Shown here: positions 1 through 64,000 of the stretch, in pieces
Position numbering within the stretch: the stretch's first letter is position 1
Layout: every line of letters begins with the position of its first letter
Assembly: GCA_017983845.1 (NCBI GenBank)
Contig: JAGOAO010000003.1
Span: 33,719-97,718 of the forward strand
DNA length: 64,000 bases
DNA from: Sediminibacterium sp.
Lineage (GTDB): Bacteria > Bacteroidota > Bacteroidia > Chitinophagales > Chitinophagaceae
Direction: 5' to 3'
The notes under the pieces: generated by a model
Database searches by the model: none
What the model was told of the DNA's origin: nothing
Seen by the model: the letters and a program-made list of their open reading frames with translations, nothing else
Position numbers and translations under genes: made by a program

Positions 1-362
1 CTAATTATAAAAGATTGGCTTTTTTTGACAAAGATCAAATCCATTGGACGAATACCCAACCAGCTTTGCATGATTTTTATAAAACGCTTTTGAACGCAAG
101 AAAACAGTTTCCTGTATTGCAATCTGGCAGCATTTTTAATTTACCAACAGAAGGGAAGGTGATGGCTTATTTAAAACAAGACCAAACGAATACGGCATTA
201 ATCCTATTGAATTTATATGAACATAGACAACATGTTCATATAGCACATGAAGCATTTAAAGGAAAATTTACCAATCTATTTTCTGGCCTTAGTTTTGAAT
301 TCAATGGCAATAGTCATTTTGAATTGATGCCAGGGGAATATATAGTGTATGTTAAAGCTTAA
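1..362 (+). CDS. GH13 alpha-amylase family glycosidase, C-terminal fragment (5' end outside window)
   Basis: The reading frame is open from the left edge of the window, so this is only the last ~120 residues of a longer protein. The visible part has the look of the end of a GH13 catalytic barrel (FFDKDQIHW, then a helix with LLNARKQFPVL) followed by the small C-terminal beta-sandwich that ends PGEYIVYVKA. The same arrangement closes the complete alpha-amylase at 13986. No catalytic residue lies in the visible part, so substrate and location cannot be judged. It converges with the polX gene; the two stop codons overlap (359-362). The family call is inferred from this C-terminal pattern only. 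Confidence 0.72.
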   Translation, partial: NYKRLAFFDKDQIHWTNTQPALHDFYKTLLNARKQFPVLQSGSIFNLPTEGKVMAYLKQDQTNTALILLNLYEHRQHVHIAHEAFKGKFTNLFSGLSFEFNGNSHFELMPGEYIVYVKA

Positions 363-2032
363 TTTCTTTTGGCTTGTTGGTAGCTAATGAATTCCATCAT
401 TTCAGATAAACTAAAGCTGCTTAAATTCTGTGCAGCAGTTAGTCCAGCTTTCTGTGCCACCAATACGCCATACTTACAATCTTCAAATCCATCTATGGCA
501 TGTGCATCAGGATTAATTGAAATCAAGACATCTTGTTCCATCGCTTGATGAATGTAGCGCCAGTCCATATCCAATCTTCTTGGATGCGCATTTAATTCAA
601 TTACTACATTGTGCTCTGCGCAGGCCGATATAATGGCTTCGTGATTAACCGGGTAACCTTTACGACTTAATAGCAAACGTCCTGTAGCGTGCCCTAAAAT
701 GCTTGTGTATGGATTTTCAATTGCATTCATGAGTCGCATCATTGCTTTTTCTTCGGTCATCTTCAAATTAGAATGAACTGAAGCAATCACTAAATCAAAT
801 AAATCTAAAATTTCATCTGGGTAATCCAAGCTGCCATCATTTAAAATATCGGATTCAATACTTTTGAAAATCACAAATGGGGCTAACTTTTTATTTAAGA
901 GATCTATTTCTTTATGTTGTGCTCTAATTCTATCTTCTTGTAAGCCGTTGGCATAAAAGGCAGATTTTGAGTGATCGCTAATGACTAGGTATTCTAAGCC
1001 TTGTGCTTTTGCAGCCACTGCCATTTGTTCAATGGTATGTAAGCCGTCACTCCATGTGCTATGGGAGTGAATGATACCTCTGATATCTGATGCTTGGATG
1101 ACTTTATTTAATCCTTTAGTACTTGCTTGTTGAATAATAGAAGGTTCCTCTCTTTGTGCAGCTGGAATAAATGGAATAGCTACCTGCTCAAAAATGGCCA
1201 ATTCAGATGCAAATGCTTTTGTTGCGTCGAAGTTTGGAAGTATTTGCCATGCAGCCCAAAATTCAGGACTACAAGAAAGGATAAAATCTTGGATAAAGAA
1301 CTTGTCTTTGTCTACCATATACCATCTTAGTTCAAAATTGTCTGGGCCTTTACAACTTAAATAATCCGGGGTTTCGGCAAGTATAAATCCCTTTTCTTGT
1401 AACCAAGTTTTTAAATCTGAGAGGGGGGCAGTAGAAACAATATCCAAAAAATCTAGCGTTTCCATCTGTCTTTTATAATATCCAGATACCTGATATTGTG
1501 CTGTTGGAAAATTCAAGGTCAAAGCATTTTCTATTTGTGCAACTGTCTCCTGAACCTGTTGGTATAAAAAACTGCCTTGGTTTTGTAGGTAATAGTTCAA
1601 TGCATCCTGAATACTTTGCTGGGTCTTAGCACCGAATCCTTTATAATTAATTAATCGATTCTCTTCACATGCATACAATAATTCCCCAATACTTTCAATG
1701 CCTAATTCTTTCCAAATGGTGATGATCTTCTTAGGGCCTAATCCTTTTATTTTCAACATCTCTAAAATACCAGCGGGGGTCTTTTGAATATATTCTTCTA
1801 GGATTTGTAATTTCTTGGTGGCCAATAAATCCACTATTTTTTGTGCCAATGCCTCTCCAATACCTCTAATGCTTGCTATTTGAGCTAGGGTCATGTCCTC
1901 TAAAGGGTCATTCAATCGGTCAAGGGTGTATGCTGCGTTGCTATAGGATTTTATTTTGAAAGCATTTTCTCCATGGATATCCATGAGCTTAGCAAGTAAA
2001 CTAAAGTATTCGGCAATTTCATAATTGTGCAT
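359..2032 (-). CDS. polX: PolX-like protein: helix-hairpin-helix, degenerate family X polymerase palm, C-terminal PHP phosphoesterase
   Basis: Bacterial PolX combines a gap-filling DNA polymerase with a Mn-dependent PHP 3'-5' exonuclease. The order here is typical: HhH motifs (IRGIGEALAQKI near residue 58, IKGLGPKKI near 97), the Pol X palm, and the PHP domain from about residue 318 (HSHSTWSDG, ISDHS, ESDIL, ASVHS, NPDAH all visible). The length, 557 residues, is normal. The polymerase site is not: the G-D-x-D motif reads DFLD at residues 194-197, so the first metal-binding Asp is Phe. The usual VDLR is FELR (233-236), so the third Asp is Glu. I infer that polymerase activity is weak or lost while the PHP site looks intact. 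The ATG at 2032 is chosen over an upstream TTG (2038) because that TTG lies inside the -7 promoter box. Confidence 0.88.
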   Translation of the reverse strand: MHNYEIAEYFSLLAKLMDIHGENAFKIKSYSNAAYTLDRLNDPLEDMTLAQIASIRGIGEALAQKIVDLLATKKLQILEEYIQKTPAGILEMLKIKGLGPKKIITIWKELGIESIGELLYACEENRLINYKGFGAKTQQSIQDALNYYLQNQGSFLYQQVQETVAQIENALTLNFPTAQYQVSGYYKRQMETLDFLDIVSTAPLSDLKTWLQEKGFILAETPDYLSCKGPDNFELRWYMVDKDKFFIQDFILSCSPEFWAAWQILPNFDATKAFASELAIFEQVAIPFIPAAQREEPSIIQQASTKGLNKVIQASDIRGIIHSHSTWSDGLHTIEQMAVAAKAQGLEYLVISDHSKSAFYANGLQEDRIRAQHKEIDLLNKKLAPFVIFKSIESDILNDGSLDYPDEILDLFDLVIASVHSNLKMTEEKAMMRLMNAIENPYTSILGHATGRLLLSRKGYPVNHEAIISACAEHNVVIELNAHPRRLDMDWRYIHQAMEQDVLISINPDAHAIDGFEDCKYGVLVAQKAGLTAAQNLSSFSLSEMMEFISYQQAKRN

Positions 2033-2035
2033 GGG

Positions 2036-2043
2036 CAAATATA
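2036..2043 (-). promoter_or_regulatory. Bacteroidota -7 box for polX, leaderless placement
   Basis: On the minus strand TATATTTG is followed by CCC and then the ATG of polX. The family's -7 box (TAnnTTTG) normally ends at about -4, so transcription would begin on the A of the start codon. Confidence 0.6.
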
Positions 2044-2090
2044 AATAAAACTAAGGAGTCATTCTAAATGCGATGAGAAGTAGGGGCATA

Positions 2091-2114
2091 AAAAAACCCC
2101 CGATAAATCGAGGG
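2091..2114 (-). terminator. Rho-independent terminator after the histone-like gene
   Basis: CCCTCGAT and ATCGGGGG (minus strand, one G-T pair) form a hairpin followed by six T residues. It lies 24 bases beyond the stop of the Lys/Ala repeat gene. Confidence 0.8.
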
Positions 2115-2137
2115 CTTTCAATATTATCCGAGGATAA

Positions 2138-2404
2138 TTATTTCTTTTTAGCAGCAGCTTTCTTAGGAGCAGCTTTCTTAGCAGCCTTCTTAGGAGCAGC
2201 TTTTTTAGCAGCTTTCTTAGGAGCAGCTTTCTTAGCAGCCTTCTTAGGAGCTACTTTCTTAGCAGCTTTCTTAGGAGCAGCTTTTTTAGCAGCCTTCTTA
2301 GGAGCTACTTTCTTAGCAGCTTTCTTAGGAGCAGCTTTCTTAACTACTTTTTTTGCAGCTTTCTTAGGAGCTACTTTCTTAGCAGCTTTTTTTGCAGTTG
2401 CCAT
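2138..2404 (-). CDS. Histone H1-like Lys/Ala/Pro repeat protein (probable nucleoid-associated)
   Basis: The 88-residue protein is built almost only of Lys, Ala, Pro and Val. About eight copies of a nine-residue unit KKAAKK(V/A)AP run from residue 5 to the end, with one shortened unit near residues 19-25. Such tails resemble eukaryotic linker histone H1 and the chlamydial Hc proteins, which bind DNA nonspecifically through charge. That role is inferred here from composition alone. The gene lies 73 bases downstream of rpmA on the same strand and ends in a strong terminator, so read-through from rplU-rpmA is possible. The opposite strand is also open over this repeat but would encode an implausible Phe/Leu/Ala string. 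Confidence 0.85.
   Translation of the reverse strand: MATAKKAAKKVAPKKAAKKVVKKAAPKKAAKKVAPKKAAKKAAPKKAAKKVAPKKAAKKAAPKKAAKKAAPKKAAKKAAPKKAAAKKK
2150..2395 (-). repeat. 27-bp tandem coding repeat inside the histone-like gene
   Basis: About eight units of 27 bp, each encoding nine residues, differ mainly at synonymous positions and at one Val/Ala codon. Copy-number changes by slippage or recombination would stay in frame. Confidence 0.8.
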
Positions 2405-2477
2405 GTTTTTTAGATTTAATGGTTAGTAAATATGCATTAAAAGTAAAAACTTTTTTAATAACTACAAAAACTTTTTT

Positions 2478-2744
2478 TTAAGCTACTAATTCAGCAGGTA
2501 CTACTGAAACTGTTGTTTTGTTATTTTTACCCTTTTTGAACTCAACAATACCATCCGTCAAAGCGAAAATAGTAAAGTCAGATCCTAAACCTACGTTCTT
2601 ACCAGGGTGGTACTGAGTACCTCTTTGACGAATTAAGATATTGCCGTTTAAAGCTGGTTGTCCACCATATATCTTAACGCCTAATCTCTTACTTTGTGAA
2701 TCACGGCCGTTCTTAACGGAACCTTCACCTTTCTTGTGTGCCAT
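2478..2744 (-). CDS. rpmA: 50S ribosomal protein L27
   Basis: L27 sits at the peptidyl transferase centre of the large ribosomal subunit. The 88-residue product starts [16 protein letters not shown] and contains the family core [25 protein letters not shown] and [12 protein letters not shown]. The start is the plain N-terminus, without the cleaved extension known from Firmicutes. It follows rplU by 11 bases, the universal rplU-rpmA pairing, and shares its promoter at 3077-3107. Confidence 0.98.
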
Positions 2745-2755
2745 AGTATCTTAGT

Positions 2756-3055
2756 TTAAGCTATGTTTTCGATTTTGATTTGAGTATAGTGTGTTCTGTG
2801 ACCATGTTTCTTGCGGAAACCTTTTCTTCTTTTCATTTTAAAAGCGATCACTTTATCACCTTGAACTAGGTCGTTTGTAATTTCAGCCTTCACTACCGCT
2901 TTAGTCGCGAAAGAAATGCTTCCATTATTATCAACGAATAATACATCATTGAATTCAACTTTGTCTCCGGTTTTACCTTGCAGGTGAGGTACATACAAGC
3001 TATCTCCTGCTTGTACTTTGAATTGTTGTCCTGCGATTTTAACTACTGCTAACAT
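2756..3055 (-). CDS. rplU: 50S ribosomal protein L21
   Basis: L21 binds 23S rRNA in the large subunit. The 99-residue product starts MLAVVKIAGQQFKV and shows the conserved signature KMKRRKGFRKKHGHRTHYTQIKI near the C-terminus. The length is typical of the family. First gene of the rplU-rpmA operon; a well-formed promoter (TTG, 20 bases, TACCTTTG on the minus strand) precedes it by about 22 bases. Confidence 0.98.
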   Translation of the reverse strand: MLAVVKIAGQQFKVQAGDSLYVPHLQGKTGDKVEFNDVLFVDNNGSISFATKAVVKAEITNDLVQGDKVIAFKMKRRKGFRKKHGHRTHYTQIKIENIA

Positions 3056-3076
3056 AATTGTCCAAAATTAGGAGGG

Positions 3077-3107
3077 CAAAGGTAATTATAATTATCTCAA
3101 TATGCAA
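3077..3107 (-). promoter_or_regulatory. Promoter of rplU-rpmA
   Basis: On the minus strand a -33 TTG is followed after 20 bases by the -7 box TACCTTTG. This fits the Bacteroidota consensus TTTG/TTG-N19-21-TAnnTTTG. Confidence 0.7.
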
Positions 3108-3163
3108 GGAATTCTTGAAAAATATAATTTAGCTATTTTTTAGGTCTAGAAACCCCTTGGAGG

Positions 3164-3195
3164 TTTGATGTTCCGTAAAATACCCCCTAAATTTG
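3164..3195 (+). promoter_or_regulatory. Promoter of the GH3 family gene
   Basis: TTTG (3164-3167), 20 bases, then TAAATTTG (3188-3195) is a full match to the Bacteroidota promoter. The predicted start is about 28 bases before the ATG. Confidence 0.7.
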
Positions 3196-3226
3196 TTCCT
3201 GACTGTAAAGTCCTTAACTGAACCCT

Positions 3227-4723
3227 ATGAATATTAAGTCATTATTGGCAAAACCCTTTGCTGGTGTTATCTATCGCCAAATCCAAAAAGAGCGTCTAAC
3301 GGCCTTGGCAGACCAGCAAAACATTCTAAATCAACTAGTTAAGACAGGGAAGTCCACCATTTTTGGGAAGGAACACAAATTTGACCAGGTACAAAGCCCA
3401 GCCGAATTTCAAGAAGCAGTGCCTTTAAGGGACTATGAAGCTTTTAAGACATATATAGAGCAAATCAAAAATGGCACTCAAAACGTCCTTTGGAAAGGGA
3501 AACCTATTTATTTCGCTAAAACGAGTGGCACCACAAGCGGAGTGAAATACATCCCCATTACCAAAGACTCTATAAGTAATCATATTAATGGAGCCAGAAA
3601 TGCCTTATTGACTTATATGGCCACCACTGGTCAAACTCATTTTGTCAATGGTAGAATGATTTTTTTAAGTGGATCTCCTGTGCTTGAAAGGGTGGCAGGC
3701 ATTCCAACGGGTAGATTAAGTGGGATTGTGAATCACCATATTCCTGCCTATTTAAGAAGCAATCAATTGCCAAGTTATGAAACCAATTGTATTGAAGAGT
3801 GGGAGGAAAAATTAGATAAAATTGTAGCCGAGACTATATTAAAGGATATGACTTTGGTAGGGGGCATCCCTCCATGGATGCAAATGTATTTTGATCGTAT
3901 TGTAGAAAAATCTGGAAAACCGGTCAAAGAAGTATTTCCAAATTTACAAGTACTGGTGCAAGGGGGTGTGAATTTTGAACCGTATAAATCAAAATTATTT
4001 GACACCATTGGGAAGTCAATTGATACCATTGAATTGTTTCCTGCAAGTGAAGGATTTTTTGCTTTTCAAGACACGAGAGAAGAGCAGGGGTTATTGTTAA
4101 ATACCAATAGTGGTATCTATTTTGAATTTATTCCTTTGGCGAATATCCATGAAGCAAATCCTATACGGTTGAATTTATCACAGGTCGAACTAGGGGCACA
4201 GTATGCGCTGATCATCAATAGCAACGCAGGTTTGTGGGGGTACAATATTGGTGACACCGTTAAGTTTGTAAGCATCGATCCTTATAGAATTATTGTAACA
4301 GGAAGGGTGAAACATTTTATTTCTGCATTTGGAGAACATGTGATTGGAGAAGAAGTAGAAGCGGCAATGTTGCAGGTTGCAAATGAAATGAATGTCTCTA
4401 TTGTTGAGTTTACTGTCGCACCTTATATTACAAAAGGGGAAGGTAAAAGTTACCACGAATGGTTGGTTGAATTTGAAAGAGCTCCATTGGATATGGAGTC
4501 ATTTAAATCCAAATTAGATCAAGCCATGTGCGCCAAAAATGTATACTACCAAGATTTAATTACAGGAAATATATTAGCGCCACTCAGGCTGACTGTTTTA
4601 CCTAAAAACGCCTTCATCGACTATATGAAATCCGAAGGTAAATTAGGCGGACAAAATAAAGTACCAAGATTAAGTAATGACCGAAAAATTGCGGATGCAT
4701 TGCATACCCAACTAGGCAAATAG
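3227..4723 (+). CDS. GH3 family (auxin-responsive GH3-like) acyl-adenylase
   Basis: GH3 proteins belong to the ANL adenylating superfamily. The plant members join amino acids to jasmonate or auxin, while the bacterial substrates are largely unknown. The 498-residue product has the nucleotide-binding motif AKTSGTTSGVKYIP near residue 100, a second motif FPASEGFFAFQ near 270, and YNIGDTVKF near 340, which is the GH3 form of the adenylate-forming YxxGD motif. A C-terminal lid domain follows. It lies upstream of dxr with a 47-base gap and may be co-transcribed with it. Nothing nearby names a substrate. Confidence 0.85.
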   Translation: MNIKSLLAKPFAGVIYRQIQKERLTALADQQNILNQLVKTGKSTIFGKEHKFDQVQSPAEFQEAVPLRDYEAFKTYIEQIKNGTQNVLWKGKPIYFAKTSGTTSGVKYIPITKDSISNHINGARNALLTYMATTGQTHFVNGRMIFLSGSPVLERVAGIPTGRLSGIVNHHIPAYLRSNQLPSYETNCIEEWEEKLDKIVAETILKDMTLVGGIPPWMQMYFDRIVEKSGKPVKEVFPNLQVLVQGGVNFEPYKSKLFDTIGKSIDTIELFPASEGFFAFQDTREEQGLLLNTNSGIYFEFIPLANIHEANPIRLNLSQVELGAQYALIINSNAGLWGYNIGDTVKFVSIDPYRIIVTGRVKHFISAFGEHVIGEEVEAAMLQVANEMNVSIVEFTVAPYITKGEGKSYHEWLVEFERAPLDMESFKSKLDQAMCAKNVYYQDLITGNILAPLRLTVLPKNAFIDYMKSEGKLGGQNKVPRLSNDRKIADALHTQLGK

Positions 4724-4770
4724 ATCAAATAAAATAAAAAGCGTATTTTTAACCACAAGCAAAAAACTGG

Positions 4771-5928
4771 ATGAGTCAAAAAAGAATTGCCATTTTCGGA
4801 TCTACAGGTTCCATCGGGAAGCAAACCCTAGAGGTGATTGCAGCGAACCCAGACTTATTTGTCGCCGAGATTTTGACGGCGCATGCAAATGAATCCTTAT
4901 TAATTGAGCAAGCTTTACAATTTGAGCCCAATATTGTGGTGATTGGGGAAATTGGTAAATATGCCATTGTCAAAAAAGCATTGGAGGGCAAGCCAATCAA
5001 AGTATTTGCAGGAGAGGAGGCTTTAGAGCAAGTGGCTGCAATGGATTGTTATGATTTTATGATGGCTGGTATTGTTGGCTTTGCAGGATTGAAACCTACA
5101 TTGACTGCAGTTGAAAACGGCAAAGCAGTTGGCCTTGCAAATAAAGAAACTTTAGTTGTGGCAGGGGACATTGTAATGCGAACCGCAAGAGAAAAAGGCG
5201 CAGCCATTATTCCGGTAGATAGTGAGCACTCTGCGATTTTCCAATGTTTAGTTGGCGAAGCAAACAATCCTATCGAAAAAATAATACTTACAGCAAGTGG
5301 TGGTCCTTTCTTAGGAAAGAAGCCCAACTTTTTAGTGAATGTAAAAAGAGACCATGCATTGCAACATCCTAATTGGAGTATGGGTGCGAAAATTTCTATT
5401 GATTCTGCTACTTTGATGAATAAAGGGTTGGAAATGATTGAAGCCAAATGGTTATTTGACCTTACGCCAGATCAGATAAAAGTGGTGGTACATCCGCAGA
5501 GTATCATTCATAGTATGGTGCAGTTTCAGGACGGAAGTATTAAAGCACAAATGGGATTGCCTGATATGAAATTGCCTATACAATATGCAATGGCATTTCC
5601 TAAAAGATTAGCCAATGATTTTCCGAGATACCTTTTCGACAAACCCAATACTTTAACATTTGACGAACCAGATGTCAAGACCTTTAGAAATTTATTTTTA
5701 GCAACAGAAGCAATGCATCGCGGAGGAAACACACCATGTGTGTTAAACGCTGCAAATGAAATTGCGGTCTATGCTTTTTTGAAAAATAGAATTGGCTTTT
5801 TAGACATGACAGATCTTATCGAAAGAACCTTAGAAAAAATTGAATTTATTGCGCATCCAACCTTGGATGACTATTACGAAACCGACGGAGCTGCAAGAGA
5901 TTTTGCTGCTTCTTTAATACAACTATAA
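4771..5928 (+). CDS. dxr: 1-deoxy-D-xylulose 5-phosphate reductoisomerase
   Basis: Catalyses the NADPH-dependent conversion of DXP to MEP, the first committed step of the non-mevalonate isoprenoid pathway, in the cytosol. The 385-residue product opens with the dinucleotide-binding motif IFGSTGSIG. It has the metal and substrate segment PVDSEHSAIFQ, then ASGGPF, the HPNWSMGAKI segment, DSATLMNKG, and the C-terminal NAANEIAV motif. Length and motif order are standard. Only two bases separate it from rseP, a pairing common in bacteria, so the two are probably one operon. Confidence 0.97.
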   Translation: MSQKRIAIFGSTGSIGKQTLEVIAANPDLFVAEILTAHANESLLIEQALQFEPNIVVIGEIGKYAIVKKALEGKPIKVFAGEEALEQVAAMDCYDFMMAGIVGFAGLKPTLTAVENGKAVGLANKETLVVAGDIVMRTAREKGAAIIPVDSEHSAIFQCLVGEANNPIEKIILTASGGPFLGKKPNFLVNVKRDHALQHPNWSMGAKISIDSATLMNKGLEMIEAKWLFDLTPDQIKVVVHPQSIIHSMVQFQDGSIKAQMGLPDMKLPIQYAMAFPKRLANDFPRYLFDKPNTLTFDEPDVKTFRNLFLATEAMHRGGNTPCVLNAANEIAVYAFLKNRIGFLDMTDLIERTLEKIEFIAHPTLDDYYETDGAARDFAASLIQL

Positions 5929-5930
5929 AC

Positions 5931-7280
5931 ATGTATCTAGCTGCTATTGACTTAACTGTACTTGCCACAAAAACGGCTCAATTTATTTTATCCTTTTCTA
6001 TCATCGTGGTTTTACACGAGTTAGGACATTTTATTCCTGCAAGATTATTTGGTGCAAGAGTAGAGAAATTTTATTTGTTCTTCAATCCCGGGTTCACTTT
6101 ATGGAAAAAGAAGATAGGAGAGACGGAATATGGTGTGGGTTGGATACCCTTTGGAGGCTATGTTAAAATCTCGGGCATGATTGACGAGAGCATGGATAAG
6201 GATCAATTAAATAAAGCGCCAGAGTCTTATGAGTTAAGGTCCAAGCCAGCTTATCAAAGATTGATTGTGATGTTAGGTGGTGTTATTGTCAATGCGATTT
6301 TAGCGATTGTAATCTTCATTGGTATTGCATGGTTTTGGGGGGATGATTTTTTACCAGCAAAAAATCTAAGCTATGGGGTACATGCTACTGAGGTTTCAAA
6401 AAAAGTAGGCATTCAAGATGGAGATATTATTGTGTCATTAGACCAAAAAGAAGTAGCTGATTTTTTTGAATTAGAATCAAAAATAGTTTTGGAAGATCCT
6501 AAAACAATACAAGTAAAAAGAGGGGATAGTGTTTTGAGTTTAGCGATCCCAACAAGTGTAGCTGCGGATTTATCCAATGCAAATAATACCACTGCTTTTG
6601 TATTGCCATTGTTTCCTGTGATTGTTGACTCTATTGGTAAAACTGCAGTTTTAGTAGAAGGTAATTTTCAGAAAAATGATACTTTATTAAGTATCAATGG
6701 CCAGTCTATCCAATACCAACATGAGTTCATTGAAGTGAAGAAAAAGTATAGCGATTCTTTGGTTACTATTCTTGCAAAGAGGGGAGAAGACACTGTAAAA
6801 ATTAGAACCTTAATCAACAACAAAGCACAATTGGGTTTGTTTGTGAAATTGCCCATGCAGCTTTTCCAAACAGTGCATCAAAATTATAGTTTTACAGAAG
6901 CCATCCCGAATGGTGTTCAAAGATGTTTTAATACATTGAATAATTATGTAGCAGGCATCAAACAAATTTTCACAGGTAAAGTAAATCCCAATGAGTCACT
7001 TGGTAGTTTAATCAGTATTGGTAATACCTTTCCGTCTCAATGGGATTGGGAAAGATTCTGGACTTTGACTGCTGTATTTTCAATTGTTTTAGGATTTATG
7101 AATGTGCTTCCTATTCCAGCATTAGATGGTGGACATGCATTATTTATCTTATTTGAAATGATCACAGGTCGTAAACCAAGTGATAAATTCATGGAATATG
7201 CACAAATCGCAGGTATGATTTTGATGTTTGGCTTAATGCTATATGCGTTAGGATTAGACTTTTGGCGATTATTTAAATAG
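5931..7280 (+). CDS. rseP: RIP (site-2) metalloprotease RseP
   Basis: A membrane-embedded zinc protease that cuts transmembrane anti-sigma factors or signal peptides within the bilayer. The zinc motif HELGH is at residues 29-33 in the first membrane helix. The third zinc ligand lies in NVLPIPALDGGH near residue 398. The PDZ-like region between them is long, with two repeats suggested by GIQDGDIIVSLDQ and FQKNDTLLSINGQ. The length of 449 residues fits RseP. It follows dxr by two bases. No anti-sigma gene is adjacent, so the substrate is unknown. Confidence 0.95.
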   Translation: MYLAAIDLTVLATKTAQFILSFSIIVVLHELGHFIPARLFGARVEKFYLFFNPGFTLWKKKIGETEYGVGWIPFGGYVKISGMIDESMDKDQLNKAPESYELRSKPAYQRLIVMLGGVIVNAILAIVIFIGIAWFWGDDFLPAKNLSYGVHATEVSKKVGIQDGDIIVSLDQKEVADFFELESKIVLEDPKTIQVKRGDSVLSLAIPTSVAADLSNANNTTAFVLPLFPVIVDSIGKTAVLVEGNFQKNDTLLSINGQSIQYQHEFIEVKKKYSDSLVTILAKRGEDTVKIRTLINNKAQLGLFVKLPMQLFQTVHQNYSFTEAIPNGVQRCFNTLNNYVAGIKQIFTGKVNPNESLGSLISIGNTFPSQWDWERFWTLTAVFSIVLGFMNVLPIPALDGGHALFILFEMITGRKPSDKFMEYAQIAGMILMFGLMLYALGLDFWRLFK

Positions 7281-7309
7281 GTAGTTCTATAAAATCCATT
7301 TATTAGTTG

Positions 7310-7317
7310 TAATTTTG
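7310..7317 (+). promoter_or_regulatory. Probable -7 box of ssrA
   Basis: TAATTTTG matches TAnnTTTG and lies about 24 bases before the mature tmRNA 5' end, leaving room for a short leader removed by RNase P. No clear -33 element is visible. Confidence 0.45.
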
Positions 7318-7340
7318 TTGTTGCTTTAATCGCAAGAATT

Positions 7341-7710
7341 GGGGTCGTATGGTTTTGACAGCAAGCGTAGCGGTTGGGGTAAGCATGTAGTGCGTTGGGT
7401 AATTAGCACTTTAATCTGAATACCAAACAATCAAAAGGCGAAACAAACTACGCCATGGCTGCTTAATTCAGTGAATTAACTTCCATTATGGCCGAGCGAG
7501 CAGGTAGGCCCTTTACCCGCTCCTTAGCTTAATCAAAACAAAAAGGGATGCGATAAGCATAGGCTGTGCCGCTTATTTAAGTACCATACAGCTAAGTAAT
7601 CAATTGGTTTGTGTTTTTCCTGTTGGTTGCCGACAAATAATAAAACAATAAACATGTAGAAGACCAATGGTAACTTTGTTTGGACAGGGGTTCGACTCCC
7701 CTCGACTCCA
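7341..7710 (+). ncRNA. ssrA: Transfer-messenger RNA (tmRNA)
   Basis: tmRNA rescues stalled ribosomes and adds a degradation tag. The 5' end GGGGTCG pairs with CGACTCC at 7703-7709 to form the tRNA-like acceptor stem. The T arm (GGGGTTCGACTCCCC) and the typical 5' segment GGTTTTGACAGC are present. The discriminator A is at 7710 and CCA is not encoded. The tag frame at 7437-7466 reads GETNYAMAA then TAA; the first alanine would come from the charged tmRNA. Pseudoknot-forming GC-rich segments follow at about 7490-7525. It is a single-piece tmRNA of about 370 bases. Confidence 0.95.
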
Positions 7711-7722
7711 CTTAAAAAATTA

Positions 7723-7747
7723 AATCCCACTTTTTGTGGGATTTTTT
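7723..7747 (+). terminator. Terminator of ssrA
   Basis: AATCCCAC, a five-T loop and GTGGGATT form an eight-pair stem, followed by a T run. Confidence 0.85.
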
Positions 7748-7877
7748 ATTGCTTTTATCCGAACAAAATCAAACAAATTTTGTTTATAGAAGTATAAAAA
7801 AATATTGTCTGTAACTGATTGAGCATGCAAGGTTTAGCTTAATTTTACAAATTACAATTTACAAAAAAATAAAATAA

Positions 7878-10109
<2,232 letters not shown>

Positions 10110-10138
10110 TTCAATTAAGTCAATTGCTTAAGATATAA

Positions 10139-10167
10139 GATGGCCTCAAAAGGGCCATCTTTTTTTA
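10139..10167 (+). terminator. Terminator of katG
   Basis: GATGGCC and GGCCATC form the stem, followed by seven T residues. Confidence 0.88.
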
Positions 10168-10274
10168 TGCATATTCAATTGTAAATAATTTAAGCATAGT
10201 TTCTCGCTTCATATAATTCCCTCATTTTGTATTAAAAAAATCAGTATTTTGGTAATACAATTAAACAGTGTGTT

Positions 10275-11213
10275 ATGAAAAAACAGTTCAACTTCATTGT
10301 ATTATTAGCGGCTTCGTTTTTCGCTACTTCAACGATCAATGCGCAGGAAAGTCCTTTAGAAGGTCGTTGGGATTTAACGGTGGATATGGGTGGCGGCCGT
10401 ATGGCGCCTTCTTGGTTAGAAGTACGTCATTCAGGCGTTAAAAATTTGTTTGGAAGATTTGTGGCGGAGGGTGGCAGTGCAAGACCTGTTGCACAAATTT
10501 TATTCAAAGAAGGCAAATTGAGTTTTACGATTCCACCACAATGGGATAGAACAGAAAATAATTTAGTGGTAGAAGGTGTATTGGAAGGGGATCAATTAAA
10601 AGGCACCATGGTGGCTCCTTATGGACAAAAGTATACATGGACTGGTGTAAGAGCACCTAAATTGAATAGTTTAAAAGAAGTAAAGTGGGGTAAGCCGATT
10701 CAATTATTAAATACAACAGACCTGACAGGTTGGGAGGCAATGGGTAAAAACAATCAGTGGTTAAATGTCAATGGTGTTTTAACGAGTCCAAAATCTGGCA
10801 GCAATATTAGAACAGTCGCCGAATACAATGATTTTAAATTACATATTGAATTCAGGTATCCAAAAGGCAGCAATAGTGGCGTGTATTTACGCGGACGTTA
10901 TGAAGTCCAAATTGAAGACAATTTAGGTAAGGAGCCACAGAATGTATATTTAGGAGGCGTATATGGTTTTATTGACCCTTGGGAAAATGCAGCAAAACCA
11001 GCAGGAGAGTGGCAGACATATGACATTACACTTGTTGGCAGAATGGTGACTGTGGTAGCGAATGGTAAGACCATTATTTTCAAGCAAGAGATTCCAGGTA
11101 TTACTGGAGGTGCAATCAATAGCAATGAAGGAACAGCTGGTCCAATTATGTTACAAGGAGATCATGGTCCAATTGAATTTAGAAATATAACCATTACACC
11201 TGCAAAGAACTAA
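10275..11213 (+). CDS. Exported DUF1080 / 3-keto-disaccharide hydrolase domain protein
   Basis: The 312-residue product starts with a signal peptide ending near residue 24 (SFFATSTINAQ). An N-terminal beta-rich region (residues ~25-130) precedes the DUF1080 fold, recognised from LLNTTDLTGWEAMG, a middle KLHIEFRYPKGSNSGVYLRGRYEVQI and a final GPIMLQGDHGPIEFRNI. These lectin-like domains are annotated as 3-keto-disaccharide hydrolases. Members in Bacteroidota are periplasmic or surface proteins linked to sugar breakdown, but the substrate cannot be told here. It is transcribed alone and ends in a bidirectional terminator shared with the converging nitroreductase gene. Confidence 0.85.
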   Translation: MKKQFNFIVLLAASFFATSTINAQESPLEGRWDLTVDMGGGRMAPSWLEVRHSGVKNLFGRFVAEGGSARPVAQILFKEGKLSFTIPPQWDRTENNLVVEGVLEGDQLKGTMVAPYGQKYTWTGVRAPKLNSLKEVKWGKPIQLLNTTDLTGWEAMGKNNQWLNVNGVLTSPKSGSNIRTVAEYNDFKLHIEFRYPKGSNSGVYLRGRYEVQIEDNLGKEPQNVYLGGVYGFIDPWENAAKPAGEWQTYDITLVGRMVTVVANGKTIIFKQEIPGITGGAINSNEGTAGPIMLQGDHGPIEFRNITITPAKN

Positions 11214-11244
11214 GGCAATAATTTTGGAGTCAGTATGGAGTTAT

Positions 11245-11278
11245 AAAAAAAGCCGCAATTTTAATTGCGGCTTTTTTT
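11245..11278. terminator. Bidirectional terminator between the DUF1080 and nitroreductase genes
   Basis: AGCCGCAATT (11251-11260) and AATTGCGGCT (11263-11272) form a ten-pair stem flanked by A and T runs on both sides, so it can serve both converging genes. Confidence 0.88.
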
Positions 11279-11289
11279 ATTGCATTCAT

Positions 11290-12015
11290 TTATTTTATAA
11301 TCACGACTTCTTCAAAAGGTACACGATGTCTTTTACCCCAGATGCCTGCTTCGGTCCCTTTTCCTACACCAATAATCATATTCACTTCTGCTTCCTTAGG
11401 TAAGTTCAATGCCGCTTTAACACGCTTTGCATCAAATCCTTCCATTGGGCAACTATCAAAACCTTCTGCTGCAATAGACAACATAAAAGTTTGTGCAGCT
11501 AAAGCACATGATTTGTGCACTGTTACACGTTGGTCTGCTTTACCTCTAAAACGCATCATTGGTCTTGCAGCACCAATAATCGTACTTAATGCCGATCTGA
11601 AAAAAGTAAGAAAGCCAAGTGGATCCGAACCGTATGCCATTGGCATTAGTTTTCCATAATAGTTGAGTAGTCTTTGTTGCGCAGTGGTTGGCTCGCCAAC
11701 AATATCCTTATTAATAATGTCCAAATGCCACTGTACTCTTTTTTTCCAATGGTCTTGACGCGTTACAAAAACCACCAATTGTTTTGCTGTTTTTGCTGCG
11801 TTTTGATTTAAACAAAAAGAATGAAATTCAGTTTGTAAAGCTGGATCCTGAATCCAATAAAATTCCCATAATTGCATATTGCTACTATTCGGAGACAGGA
11901 TGGCTCTTTCTAAACTTCTTTGAATCACTTCATTAGGTACTTCCACATTGGGGTCGAATTTTCTATTTGACCTTCTTTTTTCAATAATTTCATCAAATGA
12001 TTGTGATAAAGACAT
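11290..12015 (-). CDS. Nitroreductase family flavoprotein
   Basis: FMN-dependent NAD(P)H oxidoreductases of this family reduce nitroaromatics, quinones or related compounds. The 241-residue product begins with the family pattern FDEIIEKRRSNRKFDP, where the Arg-Arg-Ser segment contacts FMN. It continues with SPNSSNMQLWEFYWI, and near the C-terminus has AAEGFDSCPMEGFD and a Gly-rich MIIGVGKG segment. The physiological substrate is unknown. It is a single gene converging with the DUF1080 gene and divergent from the serine hydrolase. Confidence 0.88.
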   Translation of the reverse strand: MSLSQSFDEIIEKRRSNRKFDPNVEVPNEVIQRSLERAILSPNSSNMQLWEFYWIQDPALQTEFHSFCLNQNAAKTAKQLVVFVTRQDHWKKRVQWHLDIINKDIVGEPTTAQQRLLNYYGKLMPMAYGSDPLGFLTFFRSALSTIIGAARPMMRFRGKADQRVTVHKSCALAAQTFMLSIAAEGFDSCPMEGFDAKRVKAALNLPKEAEVNMIIGVGKGTEAGIWGKRHRVPFEEVVIIK

Positions 12016-12102
12016 TTTATATTCTAATTTGGGTAATGTTTATTCTAGTAAACAATTAAAAGTAAGAATTGTTATTTAAATTAGTTATTAATTAATTGAA
12101 TT

Positions 12103-13251
12103 ATGATAAAGAAAATATTGTACGGATTGATTGCATTGATCGTCTTAACCATTGGGTTAGCTTACACACCAGCATTTGCGCATCTAAGAAATTTTGCAAT
12201 ATGGGGCAAGCATTCTATTCATGATTATAAAACGCACCCAAGTAGAAAGGTGAAGGCTGCAACAGTTCCACAATTCTGGGATTTAGATGCTGCATATAAT
12301 AAAGCAGTGATGCCAGATTCTTTGATGCTTGCATTGGATTCAAATGACACACATGCTTTTTTAGTCATTCAAAACGGTAAAATAGTTTACGAAAAATATT
12401 TTGATGGTTATAATTCAAAAACTTTGAGTGGATCATTTTCTGCTGCAAAAAGTATCATATCCTTATTAATTGGTATTGCATTGCAAGAAGGTAAAATAAA
12501 ATCTTTGGAAGAGCCTGTTGGGAATTATGTCCCGCATTTTAAAGAATCAAGCTTAAGTAAAGTAAAAATCGTCGATTTATTAACCATGAGTTCTGGTACC
12601 AATTATAAAGAATCTGATAAGAGTTATTTTAGTATGAACGCCTATGGTTATTATGGAGACAACGAAAACTATATGGTAAATAAAATGACATTTAAAGAGC
12701 CTGCGGGGGCTTATTGGGAATACAGAAGCGGCGATACTCAAGTCTTAGGACTGGTAGTAGAAAATGCATTTGGCGATAATATATCTAATCTAGTGTCTGA
12801 AAAATTATTACAACCAATGGGTGCAGAAGTGGATGGACTTTGGTTATTAGATGGGGATCAAGAACATGAAAAAGCATTTTGTTGTTATAATGGAGTAGCA
12901 AGAGACTATGCAAGATTTGGACAGTTGGTATTAAATAAAGGGGCTTGGGGTGCGAAGCAAATTGTAGATTCTAATTATATATTCAAAGCCACTTCGCCTG
13001 CAACTTATTTAAAAGACAGGACTGAGTTTGATAAGCCTGTGGATTATTACGGCTATCAATATTGGATTATTCAACATAAGGGAATGACTATCCCTTTTCA
13101 AAATGGTTTGTTTGGGCAATATGTATTTTCTATTAAAGAGAAAAATGCGGTAGTTGTTAGATTAGGAGAGAGCAAACCAATAAAGCCAATACATCATCAT
13201 CAACCTGAAATATATTCTTATTTAAATGCCGCCCTCTCGGTTCTAGAATAA
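12103..13251 (+). CDS. Serine hydrolase, beta-lactamase (class C) fold
   Basis: The 382-residue product starts with a hydrophobic segment (residues 5-22) that would anchor or export it. The active-site S-x-x-K is SAAK near residue 113 (SGSFSAAKSI). WEYRSGDTQVLG takes the place of the Tyr-x-Asn motif, and HKG near residue 328 is the likely third motif. This pattern is closer to 6-aminohexanoate-dimer hydrolase and esterase-like members than to true AmpC beta-lactamases, so a peptidase, amidase or esterase role is more likely than antibiotic resistance. It is a single gene with its own terminator. Confidence 0.87.
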   Translation: MIKKILYGLIALIVLTIGLAYTPAFAHLRNFAIWGKHSIHDYKTHPSRKVKAATVPQFWDLDAAYNKAVMPDSLMLALDSNDTHAFLVIQNGKIVYEKYFDGYNSKTLSGSFSAAKSIISLLIGIALQEGKIKSLEEPVGNYVPHFKESSLSKVKIVDLLTMSSGTNYKESDKSYFSMNAYGYYGDNENYMVNKMTFKEPAGAYWEYRSGDTQVLGLVVENAFGDNISNLVSEKLLQPMGAEVDGLWLLDGDQEHEKAFCCYNGVARDYARFGQLVLNKGAWGAKQIVDSNYIFKATSPATYLKDRTEFDKPVDYYGYQYWIIQHKGMTIPFQNGLFGQYVFSIKEKNAVVVRLGESKPIKPIHHHQPEIYSYLNAALSVLE

Positions 13252-13263
13252 AATGCTGTACAT

Positions 13264-13298
13264 AAAAAAGCCGCTCGAATTTTCGAGCGGCTTTTTTA
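13264..13298. terminator. Bidirectional terminator
   Basis: AGCCGCTCGAA (13269-13279) and TTCGAGCGGCT (13282-13292) form an 11-pair stem with A and T runs on either side. It can end the serine hydrolase gene and the small membrane protein gene converging on it. Confidence 0.9.
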
Positions 13299-13313
13299 TA
13301 AGTTATATTTTTT

Positions 13314-13466
13314 TTAGAAAAGTCTCATTGCTTTTGCGAAATAAGTGATGGTACCTGGAAGTGCCAACCAGAAAAATTCTCTGTAAACGAATAATAAAAC
13401 CACTAAAATGGCGAACCATAAAAAGAATAATGCCCAGTATTTTTTGGTGTTTGTTTGTGCTTCCAT
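13314..13466 (-). CDS. 50-residue single-span membrane protein, unknown function
   Basis: A complete small gene: ATG at 13466, stop at 13314, 50 residues. The product begins MEAQTNTKKYWALFFLWF, has one long hydrophobic stretch (about residues 11-28) and a second aromatic stretch FFWLALPGTI, and ends AKAMRLF. It is supported as a real gene by a -7 promoter box TATATTTG at 13502-13509 (minus strand) about 36 bases upstream, and by a bidirectional terminator just downstream. I do not recognise the family. Confidence 0.68.
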   Translation of the reverse strand: MEAQTNTKKYWALFFLWFAILVVLLFVYREFFWLALPGTITYFAKAMRLF

Positions 13467-13501
13467 TAGGATGTTGTTTGTTTTATGAGTGAATGCTGAT
13501 G

Positions 13502-13509
13502 CAAATATA
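13502..13509 (-). promoter_or_regulatory. -7 box of the 50-residue membrane protein gene
   Basis: TATATTTG on the minus strand, an exact TAnnTTTG match, lies about 36 bases before the ATG. No matching -33 element is seen. Confidence 0.5.
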
Positions 13510-13528
13510 CAATATTTCCTATTTTGAC

Positions 13529-13936
13529 CTATAAATTTGGTCCATAGGTATATTTTAAATCTACTTTCCAGCCTTTTGGGGTAGCAATGATTTTTAGTTT
13601 ATGCACCTGATTGTCAAAGGAATTCTGGTAGTTCATGATGGTCATAGTACTATCCACTGCGCTAATTTCATTGATTTGAATGGAGGCAAGCCTTAGTTGT
13701 TGACGTCCTTCTTTGTCTAATGCAAAATAATTTGTGGCCATTTTTTCGAAAAGTGCAAGGTTCTCGGCATCTTCAAGTACATAAAACTTGGCTTTTTTGA
13801 AATTGCCTTGCATGCTGTTCTCTATAAAATAACGTCCACCATCCAAAGGGTTGTCAGCAATTTCATATTGGTCAGAAGGACTACATTGCCAAAGAAAAAG
13901 GGCCAAAAAAAGGTATTTTAATTTTTGTAGTTGCAT
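13529..13936 (-). CDS. Small lipoprotein, DUF4878-like, unknown function
   Basis: The 135-residue product starts MQLQKLKYLFLALFLWQC, a lipoprotein signal with the acylated Cys at about residue 18. The mature part has an NTF2/lipocalin-like look: DGGRYFIENSMQGNFKKAKFY, then AENLALFEKMATNYFALD, and an alternating beta-rich end. This resembles DUF4878-type proteins (short domains following growth in x-x-F-x-x-A-L-x-x-G-D-F), but the match is only by eye. An upstream GTC/ATG extension to 13987 is possible but would run through the promoter. TAACTTTG at 13940-13947 sits three bases before this ATG, which supports the start used here. Divergent from the alpha-amylase gene. Confidence 0.72.
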   Translation of the reverse strand: MQLQKLKYLFLALFLWQCSPSDQYEIADNPLDGGRYFIENSMQGNFKKAKFYVLEDAENLALFEKMATNYFALDKEGRQQLRLASIQINEISAVDSTMTIMNYQNSFDNQVHKLKIIATPKGWKVDLKYTYGPNL

Positions 13937-13939
13937 AGC

Positions 13940-13947
13940 CAAAGTTA
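13940..13947 (-). promoter_or_regulatory. -7 box of the DUF4878-like lipoprotein gene, leaderless placement
   Basis: TAACTTTG on the minus strand is followed by GCT and the ATG, so transcription would start on the A of the start codon. Confidence 0.55.
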
Positions 13948-13960
13948 CACCATTAGGTAG

Positions 13961-13968
13961 TATTTTTG
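13961..13968 (+). promoter_or_regulatory. -7 box of the alpha-amylase gene
   Basis: TATTTTTG matches TAnnTTTG and lies 17 bases before the ATG at 13986. It is back-to-back with the minus-strand box at 13940. Confidence 0.45.
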
Positions 13969-13985
13969 AAGCATAAAGCGAAGTC

Positions 13986-15311
13986 ATGAAAAATATACTT
14001 TTATTGGTTGGATTATTGATAGGAACATCAAGTTTTGGACAACAGCAACATCCCGCCTTTATGCAACAAGGGAATATCTATGAAGTCAATATCCGTCAAT
14101 ATACCAAGGAGGGGACTTTCAAAGCATTTGCAAAGCATTTGCCAAGATTACAAAAAATGGGTGTACAAACAATTTGGTTTATGCCTATCCAGCCCATTTC
14201 AAAAGAAGGCAGAAAAGGTAGTTTGGGTTCTTATTATGCAGTCGCAAGTTATACGGATGTGAATCCTGAATTTGGGACACTTGCAGATTTCAATCAAGTA
14301 GTAGATCAAGCGCATGCTTTAGGCATGAAAGTACTCATTGACTATGTGCCGAATCATTCTGGTGCAGATCATTCCTGGTTAACCACACACCCAGATTTTT
14401 ATGAAACAGATTCAACAGGTAAGCCAACTTTCACTGCTGACTGGTCGGATACAAGAGAATTGAATTTTAATAACCTAGTAATGCAGGATAGTATGATCAA
14501 TACGATGAAGTATTGGTTAAAAGCCACAAAGATAGACGGATTCAGGGTGGATGTGGCTTGGGGTGTACCTTATAGTTTTTGGAATAAATGTATTCCTGCA
14601 TTAAAAAAAGAAAGAAACATATACTTATTAGCTGAAGCGGATGATGCAAAATTGCACGAGACTGGTTTTGATGCCACGTATAGCTGGACCGAGTTTCATG
14701 TATTAAATGATATTGCTGCTGGGAAAAAGAACTTATTGTCTTTGGATACGGTGCTGAATAAAATTGAAATCGATTTTACCAAAGGGGCACATAGATTGTA
14801 TTTTACGAGTAACCATGATGAAAACTCATGGAACAAAGCCGACTATGCCACGATGCCAGGAGCGAGTCATGCGCCTTTTGCGGTGTTTACGCAAACCTAT
14901 AACAGAACCATGCCATTGATCTATAGTGGTCAAGAAGAGCCTGTATTGAGACCGCTTGCATTTTTTGAGAAAGACAGTATTGAATTCAAAAAATATGAGC
15001 GTGCTAATTTTTATGCTGCACTTTTAAAGTTAAGAAAATCAAATACGGCATTTAGTGAGACTGCTAGTTTCAAAAGATTATCGGTCAATCTTCCAACTCA
15101 AGTAATGGCCTATGAGCGCAGTAATGGAAAGGATCAAGTGGTGGTTATTTTAAATTTATCCAATCAAGCACAAACAGTGAAGATAGCGGGTGTCGATTCA
15201 AATACAAAATTTCAAGAATTATTTACAAAGCATAAAGTATCGGGGGTTAGTGCATTACAAATGCCAGCTTGGGGGTATCAGGTTTTTGTGAAGACCAATG
15301 CCGCGCAATAA
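13986..15311 (+). CDS. Exported GH13 alpha-amylase
   Basis: Hydrolyses alpha-1,4-glucans, probably in the periplasm. A signal peptide ends near residue 19 (TSSFGQQ). The GH13 motifs occur in order: YVPNHSG (region I), GFRVDVAW near residue 189 with the nucleophile Asp, LLAEADD near 216 with the acid/base Glu, and TSNHDENSW near 278 with the third Asp. The short C-terminal beta domain ends GYQVFVKT. The length of 441 residues indicates a minimal amylase without an extra starch-binding domain. No SusCD-type transporter lies nearby. The window also starts with the end of another GH13 enzyme. Confidence 0.92.
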   Translation: MKNILLLVGLLIGTSSFGQQQHPAFMQQGNIYEVNIRQYTKEGTFKAFAKHLPRLQKMGVQTIWFMPIQPISKEGRKGSLGSYYAVASYTDVNPEFGTLADFNQVVDQAHALGMKVLIDYVPNHSGADHSWLTTHPDFYETDSTGKPTFTADWSDTRELNFNNLVMQDSMINTMKYWLKATKIDGFRVDVAWGVPYSFWNKCIPALKKERNIYLLAEADDAKLHETGFDATYSWTEFHVLNDIAAGKKNLLSLDTVLNKIEIDFTKGAHRLYFTSNHDENSWNKADYATMPGASHAPFAVFTQTYNRTMPLIYSGQEEPVLRPLAFFEKDSIEFKKYERANFYAALLKLRKSNTAFSETASFKRLSVNLPTQVMAYERSNGKDQVVVILNLSNQAQTVKIAGVDSNTKFQELFTKHKVSGVSALQMPAWGYQVFVKTNAAQ

Positions 15312-15360
15312 ATATTTTCAAAACGATCCATCTATTCAACTTTCGATCAAAAAATAGGAC

Positions 15361-16170
15361 ATGACAAAACAATTTCTAGTAGACCAAATCAAAGCAAAGC
15401 AATCTTACTTATGTGTTGGATTGGATACAGATATTGAAAAATTACCCGCTGGCTTACCTAAGAATAAAGCAGGCGTAATTGCTTTTAATAAAGCCATCAT
15501 TGATGCGACAGCAGATTACTGTGTGAGTTATAAAATCAATACTGCTTTTTATGAGTCTCAAGGTATTGAAGGATGGGAGGCGATGGAAGCCACATTGGCA
15601 CATATTCCAAAAACACATTTCACTATTGCCGATGCTAAAAGAGGCGATATCGGAAACACATCTGCTCAGTATGCAAAAACATTTTTTGAAACATTGCCTT
15701 TTGATGCCATTACAGTAGCACCCTATATGGGAAAAGATAGTATTGATCCATTTTTAGCATATAGTAATAAATGGACGATTGTATTAGGTTTAACTTCTAA
15801 TCCAGGTAGTCAAAATTTTGAACAACAAAAATTAGCCAACGGTCAATTTTTATATGAATCTGTTTTAGAGCAAGTGGCAAGTTGGGGTACACCAGAGCAA
15901 TTGATGTTTGTGGTAGGGGCAACTAAAGCGCATGATCTTGAATCGATTCGTAAAATTATTCCAGCACATTTTTTATTGGTGCCTGGTGTGGGCGCACAAG
16001 GAGGTAGCTTAGCGGATGTGACTAAATATGGCAAGAATGATTCAGTAGGTTTACTCATCAACGCAAGTAGGGCCGTTATTTTTGCAAGTAGTGGTGCCGA
16101 CTTTGCAGCCGAAGCAGCTATCGCAGCAAAAGGCTATGCGGATGAAATGAAAGCCTTGCTTGCTTTATAG
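15361..16170 (+). CDS. pyrF: Orotidine 5'-phosphate decarboxylase (type 2)
   Basis: The final step of UMP synthesis: decarboxylation of OMP. The 269-residue product has CVGLDTDIEKLP near the N-terminus and the catalytic DAKRGDIGNTSAQYA near residue 92, where Asp-Lys-Asp are the key residues. VPGVGAQGG and INASRAVIFAS form the phosphate-binding end. The length and the NTSAQYA form mark the longer PyrF subgroup typical of Mycobacterium and Bacteroidota. It converges with the symporter gene, with only three bases between the stops and no terminator hairpin. Confidence 0.96.
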   Translation: MTKQFLVDQIKAKQSYLCVGLDTDIEKLPAGLPKNKAGVIAFNKAIIDATADYCVSYKINTAFYESQGIEGWEAMEATLAHIPKTHFTIADAKRGDIGNTSAQYAKTFFETLPFDAITVAPYMGKDSIDPFLAYSNKWTIVLGLTSNPGSQNFEQQKLANGQFLYESVLEQVASWGTPEQLMFVVGATKAHDLESIRKIIPAHFLLVPGVGAQGGSLADVTKYGKNDSVGLLINASRAVIFASSGADFAAEAAIAAKGYADEMKALLAL

Positions 16171-16173
16171 GTT

Positions 16174-17349
16174 TTAGTCAAGCTTTATTGTTTCTCCTTC
16201 CGTTTTAGCAATGACAATGGTGGCGGCACTATTCCCAATAATATTGGTGATGGCCCTGGCTTCACTCATAAATTTATCCACTCCCAATAAAAATGCAAGT
16301 CCCTCCATAGGAATTTTTTGCATGGTAGCTAGGGTAGATGCAAGTACAATAAATCCGCTTCCTGTTACACCTGCTGCACCTTTTGAAGTGAGCATTAAAA
16401 TAAGTAGCATTGTTACAATTTCTGCGGTGCTTAAATGCACATTGTACAATTGCGCAATAAAAATGACCGCCATGGATAAATAGATGGAAGTGCCATCTAA
16501 ATTAAATGAGTAGCCGGTTGGGACGACCAAACCCACCACCGATTTAGAGCAGCCCATCTTTTCTAATTTATTCATCAACGAAGGCATCGCAGGCTCTGAG
16601 GAAGATGTGGCAAACACAATGAGCAACTCTTCCTTGATATTTCTTAACAACTTAAATATGGACAATTTAAAATAGCGTAAAATAAGTCCAAGAATTACAA
16701 AAACAAATAAGGCCATTGTTACATACATGGTCACCATCAATTTGCCCAATGGAAGTAAAGTAGCCAATCCATATTTCCCAATCGCATAGGACATGCCTCC
16801 CAATGCGCCAAGAGGTGCAAAATACATGACCCATTTTAAGCCCAAGAATACATAATGGGTTAATCTTCCAATTTGATGAATATATTGCTCACGTTTAGGT
16901 AGATAGTTCAACACAAATCCAACTAGAATTGCTAATAGCAAAATTTGCAAATTGGTATTGCTTGCAATAATACCCCAAAGATCAAAATTGGTAGCAGAAG
17001 TATATTTAGTAGGATCCTGCATTTGTAAACCCGATTTGTCGATATTCCCAGGTTGGATCCATAATGCGACTAGGACACCAATAGCGAGTGAAATAGTGCT
17101 TACAATTTCAAAATAGACCAATGATACCAAGCCAATCCGCCCCACTTTTTTTAAGTCTCCCATGCTAGCTATACCTAGGGTGACGGTTAAAAATATGATA
17201 GGGTAAGTGAATAATTTAATGACTTGAATAAAGCCCTTTGCAAGCGGTTCTAGCTGTATGGCTTTACTTGGAAAATACACGCCTAATAAGATCCCCAAAA
17301 CAATGGCAATAAGCACATAGAAGCTTAAGTGGGTTATGATTTTTCTCAT
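16174..17349 (-). CDS. Dicarboxylate/amino acid:cation symporter (DctA/GltP type)
   Basis: A DAACS-family inner membrane carrier that takes up C4-dicarboxylates or glutamate/aspartate with protons or sodium. The 391-residue product shows several membrane helices, the serine-rich re-entrant loop ATSSSEPAMPSLMNKL, the second re-entrant loop TSKGAAGVTGSGFIVL and the helix-8 motif DKFMSEARAITNIIGN. The last reads closer to DctA (dicarboxylate) than to GltP, so C4-dicarboxylate uptake is my preferred reading. It is a single gene. Confidence 0.9.
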   Translation of the reverse strand: MRKIITHLSFYVLIAIVLGILLGVYFPSKAIQLEPLAKGFIQVIKLFTYPIIFLTVTLGIASMGDLKKVGRIGLVSLVYFEIVSTISLAIGVLVALWIQPGNIDKSGLQMQDPTKYTSATNFDLWGIIASNTNLQILLLAILVGFVLNYLPKREQYIHQIGRLTHYVFLGLKWVMYFAPLGALGGMSYAIGKYGLATLLPLGKLMVTMYVTMALFVFVILGLILRYFKLSIFKLLRNIKEELLIVFATSSSEPAMPSLMNKLEKMGCSKSVVGLVVPTGYSFNLDGTSIYLSMAVIFIAQLYNVHLSTAEIVTMLLILMLTSKGAAGVTGSGFIVLASTLATMQKIPMEGLAFLLGVDKFMSEARAITNIIGNSAATIVIAKTEGETIKLD

Positions 17350-17444
17350 ATGAATTTAGGGCGAATTAGTGTCTTGTAAATATAGTTTTTTAAGTGGTTT
17401 CTACTACCTTTATGACCCAATCATTATTTTTAAAAATATACACC

Positions 17445-18629
17445 ATGGCAGTAAGAGCAGATTTGTTTGAGTCACCAGATTATTATCAATTAGACGAATT
17501 GATGTCAGAAGAAAATTTAATGGTAAGAGATGCAGTAAGAACTTATGTAAAAACAGAGATTTCACCCATTATAGAAGAGTATGCCCAAAAGGCGGAATTT
17601 CCAAAACAGATTGTAAAGCAATTAGGAGATTTAGGTTGCTTTGGTCCAACTGTTCCAACTGAATATGGTGGCGGTGGATTAGATTATATCAGTTATGGAT
17701 TGATGATGCAAGAATTGGAGAGAGGAGATAGTGGTGTAAGAAGTACTGCTAGTGTTCAAGGTTCTTTGGTGATGTTCCCAATCTATGCATATGGAAGTGA
17801 AGCACAAAAGCAAAAATACTTACCTAAGTTGGCTTCTGGTGAATGGCTAGGCTGTTTTGGTTTAACAGAGCCAGACCACGGTTCTAATCCTTCTGGCATG
17901 TTAACGAATATTAAAGATGCCGGGGATCATGTTATTTTGAATGGTGCTAAAATGTGGATCAGCAATGCCCCTTTTGCACAAGTAGCGGTGGTTTGGGCAA
18001 AAAATGAAGCAGGTGAAATTATTGGCTTGATAGTAGAAAGAGGGATGGAAGGATTCACTACACCCACTACGCATGGTAAATGGAGTTTACGTGCGAGTGC
18101 AACAGGTGAATTGGTTTTTGATAATGTAAAAGTGCCTAAAGAAAATATTTTACCAAATGTAAAAGGATTGAAAGGTCCATTGGGTTGTTTAAGCAAAGCA
18201 AGATTTGGTATTGCTTGGGGCGCAATTGGTGCTGCGATGGATTGTTACGATACTGCTTTAAGATATAGCAAGGAGCGAATCCAATTTGGCAAACCAATTG
18301 GTGGTTTCCAATTGCAACAAAAGAAGTTGGCAGAAATGGTGACTGAAATTACAAAAGCGCAATTATTAGTATGGCGTTTAGGAGTTTTGATGAATGAAGG
18401 TCGTGCTACTGCAGCTCAAATTAGTATGGCAAAAAGAAATAGCTGTGAAATAGCTACAAATATCGCCAGAGATGCAAGACAAATGTTAGGGGGTATGGGT
18501 ATCACTGGGGAATATTCAGTGATGCGTCATATGATGAACTTGGAAAGTGTAATCACTTACGAAGGAACCCATGATATTCATTTATTAATTACTGGTATGG
18601 ACGTTACAGGATTTAACGCATTTAAATAA
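17445..18629 (+). CDS. Acyl-CoA dehydrogenase, glutaryl-CoA dehydrogenase-like
   Basis: FAD enzyme. Glutaryl-CoA dehydrogenases both oxidise and decarboxylate glutaryl-CoA to crotonyl-CoA in lysine/tryptophan breakdown. The 394-residue product has the FAD segment GLTEPDHGSNPSGM, then KMWISNAPFAQVAVVW, GKWSLRASATGELVFDNV and RFGIAWGAIGAAMDCY. The ending TYEGTHDIHLLITGMD holds the catalytic Glu. These match glutaryl-CoA dehydrogenase more closely than straight-chain enzymes. The start ATGGCAGTAAG at 17445 is chosen because it gives the usual N-terminus; an upstream ATG would add a 17-residue extension without motif. It is followed three bases later by aroK. Confidence 0.88.
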   Translation: MAVRADLFESPDYYQLDELMSEENLMVRDAVRTYVKTEISPIIEEYAQKAEFPKQIVKQLGDLGCFGPTVPTEYGGGGLDYISYGLMMQELERGDSGVRSTASVQGSLVMFPIYAYGSEAQKQKYLPKLASGEWLGCFGLTEPDHGSNPSGMLTNIKDAGDHVILNGAKMWISNAPFAQVAVVWAKNEAGEIIGLIVERGMEGFTTPTTHGKWSLRASATGELVFDNVKVPKENILPNVKGLKGPLGCLSKARFGIAWGAIGAAMDCYDTALRYSKERIQFGKPIGGFQLQQKKLAEMVTEITKAQLLVWRLGVLMNEGRATAAQISMAKRNSCEIATNIARDARQMLGGMGITGEYSVMRHMMNLESVITYEGTHDIHLLITGMDVTGFNAFK

Positions 18630-18632
18630 ACT

Positions 18633-19151
18633 ATGGCAGCGGAGCGAATATTTTTGATAGGGATGATGGGTGCAGGGAAGTCACATTGGTTAAAGCAAAT
18701 GGCGAAATGGAATAAATCTGTTGGCTATGATTTAGATGCTTTAATCGAAATGAATGAAGAAAAAACCATTGCCGAAATTTTTAGTGAGGACGGTGAAGCT
18801 CATTTTAGAAAAGCAGAATCAAAGATTTTGAAATGGTTCAAAGAAAAGAAAAAGTATGTTGTGGCTACAGGGGGCGGCACAGCTTGTTTTCAGGAGAATA
18901 TGGATTTTATGAAAAAAGAAGGCGTGGTCATTTGGTTGGACGAATCTGTAGAGGTACTTGTTAAAAGATTAGCCTCAGCAAAAGCGGATCGTCCATTGAT
19001 TGCGGACCTTCAAGATCAGGAATTAGCTACTTTTTTGGAACAAAAATTAGTTGAGCGCCATCCTTTTTACAAACAAGCACATTACCGTTTAACATCAGAT
19101 CAGATTAATGAAGCTGGATTAAAGAAATTAATTCAAAAACATGCATCGTAA
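18633..19151 (+). CDS. aroK: Shikimate kinase
   Basis: Phosphorylates shikimate at C3 in aromatic amino acid synthesis. The 172-residue product has the P-loop GMMGAGKSH (residues 10-18), YDLDALIE for Mg/shikimate binding, HFRKAES, and TGGGTACF for substrate contact. RPLI marks the LID region. It is separated from the upstream dehydrogenase by three bases and overlaps the DUF423 gene by 11 bases, so all three are probably co-transcribed. Confidence 0.94.
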   Translation: MAAERIFLIGMMGAGKSHWLKQMAKWNKSVGYDLDALIEMNEEKTIAEIFSEDGEAHFRKAESKILKWFKEKKKYVVATGGGTACFQENMDFMKKEGVVIWLDESVEVLVKRLASAKADRPLIADLQDQELATFLEQKLVERHPFYKQAHYRLTSDQINEAGLKKLIQKHAS

Positions 19152-19554
19152 AATTTTACTTTGGGGAATTGGATTTGCATTAGTAGCTGTGATACTCGGT
19201 GCCTTTGGAGCACATGCTTTAAAAGCAATCTTAAGTCCAGAGAAATTACAAAGTTTTGAGACAGGTGTTCGTTATCAATTGATCCACGCTTTGGCATTGA
19301 TCCTATTGGCTATTTATAGTCAAATAAATGTAGCACAGATAAATAATAAAAAAGGGATCGCTTGGGCGTCCAATTTTTTCATCATTGGGATCCTACTATT
19401 TAGTGGTTCAATCTATGGGTTAGCATTTTTATCTATGACCCAATCCAATTGGTCTGTTTTATTAGGTCCTATCACCCCTTTTGGAGGACTTAGCTTAATG
19501 CTAGGATGGGCCAGCTGGGCGAAGGTTGTTTGGCTGAATAAAGTAGATATGTAG
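19141..19554 (+). CDS. DUF423 family small membrane protein
   Basis: The 137-residue product has four hydrophobic stretches and the conserved DUF423 features: an N-terminal FALVAVILGAFGAHALK and FETGVRYQLIHALALIL, then SGSIYGLAFL and a closing GPITPFGGLSLMLGW. These are inner membrane proteins (YgdD type) of unknown function. Start codon and first codons overlap the end of aroK. Confidence 0.92.
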   Translation: MHRKILLWGIGFALVAVILGAFGAHALKAILSPEKLQSFETGVRYQLIHALALILLAIYSQINVAQINNKKGIAWASNFFIIGILLFSGSIYGLAFLSMTQSNWSVLLGPITPFGGLSLMLGWASWAKVVWLNKVDM

Positions 19555-19566
19555 CCAATTTCTTTT

Positions 19567-19574
19567 TATATTTG
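19567..19574 (+). promoter_or_regulatory. -7 box of ftsK, nearly leaderless
   Basis: TATATTTG ends five bases before the ftsK ATG. Transcription would start about two bases before it, inside the end of the preceding operon. Confidence 0.55.
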
Positions 19575-19579
19575 TCCCC

Positions 19580-22180
19580 ATGGCAAATACGCTTAAAAGC
19601 AAATCAACACCGAAGGTAAATTCTCCGATTTTAAATCCGGACAAAGAAGCAGATGTAGTTGTGTCTGAAGTAGTAAAAGACGAACGAACAATGAAGATCT
19701 TAGGGGCCATCTCCTTATTGGTCAGCTTATTCCTTTTTGTAGCATTCACATCTTATTTATTTACTTGGCAAGAAGACCAAGACATGGTGCAATTGTGGAG
19801 AACACAATTGTTCTCTACACAAGATGTAAAAGCCAATAACTTATTAGGGTATATAGGTGCATTTTTTGCATACCAAATCATGTTCAATGGATTTGGTTTA
19901 GCTGCTTACTTATTTTGCACTTTCTTTTTTGTATTAGGTGTGAACTTGTTTTTTACAAAGTCTATTTTTAGTTTATGGCGTAACCTGAGATATGTATTGG
20001 TGGGCCTTTTAGTATTAAGTACCTGTTTTGCTTATTTTACACCCAATGCTGCTTTCTCTTGGGGCGGTGCTTTAGGTGAATATAGTAGCAGTTGGTTGAT
20101 CAAATGGATTGGTAGATTTGGTACGGGTGCAATTTTGTTTATTGCTGGATTTAGCTATTTTATATGGAGGTTTAATCCAAGCTTCAATGTGCCTAATTTT
20201 GATTTTTTAATTCCTAAGAAAAAAGTAGAAGAATCTACATTTATTAGTGAAGATACCGAAGAAGCAGTGAAGCAAGAATGGGATTTAAACAATCCTGCTC
20301 CTGCAAACACCCCTGTTGCAACAGGTAATACTTTAAAAGAGAATGCTTCTGGAATTTCAGTGATCATGCCAGAGGCGGATGAAGACGAGACAGCGTCTGA
20401 TGTGCTAGGCGAATTAGGTCCCAAATTATTTATTGACGAGCTGACTTTAGAAAATGAGCAATTTCCTGAAACGGAATTGACAGAAAAAAAAACGCCATTA
20501 GCGAGTGATGAGAGCTCGCGCCTAGCGAGTGATGATGATGATGATGATGATGATGTCGATGATGAAGAAGACGATCTTGATATTGATATTGATGATGAAT
20601 TATTAGAAGACCTTGATTTAGAAATCAAAGAAGTCCCAAAGGAAGCAGTGGTGGCAGCGGTGGGAACTTTGGCTACAAAATACGATGCCACTTTAGATTT
20701 AAAAAATTACAAGTACCCATCTATCAATTTATTAGAGACACATGGCTCTGAAAAAATTGTACAAGATCCAGAAGAATTGGAGACCTACAAAAATCAGATC
20801 ATTGCGACTTTAAAAAACTATGATATCGCGATTCAACGTATCTCTGCAACTGTAGGACCTACAGTGACTTTATACGAGATTGTACCTGCACCTGGGGTAC
20901 GTATTAGTAGAATTAAAAACTTGGAAGATGATATTGCGTTAAGTTTAGCGGCATTGGGGATACGTATCATTGCACCAATTCCTGGAAAAGGAACCATAGG
21001 TATTGAAGTGCCTAATATTCGCAAGTCAATTGTAAGTATGAAAACTTTATTGGCAAGTGAGAAATTCCAAACAAGCCAACATTCATTGCCGATTGCGATT
21101 GGTAAAAAAATCGATAACGAAAATTTCATTGTGGACTTAGCGAGTATGCCTCACTTATTGATGGCAGGTGCGACAGGTCAGGGTAAATCAGTTGGATTGA
21201 ATGCGATCCTGGTTTCCTTGTTATATAAGAAACATCCATCTCAATTAAAATTTGTCTTAGTAGATCCTAAGAAAGTGGAATTGAGTTTATACCGTGTGAT
21301 TGAAAAACATTTCTTGGCAAAATTACCAGGAGAAGAAGATGCGATTATTACAGATACGAAGAAAGTAATCAATACATTAAATGCATTGTGTATTGAGATG
21401 GACAATCGTTATGATTTATTGAAAGAAGCAGGCTGTAGAAATATTAAAGAGTACAATGAGAAGTTTACTTCAAGAAAATTAAATCCAGAAAAAGGACATC
21501 AATACTTGCCATTCATTGTATTGGTGGTGGATGAGTTTGCGGATTTAATTATGACAGCTGGTAAGGAAGTGGAAATGCCGATTGCGCGTTTAGCACAGTT
21601 AGCACGTGCGGTAGGTATCCACTTGATCATTGCAACACAAAGACCTTCGGTGAATATTATAACAGGTACCATTAAAGCCAATTTCCCGGCTCGTATTGCT
21701 TTTAAAGTGTCCAGTAAAATAGATAGCCGAACCATTTTAGATGCAGGCGGTGCGGAGCAGCTAATTGGTAAAGGAGATATGTTGGTGAGTTACAATGGAG
21801 AAATCACACGTTTGCAATGTGCTTTTGTGGATACTCCAGAAGTGGACCGAGTTTGTAATTTTATTGCGGAGCAAAAAGGCTATCCAGACGCTTTCTTATT
21901 ACCTGAATATATAGATGAAAAAGATTTAGAAACATCTGGCTTTGATGCGGGCGACAGAGATAGCTTATTTGAAGATGCAGCTAAATTGATTGTTAGCGCT
22001 CAAGTTGGTTCCACCTCATTCATTCAAAGAAGAATGAAATTAGGCTACAATAGAGCAGGCAGGTTGATGGATCAATTGGAAGCTGCTGGTATTGTTGGAC
22101 CAAGTCAGGGTAGTAAACCAAGAGAAGTGTTGTACAAATCTGATGCGGAGTTGTATGATTTCTTGCAAAATTTATCATAA
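19580..22180 (+). CDS. ftsK: DNA translocase FtsK/SpoIIIE
   Basis: Moves chromosomal DNA across the division septum and helps resolve chromosome dimers. The 866-residue product has four membrane helices in the first ~200 residues and then an acidic linker. It continues with the motor: the beta-type DNA-binding lead (LLETHGSEKI, ATVGPTVTLYEI), Walker A GATGQGKSVG near residue 528, and Walker B LVVDEFADLI near 648. The C-terminal winged-helix gamma domain (TSFIQRRMKLGYNRAGRLMDQL) would read KOPS-like sites. The linker (~300-350) holds eight Asp in a row encoded by (GAT)8. The length is normal for Bacteroidota FtsK. Confidence 0.97.
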   Translation: MANTLKSKSTPKVNSPILNPDKEADVVVSEVVKDERTMKILGAISLLVSLFLFVAFTSYLFTWQEDQDMVQLWRTQLFSTQDVKANNLLGYIGAFFAYQIMFNGFGLAAYLFCTFFFVLGVNLFFTKSIFSLWRNLRYVLVGLLVLSTCFAYFTPNAAFSWGGALGEYSSSWLIKWIGRFGTGAILFIAGFSYFIWRFNPSFNVPNFDFLIPKKKVEESTFISEDTEEAVKQEWDLNNPAPANTPVATGNTLKENASGISVIMPEADEDETASDVLGELGPKLFIDELTLENEQFPETELTEKKTPLASDESSRLASDDDDDDDDVDDEEDDLDIDIDDELLEDLDLEIKEVPKEAVVAAVGTLATKYDATLDLKNYKYPSINLLETHGSEKIVQDPEELETYKNQIIATLKNYDIAIQRISATVGPTVTLYEIVPAPGVRISRIKNLEDDIALSLAALGIRIIAPIPGKGTIGIEVPNIRKSIVSMKTLLASEKFQTSQHSLPIAIGKKIDNENFIVDLASMPHLLMAGATGQGKSVGLNAILVSLLYKKHPSQLKFVLVDPKKVELSLYRVIEKHFLAKLPGEEDAIITDTKKVINTLNALCIEMDNRYDLLKEAGCRNIKEYNEKFTSRKLNPEKGHQYLPFIVLVVDEFADLIMTAGKEVEMPIARLAQLARAVGIHLIIATQRPSVNIITGTIKANFPARIAFKVSSKIDSRTILDAGGAEQLIGKGDMLVSYNGEITRLQCAFVDTPEVDRVCNFIAEQKGYPDAFLLPEYIDEKDLETSGFDAGDRDSLFEDAAKLIVSAQVGSTSFIQRRMKLGYNRAGRLMDQLEAAGIVGPSQGSKPREVLYKSDAELYDFLQNLS
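20531..20554 (+). repeat. (GAT)8 trinucleotide repeat in ftsK
   Basis: Eight GAT codons encode an octa-aspartate run in the linker. A 14-base copy TAGCGAGTGATGA lies directly before it and again about 24 bases upstream. Copy changes would keep the frame. Confidence 0.8.
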
Positions 22181-22195
22181 TCCACTAGGATTGTC

Positions 22196-22203
22196 TACTT
22201 TTG
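22196..22203 (+). promoter_or_regulatory. -7 box of the lolA-like gene
   Basis: TACTTTTG matches TAnnTTTG and lies 46 bases before the ATG. Confidence 0.45.
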
Positions 22204-22249
22204 CAAAAGTTTCAACCATTCATTTTCCTTAGCCCATTATAATCCAATT

Positions 22250-22873
22250 ATGAGAATAGCTATCATCTGTTTATTGAGTATTTTAACCTTACAATTACAT
22301 GCCCAAAAAGATCCTAATGCAAAAGCAATATTGGATAAAGTAGGCGTAAAAGTGAAGTTGTCCAAGGGGATCTTAGTAAAGATCCAGCTGGTATCTAAAA
22401 ACAATAAAGGCAAGGCTTTAGGCACCAAGTTGATCCAATTAAAGATGAAAGGGGAGAAATACTTGCTAAACGAAGGGAAGTTAGAGATCCTTTGTGATGG
22501 TAGCTCGATCTATAATTTTGATGGGGTCAATACCATTTCAAAGTCAAGTTTGGCAGAAACAGAGCAAACACTAAGCCCTCAGAAACTTTTGTCTGGGAAT
22601 TATGATAAAGACTTCAATTTCAAATTATTAGCTCAAAATGCCAATACAGCCACAATCGAATTGTTTCCAATAGACCGTAAAAAGGGGTTTCAAAAGGTTA
22701 CATTAATCATAGACAAGGTGAAATCTGCCCTTTCTAATGCTGTTATTTTGGATAAAAGCAACAATATTACCGACGTAAAAGTGCTTTCAATTAACTATAC
22801 AGCTAGTTTAGAAGACAGATTATTCGTTTTCAATAGGGCAAAATACCCTAAAAACGTAGAAATATTTGACTAA
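22250..22873 (+). CDS. LolA-like outer membrane lipoprotein carrier
   Basis: Periplasmic LolA proteins take lipoproteins from the LolCDE complex to the outer membrane. The 207-residue product has a signal peptide ending near residue 19 (LTLQLHAQ). The mature part, all beta strands with one short helix, fits the LolA half-barrel: AKAILDKVGVKVKL, GTKLIQLKMKGEKYLL, CDGSSIYNFDGVNTI and LSPQKLLSGNYDKDFNF. No LolB or LolCDE gene is nearby. The order ftsK-lolA is common in bacteria, which supports the call. Confidence 0.86.
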   Translation: MRIAIICLLSILTLQLHAQKDPNAKAILDKVGVKVKLSKGILVKIQLVSKNNKGKALGTKLIQLKMKGEKYLLNEGKLEILCDGSSIYNFDGVNTISKSSLAETEQTLSPQKLLSGNYDKDFNFKLLAQNANTATIELFPIDRKKGFQKVTLIIDKVKSALSNAVILDKSNNITDVKVLSINYTASLEDRLFVFNRAKYPKNVEIFD

Positions 22874-22877
22874 ACTA

Positions 22878-22909
22878 TTGATTTAGTAACGCTTTTATCC
22901 CTATCTTTG
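22878..22909 (+). promoter_or_regulatory. Promoter of rpsO
   Basis: TTG (22878-22880), 21 bases, then TATCTTTG (22902-22909). The predicted start leaves a leader of about 59 bases before rpsO, long enough for control by S15. Confidence 0.65.
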
Positions 22910-22971
22910 CAGCCGAAATAAACAAAACAAAACCGTAGTTAATTGTTAACTACAATAAAAGAAGTTCTACA

Positions 22972-23244
22972 ATGTCTAACTTAACAAAAGAGAAAAAAGC
23001 AAGCATTTTTGCTGAATTTGGTGGTAAAGCAACAAACACTGGTTCAATTGACGGTCAAATTGCTTTATTAACACAACGCATCGCGCACATTTCTGGTCAC
23101 TTAAAGGCCAACCACAAAGACCATTCAACTCAAAGAGGTTTGATGCAATTAGTGGGTCAGCGTAAGCGTTTATTGGTTTATTTACAAAAACATAACCTTA
23201 CTGGTTACCGCGCACTAATTGAGAAATTAGGCTTAAGAAAATAA
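22972..23244 (+). CDS. rpsO: 30S ribosomal protein S15
   Basis: S15 binds 16S rRNA and starts platform assembly. The 90-residue product shows the whole family pattern: NTGSIDGQIALLTQRIAHIS, HLKANHKDHSTQRGL, LVGQRKRLLVYLQ and the end YRALIEKLGLRK. The TATCTTTG promoter precedes it. It is the first gene of the classic rpsO-pnp pair; a strong hairpin lies between the two. Confidence 0.98.
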   Translation: MSNLTKEKKASIFAEFGGKATNTGSIDGQIALLTQRIAHISGHLKANHKDHSTQRGLMQLVGQRKRLLVYLQKHNLTGYRALIEKLGLRK

Positions 23245-23269
23245 TCAAGAACTAACTTATAATAGCTGT

Positions 23270-23293
23270 CCCAACTGTACTACTACGGTTGGG
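23270..23293 (+). promoter_or_regulatory. Ten-pair hairpin between rpsO and pnp (probable processing or control site)
   Basis: CCCAACTGTA (23270-23279) pairs with TACGGTTGGG (23284-23293), one G-T pair, around the loop CTAC. No long T run follows, so it is unlikely to be a simple terminator. In E. coli a hairpin in this place is cut by RNase III and lets PNPase repress its own mRNA. A similar role here is inferred. Confidence 0.6.
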
Positions 23294-23343
23294 ATTAGTT
23301 GTTTATACGCGTGTGTTTCTCCAAATCACCAAAAAAATTAAAA

Positions 23344-25500
23344 ATGTTATCACAACCAAAATCAGTAAAATTCGAGATCAATCCTGGTCAAGAAATTTTC
23401 ATAGAGACAGGTAAGTTAGCACGTCAAGCAGACGGCGCTGTTACCATCAGACAAGGCAACTGTATTTTATTAGCTACTGTTGTAGCCAATAAGGATCCAA
23501 AGGAAGGACAAGATTTCTTTCCATTGAGCGTAGATTATCAAGAGAAGTTTGCCTCAGCAGGCCGTATCCCAGGATCTTTCTTCAAAAGAGAAGCGCGTTT
23601 GAATGACTACGAGATTTTAACAAGCCGTTTAATTGACCGTGCGTTAAGACCTTTATTCCCTGAAGATTATTTATGTGATGTGCAAGTATTGATCTCATTG
23701 GTTTCTTCTGATGAGAATGTAATGCCTGATTCATTAGCATGTTTAGCGGCATCTGCTGCATTGGCAGTGTCTAATATTCCAATTAAAGAAATTATTTCTG
23801 AAGTTAGAATCGCAAAGATTGATGGCAAATTTGTAATCAATCCTTCTAAATCTGAATTGGCTAAATGTGAATTAGAATTCATCATTGCTGCTACTGATAA
23901 GAACTTGATGATGGTAGAAGGTGAAGCGAAAGAATGTTCTGAGGAAGAATTAGTTCAATGTTTAGAAATTGCACACGAAGCAATCCGTAAGCAAATTAAA
24001 GCACAAGCTGAATTAAGAAAAATCGTTGGTATCACAGAAGTACGCGATTACAAAAAGCCAGAGCAAGACGAAATGATCCGCGAGAAAGTATATGCATTTG
24101 CTAAAGCAAAAGTAGACGCTATCGCAAGATTAGGTTCTGCAAAACACGAAAGAAGCGATGCATTTTCTGCATTGAAAAAAGAAATTATAGAGCATTTAGG
24201 AACTGAGATCACTGACTTGCAAAAGAAATTAGCAGGAAAGTATTACGAAGACCTTAAGTGGGAAGTAGTAAGAGACATGATGGTAGACAGCCGTATTCGT
24301 TTAGACGGTCGTCAGTTGGATCAAGTACGTCCTTTAGCGATGGAAATTGGACCATTACCAACACCACACGGATCTTCTTTATTTACAAGAGGCGAAACGC
24401 AATCTTTAACAACAGTTACATTAGGAACGAAGTTGGATGAGTTAATGCAAGAAACTGCAGCAAGTGCAGAATATGCTAAATTCTTCTTACACTATAATTT
24501 CCCTCCATTCTCAACAGGTGAAGTGAAAATGATGCGTGGTGTAGGTCGTCGTGAAGTAGGTCATGGTAACTTAGCAATGCGTTCTTTAAAGCAAATGTTA
24601 CCAGACAGCACTGTATTCCCTTACACTTTACGTGTAGTTTCAGATATCTTAGAATCAAACGGGTCATCTTCAATGGCGACAGTTTGTGCCGGTTCATTAG
24701 CTTTAATGGATGCAGGTGTGCCTATTCCAAAACACGTAAGTGGTGTGGCAATGGGATTGATTTCTAGAGAAGATGGAAAGTATGCTATCTTAACAGATAT
24801 CCTAGGAGATGAAGATCATTTAGGAGATATGGATTTCAAAGTAACTGGTACACGCGATGGTATCTGCGGTGTTCAAATGGACATTAAAGTAGATGGCTTA
24901 AGCATGGACATTATGAGAGAAGCATTGTCTCAAGCAAGAAAAGGACGTTTACACATTTTGGATGCTATGTATGAGTGTACACCAGCTGCACGTGCAGATG
25001 TGAAACCACATGCACCAAGAATGGTTAAAATAATCATTGATAAGGAATTCATTGGTGCGGTAATCGGACCAGGTGGAAAGATTATTCAAGAAATGCAAAG
25101 AACGACTGGTGCTACAATCAATATCGAGGAAGTTGGCAACCATGGTGAAGTAAGCATCTTCTCTGCGAACAAAGAAAGCCTTGACGCTGCTGTAAGATGG
25201 ATCAATGGCATCGTAGCAGTTCCAGAAATTGGAGACGAATACGAAGGTGTTGTGAAGGGCATTAAAGAGTTTGGTGCTTTCGTTGAATTTATGCCAGGCA
25301 AACAAGGTTTATTACACATTAGTGAAATTAGCTGGAAGCGTTTGGAGACAATGGATGGCATCTTTAATGAAGGGGATACAGTTAAAGTGAAATTGATTGG
25401 TTTGGATCCTAAAACAGGCAAGTTCAAATTAAGTCATAAAGCTTTATTGCCTCGTCCAGAGCAAGCGCCTCGTGAAGAACGTGGTCCTCAACAAGGATAA
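23344..25500 (+). CDS. pnp: Polynucleotide phosphorylase
   Basis: A 3'-5' phosphorolytic exoribonuclease of the RNA degradosome. The 718-residue product has two RNase PH domains, the second with SRIRLDGRQLDQVRPL and the catalytic run TDILGDEDHLGDMDFK. The KH domain GAVIGPGGKIIQEMQ is near residue 570, and a C-terminal S1 domain (YEGVVKGIKEFGAFVEF) follows. The start MLSQPKSVKFEI at 23344 is chosen because homologues begin there; upstream in-frame codons lie in the intergenic hairpin region. It ends before a good terminator. Confidence 0.98.
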   Translation: MLSQPKSVKFEINPGQEIFIETGKLARQADGAVTIRQGNCILLATVVANKDPKEGQDFFPLSVDYQEKFASAGRIPGSFFKREARLNDYEILTSRLIDRALRPLFPEDYLCDVQVLISLVSSDENVMPDSLACLAASAALAVSNIPIKEIISEVRIAKIDGKFVINPSKSELAKCELEFIIAATDKNLMMVEGEAKECSEEELVQCLEIAHEAIRKQIKAQAELRKIVGITEVRDYKKPEQDEMIREKVYAFAKAKVDAIARLGSAKHERSDAFSALKKEIIEHLGTEITDLQKKLAGKYYEDLKWEVVRDMMVDSRIRLDGRQLDQVRPLAMEIGPLPTPHGSSLFTRGETQSLTTVTLGTKLDELMQETAASAEYAKFFLHYNFPPFSTGEVKMMRGVGRREVGHGNLAMRSLKQMLPDSTVFPYTLRVVSDILESNGSSSMATVCAGSLALMDAGVPIPKHVSGVAMGLISREDGKYAILTDILGDEDHLGDMDFKVTGTRDGICGVQMDIKVDGLSMDIMREALSQARKGRLHILDAMYECTPAARADVKPHAPRMVKIIIDKEFIGAVIGPGGKIIQEMQRTTGATINIEEVGNHGEVSIFSANKESLDAAVRWINGIVAVPEIGDEYEGVVKGIKEFGAFVEFMPGKQGLLHISEISWKRLETMDGIFNEGDTVKVKLIGLDPKTGKFKLSHKALLPRPEQAPREERGPQQG

Positions 25501-25522
25501 GCTTACATTCAAATTATATAAA

Positions 25523-25555
25523 ATGCTCCAGTTTAACCCTGGGGCATTTTTTTTG
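25523..25555 (+). terminator. Terminator of pnp
   Basis: ATGCTCCAG and CTGGGGCAT form a nine-pair stem (one G-T) around a seven-base loop, followed by eight T residues. Confidence 0.88.
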
Positions 25556-25594
25556 TAAGTAACTTTGTTTAAGAATATTTTAATAAATAATATT

Positions 25595-25738
25595 AGAATA
25601 AACACCTATTTCTAGGCTCTCAGCTCGCTTCGTTCGAAATCTGGCTATCAAATAGGGGGGAATGAGAATAAATACCTATCCCTAGGCTCTCGGCTCGCAA
25701 GCTCGAACGTTCGCTAAGGAATAGTATTTATTCTCATT
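25595..25738. repeat. Tandem pair of palindromic intergenic repeats (REP/MITE-like)
   Basis: Two copies of a ~34-base unit begin at 25595 and 25665 (30 of 34 bases equal, core CCTAGGCTCTC-GCTCGC in copy two). Copy two is enclosed by a perfect 15-base inverted repeat, AATGAGAATAAATAC (25661-25675) and its complement (25724-25738), with the palindrome CGAACGTTCG inside. Copy one has the shorter arms CCTATTT and AAATAGG. No coding capacity is seen. The AT-rich spacer before it (25573-25594) is also partly palindromic. Confidence 0.72.
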
Positions 25739-25776
25739 TTCTTCATTTTAATTAAGCATTCATATAAACCAAACTT

Positions 25777-26667
25777 ATGTCTAAAGAATATATTCAAATA
25801 GAGTTCGACTTTAACAATCAAGATCAGTTTGATATGCTTGTGGCTGAATTGGCCGATTTGGGCTTTGAAGGCTTCAATGAGGAAGAACTAGAACAGGGGC
25901 AAAATGATGGGGTTGAATTAACCAATGGGCTGGGTGTAGGTGCAGGACACTGTAAAACCTTTATGTTGGCATCCGATTTTGAAGCTGTTCAAGTGCAAAA
26001 TGAATTAAATATTATATTCAATAAACATAGTTTAACTTATTCTAAGTCAATTATTAAGGAACAAAATTGGAATGAAGTTTGGGAGTCTAATTTCGATCCA
26101 GTAAGATTAGAAGATTTTGTAGGAATAAGGGCAGACTTCCATCCTCATTTTGATCCACCTGTAAAATATGAAATCAATATCACTCCTAAAATGAGTTTTG
26201 GTACAGGGCATCATGCTACTACTTATTCGGTGATGCAGTTAATGCAGGGAATGGACTTTAATGCTAAAACTGTGTATGATTTTGGAACAGGAACTGGCAT
26301 TTTAGCCATTTTAGCCGAAAAACTAGGTGCCAAATCGGTCCTGGCGGTGGATAATGATGACTGGTGTATAGAAAACGCCGAAGAAAATAGGCTTTCTAAT
26401 GCAAGTAAAGTGATTCGGATTGAAAAAGTAGCATCTGCTTTGCAATCACAACAATTTGATATCGTAATTGCCAATGTGAATAGGCATATCATAGAAGCCA
26501 ATATGGATGAATTGACTTTAATTGGAAAACCAGGCAGTATCTTGGTGCTTAGTGGTTTGTTGATTGAGGATCAAGCAGATATCATTGAATTAGCGGGCCA
26601 AAAAGGATGGAAATTCCAAAAGGAACAACCTTTAAATGGCTGGGTGAGTTTATTGTTCAATAGGTAG
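25777..26667 (+). CDS. prmA: Ribosomal protein L11 methyltransferase
   Basis: Trimethylates ribosomal protein L11 using S-adenosylmethionine. The 296-residue product has an N-terminal substrate-recognition domain (residues 1-~110, ending WNEVWESNFDPV). The class I methyltransferase core shows MSFGTGHHATT, the SAM motif DFGTGTGILAILAEKLGA, AVDNDDWCIENAEEN, and the N-x-x-R form of motif IV, IVIANVNRHI. The length and layout are standard. Upstream lies the palindromic repeat, and no promoter box is evident. The plsY start follows after 77 bases, with its own promoter inside the gap. Confidence 0.94.
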   Translation: MSKEYIQIEFDFNNQDQFDMLVAELADLGFEGFNEEELEQGQNDGVELTNGLGVGAGHCKTFMLASDFEAVQVQNELNIIFNKHSLTYSKSIIKEQNWNEVWESNFDPVRLEDFVGIRADFHPHFDPPVKYEINITPKMSFGTGHHATTYSVMQLMQGMDFNAKTVYDFGTGTGILAILAEKLGAKSVLAVDNDDWCIENAEENRLSNASKVIRIEKVASALQSQQFDIVIANVNRHIIEANMDELTLIGKPGSILVLSGLLIEDQADIIELAGQKGWKFQKEQPLNGWVSLLFNR

Positions 26668-26716
26668 AATTTGTGCTGAGAAATGGTGTACTAACAGGCA
26701 TTTATTTTTTTGGTCG

Positions 26717-26724
26717 TATATTTG
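26717..26724 (+). promoter_or_regulatory. -7 box of plsY
   Basis: TATATTTG lies 20 bases before the ATG at 26745. It supports that start rather than an upstream in-frame one at 26673. Confidence 0.5.
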
Positions 26725-26744
26725 CCTACCCCAAACACGATCTA

Positions 26745-27377
26745 ATGAACGAAATAATGCTTGTTATAGTTGCTTACCTGATAGGTTCAATACCTACTTC
26801 GGTTTGGGTGAGCAAGGCTGTTTTTGGTATTGATATACGCCATTATGGAAGTGGAAACGCCGGTGCAACCAACACTTTTAGGGTATTAGGGTCTAAATGG
26901 GGCGCTTTTGTGATGACAGCGGATGTAACAAAGGGTGTTATAGCGACTTCATTATACATTTTAATGCCTTTTTACTTACAGAATGAATTGGCTAGGACCA
27001 ATTTTATGATTGCGCTTGGTTTGGCCTCAGTGGTTGGTCATATTTTCCCAATTTGGGCTGATTTTAAAGGTGGAAAAGGTGTTGCGACACTTTTAGGTAT
27101 GGCTTTGGCAATACAGCCTTTGGTCGCTTTCATTTGTATCATCGTCTTTTTGATTACACTTTTCACTACTCGATTTGTTTCCTTAAGCTCTATGTTAGCA
27201 AGTGTGGCATTTATGGTCTTAATTCTATTCATTTTCAAAGAGAAAGAAACTTCGTATAGGATTTTTGCTATTATCGTCGCATTGATGGTGGTGGTCACCC
27301 ACCAAAAAAACATAGGCCGATTGCTAAAAGGAGAGGAGCACAAAGCGCCACTATTCAAAAAAAATAGAAAACAGTAA
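26745..27377 (+). CDS. plsY: Acyl-phosphate:glycerol-3-phosphate acyltransferase PlsY
   Basis: Makes lysophosphatidate from acyl-phosphate in the inner membrane, the first step of phospholipid synthesis. The 210-residue product is highly hydrophobic. It carries the three PlsY motifs: YLIGSIPTSVWVSK with GSGNAGATNTFRVLG, GHIFPIWADFKGGKGVAT, and the late HQKNIGRLLKGEE. The start at 26745 gives the normal N-terminus, and a -7 box 20 bases upstream supports it. Confidence 0.95.
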   Translation: MNEIMLVIVAYLIGSIPTSVWVSKAVFGIDIRHYGSGNAGATNTFRVLGSKWGAFVMTADVTKGVIATSLYILMPFYLQNELARTNFMIALGLASVVGHIFPIWADFKGGKGVATLLGMALAIQPLVAFICIIVFLITLFTTRFVSLSSMLASVAFMVLILFIFKEKETSYRIFAIIVALMVVVTHQKNIGRLLKGEEHKAPLFKKNRKQ

Positions 27378-27470
27378 GACGAATCGGCTTAAATAGCTTT
27401 ATTTTTAATTGATTATCAGTCATTTGCGTAGTTTTATTCAATTAACTACTTGCAACTAATAGGAATTGCT

Positions 27471-27478
27471 TAACTTTG
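27471..27478 (+). promoter_or_regulatory. -7 box of the YdeI-like gene
   Basis: TAACTTTG lies 24 bases before the ATG, with a TTG 18 bases upstream of it, slightly closer than the consensus. Confidence 0.5.
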
Positions 27479-27502
27479 CACTCCTAATAAATCCTAACAT
27501 TT

Positions 27503-28171
27503 ATGTCGATTAGTCAGAATATTTTGGAGAAATTACAGTTAAAGGATGAGAAAAACTTATTAATTCAAGGTCTACCTTCTAGTGTAGAGAAACAATTTGC
27601 TAAGTTAAACTACTGTAAAAATCTGACTCCTCTGTTGAAAGCAAGGAAAATTGATTTCGCGCTTATTTTCGCAATTAACCAATTGCAGTTAAACAATATC
27701 TTAAAAGAAGTTTTCTCAGCATTGACCAATGAGAGTAAATTATGGATTGCCTATCCAAAAACGAGCTCTAAGATTGTTTCTGATTTAAATAGAGATGCAA
27801 GCTGGGAAATTTTAGCCAACAATGAATATGAAGCCATTCGTCAAGTGACTTTGGACCATGTTTGGACAGCACTTCGTTTTACTAAATACGACCAAATCCC
27901 AAATAGAAATAGATCATTTGCCGACTTTAAATCTCCCAATATTGAAATTGATGATTTTGAGAAAAGATTGATTGCTTTACCTATAGAAGTAGAGAAGTTA
28001 TTCCAATCTCATGAAGAGGCAAGAGAGTTCTTCACCTCGCTTTCTATCATCAATCAAAAGGAATACTTAAGTTGGATCAATGGAGCTAAAAAAGAAGAGA
28101 CCAAGCAAAAGCGTTTAGAAGCGACTTTGGAAAAGCTGATTGCAGGTAAGCAAAATCCTTCTGAGAAATAA
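27503..28171 (+). CDS. YdeI/OmpD-associated family protein
   Basis: The 222-residue product has an N-terminal half of mixed alpha/beta type (LLIQGLPSSVEKQFAKL, then a run like DUF3052 proteins). The C-terminal half carries the YdeI/OmpD-associated pattern: LPIEVEKLFQSHEEAREFFTSL, KEYLSWINGAKKEETKQKRL and TLEKLIAGK. Members are tied to stress or bacteriocin tolerance in enterobacteria by weak evidence, so the biochemical function is unknown. It is a single gene converging with dnaG, and no strong terminator is visible between them. Confidence 0.8.
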   Translation: MSISQNILEKLQLKDEKNLLIQGLPSSVEKQFAKLNYCKNLTPLLKARKIDFALIFAINQLQLNNILKEVFSALTNESKLWIAYPKTSSKIVSDLNRDASWEILANNEYEAIRQVTLDHVWTALRFTKYDQIPNRNRSFADFKSPNIEIDDFEKRLIALPIEVEKLFQSHEEAREFFTSLSIINQKEYLSWINGAKKEETKQKRLEATLEKLIAGKQNPSEK

Positions 28172-28237
28172 AATCTCCACCAAAGAGATCATCGCCTTTC
28201 TCAATCTAATTATAGCTTATTAAAAGCTGTATTAATT

Positions 28238-30166
28238 TTATTTGAATATAACGGTCCCAATGATTTGGGTCAATTCACGCTCTGCGTCTTTTAGATGCTT
28301 GTGGATATGCAATAATTGAATTTGCTCATCCCCACTTACTTTTTCCATATCTTCTTGATTCTGACGAATCATTTTCTTAATCTTTCTTAGTTTATAATAC
28401 AATAAACTTACTTCCACATCATGATGGAAAGTCACCTCTTCGACCACTTTTTTAATCCCTAATTTCTCATTCCATCTTAGGCTTAGCTCATGCTCTGGCT
28501 CAAAAAGCCCCATCACCATTTGTTGAATTTGTGGGTCTTCGTGGTATTGCAATGTCTTATTATTAGGCATTTTACCTTCGGACTGCCATTGGAAATAAAC
28601 TTTCACTAATTGAATCATTTCTTGATTCTCTAATGGGAATGGTTCTAATTCCTCCGCAATCCAAGTGGAAACCAATCTTCCATCCGCCAAAACTTCGTTT
28701 CCATATTCAATCAATAATCGAACTAAATTCTTTTCATGTAATAAGTCCTTGTCAAGTACAATGTCAATGTTGTCAAGTTCTTGTGTTTCATTTTGGAAGC
28801 TAGGCATGAGGATGGCCGCTTCGTCATAAGACATCTTTTTTTCTTCTTTGACAATCTTGTCTCGCTTGAACTTGTTCACTAATTGCGTTAAACCAGTTTC
28901 ATCAATGCGTAAAATATCCGCACATTTCCTTACATACTCTTGCAATTTTGTAAAATCTTCCGCCTTATTAATTTTACTTAAGGTCTCGGCCATTTGATTA
29001 ACAAGACTATTCTTTTTATTAAGGTCATTTCCAACTTCTTTTAATTGAACTTCTAGTTGGAACAAGATGAAATCCTTTTTCGCAGATTGCACAAAGGCCC
29101 TGAACGCATCAGGTCCTACTTTATTGACATAACTATCAGGATCCTCCTTGTCTGGAATCAATACCAGCTGTACATTCAAGCCTTCCTCTAAAGCCATGTC
29201 CAATCCTCTCAATGCAGCTTTCACACCCGCAGCATCACCGTCATAAATGATGGTGAGGTTCTGTGTATATTTTTTGACCAACCTCAATTGATCAATCGTC
29301 AATGAAGTTCCTCCACTGGCTACCACATTTTCAATTCCTGCTTGATGTAGACTCACCACATCCGTATAACCTTCCACCAATAAACATTCATTGGCTTTAT
29401 CTATCGCCGTTCTAGCAAAATAAGAGCCATATAAAATCCTGCTCTTTATGTAAATTTCGTTCTCAGGTGTATTGATGTATTTTGGAGAGCGGTCGTTCTT
29501 GGCAATTTGTCTGGCACCAAATCCAATGATCTTTCCCGTGGTATTATGAATAGGGAAGATGATCCTATCTCTATAATTATCCTGCCATTCTCCATTGCGC
29601 TCCACCACTAAACCAGTCCTTGCAAAAAGTTCTGGATTGAATTGATTTTGAATCAATGCTTTAGCTAAACTATCTCTATCAGAAGGATTGTATCCAATTT
29701 TAAACTTCTCTACAATCGGGCGTAAAAAACCACGATGCTGCATATAGCTTTGAGCTATTGTAGCACCCGCTTCGGTATCCCAATATTGTTTGGTAAAAAA
29801 ATCCATGGCAAAATGATTGATGGCATATAAACTGTCTGCAGTTTGTTGCGCCATCTTTTGCGCTGGACTCGTTTCGGTTTCTTCAATTTCGATATTGTAT
29901 CTCGCGGCCAACCACCTTAATGCTTCTACATAACTATACTTCTCATGCTCCATCAAAAAAGTGATGGTATTGCCACTCTTGCCACAACCAAAACATTTGT
30001 AAATTTCCTTGGCAGGAGAAACCGTAAAAGAAGGGGATTTTTCGTTATGGAAAGGACAGTTTCCTAGATAGTTGGTGCCTCTTTTTTTCAATTTCACAAA
30101 TTCGCCCACCACATCAATGATGTCAATTCGGCTGGTAATTTGTTGAATGGTTTGAGGCGTAATCAT
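28238..30166 (-). CDS. dnaG: DNA primase
   Basis: Makes the RNA primers for DNA replication. The 642-residue product has the N-terminal zinc finger CPFHNEKSPSF-CFGCG (residues ~38-63). The RNA polymerase core includes FGARQIAKNDRSPKYINTPE, the Toprim motif LLVEGYTDVVSLHQAG near residue 264 and IIYDGDAAGVKAA near 310. A C-terminal DnaB-interacting region follows. The zinc finger and Toprim residues are complete. It lies 27 bases downstream of a STAS-domain gene on the same strand and is probably co-transcribed with it. Confidence 0.96.
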   Translation of the reverse strand: MITPQTIQQITSRIDIIDVVGEFVKLKKRGTNYLGNCPFHNEKSPSFTVSPAKEIYKCFGCGKSGNTITFLMEHEKYSYVEALRWLAARYNIEIEETETSPAQKMAQQTADSLYAINHFAMDFFTKQYWDTEAGATIAQSYMQHRGFLRPIVEKFKIGYNPSDRDSLAKALIQNQFNPELFARTGLVVERNGEWQDNYRDRIIFPIHNTTGKIIGFGARQIAKNDRSPKYINTPENEIYIKSRILYGSYFARTAIDKANECLLVEGYTDVVSLHQAGIENVVASGGTSLTIDQLRLVKKYTQNLTIIYDGDAAGVKAALRGLDMALEEGLNVQLVLIPDKEDPDSYVNKVGPDAFRAFVQSAKKDFILFQLEVQLKEVGNDLNKKNSLVNQMAETLSKINKAEDFTKLQEYVRKCADILRIDETGLTQLVNKFKRDKIVKEEKKMSYDEAAILMPSFQNETQELDNIDIVLDKDLLHEKNLVRLLIEYGNEVLADGRLVSTWIAEELEPFPLENQEMIQLVKVYFQWQSEGKMPNNKTLQYHEDPQIQQMVMGLFEPEHELSLRWNEKLGIKKVVEEVTFHHDVEVSLLYYKLRKIKKMIRQNQEDMEKVSGDEQIQLLHIHKHLKDAERELTQIIGTVIFK

Positions 30167-30193
30167 AGGAGCGCGAATTTAACAAATCTTATA

Positions 30194-30592
30194 CTATTCT
30201 TGGGTAGAAAACTCCATATCGTCACTATCAAGCAATTCTCGCTCAATTTCTTCCATTTGAACAATGTCCCAGGCTTCAGATTCGGTAGGCGTTAGGTTCA
30301 TTACTTCGCCAAATTCCGTCAAATCTAGGGCGTTTTGAAGGTCATCTGACAGGCAACAAAGTACAAAACTGGTATTATTGTCATAAAAGACCTCTTGATG
30401 CTTCGCAAAAACTTCCATAATGCCTAATTCCCAGTGTTTTACACCTGATAGGTTAACTACTAGGTTTTTAGGGCTATTGTTACCCAGTTTTTGAATCAAT
30501 TCATTCAATTCTGGCACGAGATTTGAACTAAGACTAGCGTCGAGCAAGCTTAAAACGGTGAATTTCTCTTTGGTATCTATTTTATAGTGCAT
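30194..30592 (-). CDS. STAS-domain protein (anti-sigma factor antagonist-like)
   Basis: The 132-residue product shows a STAS fold: FTVLSLLDASLSSNLVPELNELIQKL, then the core KNLVVNLSGVKHWELGIMEVFAKH, and a strand/helix pair SFVLCCLSDDLQNAL. In SpoIIAA-type antagonists a phosphorylated Ser or Thr follows the core Asp; here the position reads SGVKHWE, so simple partner switching is uncertain. An acidic tail follows. The ATG at 30592 is preferred over the GTG at 30598. It is divergent from clpC and directly upstream of dnaG; no anti-sigma kinase is near. Confidence 0.78.
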   Translation of the reverse strand: MHYKIDTKEKFTVLSLLDASLSSNLVPELNELIQKLGNNSPKNLVVNLSGVKHWELGIMEVFAKHQEVFYDNNTSFVLCCLSDDLQNALDLTEFGEVMNLTPTESEAWDIVQMEEIERELLDSDDMEFSTQE

Positions 30593-30650
30593 GGTCACAT
30601 ACTTTAGGGTAAAATTATTCGTTTATCTAATAACAGCTCGAATAAATTAT

Positions 30651-33227
30651 ATGGATAACAATTTTTCAACACAAGTTAAGGAAATCATCTCTTATAGCAG
30701 AGAGGAGGCGTTAAGATTAGGCAATGATTTTATTGGCGCGGAACACCTTATGTTAGGGTTAATTCGTGATCAGGAAAATACAGCCATTAAAGTCTTAAGG
30801 CAATTGAATGTCAATTTGGGTGAATTAAGAAAAGAGATTGAATTGGCCGTAAAGGATAAGTCCGGTAAAAACATTGCCAATATCAATAGTTTGCCATTGA
30901 CCAAACAAGCCGAAAAAGTGATTCGAGTAACCGTATTAGAAGCCAAGGCTTTAAAGAGCCCGATGGTTGAAACAGAACATTTATTATTGAGCATCCTTAA
31001 GAATAAAGAAAATATAGCAACACAAATTTTAAATCAATTTGATGTGGACTATGATTTATTCCGCAATGAATTGGGTATGGTAGGTTCAGCGCCGTCTGCA
31101 CCATCAAGTCCAAGTGCGGAATACCAGGAAGAAGGTGATGATGAATTTGAAGATGAAAAAGGAAGAGGTAGTTTTGGCGGAGGATCAAAATCTAAACCTA
31201 ACGCACCTAGTAAATCTAAAACACCTGTATTAGACAATTTTGGTAGAGATATCACTAAGTTGGCAGAGCAGGATGCGTTGGATCCAATTGTTGGAAGAGA
31301 AGCAGAGATTGAAAGAGTAAGCCAAATTCTAAGCCGTCGTAAAAAGAACAATCCAATTTTAATTGGTGAGCCAGGTGTGGGTAAGACAGCAATTGTGGAA
31401 GGGCTTGCATTAAGAATTGTTCAAAGAAAAGTAAGTCGTGTTTTATTTGATAAAAGAGTGATCTCTTTAGACCTAGCTGCGTTGGTGGCTGGTACCAAGT
31501 ACCGTGGTCAGTTCGAAGAGCGTATGAAAGCGATCATGAATGAATTGGAGAAGAACAGAGACGTCATTTTATTTATTGACGAGATCCATACCATTGTAGG
31601 TGCAGGTGGAGCGAGTGGTTCATTAGACGCGTCCAATATCTTTAAGCCTGCATTGGCTAGAGGAGAATTGCAATGTATTGGTGCATCTACTTTAGATGAG
31701 TACAGAATGCACATTGAAAAAGATGGCGCATTGGATCGTCGTTTCCAAAAAGTAATTATTGAGCCACCAAGTGTTGCAGATACCATTACTATTTTAAACA
31801 ATATCAAATCTAAGTACGAGGACTACCATAGTGTCATTTATGATCAAGAAGCGATTGAAGCTTGTGTGAAATTAAGTGATCGTTATATGACAGATCGTTT
31901 ATTGCCTGATAAAGCGATAGACGTTTTGGATGAAGTAGGTGCAAGAGTCCATTTGAAAAACATTTCGGTCCCAGAAGATATTGTTGATTTAGAAAAACAA
32001 ATCGAAGAGGTTAAGAACGAGAAGAATAGGGTGGTGAAAAGTCAACGTTTCGAGGAAGCTGCAAGCTTAAGAGATACGGAGAAAAAATTGGGTGAAGCAT
32101 TAGATAAAGCAAAATTGAATTGGGAGGAAGATAGTAAGAATAAAAAATTCCCAATTAATGAAGAGCATATTGCTGAAGTAATTAGTATGATGACTGGCAT
32201 ACCTGTAAAGCGTATGGTAGAAGCAGAAACGACTAAGTTGCGTAAGATGGCCGAAGATATGCGTGGACAAGTGATTGGTCAAGAAGATGCGATTGGTAAA
32301 GTGGTGAAAGCTATTCAAAGAAATAGAGTGGGCTTAAAAGATCCTAAAAAACCAATTGGTACTTTTATTTTCTTAGGTCCAACAGGGGTTGGTAAAACAG
32401 AATTGGCACGTGCTTTGGCAAGAAACATGTTTGACTCAGAAGAATCTTTGATTCGTATCGATATGAGTGAATACATGGAGAAGTTTGCGGTATCTCGTTT
32501 GATTGGTGCGCCTCCAGGATATGTTGGATATGAAGAGGGCGGACAATTAACTGAGAAAGTACGTCGCAAACCCTACTGTGTAATTTTATTAGATGAAATT
32601 GAAAAAGCACATCCAGATATTTATAATATTTTATTACAAGTATTAGATGATGGTATTTTGACAGATGGTTTAGGTCGCAAAGTGGATTTCAAAAATACAT
32701 TGATCATTATGACTTCTAATATTGGCGCACGTCAATTGAAAGAGTTTGGTGATGGAGTAGGATTCGCAACAGCAACCAGAATGCAACAAACCGACGAGAA
32801 CAATCGTTCTGTGATTGAGAAAGCATTAAAGCGTACCTTCTCTCCAGAGTTCTTGAATAGAATAGACGACGTGGTAGTATTCAATTCATTGACCAAAGAG
32901 AATATCTATTTGATCATTGACATCATCATGAAGCATGTGCTTGCAAGATTGGTAAACCTTGGATTAAACTTGGTATTAACGGATGCCGCTAAGGAGTTCA
33001 TTGCTGATAAAGGATACGATGTTCAATTTGGCGCAAGACCTTTACATAGAGCCATTCAAAAGTATATCGAAGATCCATTAGCAGAGGAGATATTGAACAA
33101 TACAGTAAAAGAAGGAGATACTTTAGTAGGGGATTTAGATAAAGAGAAAACAGGTTTGACTTTTACTTTACAAAAAAAGGAAAAAGAAAAGACACCTAAA
33201 GCTCCTAAAGAACCAAAGCAAGATTAA
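30651..33227 (+). CDS. clpC: ATP-dependent protease ATPase ClpC
   Basis: A Hsp100 unfoldase that feeds proteins to ClpP. The 858-residue product has the two N-terminal Clp repeats (residues 5-~145), a Ser/Gly/Asp-rich linker and the first AAA+ module with GEPGVGKTA. It also has the UVR-type middle region (VVKSQRFEEAASLRDTEKKL), the second AAA+ module GPTGVGKTE and a C-terminal ClpB D2-small domain. The start at 30651 (MDNNFSTQVKEI) gives the usual N-terminus. An upstream in-frame start at 30591 would overlap the divergent STAS gene. A Lys-rich tail ends the protein. Confidence 0.96.
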   Translation: MDNNFSTQVKEIISYSREEALRLGNDFIGAEHLMLGLIRDQENTAIKVLRQLNVNLGELRKEIELAVKDKSGKNIANINSLPLTKQAEKVIRVTVLEAKALKSPMVETEHLLLSILKNKENIATQILNQFDVDYDLFRNELGMVGSAPSAPSSPSAEYQEEGDDEFEDEKGRGSFGGGSKSKPNAPSKSKTPVLDNFGRDITKLAEQDALDPIVGREAEIERVSQILSRRKKNNPILIGEPGVGKTAIVEGLALRIVQRKVSRVLFDKRVISLDLAALVAGTKYRGQFEERMKAIMNELEKNRDVILFIDEIHTIVGAGGASGSLDASNIFKPALARGELQCIGASTLDEYRMHIEKDGALDRRFQKVIIEPPSVADTITILNNIKSKYEDYHSVIYDQEAIEACVKLSDRYMTDRLLPDKAIDVLDEVGARVHLKNISVPEDIVDLEKQIEEVKNEKNRVVKSQRFEEAASLRDTEKKLGEALDKAKLNWEEDSKNKKFPINEEHIAEVISMMTGIPVKRMVEAETTKLRKMAEDMRGQVIGQEDAIGKVVKAIQRNRVGLKDPKKPIGTFIFLGPTGVGKTELARALARNMFDSEESLIRIDMSEYMEKFAVSRLIGAPPGYVGYEEGGQLTEKVRRKPYCVILLDEIEKAHPDIYNILLQVLDDGILTDGLGRKVDFKNTLIIMTSNIGARQLKEFGDGVGFATATRMQQTDENNRSVIEKALKRTFSPEFLNRIDDVVVFNSLTKENIYLIIDIIMKHVLARLVNLGLNLVLTDAAKEFIADKGYDVQFGARPLHRAIQKYIEDPLAEEILNNTVKEGDTLVGDLDKEKTGLTFTLQKKEKEKTPKAPKEPKQD

Positions 33228-33248
33228 ATATTGTTTGAATGAAATAGT

Positions 33249-33284
33249 AAGGCCCCGAATTTTTAAGTTCGGGGCCTTTTTTTA
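33249..33284 (+). terminator. Terminator of clpC
   Basis: AAGGCCCCGAA (33249-33259) and TTCGGGGCCTT (33268-33278) form an 11-pair stem, followed by more T residues. Confidence 0.92.
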
Positions 33285-33327
33285 TAGATCACTTTATAGC
33301 TTCTTTAACTAAGTAATTTATTTTGAT

Positions 33328-33894
33328 TTAGGATGGTGTACTCCAACGATAAGATTTAACATCTAATCCAGCTAAATCCAACATTCTATTCACCACAGTC
33401 ATTGCGACTTCTTCTAAAGTGGTTGGGCGACTATAAAAACTTGGTGTAGCTGGACATATAATGCCTCCCGCAAGTGTCACTGTTTCCATATTTTTGATAT
33501 GAATCAAGTTATAAGGTGTTTCTCTTGCTACTAAAATGAGTTTCCTTCTTTCTTTTAATACCACATCTGCGGCACGGGTGGTTAAATCATCACTTACGCC
33601 AGATGCGATTCTTCCTAAGGTCCCCATACTGCAAGGAACCACAAACATGATATTGTATTGTGCAGATCCAGAGGCAAAAGGGGCGTTAAAGTCCATTTTG
33701 TGGTAAAAATCAAATGGATATTTTAGGTAGTCTTGATTGCCTAATTCTGTTTCCCACACAATCTTGGCATTATCGCTCATAATGATACCTACAGCCTCAT
33801 ATTGAGTTGGAATTTGCATTAAGCTATCCAGAAGTGCTTTCGCATAAATTGCACCACTAGCGCCCGTTATAGATATGACTATTTTGTTTGACAT
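33328..33894 (-). CDS. ubiX: UbiX family flavin prenyltransferase
   Basis: Makes prenylated FMN, the cofactor of UbiD-type decarboxylases. The 188-residue product starts VISITGASGAIYAKALLDSL. It has the FMN-binding SGSAQYNIMFVVPCSMGTLGRIASG, then DDLTTRAADVVLKERRKLILVARETP, and TLAGGIICPATPSFYSRP. Length and motifs are normal. No ubiD-like gene lies in the window, so its client decarboxylase must be elsewhere. A -7 box TAATTTTG lies upstream. Confidence 0.94.
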   Translation of the reverse strand: MSNKIVISITGASGAIYAKALLDSLMQIPTQYEAVGIIMSDNAKIVWETELGNQDYLKYPFDFYHKMDFNAPFASGSAQYNIMFVVPCSMGTLGRIASGVSDDLTTRAADVVLKERRKLILVARETPYNLIHIKNMETVTLAGGIICPATPSFYSRPTTLEEVAMTVVNRMLDLAGLDVKSYRWSTPS

Positions 33895-33904
33895 AATTGA
33901 ATAA

Positions 33905-33912
33905 CAAAATTA
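33905..33912 (-). promoter_or_regulatory. -7 box of ubiX
   Basis: TAATTTTG on the minus strand ends 10 bases before the ATG. Confidence 0.45.
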
Positions 33913-33942
33913 GGTATTAAAAGTTGACCAAATGTTCCATAA

Positions 33943-33976
33943 ATAAAAACCCCTTCAAAATAAAGTTGAAGGGGTT
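33943..33976 (-). terminator. Terminator of the glgP-like gene
   Basis: On the minus strand AACCCCTTCAA and TTGAAGGGGTT form an 11-pair stem around a seven-base loop. T-rich sequence follows. Confidence 0.85.
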
Positions 33977-34000
33977 TCGGTAAGTTTTTGAACGTATCTT

Positions 34001-35656
34001 TTAGATTTTGTACATTTTCTCATAATATTCGTCAGCCATACGATTGCTATCGAATTGGAAACGAACATCTTTCATTCCATTTTGCGTAATTTGTCTCCAT
34101 GTATCTTTTTGCTCATAATACATTGGTACAATTTGTTGCTCTAGGATTTTGTATAGTTCATTTAAATCATACTCGTCTTGTGCTTCTGTGCTCATATTGG
34201 CATAATCAGCCTTTGGCACCACAAAACCATTGTTACCATGGTTTACAAATTCTGGTATCCATCCGTCATCTGTAGAGAAGTTAACAGAACCGTTCATTGC
34301 AGCAGTCATACCACTCGTTCCAGATGCTTCTCTAGGTACTCTTGGGTTATTCAACCAAATATCAGAAGCTTGCTTCATACGCTTACTCAATGACAATTCG
34401 TATCCAACCAAAACAGCAACATTTTTATAATTCTTACTTAGATTCACTAAGTGGTTGAATTGAGAAATAGCTGGATGGTCTACTGGGTAAGGTTTTCCTG
34501 CAAATATAATTTGTACTGGATATTTTAAATTTGATAATAATTTTTCGAATCTTTCTAAATCCCAAGAAAGGAAGTCGGCACGCTTATAGCCCGCGAATCT
34601 TCTTGCCCAAACGATGGTCAATACTTTAGGGTCAAATATTTTACCAGTTTGGTCTGCTACGATTTCAAAAGCACGCTTTTTCAAATACCATTTTCTATCG
34701 TCAAATGCAGCATCGTCGGCAGTTTCTGCAAATTTATACAATTGCTTATCCGCCCAATAGCGCCAGTTTTGCGCATTGGTAATATGGTCGATAGGGCAGA
34801 TGCCTTCATATTTACCCCACATTTCACGGCTTACATGTCCATGCAATTCAGAAACACCATTCGCTTTTCTTGCAAAACGAAGTGCAGCTAAAGAGTGATT
34901 GAATTGGTCATCATGAATGCCGGTTAATCTTCTTACTTCATCAATGCCCAATCCGCAGAAATAGCCCATTTTATGACATAAATAAATGTCGTGCTTTTCG
35001 TTACCAGCTTCTTCTGGGGTATGTGTTGTAAAGACTAAACGCTTTTTAACTTCGTCTAAAGATTTGTACTTGTTTAATAAGTAGAAAGCAGCAGAGAAAC
35101 CATGTGCTTCATTCAAGTGGTATACTTCTGGATTGAAATTTAATTCGTCAATCAATTTTGCACCACCTACGCCCAATAAAATAAATTGAGCCACTTTGGT
35201 TGCCACATTCGCATCGTACAATCTGTGTGTAATGGTTTGAGAAACATAATCGTTCTCTGGCAAATCGGTACTCAATAAAAACAAAGGTGCACTACAAAAA
35301 GTATTGGGTGCTAAATAATACGCTTTCACCCAAACTGGATGATCATGAATTAAAATTTGATATTTAATACCCGTGTCTTCTAAGAAGCTATACATCTTCT
35401 CCATAAAAGTCACTTGTAATGTTTGGTCTTGATTTCTTGCTTGATCGTAGTAGCCGTATTTCCAAAGCATACCAATACCGATCATATTTTGATTTAATTC
35501 AAAGGCGCTTCTTAAATGTGAACCAGCTAAAAAACCCAATCCACCGCTATAAATTTTAAGTGGTTGGTGGATAGCAAACTCCATAGAAAAATAAGCAGCT
35601 TTCTTGGAATACTTTTCATTGATAGGATAAGGAACTTGGTAGTTTCTAAAACTCAT
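34001..35656 (-). CDS. glgP: Short alpha-glucan phosphorylase (GT35)-like protein without the PLP lysine
   Basis: GT35 phosphorylases release glucose 1-phosphate from alpha-glucans using pyridoxal phosphate. This 551-residue product matches the short bacterial type: YFSMEFAIHQPLKIYSGGLG (residues ~22-41), HDHPVWVKAYYL, HLNEAHG, a central KRADFLSWDLERFEKL and the conserved WLNNPRVPREASGTSGM. In active enzymes the next residue of the last motif is the PLP-binding Lys (SGMK or NMKL). Here it is Thr451 (codon 34304-34306, ACT). The protein is also ~100-250 residues shorter at the N-terminus than full GlgP. I infer that it is inactive as a phosphorylase, or works differently. Confidence 0.86.
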   Translation of the reverse strand: MSFRNYQVPYPINEKYSKKAAYFSMEFAIHQPLKIYSGGLGFLAGSHLRSAFELNQNMIGIGMLWKYGYYDQARNQDQTLQVTFMEKMYSFLEDTGIKYQILIHDHPVWVKAYYLAPNTFCSAPLFLLSTDLPENDYVSQTITHRLYDANVATKVAQFILLGVGGAKLIDELNFNPEVYHLNEAHGFSAAFYLLNKYKSLDEVKKRLVFTTHTPEEAGNEKHDIYLCHKMGYFCGLGIDEVRRLTGIHDDQFNHSLAALRFARKANGVSELHGHVSREMWGKYEGICPIDHITNAQNWRYWADKQLYKFAETADDAAFDDRKWYLKKRAFEIVADQTGKIFDPKVLTIVWARRFAGYKRADFLSWDLERFEKLLSNLKYPVQIIFAGKPYPVDHPAISQFNHLVNLSKNYKNVAVLVGYELSLSKRMKQASDIWLNNPRVPREASGTSGMTAAMNGSVNFSTDDGWIPEFVNHGNNGFVVPKADYANMSTEAQDEYDLNELYKILEQQIVPMYYEQKDTWRQITQNGMKDVRFQFDSNRMADEYYEKMYKI

Positions 35657-35766
35657 GTTTTTGGTCTTTGGTTATTTTGACCCGCAATATAATCCTATTT
35701 GCCTTAAAATTTTATCAAAGTCAAGCCTAGTGTGGATAACAATCGTTTGCAATGGCAGAATGTGGA

Positions 35767-36714
35767 TTATTTCTTTGCCTTTGGCTTTCTTTTCTTATCG
35801 TAGCTATCATTAAAATAGCAGGTCATATTTCTATGATTTCCACAATTTCCATCCTCCTTAATTTTTATGATATTCCCGGTAATGGTAAATTGAATCGTGC
35901 AAGGGTCTCCTTTTTCAGAATAAGTTGCTTGATTTTTATTGAAATTCAAGAGGCCTTTGAGTTCTCCAACACAAGTGCCTTCTTTCTTTTCAAAGTGCAT
36001 AAAGAATTGGTATTTATTTGGATTGCCAAAATCTCTTAAGGAAATAAAATTCTTTTTGTCTCTTGCATAGTCACCACTATACGTATTGACGGTGGGTAAA
36101 GTGTCAATTGGATTTAAAATTGCTTTTTGTTCTGGTTTGATATTGGTATCAAAATAAATCAATCTAAATCCATCTTCGGTATAGGCCCAACCTTTTTTTT
36201 CATTGGTCAACCCTTGTTCTGGATCTAATTTATTTTCTTCTACTAAAAAAGTGGGTTCTTTATTGATCAATAATGTTTTGCCGTAGAATTGAGATCCCTT
36301 ATGTGTCAGATCAAATTGGGTCAATACCTTAAACCCTAAAAACACATTCTTTTTGCTAAAAGTGATGACTGCAACTTCTTGACTTTTAGCTTCCCTTTTG
36401 TTAATCAATAAATAATATTCCGACTCTTTCTCGATCTTGCCAATGGGGAATAGTATTGCATTTTTTGATGCATTTGGAACAATGACATCTAGTACAGAAT
36501 CAGGCACAAATTGTTTCAATGCATTTTTCCCAATTTTGATGGTGTCTGTAATCGTAGCTAAATTAGTATCATTGATACGAAGGGGTAACTCAATCGATTT
36601 GAAAGCTTTATTGAAATCGTTAATTTTTAACGGGGTATCTCCAGAAAGATCGGTCTTGTTTTCTGTGCATCCAATCAATGCCAATAGGATCAAAAGACAA
36701 CTTAGTTGGCGCAT
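35767..36714 (-). CDS. Lipoprotein of unknown function
   Basis: The 315-residue product begins MRQLSCLLILLALIGCTENK, a lipoprotein signal with the acylated Cys at residue 16. The mature protein is mostly beta, with segments SEYYLLINKREAKSQEVAVITF, KGWAYTEDGFRLIYFDTN and VGELKGLLNFNKNQATYSEKGD. It has a Cys pair near the C-terminus (CTIQF, CGNHRNMTC) and a basic tail. I do not recognise the family. It is a single gene, divergent from the Nramp-Usp gene. Two DnaA-box-like sequences lie just past its 3' end. Confidence 0.75.
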   Translation of the reverse strand: MRQLSCLLILLALIGCTENKTDLSGDTPLKINDFNKAFKSIELPLRINDTNLATITDTIKIGKNALKQFVPDSVLDVIVPNASKNAILFPIGKIEKESEYYLLINKREAKSQEVAVITFSKKNVFLGFKVLTQFDLTHKGSQFYGKTLLINKEPTFLVEENKLDPEQGLTNEKKGWAYTEDGFRLIYFDTNIKPEQKAILNPIDTLPTVNTYSGDYARDKKNFISLRDFGNPNKYQFFMHFEKKEGTCVGELKGLLNFNKNQATYSEKGDPCTIQFTITGNIIKIKEDGNCGNHRNMTCYFNDSYDKKRKPKAKK

Positions 36715-36789
36715 GGCATTCTTTTTTTGCTAAAATAGGCAAGAATATGAGTTTCACAAAGGGTTTATGGTTAAATTTACTTACCAATT

Positions 36790-38661
36790 ATGTTTCAAAA
36801 ATCCTTAGATCAATTACATGAGTCTGTGCCAGTTCAAAATAAAACTGGCTGGCGAAGACTATTTGCCTTTATTGGCCCTGCTTATCTAGTAAGTGTAGGG
36901 TATATGGATCCAGGTAACTGGGCTACAGATTTACAAGGTGGTGCTGCATTTGGCTTCCAATTAATTTGGATTTTATTGCTAAGCAATATCATGGCCATTC
37001 TGCTGCAGAGCTTGAGTGCGAGATTGGGGATTGTGAGGCGTTTGGACTTGGCTCAAGTGAATAGAGAAACCTATCCCAAATTTGTCAATTTCTGTTTGTA
37101 CGTGTTGGCTGAATTGGCCATTGCTGCAACAGATTTAGCAGAGGTATTGGGAATGGCCATTGGGATTAAATTATTAACTGGCTTGCCTTTAATGTACGGT
37201 ACCATTATCACCGTTACAGATACTTTTTTATTCATGCTACTACAACGTTATGGCATGCGAAAAATGGAAGCTTTTATTTTTGTTTTAGTGGCCACTATTG
37301 GGGGAAGTTTCCTTGCAGAAATGATCATTGCAAAACCCGATTTAGCAGCTGCAGCAAAGGGATTAGTGCCTTCTGCTTTATCTCCTGGGGCTTTGTATAT
37401 TGCGGTAGGTATGATTGGTGCTACCGTAATGCCCCATAATTTATACCTACATTCTGCATTGGTGCAAACAAGAAAGATAGAAAGGACAAGTGCAGGCATT
37501 AAGAAATCATTATGGTATAATTTTATTGATAGTGCCGTGGCATTGAATGCAGCATTTTTTGTGAATGCAGCAATTTTGATTTTAGCTGCAACTGCATTTT
37601 ATCAAACAGGGAATCAGTCCATTGCTAAAATTGAAGAAGCACATGCTTTATTGGCCCCATTGCTAGGTTCTAAGTTAGCACCCATCTTATTTGCTGTGGC
37701 TTTAATTGCTGCAGGGCAAAGCTCCACAGTGACAGGGACTTTGTCTGGACAAATTGTAATGGAAGGTTATTTAAACTTGAGGATGAATCCATGGATCAGA
37801 AGATTGATGACCCGCTTGATTGCTATTATTCCTGCGGTGCTAGTCATTGGTATCATGGGAGAAGGCAGGGTAGACGAGTTGCTCGTTTTTAGTCAAGTGA
37901 TATTGAGTTTGCAATTGGGATTTGCAGTGATACCACTGATTCACTTTGTGAGTGATAAAAAGACAATGGGTGAATTTGCGATACCTAAATGGGTGAAAAT
38001 TTTATCCTGGTTGGTCGCAAGTATTTTGGTGTATTTAAATGCCAATTTAGTGTTTGATTTTGCAAAAGCATTTTTAGTTGGATCGACAGATTTATACATT
38101 AAAATACTATTGGTATGTATCATATTGTTCTTTTTTGTTTTGCTTTTATACATTGTCATTTTCCCAATGATACAGTCCAAGCAAAAACAACAAAGAACTG
38201 CTTTACATGGCGCTGCAGTGGAATTAGATTGGACCCAAGTAGATCCTATAGATCGTATTGCCATTGCGGTTGATTTTACAACAGGGGATGCCAATTTAAT
38301 CAGGTCGGCAATTGCACAAGCGCATCCAGCTTCAACACTCATTTTAATTCATGTGGTAGAAAGTGCCACTGCAAGTTATTTACATGAATCAAGTGATGAC
38401 GAAGAGTCCAGAAAAGACAAAGAAAGACTTGAATTGTATGCCCATTCTTTAAGAGAAAAGGGCTATGCAGTGCGTGTTGAATTAGGCTATAAAAACAGGG
38501 TAAAAGAGATTGTTCGAATTGTAGGTCTAGTTGACGCACAATTGTTAGTTATGGGTGCGCACAGACATCAGGGCTGGAAAGACTACTTCTTTGGCGAAAC
38601 CATCGAATCTGTTCGTCACAAAGTAAGCATGCCTGTTTTAATTGTAAACCATTCTTCCTAA
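36790..38661 (+). CDS. Nramp-type divalent metal transporter fused to a universal stress protein domain
   Basis: Nramp/MntH carriers import Mn2+ or Fe2+ with protons. The first ~430 residues have the membrane helices and both metal motifs: DPGNWATDLQGG in helix 1 and GATVMPHNLYLHSALV in helix 6, plus GQSSTVTGTLSGQIVMEGYL. The remaining ~145 residues form a Usp domain: DRIAIAVDFTTGDANLI at its start and LVMGAHRHQGWKDYFFGETIES with VSMPVLIVNHSS at its end, which is the G-x-H-x-x-G ATP-binding pattern. Total length is 623, against ~420 for plain MntH. The fused Usp domain would face the cytoplasm and may sense ATP or regulate uptake; that is inferred. Confidence 0.92.
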   Translation: MFQKSLDQLHESVPVQNKTGWRRLFAFIGPAYLVSVGYMDPGNWATDLQGGAAFGFQLIWILLLSNIMAILLQSLSARLGIVRRLDLAQVNRETYPKFVNFCLYVLAELAIAATDLAEVLGMAIGIKLLTGLPLMYGTIITVTDTFLFMLLQRYGMRKMEAFIFVLVATIGGSFLAEMIIAKPDLAAAAKGLVPSALSPGALYIAVGMIGATVMPHNLYLHSALVQTRKIERTSAGIKKSLWYNFIDSAVALNAAFFVNAAILILAATAFYQTGNQSIAKIEEAHALLAPLLGSKLAPILFAVALIAAGQSSTVTGTLSGQIVMEGYLNLRMNPWIRRLMTRLIAIIPAVLVIGIMGEGRVDELLVFSQVILSLQLGFAVIPLIHFVSDKKTMGEFAIPKWVKILSWLVASILVYLNANLVFDFAKAFLVGSTDLYIKILLVCIILFFFVLLLYIVIFPMIQSKQKQQRTALHGAAVELDWTQVDPIDRIAIAVDFTTGDANLIRSAIAQAHPASTLILIHVVESATASYLHESSDDEESRKDKERLELYAHSLREKGYAVRVELGYKNRVKEIVRIVGLVDAQLLVMGAHRHQGWKDYFFGETIESVRHKVSMPVLIVNHSS

Positions 38662-38690
38662 TTATCCACCTGCTTTTTGCGTACATTTTG

Positions 38691-38698
38691 TACATTTG
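38691..38698 (+). promoter_or_regulatory. -7 box of icd
   Basis: TACATTTG lies 20 bases before the ATG at 38719. A GTACA-TTT-TGTAC inverted repeat (38681-38693) overlaps it and could be an operator. Confidence 0.5.
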
Positions 38699-38718
38699 CA
38701 GACAAAATTTTAAAACAT

Positions 38719-39948
38719 ATGGGACAGAAAATTAAAGTTGCCAATCCAGTGGTAGAATTGGATGGAGATGAAATGACAAGAATTATTTGGAAATTCATTA
38801 AGGATAAATTGATTTTACCTTATTTAGAGTTGGATATCAAGTATTATGATTTAGGTATGGAGTACCGTGATCAAACCAATGACCAAGTAACCATTGATGC
38901 TGCAAACGCAATCAAGCAATATGGTGTTGGTATCAAATGTGCTACCATCACTCCAGATGAGCAAAGAGTAGAAGAGTTTAAGTTAAAGCAAATGTGGAAG
39001 AGCCCGAATGGCACGATCCGTAATATTTTAGATGGTACCGTATTTCGTGAGCCAATCGTTTGTTCTAATGTACCTCGTTTAGTGCCTAACTGGACAGCAC
39101 CTATTTGTATTGGTCGTCATGCATTTGGAGATCAATACCGTGCAACGGATTTTGTTACAAAAGGAAAAGGAAAGTTAACAGTGAAGTTCGAAGGTGAAGA
39201 TGGAACAGTGCAAGAATTTGAAGTGTTTAATTTTAAAGGAGATGGCGTTGCTATGGCGATGTACAATACCGATGAAAGTATCTATGGATTTGCAAGAGCT
39301 TGTTTCAATCAAGCATTGGCAAAAAAATGGCCTTTGTATTTATCTACAAAGAATACTATTCTAAAGAAATACGACGGACGTTTCAAAGATATTTTTGAAG
39401 ATGTATACCAAGCTGAATTCAAAGCAAAATATGCAGAAGCGGGTATCACTTATGAGCACAGATTAATCGATGATATGGTTGCGAGTGCGTTAAAGTGGAA
39501 TGGTAATTTTGTATGGGCTTGTAAGAACTATGATGGTGATGTACAATCTGATACAGTAGCACAAGGCTTTGGATCTCTAGGTTTAATGACTTCTACATTA
39601 ATTACCCCAGATGGTAAAGTAATGGAAGCAGAAGCAGCGCATGGTACTGTAACGCGTCACTTCCGTGAGCACCAAAAAGGAAACAGAACTTCTACGAACC
39701 CGATTGCATCCATTTTTGCATGGACAAGAGGTTTAGAATTTAGAGGTCAATTGGATAATAACCAAGAGTTGATTCGTTTCTCAAAAGCTTTGGAAGAAGT
39801 TTGTGTTGAAACAGTGGAGTCAGGAATTATGACAAAAGACTTAGCAGTTTGCGTACATGGTAATAAAGTAAAACATGGTGAACACTATGTATATACTGAA
39901 GAGTTCTTAGATGCATTAGATAGCAACCTCCAAAAGAAGCTTGCATAA
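38719..39948 (+). CDS. icd: NADP-dependent isocitrate dehydrogenase (homodimeric, eukaryote-like)
   Basis: Oxidises isocitrate to 2-oxoglutarate in the TCA cycle. The 409-residue product belongs to the subfamily shared with eukaryotic IDH1/IDH2: [13 protein letters not shown] at the N-terminus, [35 protein letters not shown] for substrate binding, [15 protein letters not shown], the metal-binding run [14 protein letters not shown], and [15 protein letters not shown] for NADP. The start at 38719 ([14 protein letters not shown]) is chosen by homology and by the promoter 20 bases before it. An upstream in-frame start at 38677 lies before the promoter. Confidence 0.96.
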
Positions 39949-39965
39949 TCGAATTGCATAAGCAT

Positions 39966-39997
39966 AAAAAAAGCCACTCAATTGAGTGGCTTTTTTT
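39966..39997. terminator. Bidirectional terminator between icd and the Cys-rich gene
   Basis: AAGCCACTCAA (39971-39981) is directly followed by TTGAGTGGCTT (39982-39992), a perfect palindrome flanked by A and T runs. It can stop both converging genes. Confidence 0.9.
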
Positions 39998-40008
39998 ATC
40001 GGATTAAA

Positions 40009-40197
40009 TTATCCTTTCTTTTTCATTTCAGCACATTTGCCATCCTTCATACACTTCTTGTCGCATTTGTGTGCTTTAGCTTCTTTTTTAGTATCCTTTT
40101 TGCAATCTTTGCAATCTTTTTTACCACAGTTTGCAGATGCTGTGTTTGCAGCGATCAACAATACAGATGCAAATAATACGGTAGCTAATTTTTTCAT
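40009..40197 (-). CDS. Exported 62-residue Cys/Lys-rich peptide
   Basis: The product starts with a clear signal peptide, MKKLATVLFASVLLIAANTASA, cut near residue 22. The remaining ~40 residues are very rich in Lys and contain six Cys in the order NCGKKDCKDC, HKCDKKC and GKC, plus His43 and two Met. Spacings C-x3-C, C-x2-C, C-x3-C and C-x4-C suggest metal binding, as in metallothionein-like or copper/zinc-buffering peptides, or disulphide pairing in the periplasm. I know no named family for it. The bidirectional terminator downstream and a TAAATTG box upstream support it as a real gene; an opposite-strand frame here is a shadow. Confidence 0.78.
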   Translation of the reverse strand: MKKLATVLFASVLLIAANTASANCGKKDCKDCKKDTKKEAKAHKCDKKCMKDGKCAEMKKKG

Positions 40198-40314
40198 ACT
40201 GTTATTTTTAAGTTGTTAATAAATCTTCTTACATGCAATTTAAGTATTCATGCGGAATTTTGGAATATGTAGAATATGATTTAACTCATTTTTACCTTAA
40301 TTCTTGTCAAATGC

Positions 40315-41964
40315 TTATTTCAATACTTCTAAAATAGGCTTACCAATGGCGCCACTAGGCATCTGAATGCCTAAAAGGGTAGAAACAGTTGGTGCAATAT
40401 CAGTCATGTAGTTGACTGTATTCACTTGGCCTTTTTGAATGCCATTTCCATACCATAATAAGGGGATATGGGCGTCATAATTATAAAACACGCCATGGTT
40501 GGTTCCTGTTGGATAGCCATCCATATAGCCTGACTTAGTTACTATAAATAAGTCACCACTTCTTTGTGGATTATATCCGTTTACAATGCGCTCTCTAAGT
40601 TGTTGCGGAAGCGCAGCAGTAGCAGCTTTACGAGATTCAACTACTTGTAAGATGCCAGGTTTTTGTTCAATAAAACTGCTTACAATTTTAACCAATTTGT
40701 CTTGTGATACACCTAAGCTATCCATTAAAGGGTGGTTAAAATGAAGGTTGTATTCGCCAATTGCTGCAATCAATTTATCATCCAATCCTTGCTTTAATAA
40801 ATGTTGGCCTAATTCTTTTTTTAACCCAGCTTCGCTCACTAGACCACCTGGAATTTTATGTTTTTTAGCAAAATCAGGGATATTGGCAACAGCATGGTCT
40901 GCAGTTAAGAAAACAGTGTAGTTGTTTTTCCCAACTTGTTTGTCTAAACTAGCGAACAGTTGAGCAATCAACGCATCCAATTTAACATAGCCATCTAATG
41001 TTTCCCAAGAATTTGGCCCAAAAGAATGTCCAATATAGTCAGGAGAAGAAAAGCTGATAGCTAGTAAGTCGGTCTTGTCGTCTGCACCCATTTGTTCGTT
41101 GATCAATGCTTTCTCCGCCATTTCTACCACCAATGTGTTACCATAAGGTGTAGAGGCGATTTTGCCATAATCTTTTCCAATAAATTGGGTTAAAGTGTAA
41201 GGGAAGCCTTTTTGTTCTGCGCCTAATGGTGTTGCTTCATAGCTATTGACATCCCCATCACAATTGGCTTCATATACCGATTTTGCTAAACTTAAATTCC
41301 AACCTTTTGCATATAAACTATCTACACGATGTTGCGCATTGAATGCACTAACCCAAGTAGGTAAATTTTTGCCATAATAAGTAGAGCTGATGAAATTTCC
41401 AGATTTACTATCATACCAAAATGCTCCATCTGCACTATGACCTGCAGGAATGATCGCACCTCTGTCCTTAATTGATATACCAATCACTTTGCTTTTAAAG
41501 TTGTTGGCAAGTTTAATCTCATCTCCAATGGTGCTAGTCCAAACATTGACTGGGCTCATTTTGCCTGCAGGACTGCCTTCTACACCCACAGATTGTACAG
41601 TTGCATCTTCCACACAGTACACATTTTTTTGTTTGTAGTTGTCGTACCATTGGTTACCTGTAATACCATGTAAAGAAGGCGTTGAACCTGTGTAAACAGC
41701 AGTATGTCCACATGCTGTTACCGTTGGAACATAAGGGATGAAGTTATTGTTACAGCTTGCACCTTCATTCACAAAGCGCAAAAAGCCCTGTTGGGTAGTA
41801 AAGTGGGCCTTAAATTGATTGATATAATCCCAACGCATTTGATCAACCACAATGCCTACAATGAGTTTAGGCTTGCTTGGACTGCTTGATTGGGTTGGTT
41901 TTTGAGCTTGTGCATTGCTTGTTAAAGTGAATAGGGCAAGGCATAAAATGGAGTAAATACGCAT
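40315..41964 (-). CDS. pafA: PafA-type alkaline phosphatase / phosphodiesterase family protein
   Basis: PafA enzymes of Bacteroidota are periplasmic, zinc-dependent phosphate monoesterases of the alkaline phosphatase superfamily. The 549-residue product has a signal peptide ending near residue 21 (SNAQAQ), then VGIVVDQMRWDYI with the first metal Asp. The nucleophile Thr is in VPTVTACGHTAVYTGS near residue 80, and NWYDN-like QWYDN follows. LLAISFSSPDYIGHSFGP and FLTADHAVANI give the other metal ligands, with a late NHGVFYNYDAHIPL. The ATG at 41964 is preferred to the GTG at 41970. Role: phosphate scavenging. Confidence 0.88.
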   Translation of the reverse strand: MRIYSILCLALFTLTSNAQAQKPTQSSSPSKPKLIVGIVVDQMRWDYINQFKAHFTTQQGFLRFVNEGASCNNNFIPYVPTVTACGHTAVYTGSTPSLHGITGNQWYDNYKQKNVYCVEDATVQSVGVEGSPAGKMSPVNVWTSTIGDEIKLANNFKSKVIGISIKDRGAIIPAGHSADGAFWYDSKSGNFISSTYYGKNLPTWVSAFNAQHRVDSLYAKGWNLSLAKSVYEANCDGDVNSYEATPLGAEQKGFPYTLTQFIGKDYGKIASTPYGNTLVVEMAEKALINEQMGADDKTDLLAISFSSPDYIGHSFGPNSWETLDGYVKLDALIAQLFASLDKQVGKNNYTVFLTADHAVANIPDFAKKHKIPGGLVSEAGLKKELGQHLLKQGLDDKLIAAIGEYNLHFNHPLMDSLGVSQDKLVKIVSSFIEQKPGILQVVESRKAATAALPQQLRERIVNGYNPQRSGDLFIVTKSGYMDGYPTGTNHGVFYNYDAHIPLLWYGNGIQKGQVNTVNYMTDIAPTVSTLLGIQMPSGAIGKPILEVLK

Positions 41965-42026
41965 GTTCACATGATTTTAGAACTGCAATTTAGTGATAAT
42001 TATAGGCTTGGGAACCTAAAAAATCT

Positions 42027-42034
42027 TAAATTTG
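42027..42034 (+). promoter_or_regulatory. -7 box of the alpha-oxoamine synthase gene
   Basis: TAAATTTG matches the consensus exactly and lies 19 bases before the ATG. Confidence 0.55.
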
Positions 42035-42053
42035 CACCTATAATTACAAACCT

Positions 42054-43310
42054 ATGGCAGATATATTTGAAAGACTGATCAAAAACTACGGACCAATTGG
42101 TCAACATCGTGAAAGAGCACATGGCTATTTTGCATTCCCAAAACTAGAAGGAGAAGTAGGCTCGAAGATGAAATTTAGAGGTCAAGAAATGATTGTTTGG
42201 AGTTTAAACAATTACTTAGGCTTAGCGAATCATCCAGAAGTGCGTGCCGCAGATGCCGCTGGTTCTGCTCAATATGGTTTAGCCTTGCCAATGGGTGCAA
42301 GAATGATGAGTGGAAATAGTGATTTGCACGAACAATTAGAAAAAGAATTAGCTGAATTTGTACATAAGGAAGATTCAATTTTGATGAACTATGGATACCA
42401 AGGCATCATGAGTGCCATTGATGCCATCTGTGGCCGTCACGATGTGGTGGTATACGATGCAGAATGTCATGCATGTATCATTGATGCATTGAGAATGATT
42501 CCAGGTCATCGTTTTGTGTTCAAACACAATGACGTGGAAGATTGCGAAAAACAATTATTGAGAGCACAGGCTTTGGTGGACAAGCAACAGTCAGGTGGTG
42601 TATTGGTAATTACTGAAGGGGTATTTGGTATGGCTGGTGACCAAGGTAAATTAAAAGAGATTGCTGCATTGAAAAAGAAAGTGCCTTTCCGTTTATTAGT
42701 AGATGATGCACATGGATTTGGTACATTAGGTAAAACAGGTGCTGGTGCAGGCGAGGAGCAAGGATGTCAAGACGAAATTGATTTATACTTCTCTACCTTT
42801 GCAAAGAGTATGGCATCCATTGGTGCGTTCATGGCAGGACCAAGAACCATCATTGATTATATCCGTTACAATATTCGTTCTCAGATCTTTGCTAAGAGTT
42901 TACCAATGCCTTATGTAGTAGGTAACTTAAAGCGTCTTGAATTATTAAGATCTACGCCAGAATTAAAAGACAATTTGTGGAAGAATGCTTTGGCATTACA
43001 AAATGGATTGAAAGAAAAGGGTTTTGATATTGGTAAAACAGATTCAGTGGTTACTCCAGTTTACATGAAAGGTGGAGTAGAAGAAGCAACAGCCATGGTG
43101 ATGGACATTAGAGAGAATTATAAAATATTCTGTTCTATTGTAGTATATCCAGTGATTCCTAAAGGGCATATCATTTATCGATTGATTCCAACTGCTGTAC
43201 ATACACAGGAGGAAATTGATTTGACATTAAAAGCGTTTAGTGAAACTAAGGCGAAGTTAGATGCAGGTGCTTATAAAGTAGCTGAAATTCCTGATATGGC
43301 GAATAAATAA
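42054..43310 (+). CDS. Alpha-oxoamine synthase family PLP enzyme (Kbl/BioF/SPT-like)
   Basis: Members condense an amino acid with an acyl-CoA: KBL (glycine), BioF (alanine) and serine palmitoyltransferase. The 418-residue product has the full fold: WSLNNYLGLANHPEV, ALPMGARMMSGNSDLHEQLE, NYGYQGIMSAIDAICG, the PLP-ring His/Asp segments DAECHACIIDA and LLVDDAHGFGTLGKTGAG, and the PLP-binding Lys in TFAKSMASIGAF. It does not show the GSRFLNGT segment typical of Bacteroidota serine palmitoyltransferases, so the exact substrate is open. It is a single gene with its own promoter and terminators. Confidence 0.86.
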   Translation: MADIFERLIKNYGPIGQHRERAHGYFAFPKLEGEVGSKMKFRGQEMIVWSLNNYLGLANHPEVRAADAAGSAQYGLALPMGARMMSGNSDLHEQLEKELAEFVHKEDSILMNYGYQGIMSAIDAICGRHDVVVYDAECHACIIDALRMIPGHRFVFKHNDVEDCEKQLLRAQALVDKQQSGGVLVITEGVFGMAGDQGKLKEIAALKKKVPFRLLVDDAHGFGTLGKTGAGAGEEQGCQDEIDLYFSTFAKSMASIGAFMAGPRTIIDYIRYNIRSQIFAKSLPMPYVVGNLKRLELLRSTPELKDNLWKNALALQNGLKEKGFDIGKTDSVVTPVYMKGGVEEATAMVMDIRENYKIFCSIVVYPVIPKGHIIYRLIPTAVHTQEEIDLTLKAFSETKAKLDAGAYKVAEIPDMANK

Positions 43311-43324
43311 AATAGAACAATTGG

Positions 43325-43346
43325 CTCAGATTCAATTCTGAGTTTT
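43325..43346 (+). terminator. First hairpin after the alpha-oxoamine synthase gene
   Basis: CTCAGA and TCTGAG pair around a six-base loop, with four T residues after. It is weaker than the next one. Confidence 0.5.
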
Positions 43347-43364
43347 AATAACAAAATGCAATCA

Positions 43365-43396
43365 AATGAGTCTCCCCAAAGAGGCTCATTTTTTTT
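43365..43396 (+). terminator. Main terminator after the alpha-oxoamine synthase gene
   Basis: AATGAGTCTC and GAGGCTCATT form a ten-pair stem (one G-T), followed by eight T residues. Confidence 0.9.
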
Positions 43397-43426
43397 GTGT
43401 AGATGGATAGAAAGAATCAGCCAATT

Positions 43427-44362
43427 TTAATTAAAATAATCTATTTGATCTTGTTCTTTTTTGAGCACTTCAATACTCACGTTTAATTCAAAACCAATCA
43501 ACAAGATTAAGGCATTGATGTATATTAAAGTCATCACCACTAGAACGGTTCCAATAGAACCATAAATTTTACTATAGCTGCCAAAATTGTTCACCCAGTA
43601 AGAGAAGCCTAAAGTGGTGGCCAACATCAGTGCAGTAGATAAGATGGCGCCAGGAGAGAGCAAGGCCCATTTTTCTTTTACATGAGGTGCAAATTTGTAA
43701 ATAAATGCATTGCCATAAAATAGCAATAAGATAATCACAGTCCATCGAATGACATTCCAATAAGGCAATATTTCTTTTCTTTTGATATCAAAAACATCTC
43801 TTAATAATGTCGTCAATTGATCCTGTCCAATGAGTACCAGTAAGCTCGCAAAAACAAGGAGCATTAAAATTAAAGTTAAACGAAGGGCGCGCATTCTTTG
43901 ATGTAAAAAGAAGGGCTTGTTTTGCATGATGGATTTATCAAAGCTTCGAATAATACCTGTCATGGCATTGGACGCGTAAAATAATAATAAAAGGAAACCG
44001 AAAGAAAAGATACCAACGTGCTGACTTAATAAGTCGTTGATGATATCCATGATAAATCGGTAGGTACTTGTATTAGGAGAAATGTCTTTAAAGATGGAAA
44101 GAATCTGTTTTTTTATTTTAAAGCTCGTTGGAAAATAAGGAATGATTGAGAATAAAAATAAAAACGCAGCAGGCAAAGCCATGATGAGGTTAAAGGAAAT
44201 AGCCGATGCGCGATCATAAAGTCCAATGGTGTTCAATTGTTTAAAAAGAAACTGCAGTAATTGAAATAAGTTTACCTGCTCGAAACCTGGCACAATAATG
44301 CGCTTCGCCTTTTTTTTAGCAAATAATACAGGGGTAAGTAGGTATCGTAAAACTTCTTTCAA
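43427..44362 (-). CDS. YihY/BrkB family inner membrane protein
   Basis: The 311-residue product has six hydrophobic helices and the YihY pattern: KRIIVPGFEQVNLFQLLQF, then YDRASAISFNLIMALPAAFLFLFS, FYASNAMTGIIRSFDKS, and the late SKIYGSIGTVLVVMTLIYINALILLIGFELN. The family was once called ribonuclease BN, but its members are now considered membrane proteins of uncertain function. The start is a TTG at 44362; homologues begin at about this place. The TTG coincides with a TAAATTTG sequence, so a later GTG at 44290 is possible. It follows mltG by 49 bases. Confidence 0.88.
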   Translation of the reverse strand: MKEVLRYLLTPVLFAKKKAKRIIVPGFEQVNLFQLLQFLFKQLNTIGLYDRASAISFNLIMALPAAFLFLFSIIPYFPTSFKIKKQILSIFKDISPNTSTYRFIMDIINDLLSQHVGIFSFGFLLLLFYASNAMTGIIRSFDKSIMQNKPFFLHQRMRALRLTLILMLLVFASLLVLIGQDQLTTLLRDVFDIKRKEILPYWNVIRWTVIILLLFYGNAFIYKFAPHVKEKWALLSPGAILSTALMLATTLGFSYWVNNFGSYSKIYGSIGTVLVVMTLIYINALILLIGFELNVSIEVLKKEQDQIDYFN

Positions 44363-44411
44363 ATTTATTTGGGGTGTTTTTAAGCTATCTAATTGAACTG
44401 ATTTTTATGTT

Positions 44412-45443
44412 TTAATTGGTTTTTTGCTTTACTTTCTTTGCTTGGTACTCGTCTAATTTTTTTTGGTATTCTTTTGCGTAACGATCATGTTCTGCATAGT
44501 TGGTACTAAAATGATGGTATCCGCTAAAGTCGGCCTTGGCTACAAAGTAAATATAATCAGTTTTAGGGGCATCTAATACTAAGTCGATGGTTTTAGCTGC
44601 TGGCGTACAAATAGGACCAGGAGGCAGGCCTTTTACACGGTAAGTGTTATAAGGAGAAGCGTTGGTTAAATATTTTTCGTAAATGCGTGTGATGGTAAAA
44701 TCCTGCATCGCATATTTAATCGTTGGACAAGCTTGTAAGGGCATCTGTTGTTTCAACCTATTTTGATACACACTTGCAATTAAAGATTTGTCAGAGTCGA
44801 AATTGGTTTCTTCTTCAACGATAGATGCCAAAGTGTAAATTTGGTCTTGACTCATTCCTTTTGCAGCTGCTTTTTGAATGCGATTGTTTTGACTCCAGAA
44901 ATGAATTTGTGCTTTTTGTAGTTTACTTAAAATCTGTGACATAGAACTACTCCAATAGAACTCGTAGGTATTTGGAATGAGCATTGTAAATAACTGAGTT
45001 GTATCTGTATCAAAGGCTTTTAATGAGTCATTACTTGATAAAAAAGTCAAGACTGTTGCACTGTCTTTTTCAAATTGTTCGGCAATTAATTGCGCCAATT
45101 CCCCTTTCGTGCGCACTTTATTCAGTACTAATTTCACAGTCGCCTGTCGATTGTTTCTAAGCATTCTAACTATATTCAACAAACTTGTATTTCTCTTGAC
45201 CATAAATCTGCCCGATTTCATTCGGTCTTCCACTTTTAATAAGTTGGCGATCAACTTAAAAGTCCAAGGTTCTCTGATGATTTTTTTAGCCATCAAAGTG
45301 TCGGTTAGCGCATCTAGTCCATCAGTGCCTTTTGTATAGTTAAAACTAGTCTGTGTTTTTTCAAAATGAGTACTATTGATAAAAACGGAATAACCTAGGT
45401 AAACAAAGAGGGCAAGGAACAGTATGAAGAATAGTTTTTTCAC
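44412..45443 (-). CDS. mltG: Endolytic murein transglycosylase MltG
   Basis: Cuts nascent peptidoglycan strands in the membrane and sets glycan chain length. The product (343 residues with the GTG at 45443) has one N-terminal membrane helix (KKLFFILFLALFVYLGYSVF) and the YceG/MltG domain. Visible motifs are LTASIVEEETNFDSDKSLIASVYQNRL with the catalytic Glu, LQACPTIKYAM, YNTYRVKGLPPGPICTP, and YIYFVAKADFSGYHHFSTNYAEH. A TTG at 45494 would add 17 polar residues, but the GTG puts the membrane helix at the start as usual. It lies beyond the secG terminator. Confidence 0.93.
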   Translation of the reverse strand: MKKLFFILFLALFVYLGYSVFINSTHFEKTQTSFNYTKGTDGLDALTDTLMAKKIIREPWTFKLIANLLKVEDRMKSGRFMVKRNTSLLNIVRMLRNNRQATVKLVLNKVRTKGELAQLIAEQFEKDSATVLTFLSSNDSLKAFDTDTTQLFTMLIPNTYEFYWSSSMSQILSKLQKAQIHFWSQNNRIQKAAAKGMSQDQIYTLASIVEEETNFDSDKSLIASVYQNRLKQQMPLQACPTIKYAMQDFTITRIYEKYLTNASPYNTYRVKGLPPGPICTPAAKTIDLVLDAPKTDYIYFVAKADFSGYHHFSTNYAEHDRYAKEYQKKLDEYQAKKVKQKTN

Positions 45444-45493
45444 TGGATGAATTGGTTCGTTAAATGGGATATTGTTTGATCCTTCAAAATACA

Positions 45494-45523
45494 ATAAAAA
45501 TCCCCACCATTTGGATGGTGGGG
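45494..45523 (-). terminator. Terminator of secG
   Basis: CCCCACCAT and ATGGTGGGG pair around a four-base loop; on the minus strand ATTTTTATTG follows. Confidence 0.85.
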
Positions 45524-45568
45524 AAAAATACTATTGAAAAAGAATGAGTTCACATTCTTCTAGAAAAT

Positions 45569-45910
45569 TTATTTCTTGTTGGTATCCGCAGCCACTGGTG
45601 CTGGAGGAGGTGCAACTTGAGTAGCTGGACTTGTTGTAGTTGAAGTATTTACTTTATCTAAAACACTATTGCTACTAGCAGTATTGCCACTTAAGAAAAG
45701 GGTAGATGTAATCGCTAAAACTGCAATGATAGAAGCAAAAATCCATGTGCCTTTTTCAAGTACATCTGTTGTTTGCTTTACACCCATGAAATTATTACTC
45801 AATCCACCTACATTGGCATTCAAACCACCACCTTTCGGATTTTGAATCAATACCATGAATCCTAATGCCACACAAGCCACTACGATTAATATTAAAAAGA
45901 AAGTTATCAT
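45569..45910 (-). CDS. secG: Preprotein translocase subunit SecG
   Basis: A small subunit of the SecYEG channel. The 113-residue product has two membrane helices (TFFLILIVVACVALGFMVLIQ and TWIFASIIAVLAITSTLFL) with the loop QNPKGGGLNANVGGLSNNFMGVKQTTD between them, the SecG signature. A Thr/Pro/Ala-rich cytoplasmic tail follows, as in other Bacteroidota. The start overlaps the TPR gene by four bases. Confidence 0.95.
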   Translation of the reverse strand: MITFFLILIVVACVALGFMVLIQNPKGGGLNANVGGLSNNFMGVKQTTDVLEKGTWIFASIIAVLAITSTLFLSGNTASSNSVLDKVNTSTTTSPATQVAPPPAPVAADTNKK

Positions 45911-46638
45911 TTGTTATTTTTTAAATGTTCTATACGGGATGCAAAATAAACGGATTTTTCAGGAAAAATAAAACTTAATTTTTCATAAGTGGCGATTGCT
46001 TTCTTCTTATTTCCCTGTTTTTCCCATATTTCAGCCATAGACTCGGTTAAAATATCGGCTGGAACATTGGCTTTTTCGGCAATTTGAGCAATCATTTGCT
46101 CCTGATCTGCCCCAATTGGGTCAATTTGAGCAGTCTGAGCCTCACCATCCTTGTTTTTAATCACTTTAAGCCAAGCAGTGAAACTTCTAAGCTGTTGGGT
46201 GAATTTATCCTGAGGAAGCTTAGAAAGGTCTATATCGATGCCTTGTGCAGCAAAATAGTCTCTTTGTAGGCTAGGAGTAGCTTCTTTTTCATAGTCCAAA
46301 GCAGCAGTAGCATCCACATCCTCCTTAAACTGGGCCATTTGTTCGGTCAAAACACTATTTAACTTTGCATCTGCAGGTGCATTTGCATCATTTTGCGCTA
46401 CCTGGTTCATTAAGCAATGTACATGCAAGCTAGAAGGGAAATAAGCGGTTGCCTTGGTCAATTGTGCTTCCAAAAGCGGCGAAGCTGTCAATTGGTACTT
46501 TTTTGCCAATAAGAATTGAAGGGTAGGTGCATAGGGATTTTCCTGTACATACTTTTCTAAGGTATCTGTATCAATTGCTTCTAGAGAAGCATGACCAGTC
46601 CATTGTTTGACGATATCATTGATCACTAATCCACTCAT
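45907..46638 (-). CDS. Tetratricopeptide-like protein, unknown function
   Basis: The 243-residue product is helical, with TPR-like repeats: LEKYVQENPYAPTLQFLLAKKYQL, AYFPSSLHVHCLMNQVAQ and MAEIWEKQGNKKKAIATYEKLSFIFPEKSVYFASRIEHL at the end. There is no signal peptide or membrane helix, so it is cytosolic. It lies three bases after lptE and overlaps secG by four, so it is co-translated with both. It may serve as a scaffold in envelope export, but the function is unknown. Confidence 0.78.
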   Translation of the reverse strand: MSGLVINDIVKQWTGHASLEAIDTDTLEKYVQENPYAPTLQFLLAKKYQLTASPLLEAQLTKATAYFPSSLHVHCLMNQVAQNDANAPADAKLNSVLTEQMAQFKEDVDATAALDYEKEATPSLQRDYFAAQGIDIDLSKLPQDKFTQQLRSFTAWLKVIKNKDGEAQTAQIDPIGADQEQMIAQIAEKANVPADILTESMAEIWEKQGNKKKAIATYEKLSFIFPEKSVYFASRIEHLKNNK

Positions 46639-46641
46639 GCT

Positions 46642-47148
46642 TTACCAGTTTGAAAAAATTTGATTAAAAATATCATCCGTGATGCTTCGAACAATTTCAT
46701 CCATTAATTGACTCTCGGCTTGATTCAAAGTAAGATTCGCGGAGAAGTCAAAATTACGGGATACATCAAATTCCTGTTCTTTATTTTCTAAGGTCTTTTT
46801 TAGAACCACGTGAACCGTTACTGTCAATCGATTGGAAGCAGCTTCTTTGCCACTTACACCTACTGTTTGAGAAGGGTCGTAATTGGTGATGGTCGCAAAA
46901 ATTTGGTAATGCGCATCGTCACTATTGGTTCTGGTTAATTTAGTTTGGCCAATAATTTTTTGTTGAATTTTATCGGTCAACAAAGGGGCTAATTGGGGAT
47001 TGACATACCTTGCTCTGTTGTCAATAAAACCAATTTTTACCGTCTTCACATTTTCAGGAATCATGGCATCTTTAAAACTATACACACCACATGAAGCCAG
47101 GAGGATGGATAGGGTTAGGATGCTTAATAAATGCAGTTTATTCTTCAA
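46642..47148 (-). CDS. lptE: LPS assembly lipoprotein LptE
   Basis: Forms the outer membrane LPS translocon with LptD. The 168-residue product is a lipoprotein (LTLSILLASCGVYSF, acylated Cys near residue 20). The LptE domain has PENVKTVKIGFIDNRARYVNPQLAPLLTDKIQQKII, then a beta sheet FDVSRNFDFSANLTL and the C-terminal EIVRSITDDIFNQIFSNW typical of Bacteroidota LptE. The start is a TTG inside the end of the upstream sigma-54 activator (11-base overlap). The context with secG agrees with an envelope role. Confidence 0.86.
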   Translation of the reverse strand: MKNKLHLLSILTLSILLASCGVYSFKDAMIPENVKTVKIGFIDNRARYVNPQLAPLLTDKIQQKIIGQTKLTRTNSDDAHYQIFATITNYDPSQTVGVSGKEAASNRLTVTVHVVLKKTLENKEQEFDVSRNFDFSANLTLNQAESQLMDEIVRSITDDIFNQIFSNW

Positions 47149-48394
47149 TGTCGTATTCTTTAATTTTTCTGTACAATGTTCTTTCGCTTATTCCTAAGTC
47201 GGTAGAAGCATCTTTACGACGACCTCTATGCTTTTTAAGTGCCTTTAAAATTAGTTCTTTTTCTTTATCCATGATATTTAAAGACTCTTCTATCTCGTAA
47301 TGATTTTGCAAGTCATTGTCAATGATCACAGGTTGGTGATGCGGCAATTGCATTGCAGGTGCTGGCATATTTACATTTGCAATAGGGGCAATGCTGGTAT
47401 TAATGTCTTCTTTTAATTCGTTAATGAGTGCTTCCTTGGTGAAATGTGCTGCTTGGCCAGAAAGGCTAGGGTTCTGTAAAATCTCTAAAAACATTTTCTT
47501 TAATTCATTGACATCCTTTTTCATGTCAAAAAACAGTTTGTATAAAATTTCACGCTCATTGGCGAATTCACCCACTGGGGTATTGCCTGTTAACATAGGC
47601 ATATTGTGCGCAGTATGTTTGGGTAAAAACTCGTTCAATTGCACTGCATTGATATGGTCGTTCTTACTCAATACAGAAATTTGTTCCGCAATGTTTTTTA
47701 ATTCACGCACATTGCCTGGCCAGCCATATTCGGTTAATAAGCCTCTTGCTTCTTCATCTAAATAAATAGGCTTGGTCTTATATTTTTCTGCAAAATCCAC
47801 CACGAATTTTCTAAATAGTAAAGGAATGTCTTCCTTGCGATCTCTTAAAGAAGGAACACGAATAGGTACGGTGTTCAAACGGTAATAGAGGTCTTCTCTA
47901 AATCTTCCTTTTTGTGTGAATTCAATTAATTCTCTATTGGTAGCAGCTATCACACGTACATCCGTTTTTTGCACTTTCGAAGAACCCACACGAATAAATT
48001 CACCGGTTTCTAAAACACGTAATAATCTAGCTTGTGTACCTAATGGCATTTCTCCAATCTCGTCTAAGAAAATGGTTCCGCCATTGACTGTTTCAAAATA
48101 ACCTTTACGGCTATCTACCGCTCCAGTGAAAGATCCTTTTTCGTGTCCAAATAATTCCGAATCAATGGTACCTTCTGGAATAGCGCCACAGTTTACTGCT
48201 ATAAATGGATTGTGTTTTCTGGATGATAAGCTATGGATGATTTGCGAAAAAACTTCTTTACCCACACCACTTTCTCCCACAATAAGCACTGTCAAATCTG
48301 TTGCAGCAACCTGCTCTGCAGTATTTAAAGCATGATTCAGCAGGGGCGTATTGCCAATGATACTGAATCTGTTTTTCAATGATTGTAAATCCAT
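47138..48394 (-). CDS. Sigma-54-dependent transcriptional activator without a sensor domain
   Basis: AAA+ activators of RpoN use ATP to open promoters. The 418-residue product starts almost directly with the AAA+ domain (FSIIGNTPLLNHALNTAEQV), so it lacks a receiver or GAF domain, as in PspF. Motifs: Walker A GESGVGKE, FIAVNCGAIPEG, the sigma-54 loop GSFTGA instead of the more common GAFTGA, Walker B GGTIFLDEIGEMP, and the arginine fingers FREDLYYRL. A linker region of ~120 residues precedes the Fis-type helix-turn-helix (GRRKDASTDLGISERTLYRKIKEY). It lies 13 bases after miaB and overlaps lptE. Confidence 0.93.
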   Translation of the reverse strand: MDLQSLKNRFSIIGNTPLLNHALNTAEQVAATDLTVLIVGESGVGKEVFSQIIHSLSSRKHNPFIAVNCGAIPEGTIDSELFGHEKGSFTGAVDSRKGYFETVNGGTIFLDEIGEMPLGTQARLLRVLETGEFIRVGSSKVQKTDVRVIAATNRELIEFTQKGRFREDLYYRLNTVPIRVPSLRDRKEDIPLLFRKFVVDFAEKYKTKPIYLDEEARGLLTEYGWPGNVRELKNIAEQISVLSKNDHINAVQLNEFLPKHTAHNMPMLTGNTPVGEFANEREILYKLFFDMKKDVNELKKMFLEILQNPSLSGQAAHFTKEALINELKEDINTSIAPIANVNMPAPAMQLPHHQPVIIDNDLQNHYEIEESLNIMDKEKELILKALKKHRGRRKDASTDLGISERTLYRKIKEYDIEE

Positions 48395-48407
48395 GGTCTT
48401 AAATTTA

Positions 48408-49826
48408 TTAAATGATGTCTCCTAATAATGTTCCTTTTGTAAAATTGTGAATCTTTACTTGAACATAGTCTCCCTTTTTATAATTGAGATTCCCTTTTGG
48501 AAATACCACTACTTTATTTTGACTGTTACGTCCCATCCACTCCGCTTCGTTTCTTTTACTATTGCCTTCAATCAATACTTCAAACACACCACCTACATCA
48601 CGTTTATTGCTTTCGTTGGAAAGTGTCCATTGAGCATCTACAATTTCTTGTAATCTTCTTTTTTTTGTCGCAAGATCTATATCATCTTCGTAACGTCTTG
48701 CAGCTAAAGTGCCAGGTCGTTCAGAGTAATAGTACATATAGCTTAAATCGTAATTGGAATACTGCATTAAACTAATAGTAGCTTGATGATCCTCTTCTGT
48801 CTCGGTGCAAAAACCAGCGATGATATCTGATGAAATACTACAGGTTGGAATCAACTCGCGAATGCGGTCAATTTTCGCCATATACCATTCTCTAGTATAA
48901 GTTCGGTTCATTAATTGCAGCATTCTTGTGCTTCCACTTTGTACAGGCAGGTGGATGTATTTACAAATATTGTGGTATTTCACAATCGTATGCAATACTT
49001 CGTCTGTGATATCTTTTGGATGCGAAGTGCTAAAACGAACACGTAAGCTTGGGTCAATCTGTGCCACTTGTTCTAATAGCATGGCGAAAGTAGTGGTAGC
49101 ATTATTTTCTGGGTTGTTCCAATAATAACTATCTACATTCTGTCCTAATAAAACCACTTCTTTGTATCCTTTATCAAATAAATCTCTACATTCTGCAAGA
49201 ATTGAAAAGGCATCTCTACTGCGTTCACGACCTCTTGTAAAAGGCACCACACAAAAACTACACATATTGTTACAACCACGCATGATCGAAACAAATGCAC
49301 TAATGCCATTGTTGTCTAGTCTTACTGGAGCAATGTCGCCATAAGTTTCATCTCTGCTCAACAAAACGTTTACCGCTTTTTGTCCTGTACCTGCATCTGC
49401 AATAAGGTCGGGTAGGGTTCTATAGGCATCAGGTCCAACCACTAAGTCTACTAATTTTTCTTCCTCTAATAATTGGGCTTTTAATCTTTCCGCCATACAA
49501 CCCAATACGCCCACTAATAATCCGGGGTTGGCTTGCTTTAACCTTCTAAATTCTGTCAATCGCTTACGAATGGTTAATTCCGCTTTCTCACGAATTGAAC
49601 AGGTATTGATCAATATTAGATCTGCTATTTCGATGTTTTTTGTCCCTCCAAAGCCATTTTGTTCTAAAATAGATGCGACCACTTCACTGTCAGCAAAGTT
49701 CATTGCGCAGCCATAACTCTCTACATAGAAGTGCTTTTCGAAGACCCCCTTAGTTGATTGACTAGCGTAGGCTTCTCCCTGTCTAGTTTCGTCTTGGGTT
49801 TTATCTATTAGTAAGTTGGATTCCAT
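48408..49826 (-). CDS. miaB: tRNA-2-methylthio-N6-dimethylallyladenosine synthase MiaB
   Basis: A radical SAM methylthiotransferase that modifies A37 of tRNAs reading UNN codons. The 472-residue product has the N-terminal UPF0004 domain ([37 protein letters not shown]), giving three Cys for the auxiliary cluster. The radical SAM motif is [18 protein letters not shown], a C-x3-C-x2-C. The C-terminal TRAM domain (residues ~405-470) ends [10 protein letters not shown]. It is the first gene of the block leading to secG, with a good promoter (49844-49874). Confidence 0.96.
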
Positions 49827-49843
49827 GCACTTGATTTAAAGTG

Positions 49844-49874
49844 CAAACTTAGTCAAAATAATATTATGTGTCAA
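49844..49874 (-). promoter_or_regulatory. Promoter of the miaB block
   Basis: On the minus strand TTG is followed after 20 bases by TAAGTTTG; the predicted start is about 14 bases before the miaB ATG. Confidence 0.65.
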
Positions 49875-50007
49875 CTTGTCAGCCTTAATTCCTAATCCTT
49901 TGATATACAAATGGTTAAATTGCTTGTTGATATATGATTAATAATTTTATATTTACCTTAAAATCAATCTGTTATTGAGTAGTTTGTATATTTATAAAAA
50001 ATTGTAC

Positions 50008-51000
50008 ATGCGCAAAGGATTGATTTTGTTTTTAGCTGTTTTTTGTTTGAATTTGGCGTATTCACAGGATTTAGTGGTGGCTAAGCTAAGGTCAGAAACA
50101 TCCAGAAATATTAAAAAAGATTCAGATACCACAAATTGGAACTGGAAGCATGGTGGTTTATATAATTTAAATCTGTCACAAAGCTCCTTGAGTAATTGGG
50201 CAGCAGGGGGAGACAATTTCAACATGGCCATTAATAGCTATTTTAATTACTTCGCTTATTATAAAAAAGAACGTCAGAGTTGGGATAACAATATCGATGT
50301 CAATCTTGGATTTGTTCAATCTACTTCGCAAGGAGGGAGAAAGAATGATGACCGATTGGATGTATTAAGCAAGTATGGTTATAAAATAGACACGGTGGGT
50401 AAATGGTATCTTTCTGGTTTATTTAATTTCCGTTCACAGCTTTTTGACGGCTATAGTTTTAGTGGTACCAAAGCCACGTTTACCTCTTCCTTATTTGCAC
50501 CTGCATATATGATTATTTCTGCGGGTTTGGATTACAAGCCAGACAATAATTTTTCTCTATTCTTCTCTCCCTTAACTTCAAGAACCACATTGGTATTGAA
50601 TAAGAAATTGGCCGACCTGGGCAAGTACGGTGTGGATACTGGCAGGATGGTAAAAAGAGAAACTGGTTTATTCGTGACAGTGAATTACAATAAAATTATT
50701 GCTCAAAATATTACATACAAGGGTCGTGCAGATTTTTTCTCTAACTACTACGACAAGCCAGAGAATGTCAATTTCTATATGACCAATATGTTTACGTTCA
50801 AAATCAATAAACACTTTTCTGCTACCTATAGTTTAGATTTAATCTACGATGATAAGATTCGCATTTTTGGGCCACTCAAAAAATCTCCCGGATTGCAAAT
50901 GAAGAGTATTATTGGGATAGGTTATTTTAGAAATTTGACTGTCAAGAAAAAGTTGATAGAAGCTAAACCTAAGCCAGCATTGGTTGTGAATGGAGAATAG
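50008..51000 (+). CDS. DUF3078 outer membrane protein
   Basis: The 330-residue product has a signal peptide (LILFLAVFCLNLAYSQ) cut near residue 20. The DUF3078 signature follows: GGLYNLNLSQSSLSNWAAGGDNFNMA, then ERQSWDNNIDVNLGFVQS and a ladder of amphipathic strands such as NFRSQLFDGYSF and KINKHFSATYSLDLIYDD. These are predicted outer membrane beta-barrels found only in Bacteroidota; function unknown. The ATG at 50008 is chosen because the signal peptide starts there; an upstream in-frame start at 49975 adds an unrelated segment. It converges with purK. Confidence 0.87.
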   Translation: MRKGLILFLAVFCLNLAYSQDLVVAKLRSETSRNIKKDSDTTNWNWKHGGLYNLNLSQSSLSNWAAGGDNFNMAINSYFNYFAYYKKERQSWDNNIDVNLGFVQSTSQGGRKNDDRLDVLSKYGYKIDTVGKWYLSGLFNFRSQLFDGYSFSGTKATFTSSLFAPAYMIISAGLDYKPDNNFSLFFSPLTSRTTLVLNKKLADLGKYGVDTGRMVKRETGLFVTVNYNKIIAQNITYKGRADFFSNYYDKPENVNFYMTNMFTFKINKHFSATYSLDLIYDDKIRIFGPLKKSPGLQMKSIIGIGYFRNLTVKKKLIEAKPKPALVVNGE

Positions 51001-51026
51001 GATAAATAATCCTAGAAAGAGAAACA

Positions 51027-52148
51027 CTATTTACTTACAACCTTAAGGGTATGCTTTATTTTATTCGCCTTATGTGTTAGGTCTAAATAATCATTGCTGA
51101 TGATGGTTACATGTCCCATTTTTCTTCCGGGCTTAGTCGTGGTTTTGCCATATAAATGAACAAATACATTTTCCATCTTCATCACTTCTTCTAATCCTTC
51201 ATAAAGGACTTCTCCTGAATAACCTTCTGCACCAATTAAGTTCACAATGGCGCTTGGTAAAATAGGAGCGGGGTTGCCTAATGGATAATTTAAGATAATC
51301 CTTAACAACATATCGTATTGGCTACTATAGTTGGCTTCGATGGTATGATGTCCGCTATTGTGCACCCTTGGTGCGGTTTCATTTACTAGGATATCTCCCT
51401 TGTCATCTACAAATAGTTCAATGGCAAAAAGACCTGGACTCTTTAAAGATTGCACCACTTTTCTAGCAATCGCTTCGGCTTTCCAAAGTTGTCTTTCTTC
51501 TAATTTAGCTGGACTCAATTGGTAGTCTAATAAATTGTACACTGGATCAAAAATCATTTCGGCTGGAGGATAAATCACAGTTTCACCTGCCGCATTCATG
51601 CCGACGATTAATGCCAATTCCTTAGCAATTTTCACTTTGGCTTCTAAAACCGAAGGGGCATTGAAACCTAGTGGTATTGCTTTTTCATCCTCAATGACTT
51701 GAACGCCCTTTCCATCATAGCCACCTTCCGCCAGCTTATGTACAGCAGGTAAGATTGCAATATGTTGTTTTATGTCTTCGGCATGATTGGTCACAACGAA
51801 ATTTGAACTGGGTATTTCGTTGTCTGCATAAAATTGTTTTTGGGCAATTTTATTTTTGATGGTGCGAATAGCAGCCGGTGTGGGGTATATTTTAACGCCT
51901 TCTTTTTCCAATGCGGTTAATGCATCTACATTCACCGCCTCAATCTCAATGGTCAATGCATCTAATTGTTTTCCAAATTGATAGACGGTATCGTAATCCA
52001 AGATATCTCCAACCGTAAAATGATGGCATAAATGCGCGGCAGGGCAGTTGGGATCTTTCTCTAACACAAAGGTGGTTAGATCATAGTTTGCGGCTGCTTG
52101 TAAAAGCATTCTGCCTAATTGTCCACCACCTAATATACCTACCTTCAT
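51027..52148 (-). CDS. purK: N5-carboxyaminoimidazole ribonucleotide synthetase
   Basis: ATP-grasp enzyme that carboxylates AIR in purine synthesis. The 373-residue product begins VGILGGGQLGRMLLQAA and has EIEAVNVDALTALEKEG, then KLAEGGYDGKGVQVI for ATP binding, AIELFVDDKGDILVNETAPRVHNSGHHTIEA for catalysis and the C-terminal HLYGKTTTKPGRKMGHVTI. The length is normal. No purE lies beside it. Its promoter lies within 20 bases of that of the divergent ABC gene. Confidence 0.95.
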   Translation of the reverse strand: MKVGILGGGQLGRMLLQAAANYDLTTFVLEKDPNCPAAHLCHHFTVGDILDYDTVYQFGKQLDALTIEIEAVNVDALTALEKEGVKIYPTPAAIRTIKNKIAQKQFYADNEIPSSNFVVTNHAEDIKQHIAILPAVHKLAEGGYDGKGVQVIEDEKAIPLGFNAPSVLEAKVKIAKELALIVGMNAAGETVIYPPAEMIFDPVYNLLDYQLSPAKLEERQLWKAEAIARKVVQSLKSPGLFAIELFVDDKGDILVNETAPRVHNSGHHTIEANYSSQYDMLLRIILNYPLGNPAPILPSAIVNLIGAEGYSGEVLYEGLEEVMKMENVFVHLYGKTTTKPGRKMGHVTIISNDYLDLTHKANKIKHTLKVVSK

Positions 52149-52167
52149 GTTGCTAATTTTGATACCG

Positions 52168-52175
52168 CAAATATA
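52168..52175 (-). promoter_or_regulatory. -7 box of purK
   Basis: TATATTTG on the minus strand ends 19 bases before the purK ATG. Confidence 0.55.
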
Positions 52176-52187
52176 AGTTAGTTAGTT

Positions 52188-52195
52188 TATTTTTG
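52188..52195 (+). promoter_or_regulatory. -7 box of the ABC ATPase gene
   Basis: TATTTTTG lies 26 bases before the ATG, close to the opposed box of purK. Confidence 0.5.
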
Positions 52196-52221
52196 CTAAA
52201 GAACCCATCAATACCAACAAC

Positions 52222-52983
52222 ATGAGCGCAACAATTATACAAGTAAAAGACCTAGCCAAGTCCTATGGCGATTTTGAGGCAGTGAAGGGTATAAGTTTCG
52301 ATGTGTATCAAGGAGAGATTTTTGGTTTACTAGGCCCTAATGGAGCGGGTAAGTCCACCACATTGGAAATCATTGAAACCCTAAGACAAAAATCGGGGGG
52401 TACTGTGCTAGTAGATGGGATGGACTTGGATACCCACCCAGAAGCCATCAAGAAAATTATTGGGGTGCAATTGCAAACTGCTGGATTTTATCCCAACCTT
52501 AATTTGATGGAATTGATTCGTTTATTTGTTGGCTTATATCAAATGGAAATGGATCCAATGGAATTATTGAAAAAAGTAAATTTAGAAGATAAAGCAAATG
52601 CCAAGTTCAAAGAATTGAGCGGGGGCCAAAAACAACGTTTTTCAATTGCGACGACTTTGATCAATCGACCAAAAATAATTTTCTTAGACGAACCAACAAC
52701 AGGGTTAGATCCACAGGCAAGAAGGAATCTATGGGACTTGATACAAGAGATTAGAGACAATGGTACTACAGTGATTATAACGACGCATTATATGGATGAA
52801 GCAGAAGTGCTTTGTGATAGAGTGGCAATTATTGACAGTGGTAAAATTATCGGAATCAATACACCCAATCAGTTGATAGATGAATTAGTAGCAACTGGAT
52901 TTGAAAAAGTCAAAGAAGTTAAGATGGCGAATTTAGAAGATGTATTTATTCATATGACAGGCAAACAATTAAGAGAAGCTTAA
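52222..52983 (+). CDS. ABC transporter ATP-binding protein (no adjacent permease)
   Basis: The 253-residue product is a CcmA/DrrA-type ATPase. Walker A is GPNGAGKST (residues 37-45), the Q-loop GVQLQTAGFYPNLN, the signature LSGGQKQRFSIA, Walker B KIIFLDEPTTGLDPQ and the switch His in TTHYMDEAE. Proteins of this type usually pair with an ABC-2 permease encoded next to them to export drugs, lipids or polysaccharides. Here the next gene is a DinB/YfiT protein, so the partner must lie elsewhere. It may be co-transcribed with the next gene (10-base gap). Confidence 0.92.
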   Translation: MSATIIQVKDLAKSYGDFEAVKGISFDVYQGEIFGLLGPNGAGKSTTLEIIETLRQKSGGTVLVDGMDLDTHPEAIKKIIGVQLQTAGFYPNLNLMELIRLFVGLYQMEMDPMELLKKVNLEDKANAKFKELSGGQKQRFSIATTLINRPKIIFLDEPTTGLDPQARRNLWDLIQEIRDNGTTVIITTHYMDEAEVLCDRVAIIDSGKIIGINTPNQLIDELVATGFEKVKEVKMANLEDVFIHMTGKQLREA

Positions 52984-52993
52984 AATAAAAGAC

Positions 52994-53521
52994 ATGACAA
53001 CAGACCCAAGATATCCAATTGGAAAATACGAAATAAAGCCCTATTCAGAAGCGACCAAAAAAGCGTGGATCAATGAATTAAGACATTTGCCTACAGATGT
53101 CGAAATGGCGGTATTGAATTTAGATAAAGCGCAGTTAGATACACCGTATAGAGATGGGGGATGGACCTTGCAACAACTAGTGCATCATATTGCAGACAGC
53201 CATATGAATGCTTTTGCAAGATTTAAATTAGGACTCACAGAGGAAGTGCCTAGTATTAAAGCTTATGACGAAAACAAATGGGTATCCATGGCAGACGCAT
53301 TGGAAACACCTATCAATTATTCAATGACTTTATTGCATGCTTTGCACGAGCGTTGGGCTAATTTATTAGCAAGTTTAACGGAGGAACAATGGCAAAGAAT
53401 AATATTTCATCCAGGCAGAAACGCAGAGGTAAGTCTTTGGGATTTATTTGCAGTCTATGCATGGCATGGCAAACACCATGTAGCACATATCACTACATTA
53501 AGGGCGAATAAAGGCTGGTAA
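52994..53521 (+). CDS. DinB/YfiT family metal-dependent hydrolase or bacillithiol transferase
   Basis: The 175-residue product has the YfiT N-terminus (DPRYPIGKYEIKPYSEATKKAWINEL). The metal site of the four-helix DinB fold is visible: the first His in LVHHIADSHMNAFARFK and the pair in WHGKHHVAHITTLR. YfiT of Bacillus binds nickel, and related members transfer bacillithiol; some Bacteroidota make this thiol. The actual substrate is not shown by the sequence. It converges with folC with one base between stops. Confidence 0.88.
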   Translation: MTTDPRYPIGKYEIKPYSEATKKAWINELRHLPTDVEMAVLNLDKAQLDTPYRDGGWTLQQLVHHIADSHMNAFARFKLGLTEEVPSIKAYDENKWVSMADALETPINYSMTLLHALHERWANLLASLTEEQWQRIIFHPGRNAEVSLWDLFAVYAWHGKHHVAHITTLRANKGW

Positions 53522-53522
53522 T

Positions 53523-54848
53523 TTATTTGAATTTTGATCGGTCTACTTCGGCCACTAAAAATACACTGCCAATCACAAGAATTAAATCATTGTGGTTGGC
53601 ATTTTTGATGGCATGAGCCAATGCCAAATTCACTTCTTCAAATTGGCTACCATGAAGACCAACTGCTACTGCTTGTTCAGTTAATTCCTGCGCTGGTAAA
53701 GCCCTTGGGATATGCGATTGTGTAAAATAATATTGCGCCTCCTTTGGTAATAATTTTAAAACAGCCTGTATGTCTTTGTCTTTGACCATGCCAGTTACAA
53801 TATGCAATTGATTGTAATGGATGGATGCCAATTGTTCTAATAAAGCTTGAATACCTGGTTCGTTATGCGCTACATCCAATATGACTCTTGGGTTTGCTTG
53901 AATGCATTCCCATCTGCCCATTAAACCGGTATTATTTTTAATGTTCAATAAAGCTTTTATCACTTTGTGCGCACTGAGTTTCCAGCCCATGCTGGAAAGT
54001 AATTGGGCTGCTACCAATACGCTTTTTAAATTCTTTGATTGGTACTTGCCTGGCAGGTCGCATTCAATGGTGAATTTTTTTGAAAATAATGGAGCGTCTA
54101 ATAAATGAATCAATGGCTGTGTAAATTCAAATAAAGCTGTTTGCCAATTGTTCTGAAAAGAGGTATGTTGTAAAAAATCCTCCGCAAAATAAATGGGCGC
54201 ATTTTCTGCTGCTGCTTTTTCTACAAAAACTTGTTTAGTGACTTCGGTGGATTCCCCAATCACAACAGGGGTTTCTTTTTTAATAATACCTGCTTTCTCC
54301 GATGCGATTGCCTCGATTGTATTCCCTAACAAAGCCATATGGTCAAAGCCAATATTGGTGATGATAGACAATTCGGGGTCAATGATATTGGTACTGTCTA
54401 ATCTGCCACCCAATCCGGTTTCAATGATGGCAATATCCACTTTTTCTTTTTCAAAATAATCAAAAGCCATGCCTACTGTGATTTCAAAAAATGAGGGTTC
54501 AATTTTTTCTACGAATGGTTTGATTCGGTGGGTGAAATCAACGACAAAATCCTTGCTACACATTTGTCCATTGACTTTTATGCGCTCTCTAAAATCATAT
54601 AAATGTGGAGACGTGTATAAGCCTGTCTTATATCCAGCTTCTTGAAAAATGGATGCGAGCATATGACTAGTGGATCCTTTGCCATTGGTGCCTGCAATAT
54701 GGATGGTCTTTAACTTTTTTTCTGGGTTTCCTAAATAAGTACAAATAGCAATCGTGTTGTCTAAATTAGGCTTGATGGCTGCGGCGCCGATCCTACTAAA
54801 CATGGGAAGTCTAGTATATAAATAGTCAATCGTTTCTTGATAGCTCAT
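53523..54848 (-). CDS. folC: Folylpolyglutamate/dihydrofolate synthase
   Basis: Mur-ligase-type enzyme that adds glutamate to dihydropteroate and folates. The 441-residue product has the P-loop IAGTNGKGSTSHML near residue 50, TGLYTSPHLYDFRERIKVNG, EITVGMAFDYF, ETGLGGRLDSTNI and TNIGFDHMALLG, and the late VILDVAHNEPGI. Length and motifs are typical. It is the last gene of the block EamA > TSUP > TonB-like > folC, 14 bases after the TonB-like gene. Confidence 0.95.
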   Translation of the reverse strand: MSYQETIDYLYTRLPMFSRIGAAAIKPNLDNTIAICTYLGNPEKKLKTIHIAGTNGKGSTSHMLASIFQEAGYKTGLYTSPHLYDFRERIKVNGQMCSKDFVVDFTHRIKPFVEKIEPSFFEITVGMAFDYFEKEKVDIAIIETGLGGRLDSTNIIDPELSIITNIGFDHMALLGNTIEAIASEKAGIIKKETPVVIGESTEVTKQVFVEKAAAENAPIYFAEDFLQHTSFQNNWQTALFEFTQPLIHLLDAPLFSKKFTIECDLPGKYQSKNLKSVLVAAQLLSSMGWKLSAHKVIKALLNIKNNTGLMGRWECIQANPRVILDVAHNEPGIQALLEQLASIHYNQLHIVTGMVKDKDIQAVLKLLPKEAQYYFTQSHIPRALPAQELTEQAVAVGLHGSQFEEVNLALAHAIKNANHNDLILVIGSVFLVAEVDRSKFK

Positions 54849-54862
54849 ACTTATTGGATGGC

Positions 54863-55645
54863 TTATTGTACGTCGAATTTGAATTTCACTGTAACTGTAG
54901 AACTATGATCGGATGGATTAAAACTAATTTTGGTTAAATAGTCAATGATAGCTCTTTTATATTTAGCATCATTGGAAGACGAGCCTCTAGCAATTTGTAT
55001 AAACCTACCCACGCCGCTTGGATTCACTTCGATCTCTGCATAAATGGTAGCAGGAGGTACATCCCCATTAAAGGAATAAGTTTTAGTGACTCTTCTGTCT
55101 CCTTTTGTCACAAAGGGACCGCCAGTTCCTGAATAAGCTTTGCCGTTGATAGATCCATTTGCAACACCCTGATCGCCTTTGCCACCTGCAATGCCCTGAT
55201 CTTTGACGTTATTATAGCTGTCTTGGTTATTGCCGCCGGGGCCATTGCCACCAGCATATTTGCCCATTAAAGCTTTAGGTTTTGGTGGAGTAGGTACTTC
55301 GTTGCTTTTGGTGATGGTCTTAGCCGTCCCAGATTTAACCGCTTCGTCCTTATCGTCCCCTGTAACCGTATTTATTTTTGTAGCAGCTGTTGCTGCTGCT
55401 TTTGTTTTTGTTGCTTTTTCACCTTGTTCAGGTGCCGGTGCTTCCTTACTCATAGGAGGGACTTCCCCAGCACCTGTATTGCTATTGCCTAAGTTCACTT
55501 CCATATATTCAGGAAGTGGGGGGATTATTGTAGGAGCGGGTTCCTGCCATTTTAAAACAAAAAAGACCAAGGATAGCGCAATACAAATCAATCCGGTATA
55601 GGCGCCAGCTTTAATATTCTTTAATTGTTCAAAACTCAATTGCAT
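54863..55645 (-). CDS. TonB-like energy transducer protein
   Basis: The 260-residue product has one membrane helix near residues 15-32 (AYTGLICIALSLVFFVL), a Pro/Glu/Ala-rich stretch and a Gly/Asn-rich linker (~residues 130-180). The C-terminal ~75 residues fit the TonB domain (PPATIYAEIEVNPSGVGRFI, YKRAIIDYLTKISFNPSD). TonB passes energy from ExbBD to outer membrane receptors. exbB and exbD, often adjacent in this phylum, are absent here. The 14- and 9-base gaps show co-transcription with folC and the TSUP gene. Confidence 0.82.
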   Translation of the reverse strand: MQLSFEQLKNIKAGAYTGLICIALSLVFFVLKWQEPAPTIIPPLPEYMEVNLGNSNTGAGEVPPMSKEAPAPEQGEKATKTKAAATAATKINTVTGDDKDEAVKSGTAKTITKSNEVPTPPKPKALMGKYAGGNGPGGNNQDSYNNVKDQGIAGGKGDQGVANGSINGKAYSGTGGPFVTKGDRRVTKTYSFNGDVPPATIYAEIEVNPSGVGRFIQIARGSSSNDAKYKRAIIDYLTKISFNPSDHSSTVTVKFKFDVQ

Positions 55646-55654
55646 AGATTAAAA

Positions 55655-56419
55655 TTAATGGAAAAAAACGTCATATCCCAATCTTAACAAAGTGGCCACA
55701 ATAACAAACAGGAAAATCTTTCTAATAAATTGATTCCCCTTTTTTAAGGCCATCCTAGATCCTAAAATGCCACCGGCTGCGTTGCATACAGACATGGGGA
55801 TTGCCACAGGCCAAAGCACCACGCCCTTTCCAATAAATAAAATTAAAGAACCTAGGTTGGTGGATAGGTTGACTATTTTGGCGTGTGCACTTGCATTCAT
55901 AAAGTCATAGCCTAAAATAGCGATGAAAGCCAATACAAATAAACTACCTCCACCTGGGCCAATAAAACCATCATAAAACCCAATGATTAAACAAATTAAA
56001 ATGCCTTTAAGCATTGGATACTTGATTTGTTCTTTCTGCAATACTTGGCCAAAATCTTTTTTCGTAAAAGTATACACCGCCATTGCAAGTAGCACAAAAA
56101 ATATAACGGGCTTCATGAATTGATTACTCATTCTAGTGAGCAATAAAGAACCAGAGAATGCTGCTGTAAAAGCAATAGAAGTGAAAATTAAAATGCGAAG
56201 CAAAGGGATCTTCACTCTTTTTAAATATTGGTAAGTGGCAAAGCAGGTTCCAAAAAAGGAAGGCACTTTTAATGTACCAATCACAGTAGAGACTGCCTGG
56301 GAGGGCATTAAAATTAAGCCTGCTGGTACTTGGATCAATCCGCCTCCGCCCACAACGGCATCAACATAACCTGCCAAAAACGCAATTAAACAAAGTAAAA
56401 TAATGGTGCTAATGTCCAT
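55655..56419 (-). CDS. TSUP (TauE/SafE) family membrane transporter
   Basis: The 254-residue product has seven or eight hydrophobic helices with two glycine-rich repeats: FLAGYVDAVVGGGGLIQVPAGLI near the start and GFYDGFIGPGGGSLFVLAFI in the middle. They are the mark of the TauE/SafE family, which exports sulfite or organosulfonates and other anions. Substrate unknown. It overlaps the EamA gene by 11 bases. Confidence 0.9.
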   Translation of the reverse strand: MDISTIILLCLIAFLAGYVDAVVGGGGLIQVPAGLILMPSQAVSTVIGTLKVPSFFGTCFATYQYLKRVKIPLLRILIFTSIAFTAAFSGSLLLTRMSNQFMKPVIFFVLLAMAVYTFTKKDFGQVLQKEQIKYPMLKGILICLIIGFYDGFIGPGGGSLFVLAFIAILGYDFMNASAHAKIVNLSTNLGSLILFIGKGVVLWPVAIPMSVCNAAGGILGSRMALKKGNQFIRKIFLFVIVATLLRLGYDVFFH

Positions 56420-57329
56420 GCTTTATTTTTGAAGGCCAGGTGTTGATCACGATTCCAGAAATAATAATCACACCACTAATGATTTGAAAAATTGTGAATT
56501 GTTCGTTCAGAATAAATAAGGCTTCAATTGAACTTAGAAAAGGAATCAGTGTACCAAATAAAGCAGTCTTTGCAGCGCCAAGTCGATGGATGGCCATATT
56601 CCATAATAAATAAGCAATGGTTGAGTTACCAATGCCAATGTACAATACCACAATCAATAATTCTTTGCTGAACTGCACAGGTTGCACATAGGACATTTCA
56701 TAGATTGCAAAAGGGAATAATAATAAAGTGCCCATTGCGAAGAGTACCAAAAGAAAACTGTTATTGGAAATGCCAATTGGTTTCTTTCTAACAAAAACAT
56801 TGTAGGTACCAAAGCAGCAGCCTGCACCAATCATCCACAAATCGCCCGTGGCAAATTTAAAATGCAATAAAGTGTTTATATCTCCTTTGCTTAAAAGTAC
56901 GATGATGCCCACCACTCCTAATGCAATTCCTGCAATACTTTTCCATGTTAATTTTTCTTGCACCACCCATGCGGCCATTAAAGTAGCGACAATAGGATGG
57001 ATGATAGAACCATACAATGCCATATTGATGGCAGTAGTAGTATGACCTGCTTGATAAATCATGGTATTGTATACCGCAACACCCACTAAGGCCATCCAGA
57101 AAAAGTAACTCAAGTTTTGCTTGAATAATGCTTTTTCTTTTTTTAAATTCTTTAAGGCAAAAGGCAGCATGGTGATGGTGGCAATTGTCCATCTAAAAAA
57201 AGCCAAACTAATTGGACCAGCTAAATGGATGGAGTACCTAGATGCAATAAAATTGCCCGACCAAATGACACATGCAATGATGGCTAAAATGGTTCCAATT
57301 TGGACTTGTTTATTATAATGTCTTTTCAA
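56409..57329 (-). CDS. EamA/DMT family transporter
   Basis: The 306-residue product has ten membrane helices in two EamA repeats: IIACVIWSGNFIASRYSIHLAGPISLAFFRW and, in the second half, the WMIGAGCCFGTYNVFVRK start and FGTLIPFLSSIEALFILNE. DMT carriers export metabolites such as amino acids. The start is a TTG at 57329 (KRHYNKQVQIGT); no nearby ATG would give the first helix. It is the first gene of the four-gene block ending in folC. Confidence 0.9.
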   Translation of the reverse strand: MKRHYNKQVQIGTILAIIACVIWSGNFIASRYSIHLAGPISLAFFRWTIATITMLPFALKNLKKEKALFKQNLSYFFWMALVGVAVYNTMIYQAGHTTTAINMALYGSIIHPIVATLMAAWVVQEKLTWKSIAGIALGVVGIIVLLSKGDINTLLHFKFATGDLWMIGAGCCFGTYNVFVRKKPIGISNNSFLLVLFAMGTLLLFPFAIYEMSYVQPVQFSKELLIVVLYIGIGNSTIAYLLWNMAIHRLGAAKTALFGTLIPFLSSIEALFILNEQFTIFQIISGVIIISGIVINTWPSKIKHGH

Positions 57330-57374
57330 AATTCAGTTTTCAGTTTCACGTATCTATTCCTCTTTGCATTTGAA

Positions 57375-58676
57375 TTAGTGGTGCGCGAATTCAGTGTTAT
57401 AATCACCTTTGATACGCTCAATAGGAGGGTTATAATAACCAAATTTTAGATCTGGGAATTCTTCTCTAATTAAGTCCATCATTTGTTTTACGCCCATGAT
57501 TTCGCCAGGTTCAGTCACACCAATTTTTCCAAGGTACCAGTCTGGATCAATATTGAAATTACGCCATTGAATCATTTTCAAACCAGTATCTTTAATCAAT
57601 TTGCGGAGTGCTTCATATTCTGCTACGGTATCCGTCATGCCTGGGAAAACAAAATAATTAATACTAGTCCATTTCCCTGCGGCTGACATTACTTTTAAGC
57701 TCTCAATGATGTCTTCGAATTTGTAATTATTAGGTCTGTAATACGCGTTGTAAATTTCTGGTCGAGCAGAATTGGTACTTACCCTTAAACTATCTAAACC
57801 AACCGCAGCCAATTCGGCTACCGCTTTTGGATTGGATCCGTTGGAGTTGATATTGATACTTCCTTTATCAGTATGTTTTCTGATTTCTATGATAGCTTCT
57901 TTAATAGTCTCCCACATTAATAAGGGTTCACCTTCACATCCTTGTCCAAAACTTACAATCGGGAAAGGGGCAGACATTAAATGCGGTACAGTATATTCTA
58001 CTACTTCGGCAGCAGTGGGTTTAAAAGACAAGCGATCTTGATTGGAAACAATTTCTTCTTCAATAGGTTGGAATGAAATACAACCTATGCAATTCGCATT
58101 ACAAGCAGGTGAGATGGGGATAGGACATTCCCATCTTCCCATCGCAAAATTTCTTGCAGCAGGACAATGGTAAGTCATACAACAGTTTTGCATTAAGTGC
58201 TGCACCAATCTATTTTCACTATAGGTCTTTAATAAATGGTCTGCACCAAATTCAATAGTGGGTTGATCATAACCCTCACAATCTTGGCGAATATCTTGTT
58301 CAATTCTTACAGCAGGTACATAATTTACACCCTCTAACCAACCCACGGCAGTGTAACAAAATAGGGGTAATAAGGGTGCTTCTGGTAATGATTCATAAGC
58401 AGCAATATACAATCCTGTATGTGCTGGGGGGATGAAAGCAGCTACTGCCCAACCTTTTTCACAAAGGCGCATTTCACCCGTTTCTACATCGATGCCAATG
58501 CCTCTTCTACCAGGTAATTCATACAAGCTTCCACCTTCGGGTAAAGGGATCCAGTCTTCCTCAGGAATTGGATAAGCGTCCCAGCCAGCTCTTCCTACAA
58601 CATATAAAGTTTCATCTTCAAAAATATTGCCTTCGCCGTCTGAGTATAATAAATAAGGGGATTCAGTTAATGCCAT
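57375..58676 (-). CDS. Radical SAM protein of unknown function with a Cys-rich N-terminal domain
   Basis: The 433-residue product has an N-terminal domain of ~170 residues (LLYSDGEGNIFEDETLYVVGRAGWD, LPGRRGIGIDVETGEM). A Cys-rich approach follows, NCCMTYHCPAARNFAMGRWECPIP, and then the radical SAM motif SPACNANCIGC (C-x3-C-x2-C). The barrel contains FGQGCEGEPLLMWETI, INSNGSNPKAVAELAAVGLDSLRVS and INYFVFPGMTD. A conserved Bacteria/thermophile family of this plan is known to me only as uncharacterised. The downstream partner, a membrane protein, is three bases away. Confidence 0.86.
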   Translation of the reverse strand: MALTESPYLLYSDGEGNIFEDETLYVVGRAGWDAYPIPEEDWIPLPEGGSLYELPGRRGIGIDVETGEMRLCEKGWAVAAFIPPAHTGLYIAAYESLPEAPLLPLFCYTAVGWLEGVNYVPAVRIEQDIRQDCEGYDQPTIEFGADHLLKTYSENRLVQHLMQNCCMTYHCPAARNFAMGRWECPIPISPACNANCIGCISFQPIEEEIVSNQDRLSFKPTAAEVVEYTVPHLMSAPFPIVSFGQGCEGEPLLMWETIKEAIIEIRKHTDKGSININSNGSNPKAVAELAAVGLDSLRVSTNSARPEIYNAYYRPNNYKFEDIIESLKVMSAAGKWTSINYFVFPGMTDTVAEYEALRKLIKDTGLKMIQWRNFNIDPDWYLGKIGVTEPGEIMGVKQMMDLIREEFPDLKFGYYNPPIERIKGDYNTEFAHH

Positions 58677-58678
58677 AA

Positions 58679-59233
58679 TTAGTTTGTTTTAGCTAAATGC
58701 TCCGCGCAAAAAGCATTGAATTCGTTTTTGATGTTTTCGGTTACCGGCTCATTGATCTGCTTTTGGATCAATTTATTGTTCTTAAAGTCTACTGTAATAT
58801 ACTCGTCTTTAATAAGCATATTATTGATTTCTGCCCATGGGTAAAACTTTTTGGGAAAAGTGTTGATTAAGATGCCCGCAGGATCCACTGCAATTTCATA
58901 AGGGAACTTTACTTGGCGTTCAAATAATGCAGCAATCAAGAATATGCCAGAAATTAACAAAGCATTAGGAAGTAAAAACCAGCCCCAAGATGCAAATAAC
59001 AATCCAAGGCGATAATAGGGTGCGCCACCTTTAATTTTCTGATACACACAAAAAATCCACCAACTAGCTACCGAAGTCATGATGGCAATCAATAAAGCTG
59101 GTTGTGGGTAAAGGCCAGCATAGAGTGCATAAGACAGTGCCAATAGGGTGATGAATAGCATGAATTGGCTAATACGGTCTACGTTCTTAAAGTCGGGGCT
59201 TTTACAAACAATGATATAGTCAAAAAGGCGCAT
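58679..59233 (-). CDS. Membrane protein of unknown function
   Basis: The 184-residue product has three or four hydrophobic helices in the first ~115 residues (MLFITLLALSYALYAGLYPQ, LLIAIMTSVASWWIFCVY, LLFASWGWFLLPNALLISGIFLIAAL). A soluble C-terminal domain follows with a beta pattern (FPYEIAVDPAGILINTF, EYITVDFKNNKLIQK), resembling PH-like domains of DUF2244-type proteins. I do not recognise the family. It is transcribed with the radical SAM gene. Confidence 0.72.
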   Translation of the reverse strand: MRLFDYIIVCKSPDFKNVDRISQFMLFITLLALSYALYAGLYPQPALLIAIMTSVASWWIFCVYQKIKGGAPYYRLGLLFASWGWFLLPNALLISGIFLIAALFERQVKFPYEIAVDPAGILINTFPKKFYPWAEINNMLIKDEYITVDFKNNKLIQKQINEPVTENIKNEFNAFCAEHLAKTN

Positions 59234-59285
59234 AATTGAAGTTTATGAGATGCGTAAAATTTGATGCAATTTAAGGCCATTTGGT

Positions 59286-59293
59286 TAACTTTG
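59286..59293 (+). promoter_or_regulatory. -7 box of ccmE, nearly leaderless
   Basis: TAACTTTG ends four bases before the ATG, so transcription would start about one base before it. A TTTG lies 22 bases upstream. Confidence 0.55.
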
Positions 59294-59297
59294 CGGT

Positions 59298-59708
59298 ATG
59301 AAGAAAACACATCTTATTTTATTGGTCTTAATTGCCGCCGCAATTGTAGTATTAATAAGCTATACAGGCGATTTAAGTAGTTACGAAACAGTGGCTTCTG
59401 CAAAGCAAAAAGAGGGTAAATATGTGAATTTGATCGTAAAAATGGACAAATCTGTTCCTGTACAGTACGATCCAGTAAAAGACCCCAATTTATTAAAGTT
59501 CAATGTGGAGGATAGCTTAGGGGGTAAAATCGCGGTGGTTTACCGTAATGCCATGCCTACAGATATGGAAAAGTCGGAGCGTTTGGTCTTAAAAGGACGT
59601 GTTCAAGGAGATGCATTTGAATGTAGCTCTATTGTGATGAAGTGTCCTTCCAAATACAAGGACAATCCAAATGCGATGAAAGAACAACCGGTAACCATTA
59701 CCAACTAA
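59298..59708 (+). CDS. ccmE: Cytochrome c maturation haem chaperone CcmE, CxxxY variant
   Basis: CcmE holds haem covalently in the periplasm and passes it to CcmF. The 136-residue product has one N-terminal membrane helix (HLILLVLIAAAIVVLISYTG) and an OB-fold domain. In classical CcmE the haem is bound by His in HxxxY. Here the position reads CPSKY (residues ~116-120), the C-x3-Y form known from archaea and Desulfovibrio. The gene is followed 13 bases later by ccmF, which fits the call. Confidence 0.84.
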   Translation: MKKTHLILLVLIAAAIVVLISYTGDLSSYETVASAKQKEGKYVNLIVKMDKSVPVQYDPVKDPNLLKFNVEDSLGGKIAVVYRNAMPTDMEKSERLVLKGRVQGDAFECSSIVMKCPSKYKDNPNAMKEQPVTITN

Positions 59709-59721
59709 TCAAAATTACAAC

Positions 59722-62145
59722 ATGCAGCCAACTCAGTTTATCGGGGAACATTTGTTACCTGGACAAATAGGTTATTTTTTATCGATCCTTTCCTTTGTAG
59801 CTTCTTTAGTGGCTACGTTTTCATTCGCAAAAGCATTTTATGCTAAAGAATTAGTGGTTGAAACCAGTTGGAAAAAATTAGCAAGAACCGCTTTTGTCAT
59901 AGAAGCTTTAACTGTGATTGGAAGTTTTGTGGTCTTATTTTATGTGATCTACAATCATTTGTTTGAGTATAAATATGCGTACACACACAGTGATAAAAAT
60001 TTACCCTTTGAATATTTATTGAGTTGTTTTTGGGAAGGACAGGAAGGTAGCTTTTTGTTATGGAGTTTTTGGCATGCTATACTAGGATTGATCTTGATTA
60101 AGAAAGCCAAAGCACATGAGGCGGGTGTGATGATGGTCATTAGCTTTGCACAAGTGATGCTTGCCACTATGGTGATTGGCTTATATGTATTCGATTTAAA
60201 AATTGGATCGAGTCCTTTCATTTTATTAAGACAAGAGATGAACTGGCCAATTTTGTCTAGACCTGATTATGTAAACTTATTAAAAGACGGAACTGGTTTA
60301 AATACTTTATTACAGAACTACTGGATGGTAATTCATCCGCCAATTTTATTTTTAGGATTTGCTACCACCATCGTACCATTTGCCTATGCGGTTGCAGGTA
60401 TGTTAAAGAAAAACCACGAGTGGGTGAAACCTGCATTGCCTTGGGCCAATTTTTCTGCTGGGATATTAGGGCTTGGCATTATGATGGGCGCTGCTTGGGC
60501 TTATGAGAGTTTAACTTTTGGTGGATATTGGGCATGGGATCCGGTAGAAAATGCCTCATTAGTGCCTTGGTTGACTTTAGTTGCAGGGATCCACACTGCC
60601 ATGATTTATAATAAAACAGGCGCAAGTTTAAAAGCAACTTATTTATTCATTGGAATTAGTTTCTTGTTAATTGTATACTCCACTTTTTTAACTAGAAGTG
60701 GTATTTTAGGGGACACTTCTGTACACGCATTCACGGACTTAGGCATGAATGGACAGTTGTTGTTTTTCTTATTCATTTTTGTGCTCCCTTTCTTTGTTTT
60801 GTATTTTGTTCGTTATAAATCAATGCAAGAACCTTTAAAGGAAGATGCAATTGATAGTAGAGAATTTTGGATGTTGATTGGTTCATTGGTATTAGTGCTT
60901 TCTGCAGTTGTCATTATTTTGAAGACATCTACACCTGTTTTTAATAAAATTTTTGGTACACAAATTGCGCCACCAGAAGATCCAGAATTTGCGCATAACC
61001 AAGTGCAGATATTTGTTGCCATCATTATAGGTTCTTTAACAGCGATTGGACAGTTCTTGAAATTCAAGACGACACCAATGTCTTATTTTAAAAAGCAAAT
61101 CCTTTGGCCTGTCATTATCACAGCAATCATTAGTACACTCATTTTTATTTTTGTGGGCGTAGCTTATGATGATAAAGGCGCTGGGTTCTTAGGTGCGATC
61201 TATATTGCGATAGTGGCATCAGTTTTTGCAATTGTAGGAAATATAAGTTACTGGTCTGTGGTTCTAAAGGGCAAGCTTAAATCGGCAAGTGCTTCGGTTG
61301 GTCATATTGGTTTTGGATTGGTGTTGGCTGGAATCTTTATTTCTTCTGCCAACAAAACCACATTGAGTTACAACACCACAGGGATCAGTCCTTTAAGAGT
61401 GGACTCTACTCAAAAAAATAATCCAGTGGGTGATCCAAGAGAGAACCTTACTTTATTTGAAACCATAGAAACAGATATGGGTAAGTACAATGTGACTTAC
61501 TTGAGAGATACATTCGATGATATAGGTAAAAGGTATTTTGAATTGGGCTTTAAAGAAAAGAAAACTGGAGAGACATTTATGTTGTATCCTGATGTGTTAA
61601 AGAACAATAAGGGGATGGAAGGATTTTCTGCTAACCCTGCATCTAAACATTATTTACATAAAGATATTTTTGTGTACGTAACTTCTTTCCAAGACCATAC
61701 CGAAGAAGATACCACTCGTTTTACACCCAATCAAATTGCAGTAGGCGATTCCATTTTCTACAGCAATGGCTATATTAAATTGGAAAAAGTGAATGTGAAT
61801 CCTCCTGGAGATCGTCCAGCGGGTGTGAACGAATTAAGATTGCAGTTGAATGTAGTTTCTAAGGAAGGCTTAAAATATGTGGCTGAACCAGGTATTTTAT
61901 TAGAAGGATTAAATCTTACTTCAAAAGTAGACACAGTTAAAGCGCAAAACTTAGTACTCAGTTTTAACAAAGTAATAGACCAAGAAAAAGGTATTTTAGA
62001 GATAGGTGTGAAAGAGTCTACTTCATTGACCAATCTGATTACTTTAAAAGTCTATGAGTTTCCTTGGATCAATTTATTATGGCTAGGGGTGATTGTAACC
62101 ACTATTGGATTTATGATGGGGGCCTATTATCGTTTCAAAAAATAG
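59722..62145 (+). CDS. ccmF: Cytochrome c haem lyase subunit CcmF/CcsA family
   Basis: CcmF takes haem from CcmE and joins it to apocytochrome c. The 807-residue product has ~14 hydrophobic helices. The haem-handling WWD motif is visible as GGYWAWDPVENASLVPWL near residue 270, and His-bearing loops such as VIHPPILFLGFAT stand before it. A long periplasmic beta domain (residues ~530-750) precedes the last helix. The length exceeds the E. coli protein (~650) but fits Bacteroidota CcmF. It lies 13 bases after ccmE. ccmABCDGH are not in the window. Confidence 0.93.
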   Translation: MQPTQFIGEHLLPGQIGYFLSILSFVASLVATFSFAKAFYAKELVVETSWKKLARTAFVIEALTVIGSFVVLFYVIYNHLFEYKYAYTHSDKNLPFEYLLSCFWEGQEGSFLLWSFWHAILGLILIKKAKAHEAGVMMVISFAQVMLATMVIGLYVFDLKIGSSPFILLRQEMNWPILSRPDYVNLLKDGTGLNTLLQNYWMVIHPPILFLGFATTIVPFAYAVAGMLKKNHEWVKPALPWANFSAGILGLGIMMGAAWAYESLTFGGYWAWDPVENASLVPWLTLVAGIHTAMIYNKTGASLKATYLFIGISFLLIVYSTFLTRSGILGDTSVHAFTDLGMNGQLLFFLFIFVLPFFVLYFVRYKSMQEPLKEDAIDSREFWMLIGSLVLVLSAVVIILKTSTPVFNKIFGTQIAPPEDPEFAHNQVQIFVAIIIGSLTAIGQFLKFKTTPMSYFKKQILWPVIITAIISTLIFIFVGVAYDDKGAGFLGAIYIAIVASVFAIVGNISYWSVVLKGKLKSASASVGHIGFGLVLAGIFISSANKTTLSYNTTGISPLRVDSTQKNNPVGDPRENLTLFETIETDMGKYNVTYLRDTFDDIGKRYFELGFKEKKTGETFMLYPDVLKNNKGMEGFSANPASKHYLHKDIFVYVTSFQDHTEEDTTRFTPNQIAVGDSIFYSNGYIKLEKVNVNPPGDRPAGVNELRLQLNVVSKEGLKYVAEPGILLEGLNLTSKVDTVKAQNLVLSFNKVIDQEKGILEIGVKESTSLTNLITLKVYEFPWINLLWLGVIVTTIGFMMGAYYRFKK

Positions 62146-62178
62146 GGTTACTTTTTGTATATTAGGGTATCAAATAAT

Positions 62179-62787
62179 ATGAGAATCACTTATTTCATAC
62201 TGATTGGTTTATTGACTACGTTTTTGCCTAAACAAATTTTTGGGCAGGTTGGTCAATATGATACCATTAGGGTGGAGGGATTTATCACTCCAGAAGGGGA
62301 TACCATTCCCCAATCTTGGTTGCCCACAGTGGTGGTTCATGCTGTTCAAACAAGGGCATTAAAAAACTATTGGAACAATTGGACTAGACTGCGCAATGCG
62401 GTTTATGTAACTTATCCTTATGCAAGAACTGCCAGTAAAGTGATTCAGTCAGTGAATGCACAATTGGCCAATGTGCAGGATGAAAAACTAAGAAAGCAGA
62501 TCATTAAATCAAGAGAGAAAGAGCTAAAAAGAGACTTCGCCGATAAAGTGACGAACCTGTCTGTGTATCAAGGCAAAGTGCTCATGAAATTAATCAATAG
62601 AGAAACGGGCAATAACTGTTATCAGTTAATCAAAGAATATAAAGGGGGATTGAATGCAGGTATTTGGCAAACAGTTGCATTTGTATTTGGAAGCAGTTTA
62701 AAGCAGCCTTATAGCCCAAAAGGAGAGGATCAAGACATTGAGAAATTGGTGATCGAAGTACAAAAAATATACGGCGCAAAGGGCTAA
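62179..62787 (+). CDS. DUF4294 domain protein, exported
   Basis: The 202-residue product has a signal peptide (FILIGLLTTFLPKQIFGQ) cut near residue 21. The mature protein matches DUF4294: DTIRVEGFITPEGDTIPQSWLP, LKNYWNNWTRLRNAVYVTYPYARTASKVI, and KVLMKLINRETGNNCYQLIKEYKGGLNAGIWQ. The family is confined to Bacteroidota and has no known function. The ATG at 62179 is chosen over one at 62155 because the signal peptide starts there. It follows ccmF and precedes glnS. Confidence 0.86.
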   Translation: MRITYFILIGLLTTFLPKQIFGQVGQYDTIRVEGFITPEGDTIPQSWLPTVVVHAVQTRALKNYWNNWTRLRNAVYVTYPYARTASKVIQSVNAQLANVQDEKLRKQIIKSREKELKRDFADKVTNLSVYQGKVLMKLINRETGNNCYQLIKEYKGGLNAGIWQTVAFVFGSSLKQPYSPKGEDQDIEKLVIEVQKIYGAKG

Positions 62788-62857
62788 TTGACCTAGTTAA
62801 ATTGAGGTAGGTTTTTGGGGCAGGTTTTTGTACCTTTACCCGAATAGAAAAGATCTT

Positions 62858-64000
62858 ATGAGCGACGAAAAAAGTTTAAATTTTATTGAGGAAATTATCT
62901 CCCAAGACCTAGCAGCTGGGAAGTACAAAAGTATATTAACCAGGTTCCCTCCAGAGCCAAATGGATATTTGCATATTGGGCATGCTAAAAGCATTAGCTT
63001 GAATTTTGGCTTAGCCGAAAAATTTGGGGGTGCGACCAACTTGAGATTTGATGATACCAACCCGGTGACAGAAGATACAGAATATGTAGAGAGTATTAAA
63101 GCCGATTTAAAATGGTTGGGGTTTAACTGGATCAAAGAATGTTATGCATCTGATTATTTTGATCAATTGTATGCATTCGCTGTTCAATTAATTGAAAAAG
63201 GATTGGCTTATGTAGACGATAGTACTGCGGAAGAAATTGCACAACAAAAAGGAACACCTACTGTGCCAGGAACGGGCAATGCTTTTAGGAATAGAAGTGT
63301 CCAAGAAAACTTGGAATTGTTTGCGGCAATGAAAGCAGGACAATTTAAGGACGGTGAAAAAGTGTTGCGTGCTAAAATAGATTTAGCAAGTCCCAATATG
63401 CATATGCGTGATCCGCTTTTATATAGAATCAAAAAAGCACATCACCATCGCACTGGTGATAATTGGTGCATCTATCCGATGTACGATTTTGCACATGGAC
63501 AAAGCGATTCAATCGAAAATATCACGCACTCAATTTGTACTTTAGAATTCATCCCGCATAGAGCATTGTATGATTGGTGTATCGAGCAATTAGGCATCTT
63601 CCCATCTAAGCAATATGAATTTGCACGTTTAAACATGACCTATACAGTCATGAGTAAGCGTAAGTTATTACAATTGGTAAATGACCAACACGTACAAGGC
63701 TGGGATGATCCAAGAATGCCAACGATCAGTGGTATGCGCAGAAGAGGCTATACAGCAGAGAGCATCAGAGATTTTTGTGATCGTATTGGTATCGCGAAAA
63801 GAGAAAATTATATTGACTTAAGTTTATTGGAGTTCTGTGTGCGTGAACACTTGAATAAAATTGCGCAAAGAAGAATGGTGGTAACAGATCCAATTAAATT
63901 GGTGATTACCAATTATGAGCAAGCAGAAGAATTATTGCATTCAGAAAACAATCCGGAAGATCCAAATGGTGGCACAAGACCTGTTCCATTTAGTAAAGAG
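62858..64000 (+). CDS. glnS: Glutaminyl-tRNA synthetase (3' end outside window)
   Basis: Charges tRNA-Gln. The window holds the first 381 codons. The class I motifs are complete: [14 protein letters not shown] (HIGH, residues ~39-45) and the KMSKS equivalent VMSKRKL near residue 265. GlnRS rather than GluRS is shown by [38 protein letters not shown] and [16 protein letters not shown]. The beta-barrel anticodon domain begins before the window ends. The start ATGAGCGACGAAAAAAG is at 62858; a TACCTTTA box, one base off the consensus, lies 20 bases before it. Confidence 0.97.

Follow-up and report, generated by a model that had tools for sequence, protein, structure and literature searches.

Can a member of the alpha-glucan phosphorylase family that lacks the cofactor-binding lysine still work as a phosphorylase and, if so, what holds the cofactor? 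This question is raised by one gene in a 64,000-nucleotide stretch of a Sediminibacterium sp. genome (hereafter, the window). According to PMC8950772, the GT35 enzymes characterised so far are without exception alpha-1,4-glucan phosphorylases, and in the bacterial enzymes PLP is covalently bound to a lysine, according to PMC11046441. The protein encoded in the window has threonine at this position. The gene and the residues on which the argument turns are located in the window as follows.

34001–35656, minus strand: gene for a GT35/TIGR02094 homologue (Thr-type), a 551-aa ORF with an ATG start.
34304–34306, minus strand: codon 451 (ACT), Thr at the PLP lysine position, directly after EASGTSGM.
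34307–34330, minus strand: EASGTSGM, residues 443–450, with the catalytic Glu443 and the phosphate loop T447-S448-G449, with little or no variation among 66 aligned proteins.
34373–34375, minus strand: codon 428 (AAG), a gained and invariant Lys (47/47 in the clade, 0/47 in Lys451 enzymes), the candidate new PLP anchor.
34400–34405, minus strand: Gly418-Tyr419 of GYE; the Tyr is retained and Gly418 is new in the clade.
34583–34603, minus strand: RRFAGYK, residues 352–358, with catalytic R353 and K358 and the basic residue 352 (PLP-phosphate contact in GT35), 47/47 each.
34766–34780, minus strand: TNAQN, residues 293–297, the clade-specific form of TNGVH.

Judged from its sequence, the 551-residue protein is a member of the TIGR02094 family, with a score of 436.4 bits against a curated cut-off of 191.7, and it also exceeds the curated cut-off of PF00343 (56.6 against 27 bits). 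The GT5 glycogen synthase model TIGR02095 gives 46.5 bits, below its cut-off of 328.45. Yet the PLP lysine after EASGTxxM that marks the GT35 functional family is replaced by Thr451, which sets the protein apart from an ordinary GlgP despite its TIGR02094 membership. In the alignment, column 451 is Lys in 9l6i, a glycogen phosphorylase of Segatella copri, in classical GT35 enzymes and in all 47 non-redundant Lys-type relatives, which confirms the observation in the earlier note on this DNA that Thr stands at the PLP lysine position. Thr451 was present in 81 of 81 loci, a set that includes the output of a search limited to the 80 best of 247 relatives. The codons used for it comprise all four that encode Thr (ACT 63, ACA 39, ACC 34, ACG 30, with some genes counted twice). 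Thus, Thr451 is neither error nor chance, and a sequencing error at this codon, which the earlier note had named as a way in which its claim could fail, is ruled out.

A gene directly upstream on the same strand (35767–36714) encodes a lipoprotein-like protein of 315 residues, for which no Pfam match was found and which gave no functional clue. Members of its cluster were found in 23 of 70 compared stretches, in most cases adjoining the Thr-type gene.

Thr-type proteins occur in many Bacteroidota, and public records label them 'alpha-glucan family phosphorylase, glgP', an annotation that presumes a chemistry for a clade without the PLP lysine. Our literature search found neither a paper on a GT35 member without this lysine nor a published check of the chemistry of the Thr type, and a search by structure code gave nothing relevant. 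Among 163 distinct GT35 sequences, de-duplicated from the collected loci, the 118 short ones (<690 aa) have Thr (112), Ser (4) or Ala (2) at position 451, and the long ones have Lys in 45 of 45. In non-redundant rows, residue 451 is Thr in 41, Ser in 4 and Ala in 2 of the 47 clade members and Lys in 47/47 of the Lys-type relatives; both sides of this comparison are de-duplicated, and the Lys-type set includes a Leptolyngbya homologue (L265) added by hand. The plasmid copies in two named strains, Pontibacter actiniarum and Runella rosea, likewise have Thr451 (21 of the 30 matches in the plasmid survey were examined).

In a quick tree of 95 rows, in which long branches were flagged, the 47 Thr/Ser/Ala proteins are separated by a branch with an SH-aLRT value of 100 and a length of 1.78 changes per column. 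The rows outside this branch, which comprise two classical GT35 enzymes and Lys-type proteins from Bacteroidota and from other phyla, have Lys throughout. The simplest reading of these sequences is therefore an ancestral Lys451 that was lost a single time. The forms with Ser or Ala (L155, L156, L158, L178, L187, L128) belong to one paralogue subclade of seven rows; several are second copies, often beside a Thr451 copy in the same genome, and Lys428 is retained throughout. The median dN/dS within the clade is 0.026 (41 finite values from 48 pairs), indicating strong purifying selection.

The short N-terminus to which the earlier note drew attention is real: the protein starts about 90 residues later than 9l6i, with model residues 11–551 aligned to 102–712. 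However, 11 Lys451 enzymes of other phyla are equally short. Length is therefore not tied to Thr451, and we rejected the short N-terminus as a partner of the residue change.

An AlphaFold2 model of the protein (pLDDT 95.3, pTM 0.93) has the GT-B phosphorylase fold. Among the matches listed, its best solved match is 9l6i (Z 36.5, rmsd 1.9, 533 residues aligned); classical GT35 enzymes come second, with Z values of about 32–33, and GT5 synthases follow closely (2qzs, Z 32.0). The fold by itself does not decide between a phosphorylase and a synthase.

Apart from residue 451, the active site is retained. In a 66-row alignment of both types, G38-G41, N182, H185, H212, N294, R353, K358, D432 and E443-T447 are invariant and S448 and G449 nearly so; the catalytic Arg, Lys, Glu and His residues (R353, K358, E443, H185 and H212) are thus all in place. 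Position 352 is basic in all 47 clade rows (R 40, K 7), each of which also has R353 and K358. Its equivalent in GlgA is Gly in 18 of 19 sequences, the remaining one being unmatched by the search pattern. We take the classical GT35 lysine aligned with residue 352 to be K534 of MalP. According to PMC11046441, K534 is one of three MalP lysines that coordinate the PLP phosphate. The retention of a basic residue at 352, in contrast to Gly in GlgA, favours a phosphate-bearing cofactor such as PLP. Residues 352, Y419, W301 and T447-S448, all in the PLP-phosphate or ring region, are retained in the clade.

A plasmid homologue from Leptolyngbya boryana (AP018204.1, L265:136-1995) has retained Lys451, but its catalytic Glu443 is replaced by Lys (PLKASGTSGMK); from its sequence, it may be inactive.

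The earlier note overlooked a second change in the aligned sequences, the gain of an invariant lysine at position 428. All 47 clade rows have Lys428, whereas none of the 47 Lys451 rows does; there the residue is V (39), I (3), T (3), L (1) or F (1). The enzymes of Criblamydia, Simkania and Methylophaga combine Lys451 with Thr428, the reverse of the pattern in the clade. Misalignment is unlikely because the spacing from residue 428 to the EASGT motif is constant. In the model, helix 421–430 bears Lys428 and helix 448–454 bears Thr451, with strand 433–436 between them. Successive helices usually pack side by side in a Rossmann sheet, so the long side chain of Lys428 may reach the emptied pocket in the modelled structure. 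The earlier note had conceded that its case would fall if PLP were bound to another lysine, and Lys428 is now a concrete candidate for that role.

Several columns that are fixed in Lys451 enzymes are altered in the clade (D46S, D129S/T, G295A, H297N, A389P, H390Y), and together with the long stem they make a new reaction conceivable. The Gly418 that the clade acquired is also present in two Lys451 enzymes and in GlgA; its occurrence in the two Lys451 enzymes weakens it as a sign of nucleotide use.

The genome containing the window (2.03 Mb, 97.6% complete) carries a gene row (L199) for GlgB, a cyclomaltodextrinase-like GH13 protein, an MFS transporter, GlgC and GlgA, and a CBM20-GH77 4-alpha-glucanotransferase (L248); it gave no match to another GT35, GlgX or GH65. 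The presence of a full GT5 GlgA led us to reject the Thr-type protein as the sole glycogen synthase of this genome. The same genome encodes a 276-aa protein (L200, G000:C22:11994-12671) whose match to GT5 GlgA is confined to the N-terminal half. Similar half-length matches were seen across the 60 Chitinophagaceae genomes, and a conserved GT5 fragment in Bacteroidetes is mentioned in PMC11046441.

The Thr-type gene was found in 44 of these 60 genomes, one of them (G044) on the basis of a 118-aa fragment. GlgA matches occur in all 44 carriers (partial in G043, G044 and G048) and a CBM20-MalQ-type GH77 in 43. A second, classical GT35 is present in only two (G009 and G055), so the Thr-type protein is usually the sole GT35. 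GlgX is not linked to the gene (9/44 carriers versus 4/16 other genomes). Among 244 Chitinophagaceae genomes, related members of which are not independent, 181 have both a query match and GlgA, 6 GlgA only, 5 a match only and 52 neither; two of the 181 (G473, G504) and two of the 5 (G344, G382) are weak, seemingly Lys-type matches. Among 15 carriers from six other families, GlgA is present in just 5 and GH77 in 9, and the four carriers that lack both all belong to one family. A general link to GlgA thus fails: the association with GlgA and GH77 is firm in Chitinophagaceae and loose beyond.

On the Pontibacter plasmid the order is type II GAPDH, DUF1622 and then the Thr-type glgP. Lys-type glgP adjoins type II GAPDH in Pseudorhizobium; in Indioceanicola it lies between phosphoglucomutase and a CBS protein, with type II GAPDH beside and GlgX near; and in Methylophaga it adjoins DUF1622, with GlgX near. 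The Pontibacter GAPDH is 67–69% identical to the two proteobacterial GAPDHs. In this single case, the Thr type occupies the slot of a Lys-type phosphorylase. The gene group as a whole (type II GAPDH, DUF1622 or a CBS protein, glgP, phosphoglucomutase and GlgX; L253, L274, L275, L276) is common to Proteobacteria and Pontibacter. The Runella plasmid copy adjoins a 'pyridoxamine 5'-phosphate oxidase family' gene; this name spans many flavin proteins, and the neighbour is not informative.

Several lines of evidence argue that the Thr-type protein may be a PLP phosphorylase with an altered hold on its cofactor: (i) Lys428 separates the clade completely from the Lys451 enzymes, three of which have Thr at that position. 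(ii) Residue 352 is Arg or Lys throughout the clade and Gly in GlgA. (iii) The catalytic residues are invariant, and the closest solved structure among the matches listed is a glycogen phosphorylase. (iv) Chitinophagaceae carriers have GlgA and almost always GH77, rarely a second GT35, and the window genome lacks a GH65 match. (v) The plasmid slot in Pontibacter matches that of proteobacterial Lys-type glgP, with GAPDH and/or DUF1622, phosphoglucomutase and GlgX. Other observations count against it. The stem length and the altered columns suit a changed reaction, and the residue swap happened once, on a single branch, and does not count as repeated evidence. Another lysine, K322, was likewise gained and is the sole other such residue that is fully invariant in the clade. 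GlgX is unlinked and missing from the window genome, both GlgA and GH77 are lacking in four carriers of a single family, and the cassette is a single case.

We tentatively favour an active alpha-glucan phosphorylase in which PLP is held differently, by Lys428 or non-covalently, and would put this close to, though short of, an even chance. The protein would be a retaining enzyme of the GT35 fold, acting on the outer chains of glycogen or on maltodextrins beside MalQ and presumably yielding glucose 1-phosphate. The phosphate of PLP would still be used, with the ancestral Lys451 no longer the holder. The anchor would probably have shifted as Lys451 gave way to Thr, Ser or Ala and an invariant Lys arose at position 428 on the adjoining helix; this Lys could either form the imine from another backbone position or retain PLP non-covalently, by charge. 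A reduced phosphorylase, which has no imine, remains active. The expectation in the earlier note that phosphorolysis must fail without Lys451 therefore does not follow, since the catalytic group is the phosphate of PLP, as described in PMC11046441.

It is unlikely, though a serious contender, that the clade dropped PLP altogether and now relies on a nucleotide-sugar donor again, or on bare phosphate, while Lys428 supplies the charge in the emptied pocket. If true, this would be a living reversal of the replacement of nucleotide by PLP that is thought to have occurred in a GT-B ancestor. In the doubtful case of a nucleotide sugar, the pocket would take ADP- or UDP-glucose, and the protein, as the descendant of a phosphorylase, would be an alpha-glucan synthase or transferase. 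Such a change would reverse the proposed origin of GT35, whose precursor is suggested, in PMC11046441, to have been nucleotide-sugar-dependent, with PLP replacing the nucleoside monophosphate. The small residue at 451 leaves space, GYE at 418–420 resembles GYN/GYS of GlgA, the stem is long and its columns remodelled, GlgA and GlgC keep the gene company in Chitinophagaceae, and GlgA folds rank close among the matches listed (2qzs). However, the basic residue 352 retained here is missing in GlgA, two Lys451 enzymes also carry Gly418, a full GlgA already exists in the window genome, GT5 GlgA is missing from 10 of the 15 carriers outside Chitinophagaceae, and the maltodextrin pathway of most carriers would be left beside MalQ without a phosphorylase.

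With bare phosphate, which we consider rather doubtful, free phosphate would do the chemistry and Lys428 would replace the charge of the cofactor, as proposed by analogy with GT4 trehalose phosphorylases, which act without PLP. In PMC8950772, the GT4 trehalose phosphorylases are listed alongside GT35 as retaining enzymes of the same mechanism type. R353, K358 and the glycine loop, which bind phosphate, are retained, and the position in the pathway would be the same as for a PLP phosphorylase; but so are 352, Y419, W301 and T447-S448, and without a cofactor nothing would demand them. The suggestion of the earlier note that the protein is a glucan-binding or regulatory pseudoenzyme without catalysis seems very doubtful. 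The loss of the cofactor lysine, the Ser or Ala at 451 in the paralogue subclade and the remodelled columns would fit it. The expected loss of catalytic residues or relaxed constraint was not seen, however: R353, K358, H185, H212, N294, D432, E443 and T447-S448-G449 are conserved clade-wide under strong purifying selection. The protein is also usually the carrier's sole GT35, fills the phosphorylase place in the Chitinophagaceae pathway and takes the glgP slot in the plasmid cassette. Given the single origin, the purifying selection and the retained GT-B catalytic residues, a decayed pseudoenzyme appears unlikely from sequence.

If Lys428 holds PLP, this would be a textbook enzyme whose cofactor lysine has migrated; without PLP, the clade would offer extant proteins in which the proposed descent of GT35 from a nucleotide-sugar enzyme could be put to the test. 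In either case, most Chitinophagaceae rely on a protein of unproven chemistry for the phosphorylase step of their glycogen metabolism.

Among known systems, the TIGR02094-type glycogen phosphorylase of Segatella copri (9l6i) shares the fold, 32% identity, the catalytic motifs and the EASGTSG loop with the Thr-type protein, but has the PLP lysine, lacks Lys428 and is extended by about 90 N-terminal residues. The short (~565 aa) Lys451 glgP proteins of Proteobacteria, Chlamydiota and Cyanobacteria (Microvirga, Simkania and Methylophaga among others) resemble it in length, family and motifs and have the plasmid cassette in common with the Pontibacter Thr type, but they keep Lys451, have V, T or I as residue 428 and form a separate clade (SH-aLRT 99). 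Classical GT35 enzymes (E. coli GlgP and MalP, muscle phosphorylase) have the same fold (MalP 1qm5, Z 32.9) and active-site motifs, but are longer and only about 20% identical, and in E. coli MalP the PLP is carried on K646, as given in PMC11046441. GT5 GlgA has the GT-B fold, the catalytic Arg, Lys and Glu, and GY ahead of the helix equivalent to that of residue 428, but it has Gly before the catalytic Arg and EPCGL where the clade has EASGT, and it uses ADP-glucose.
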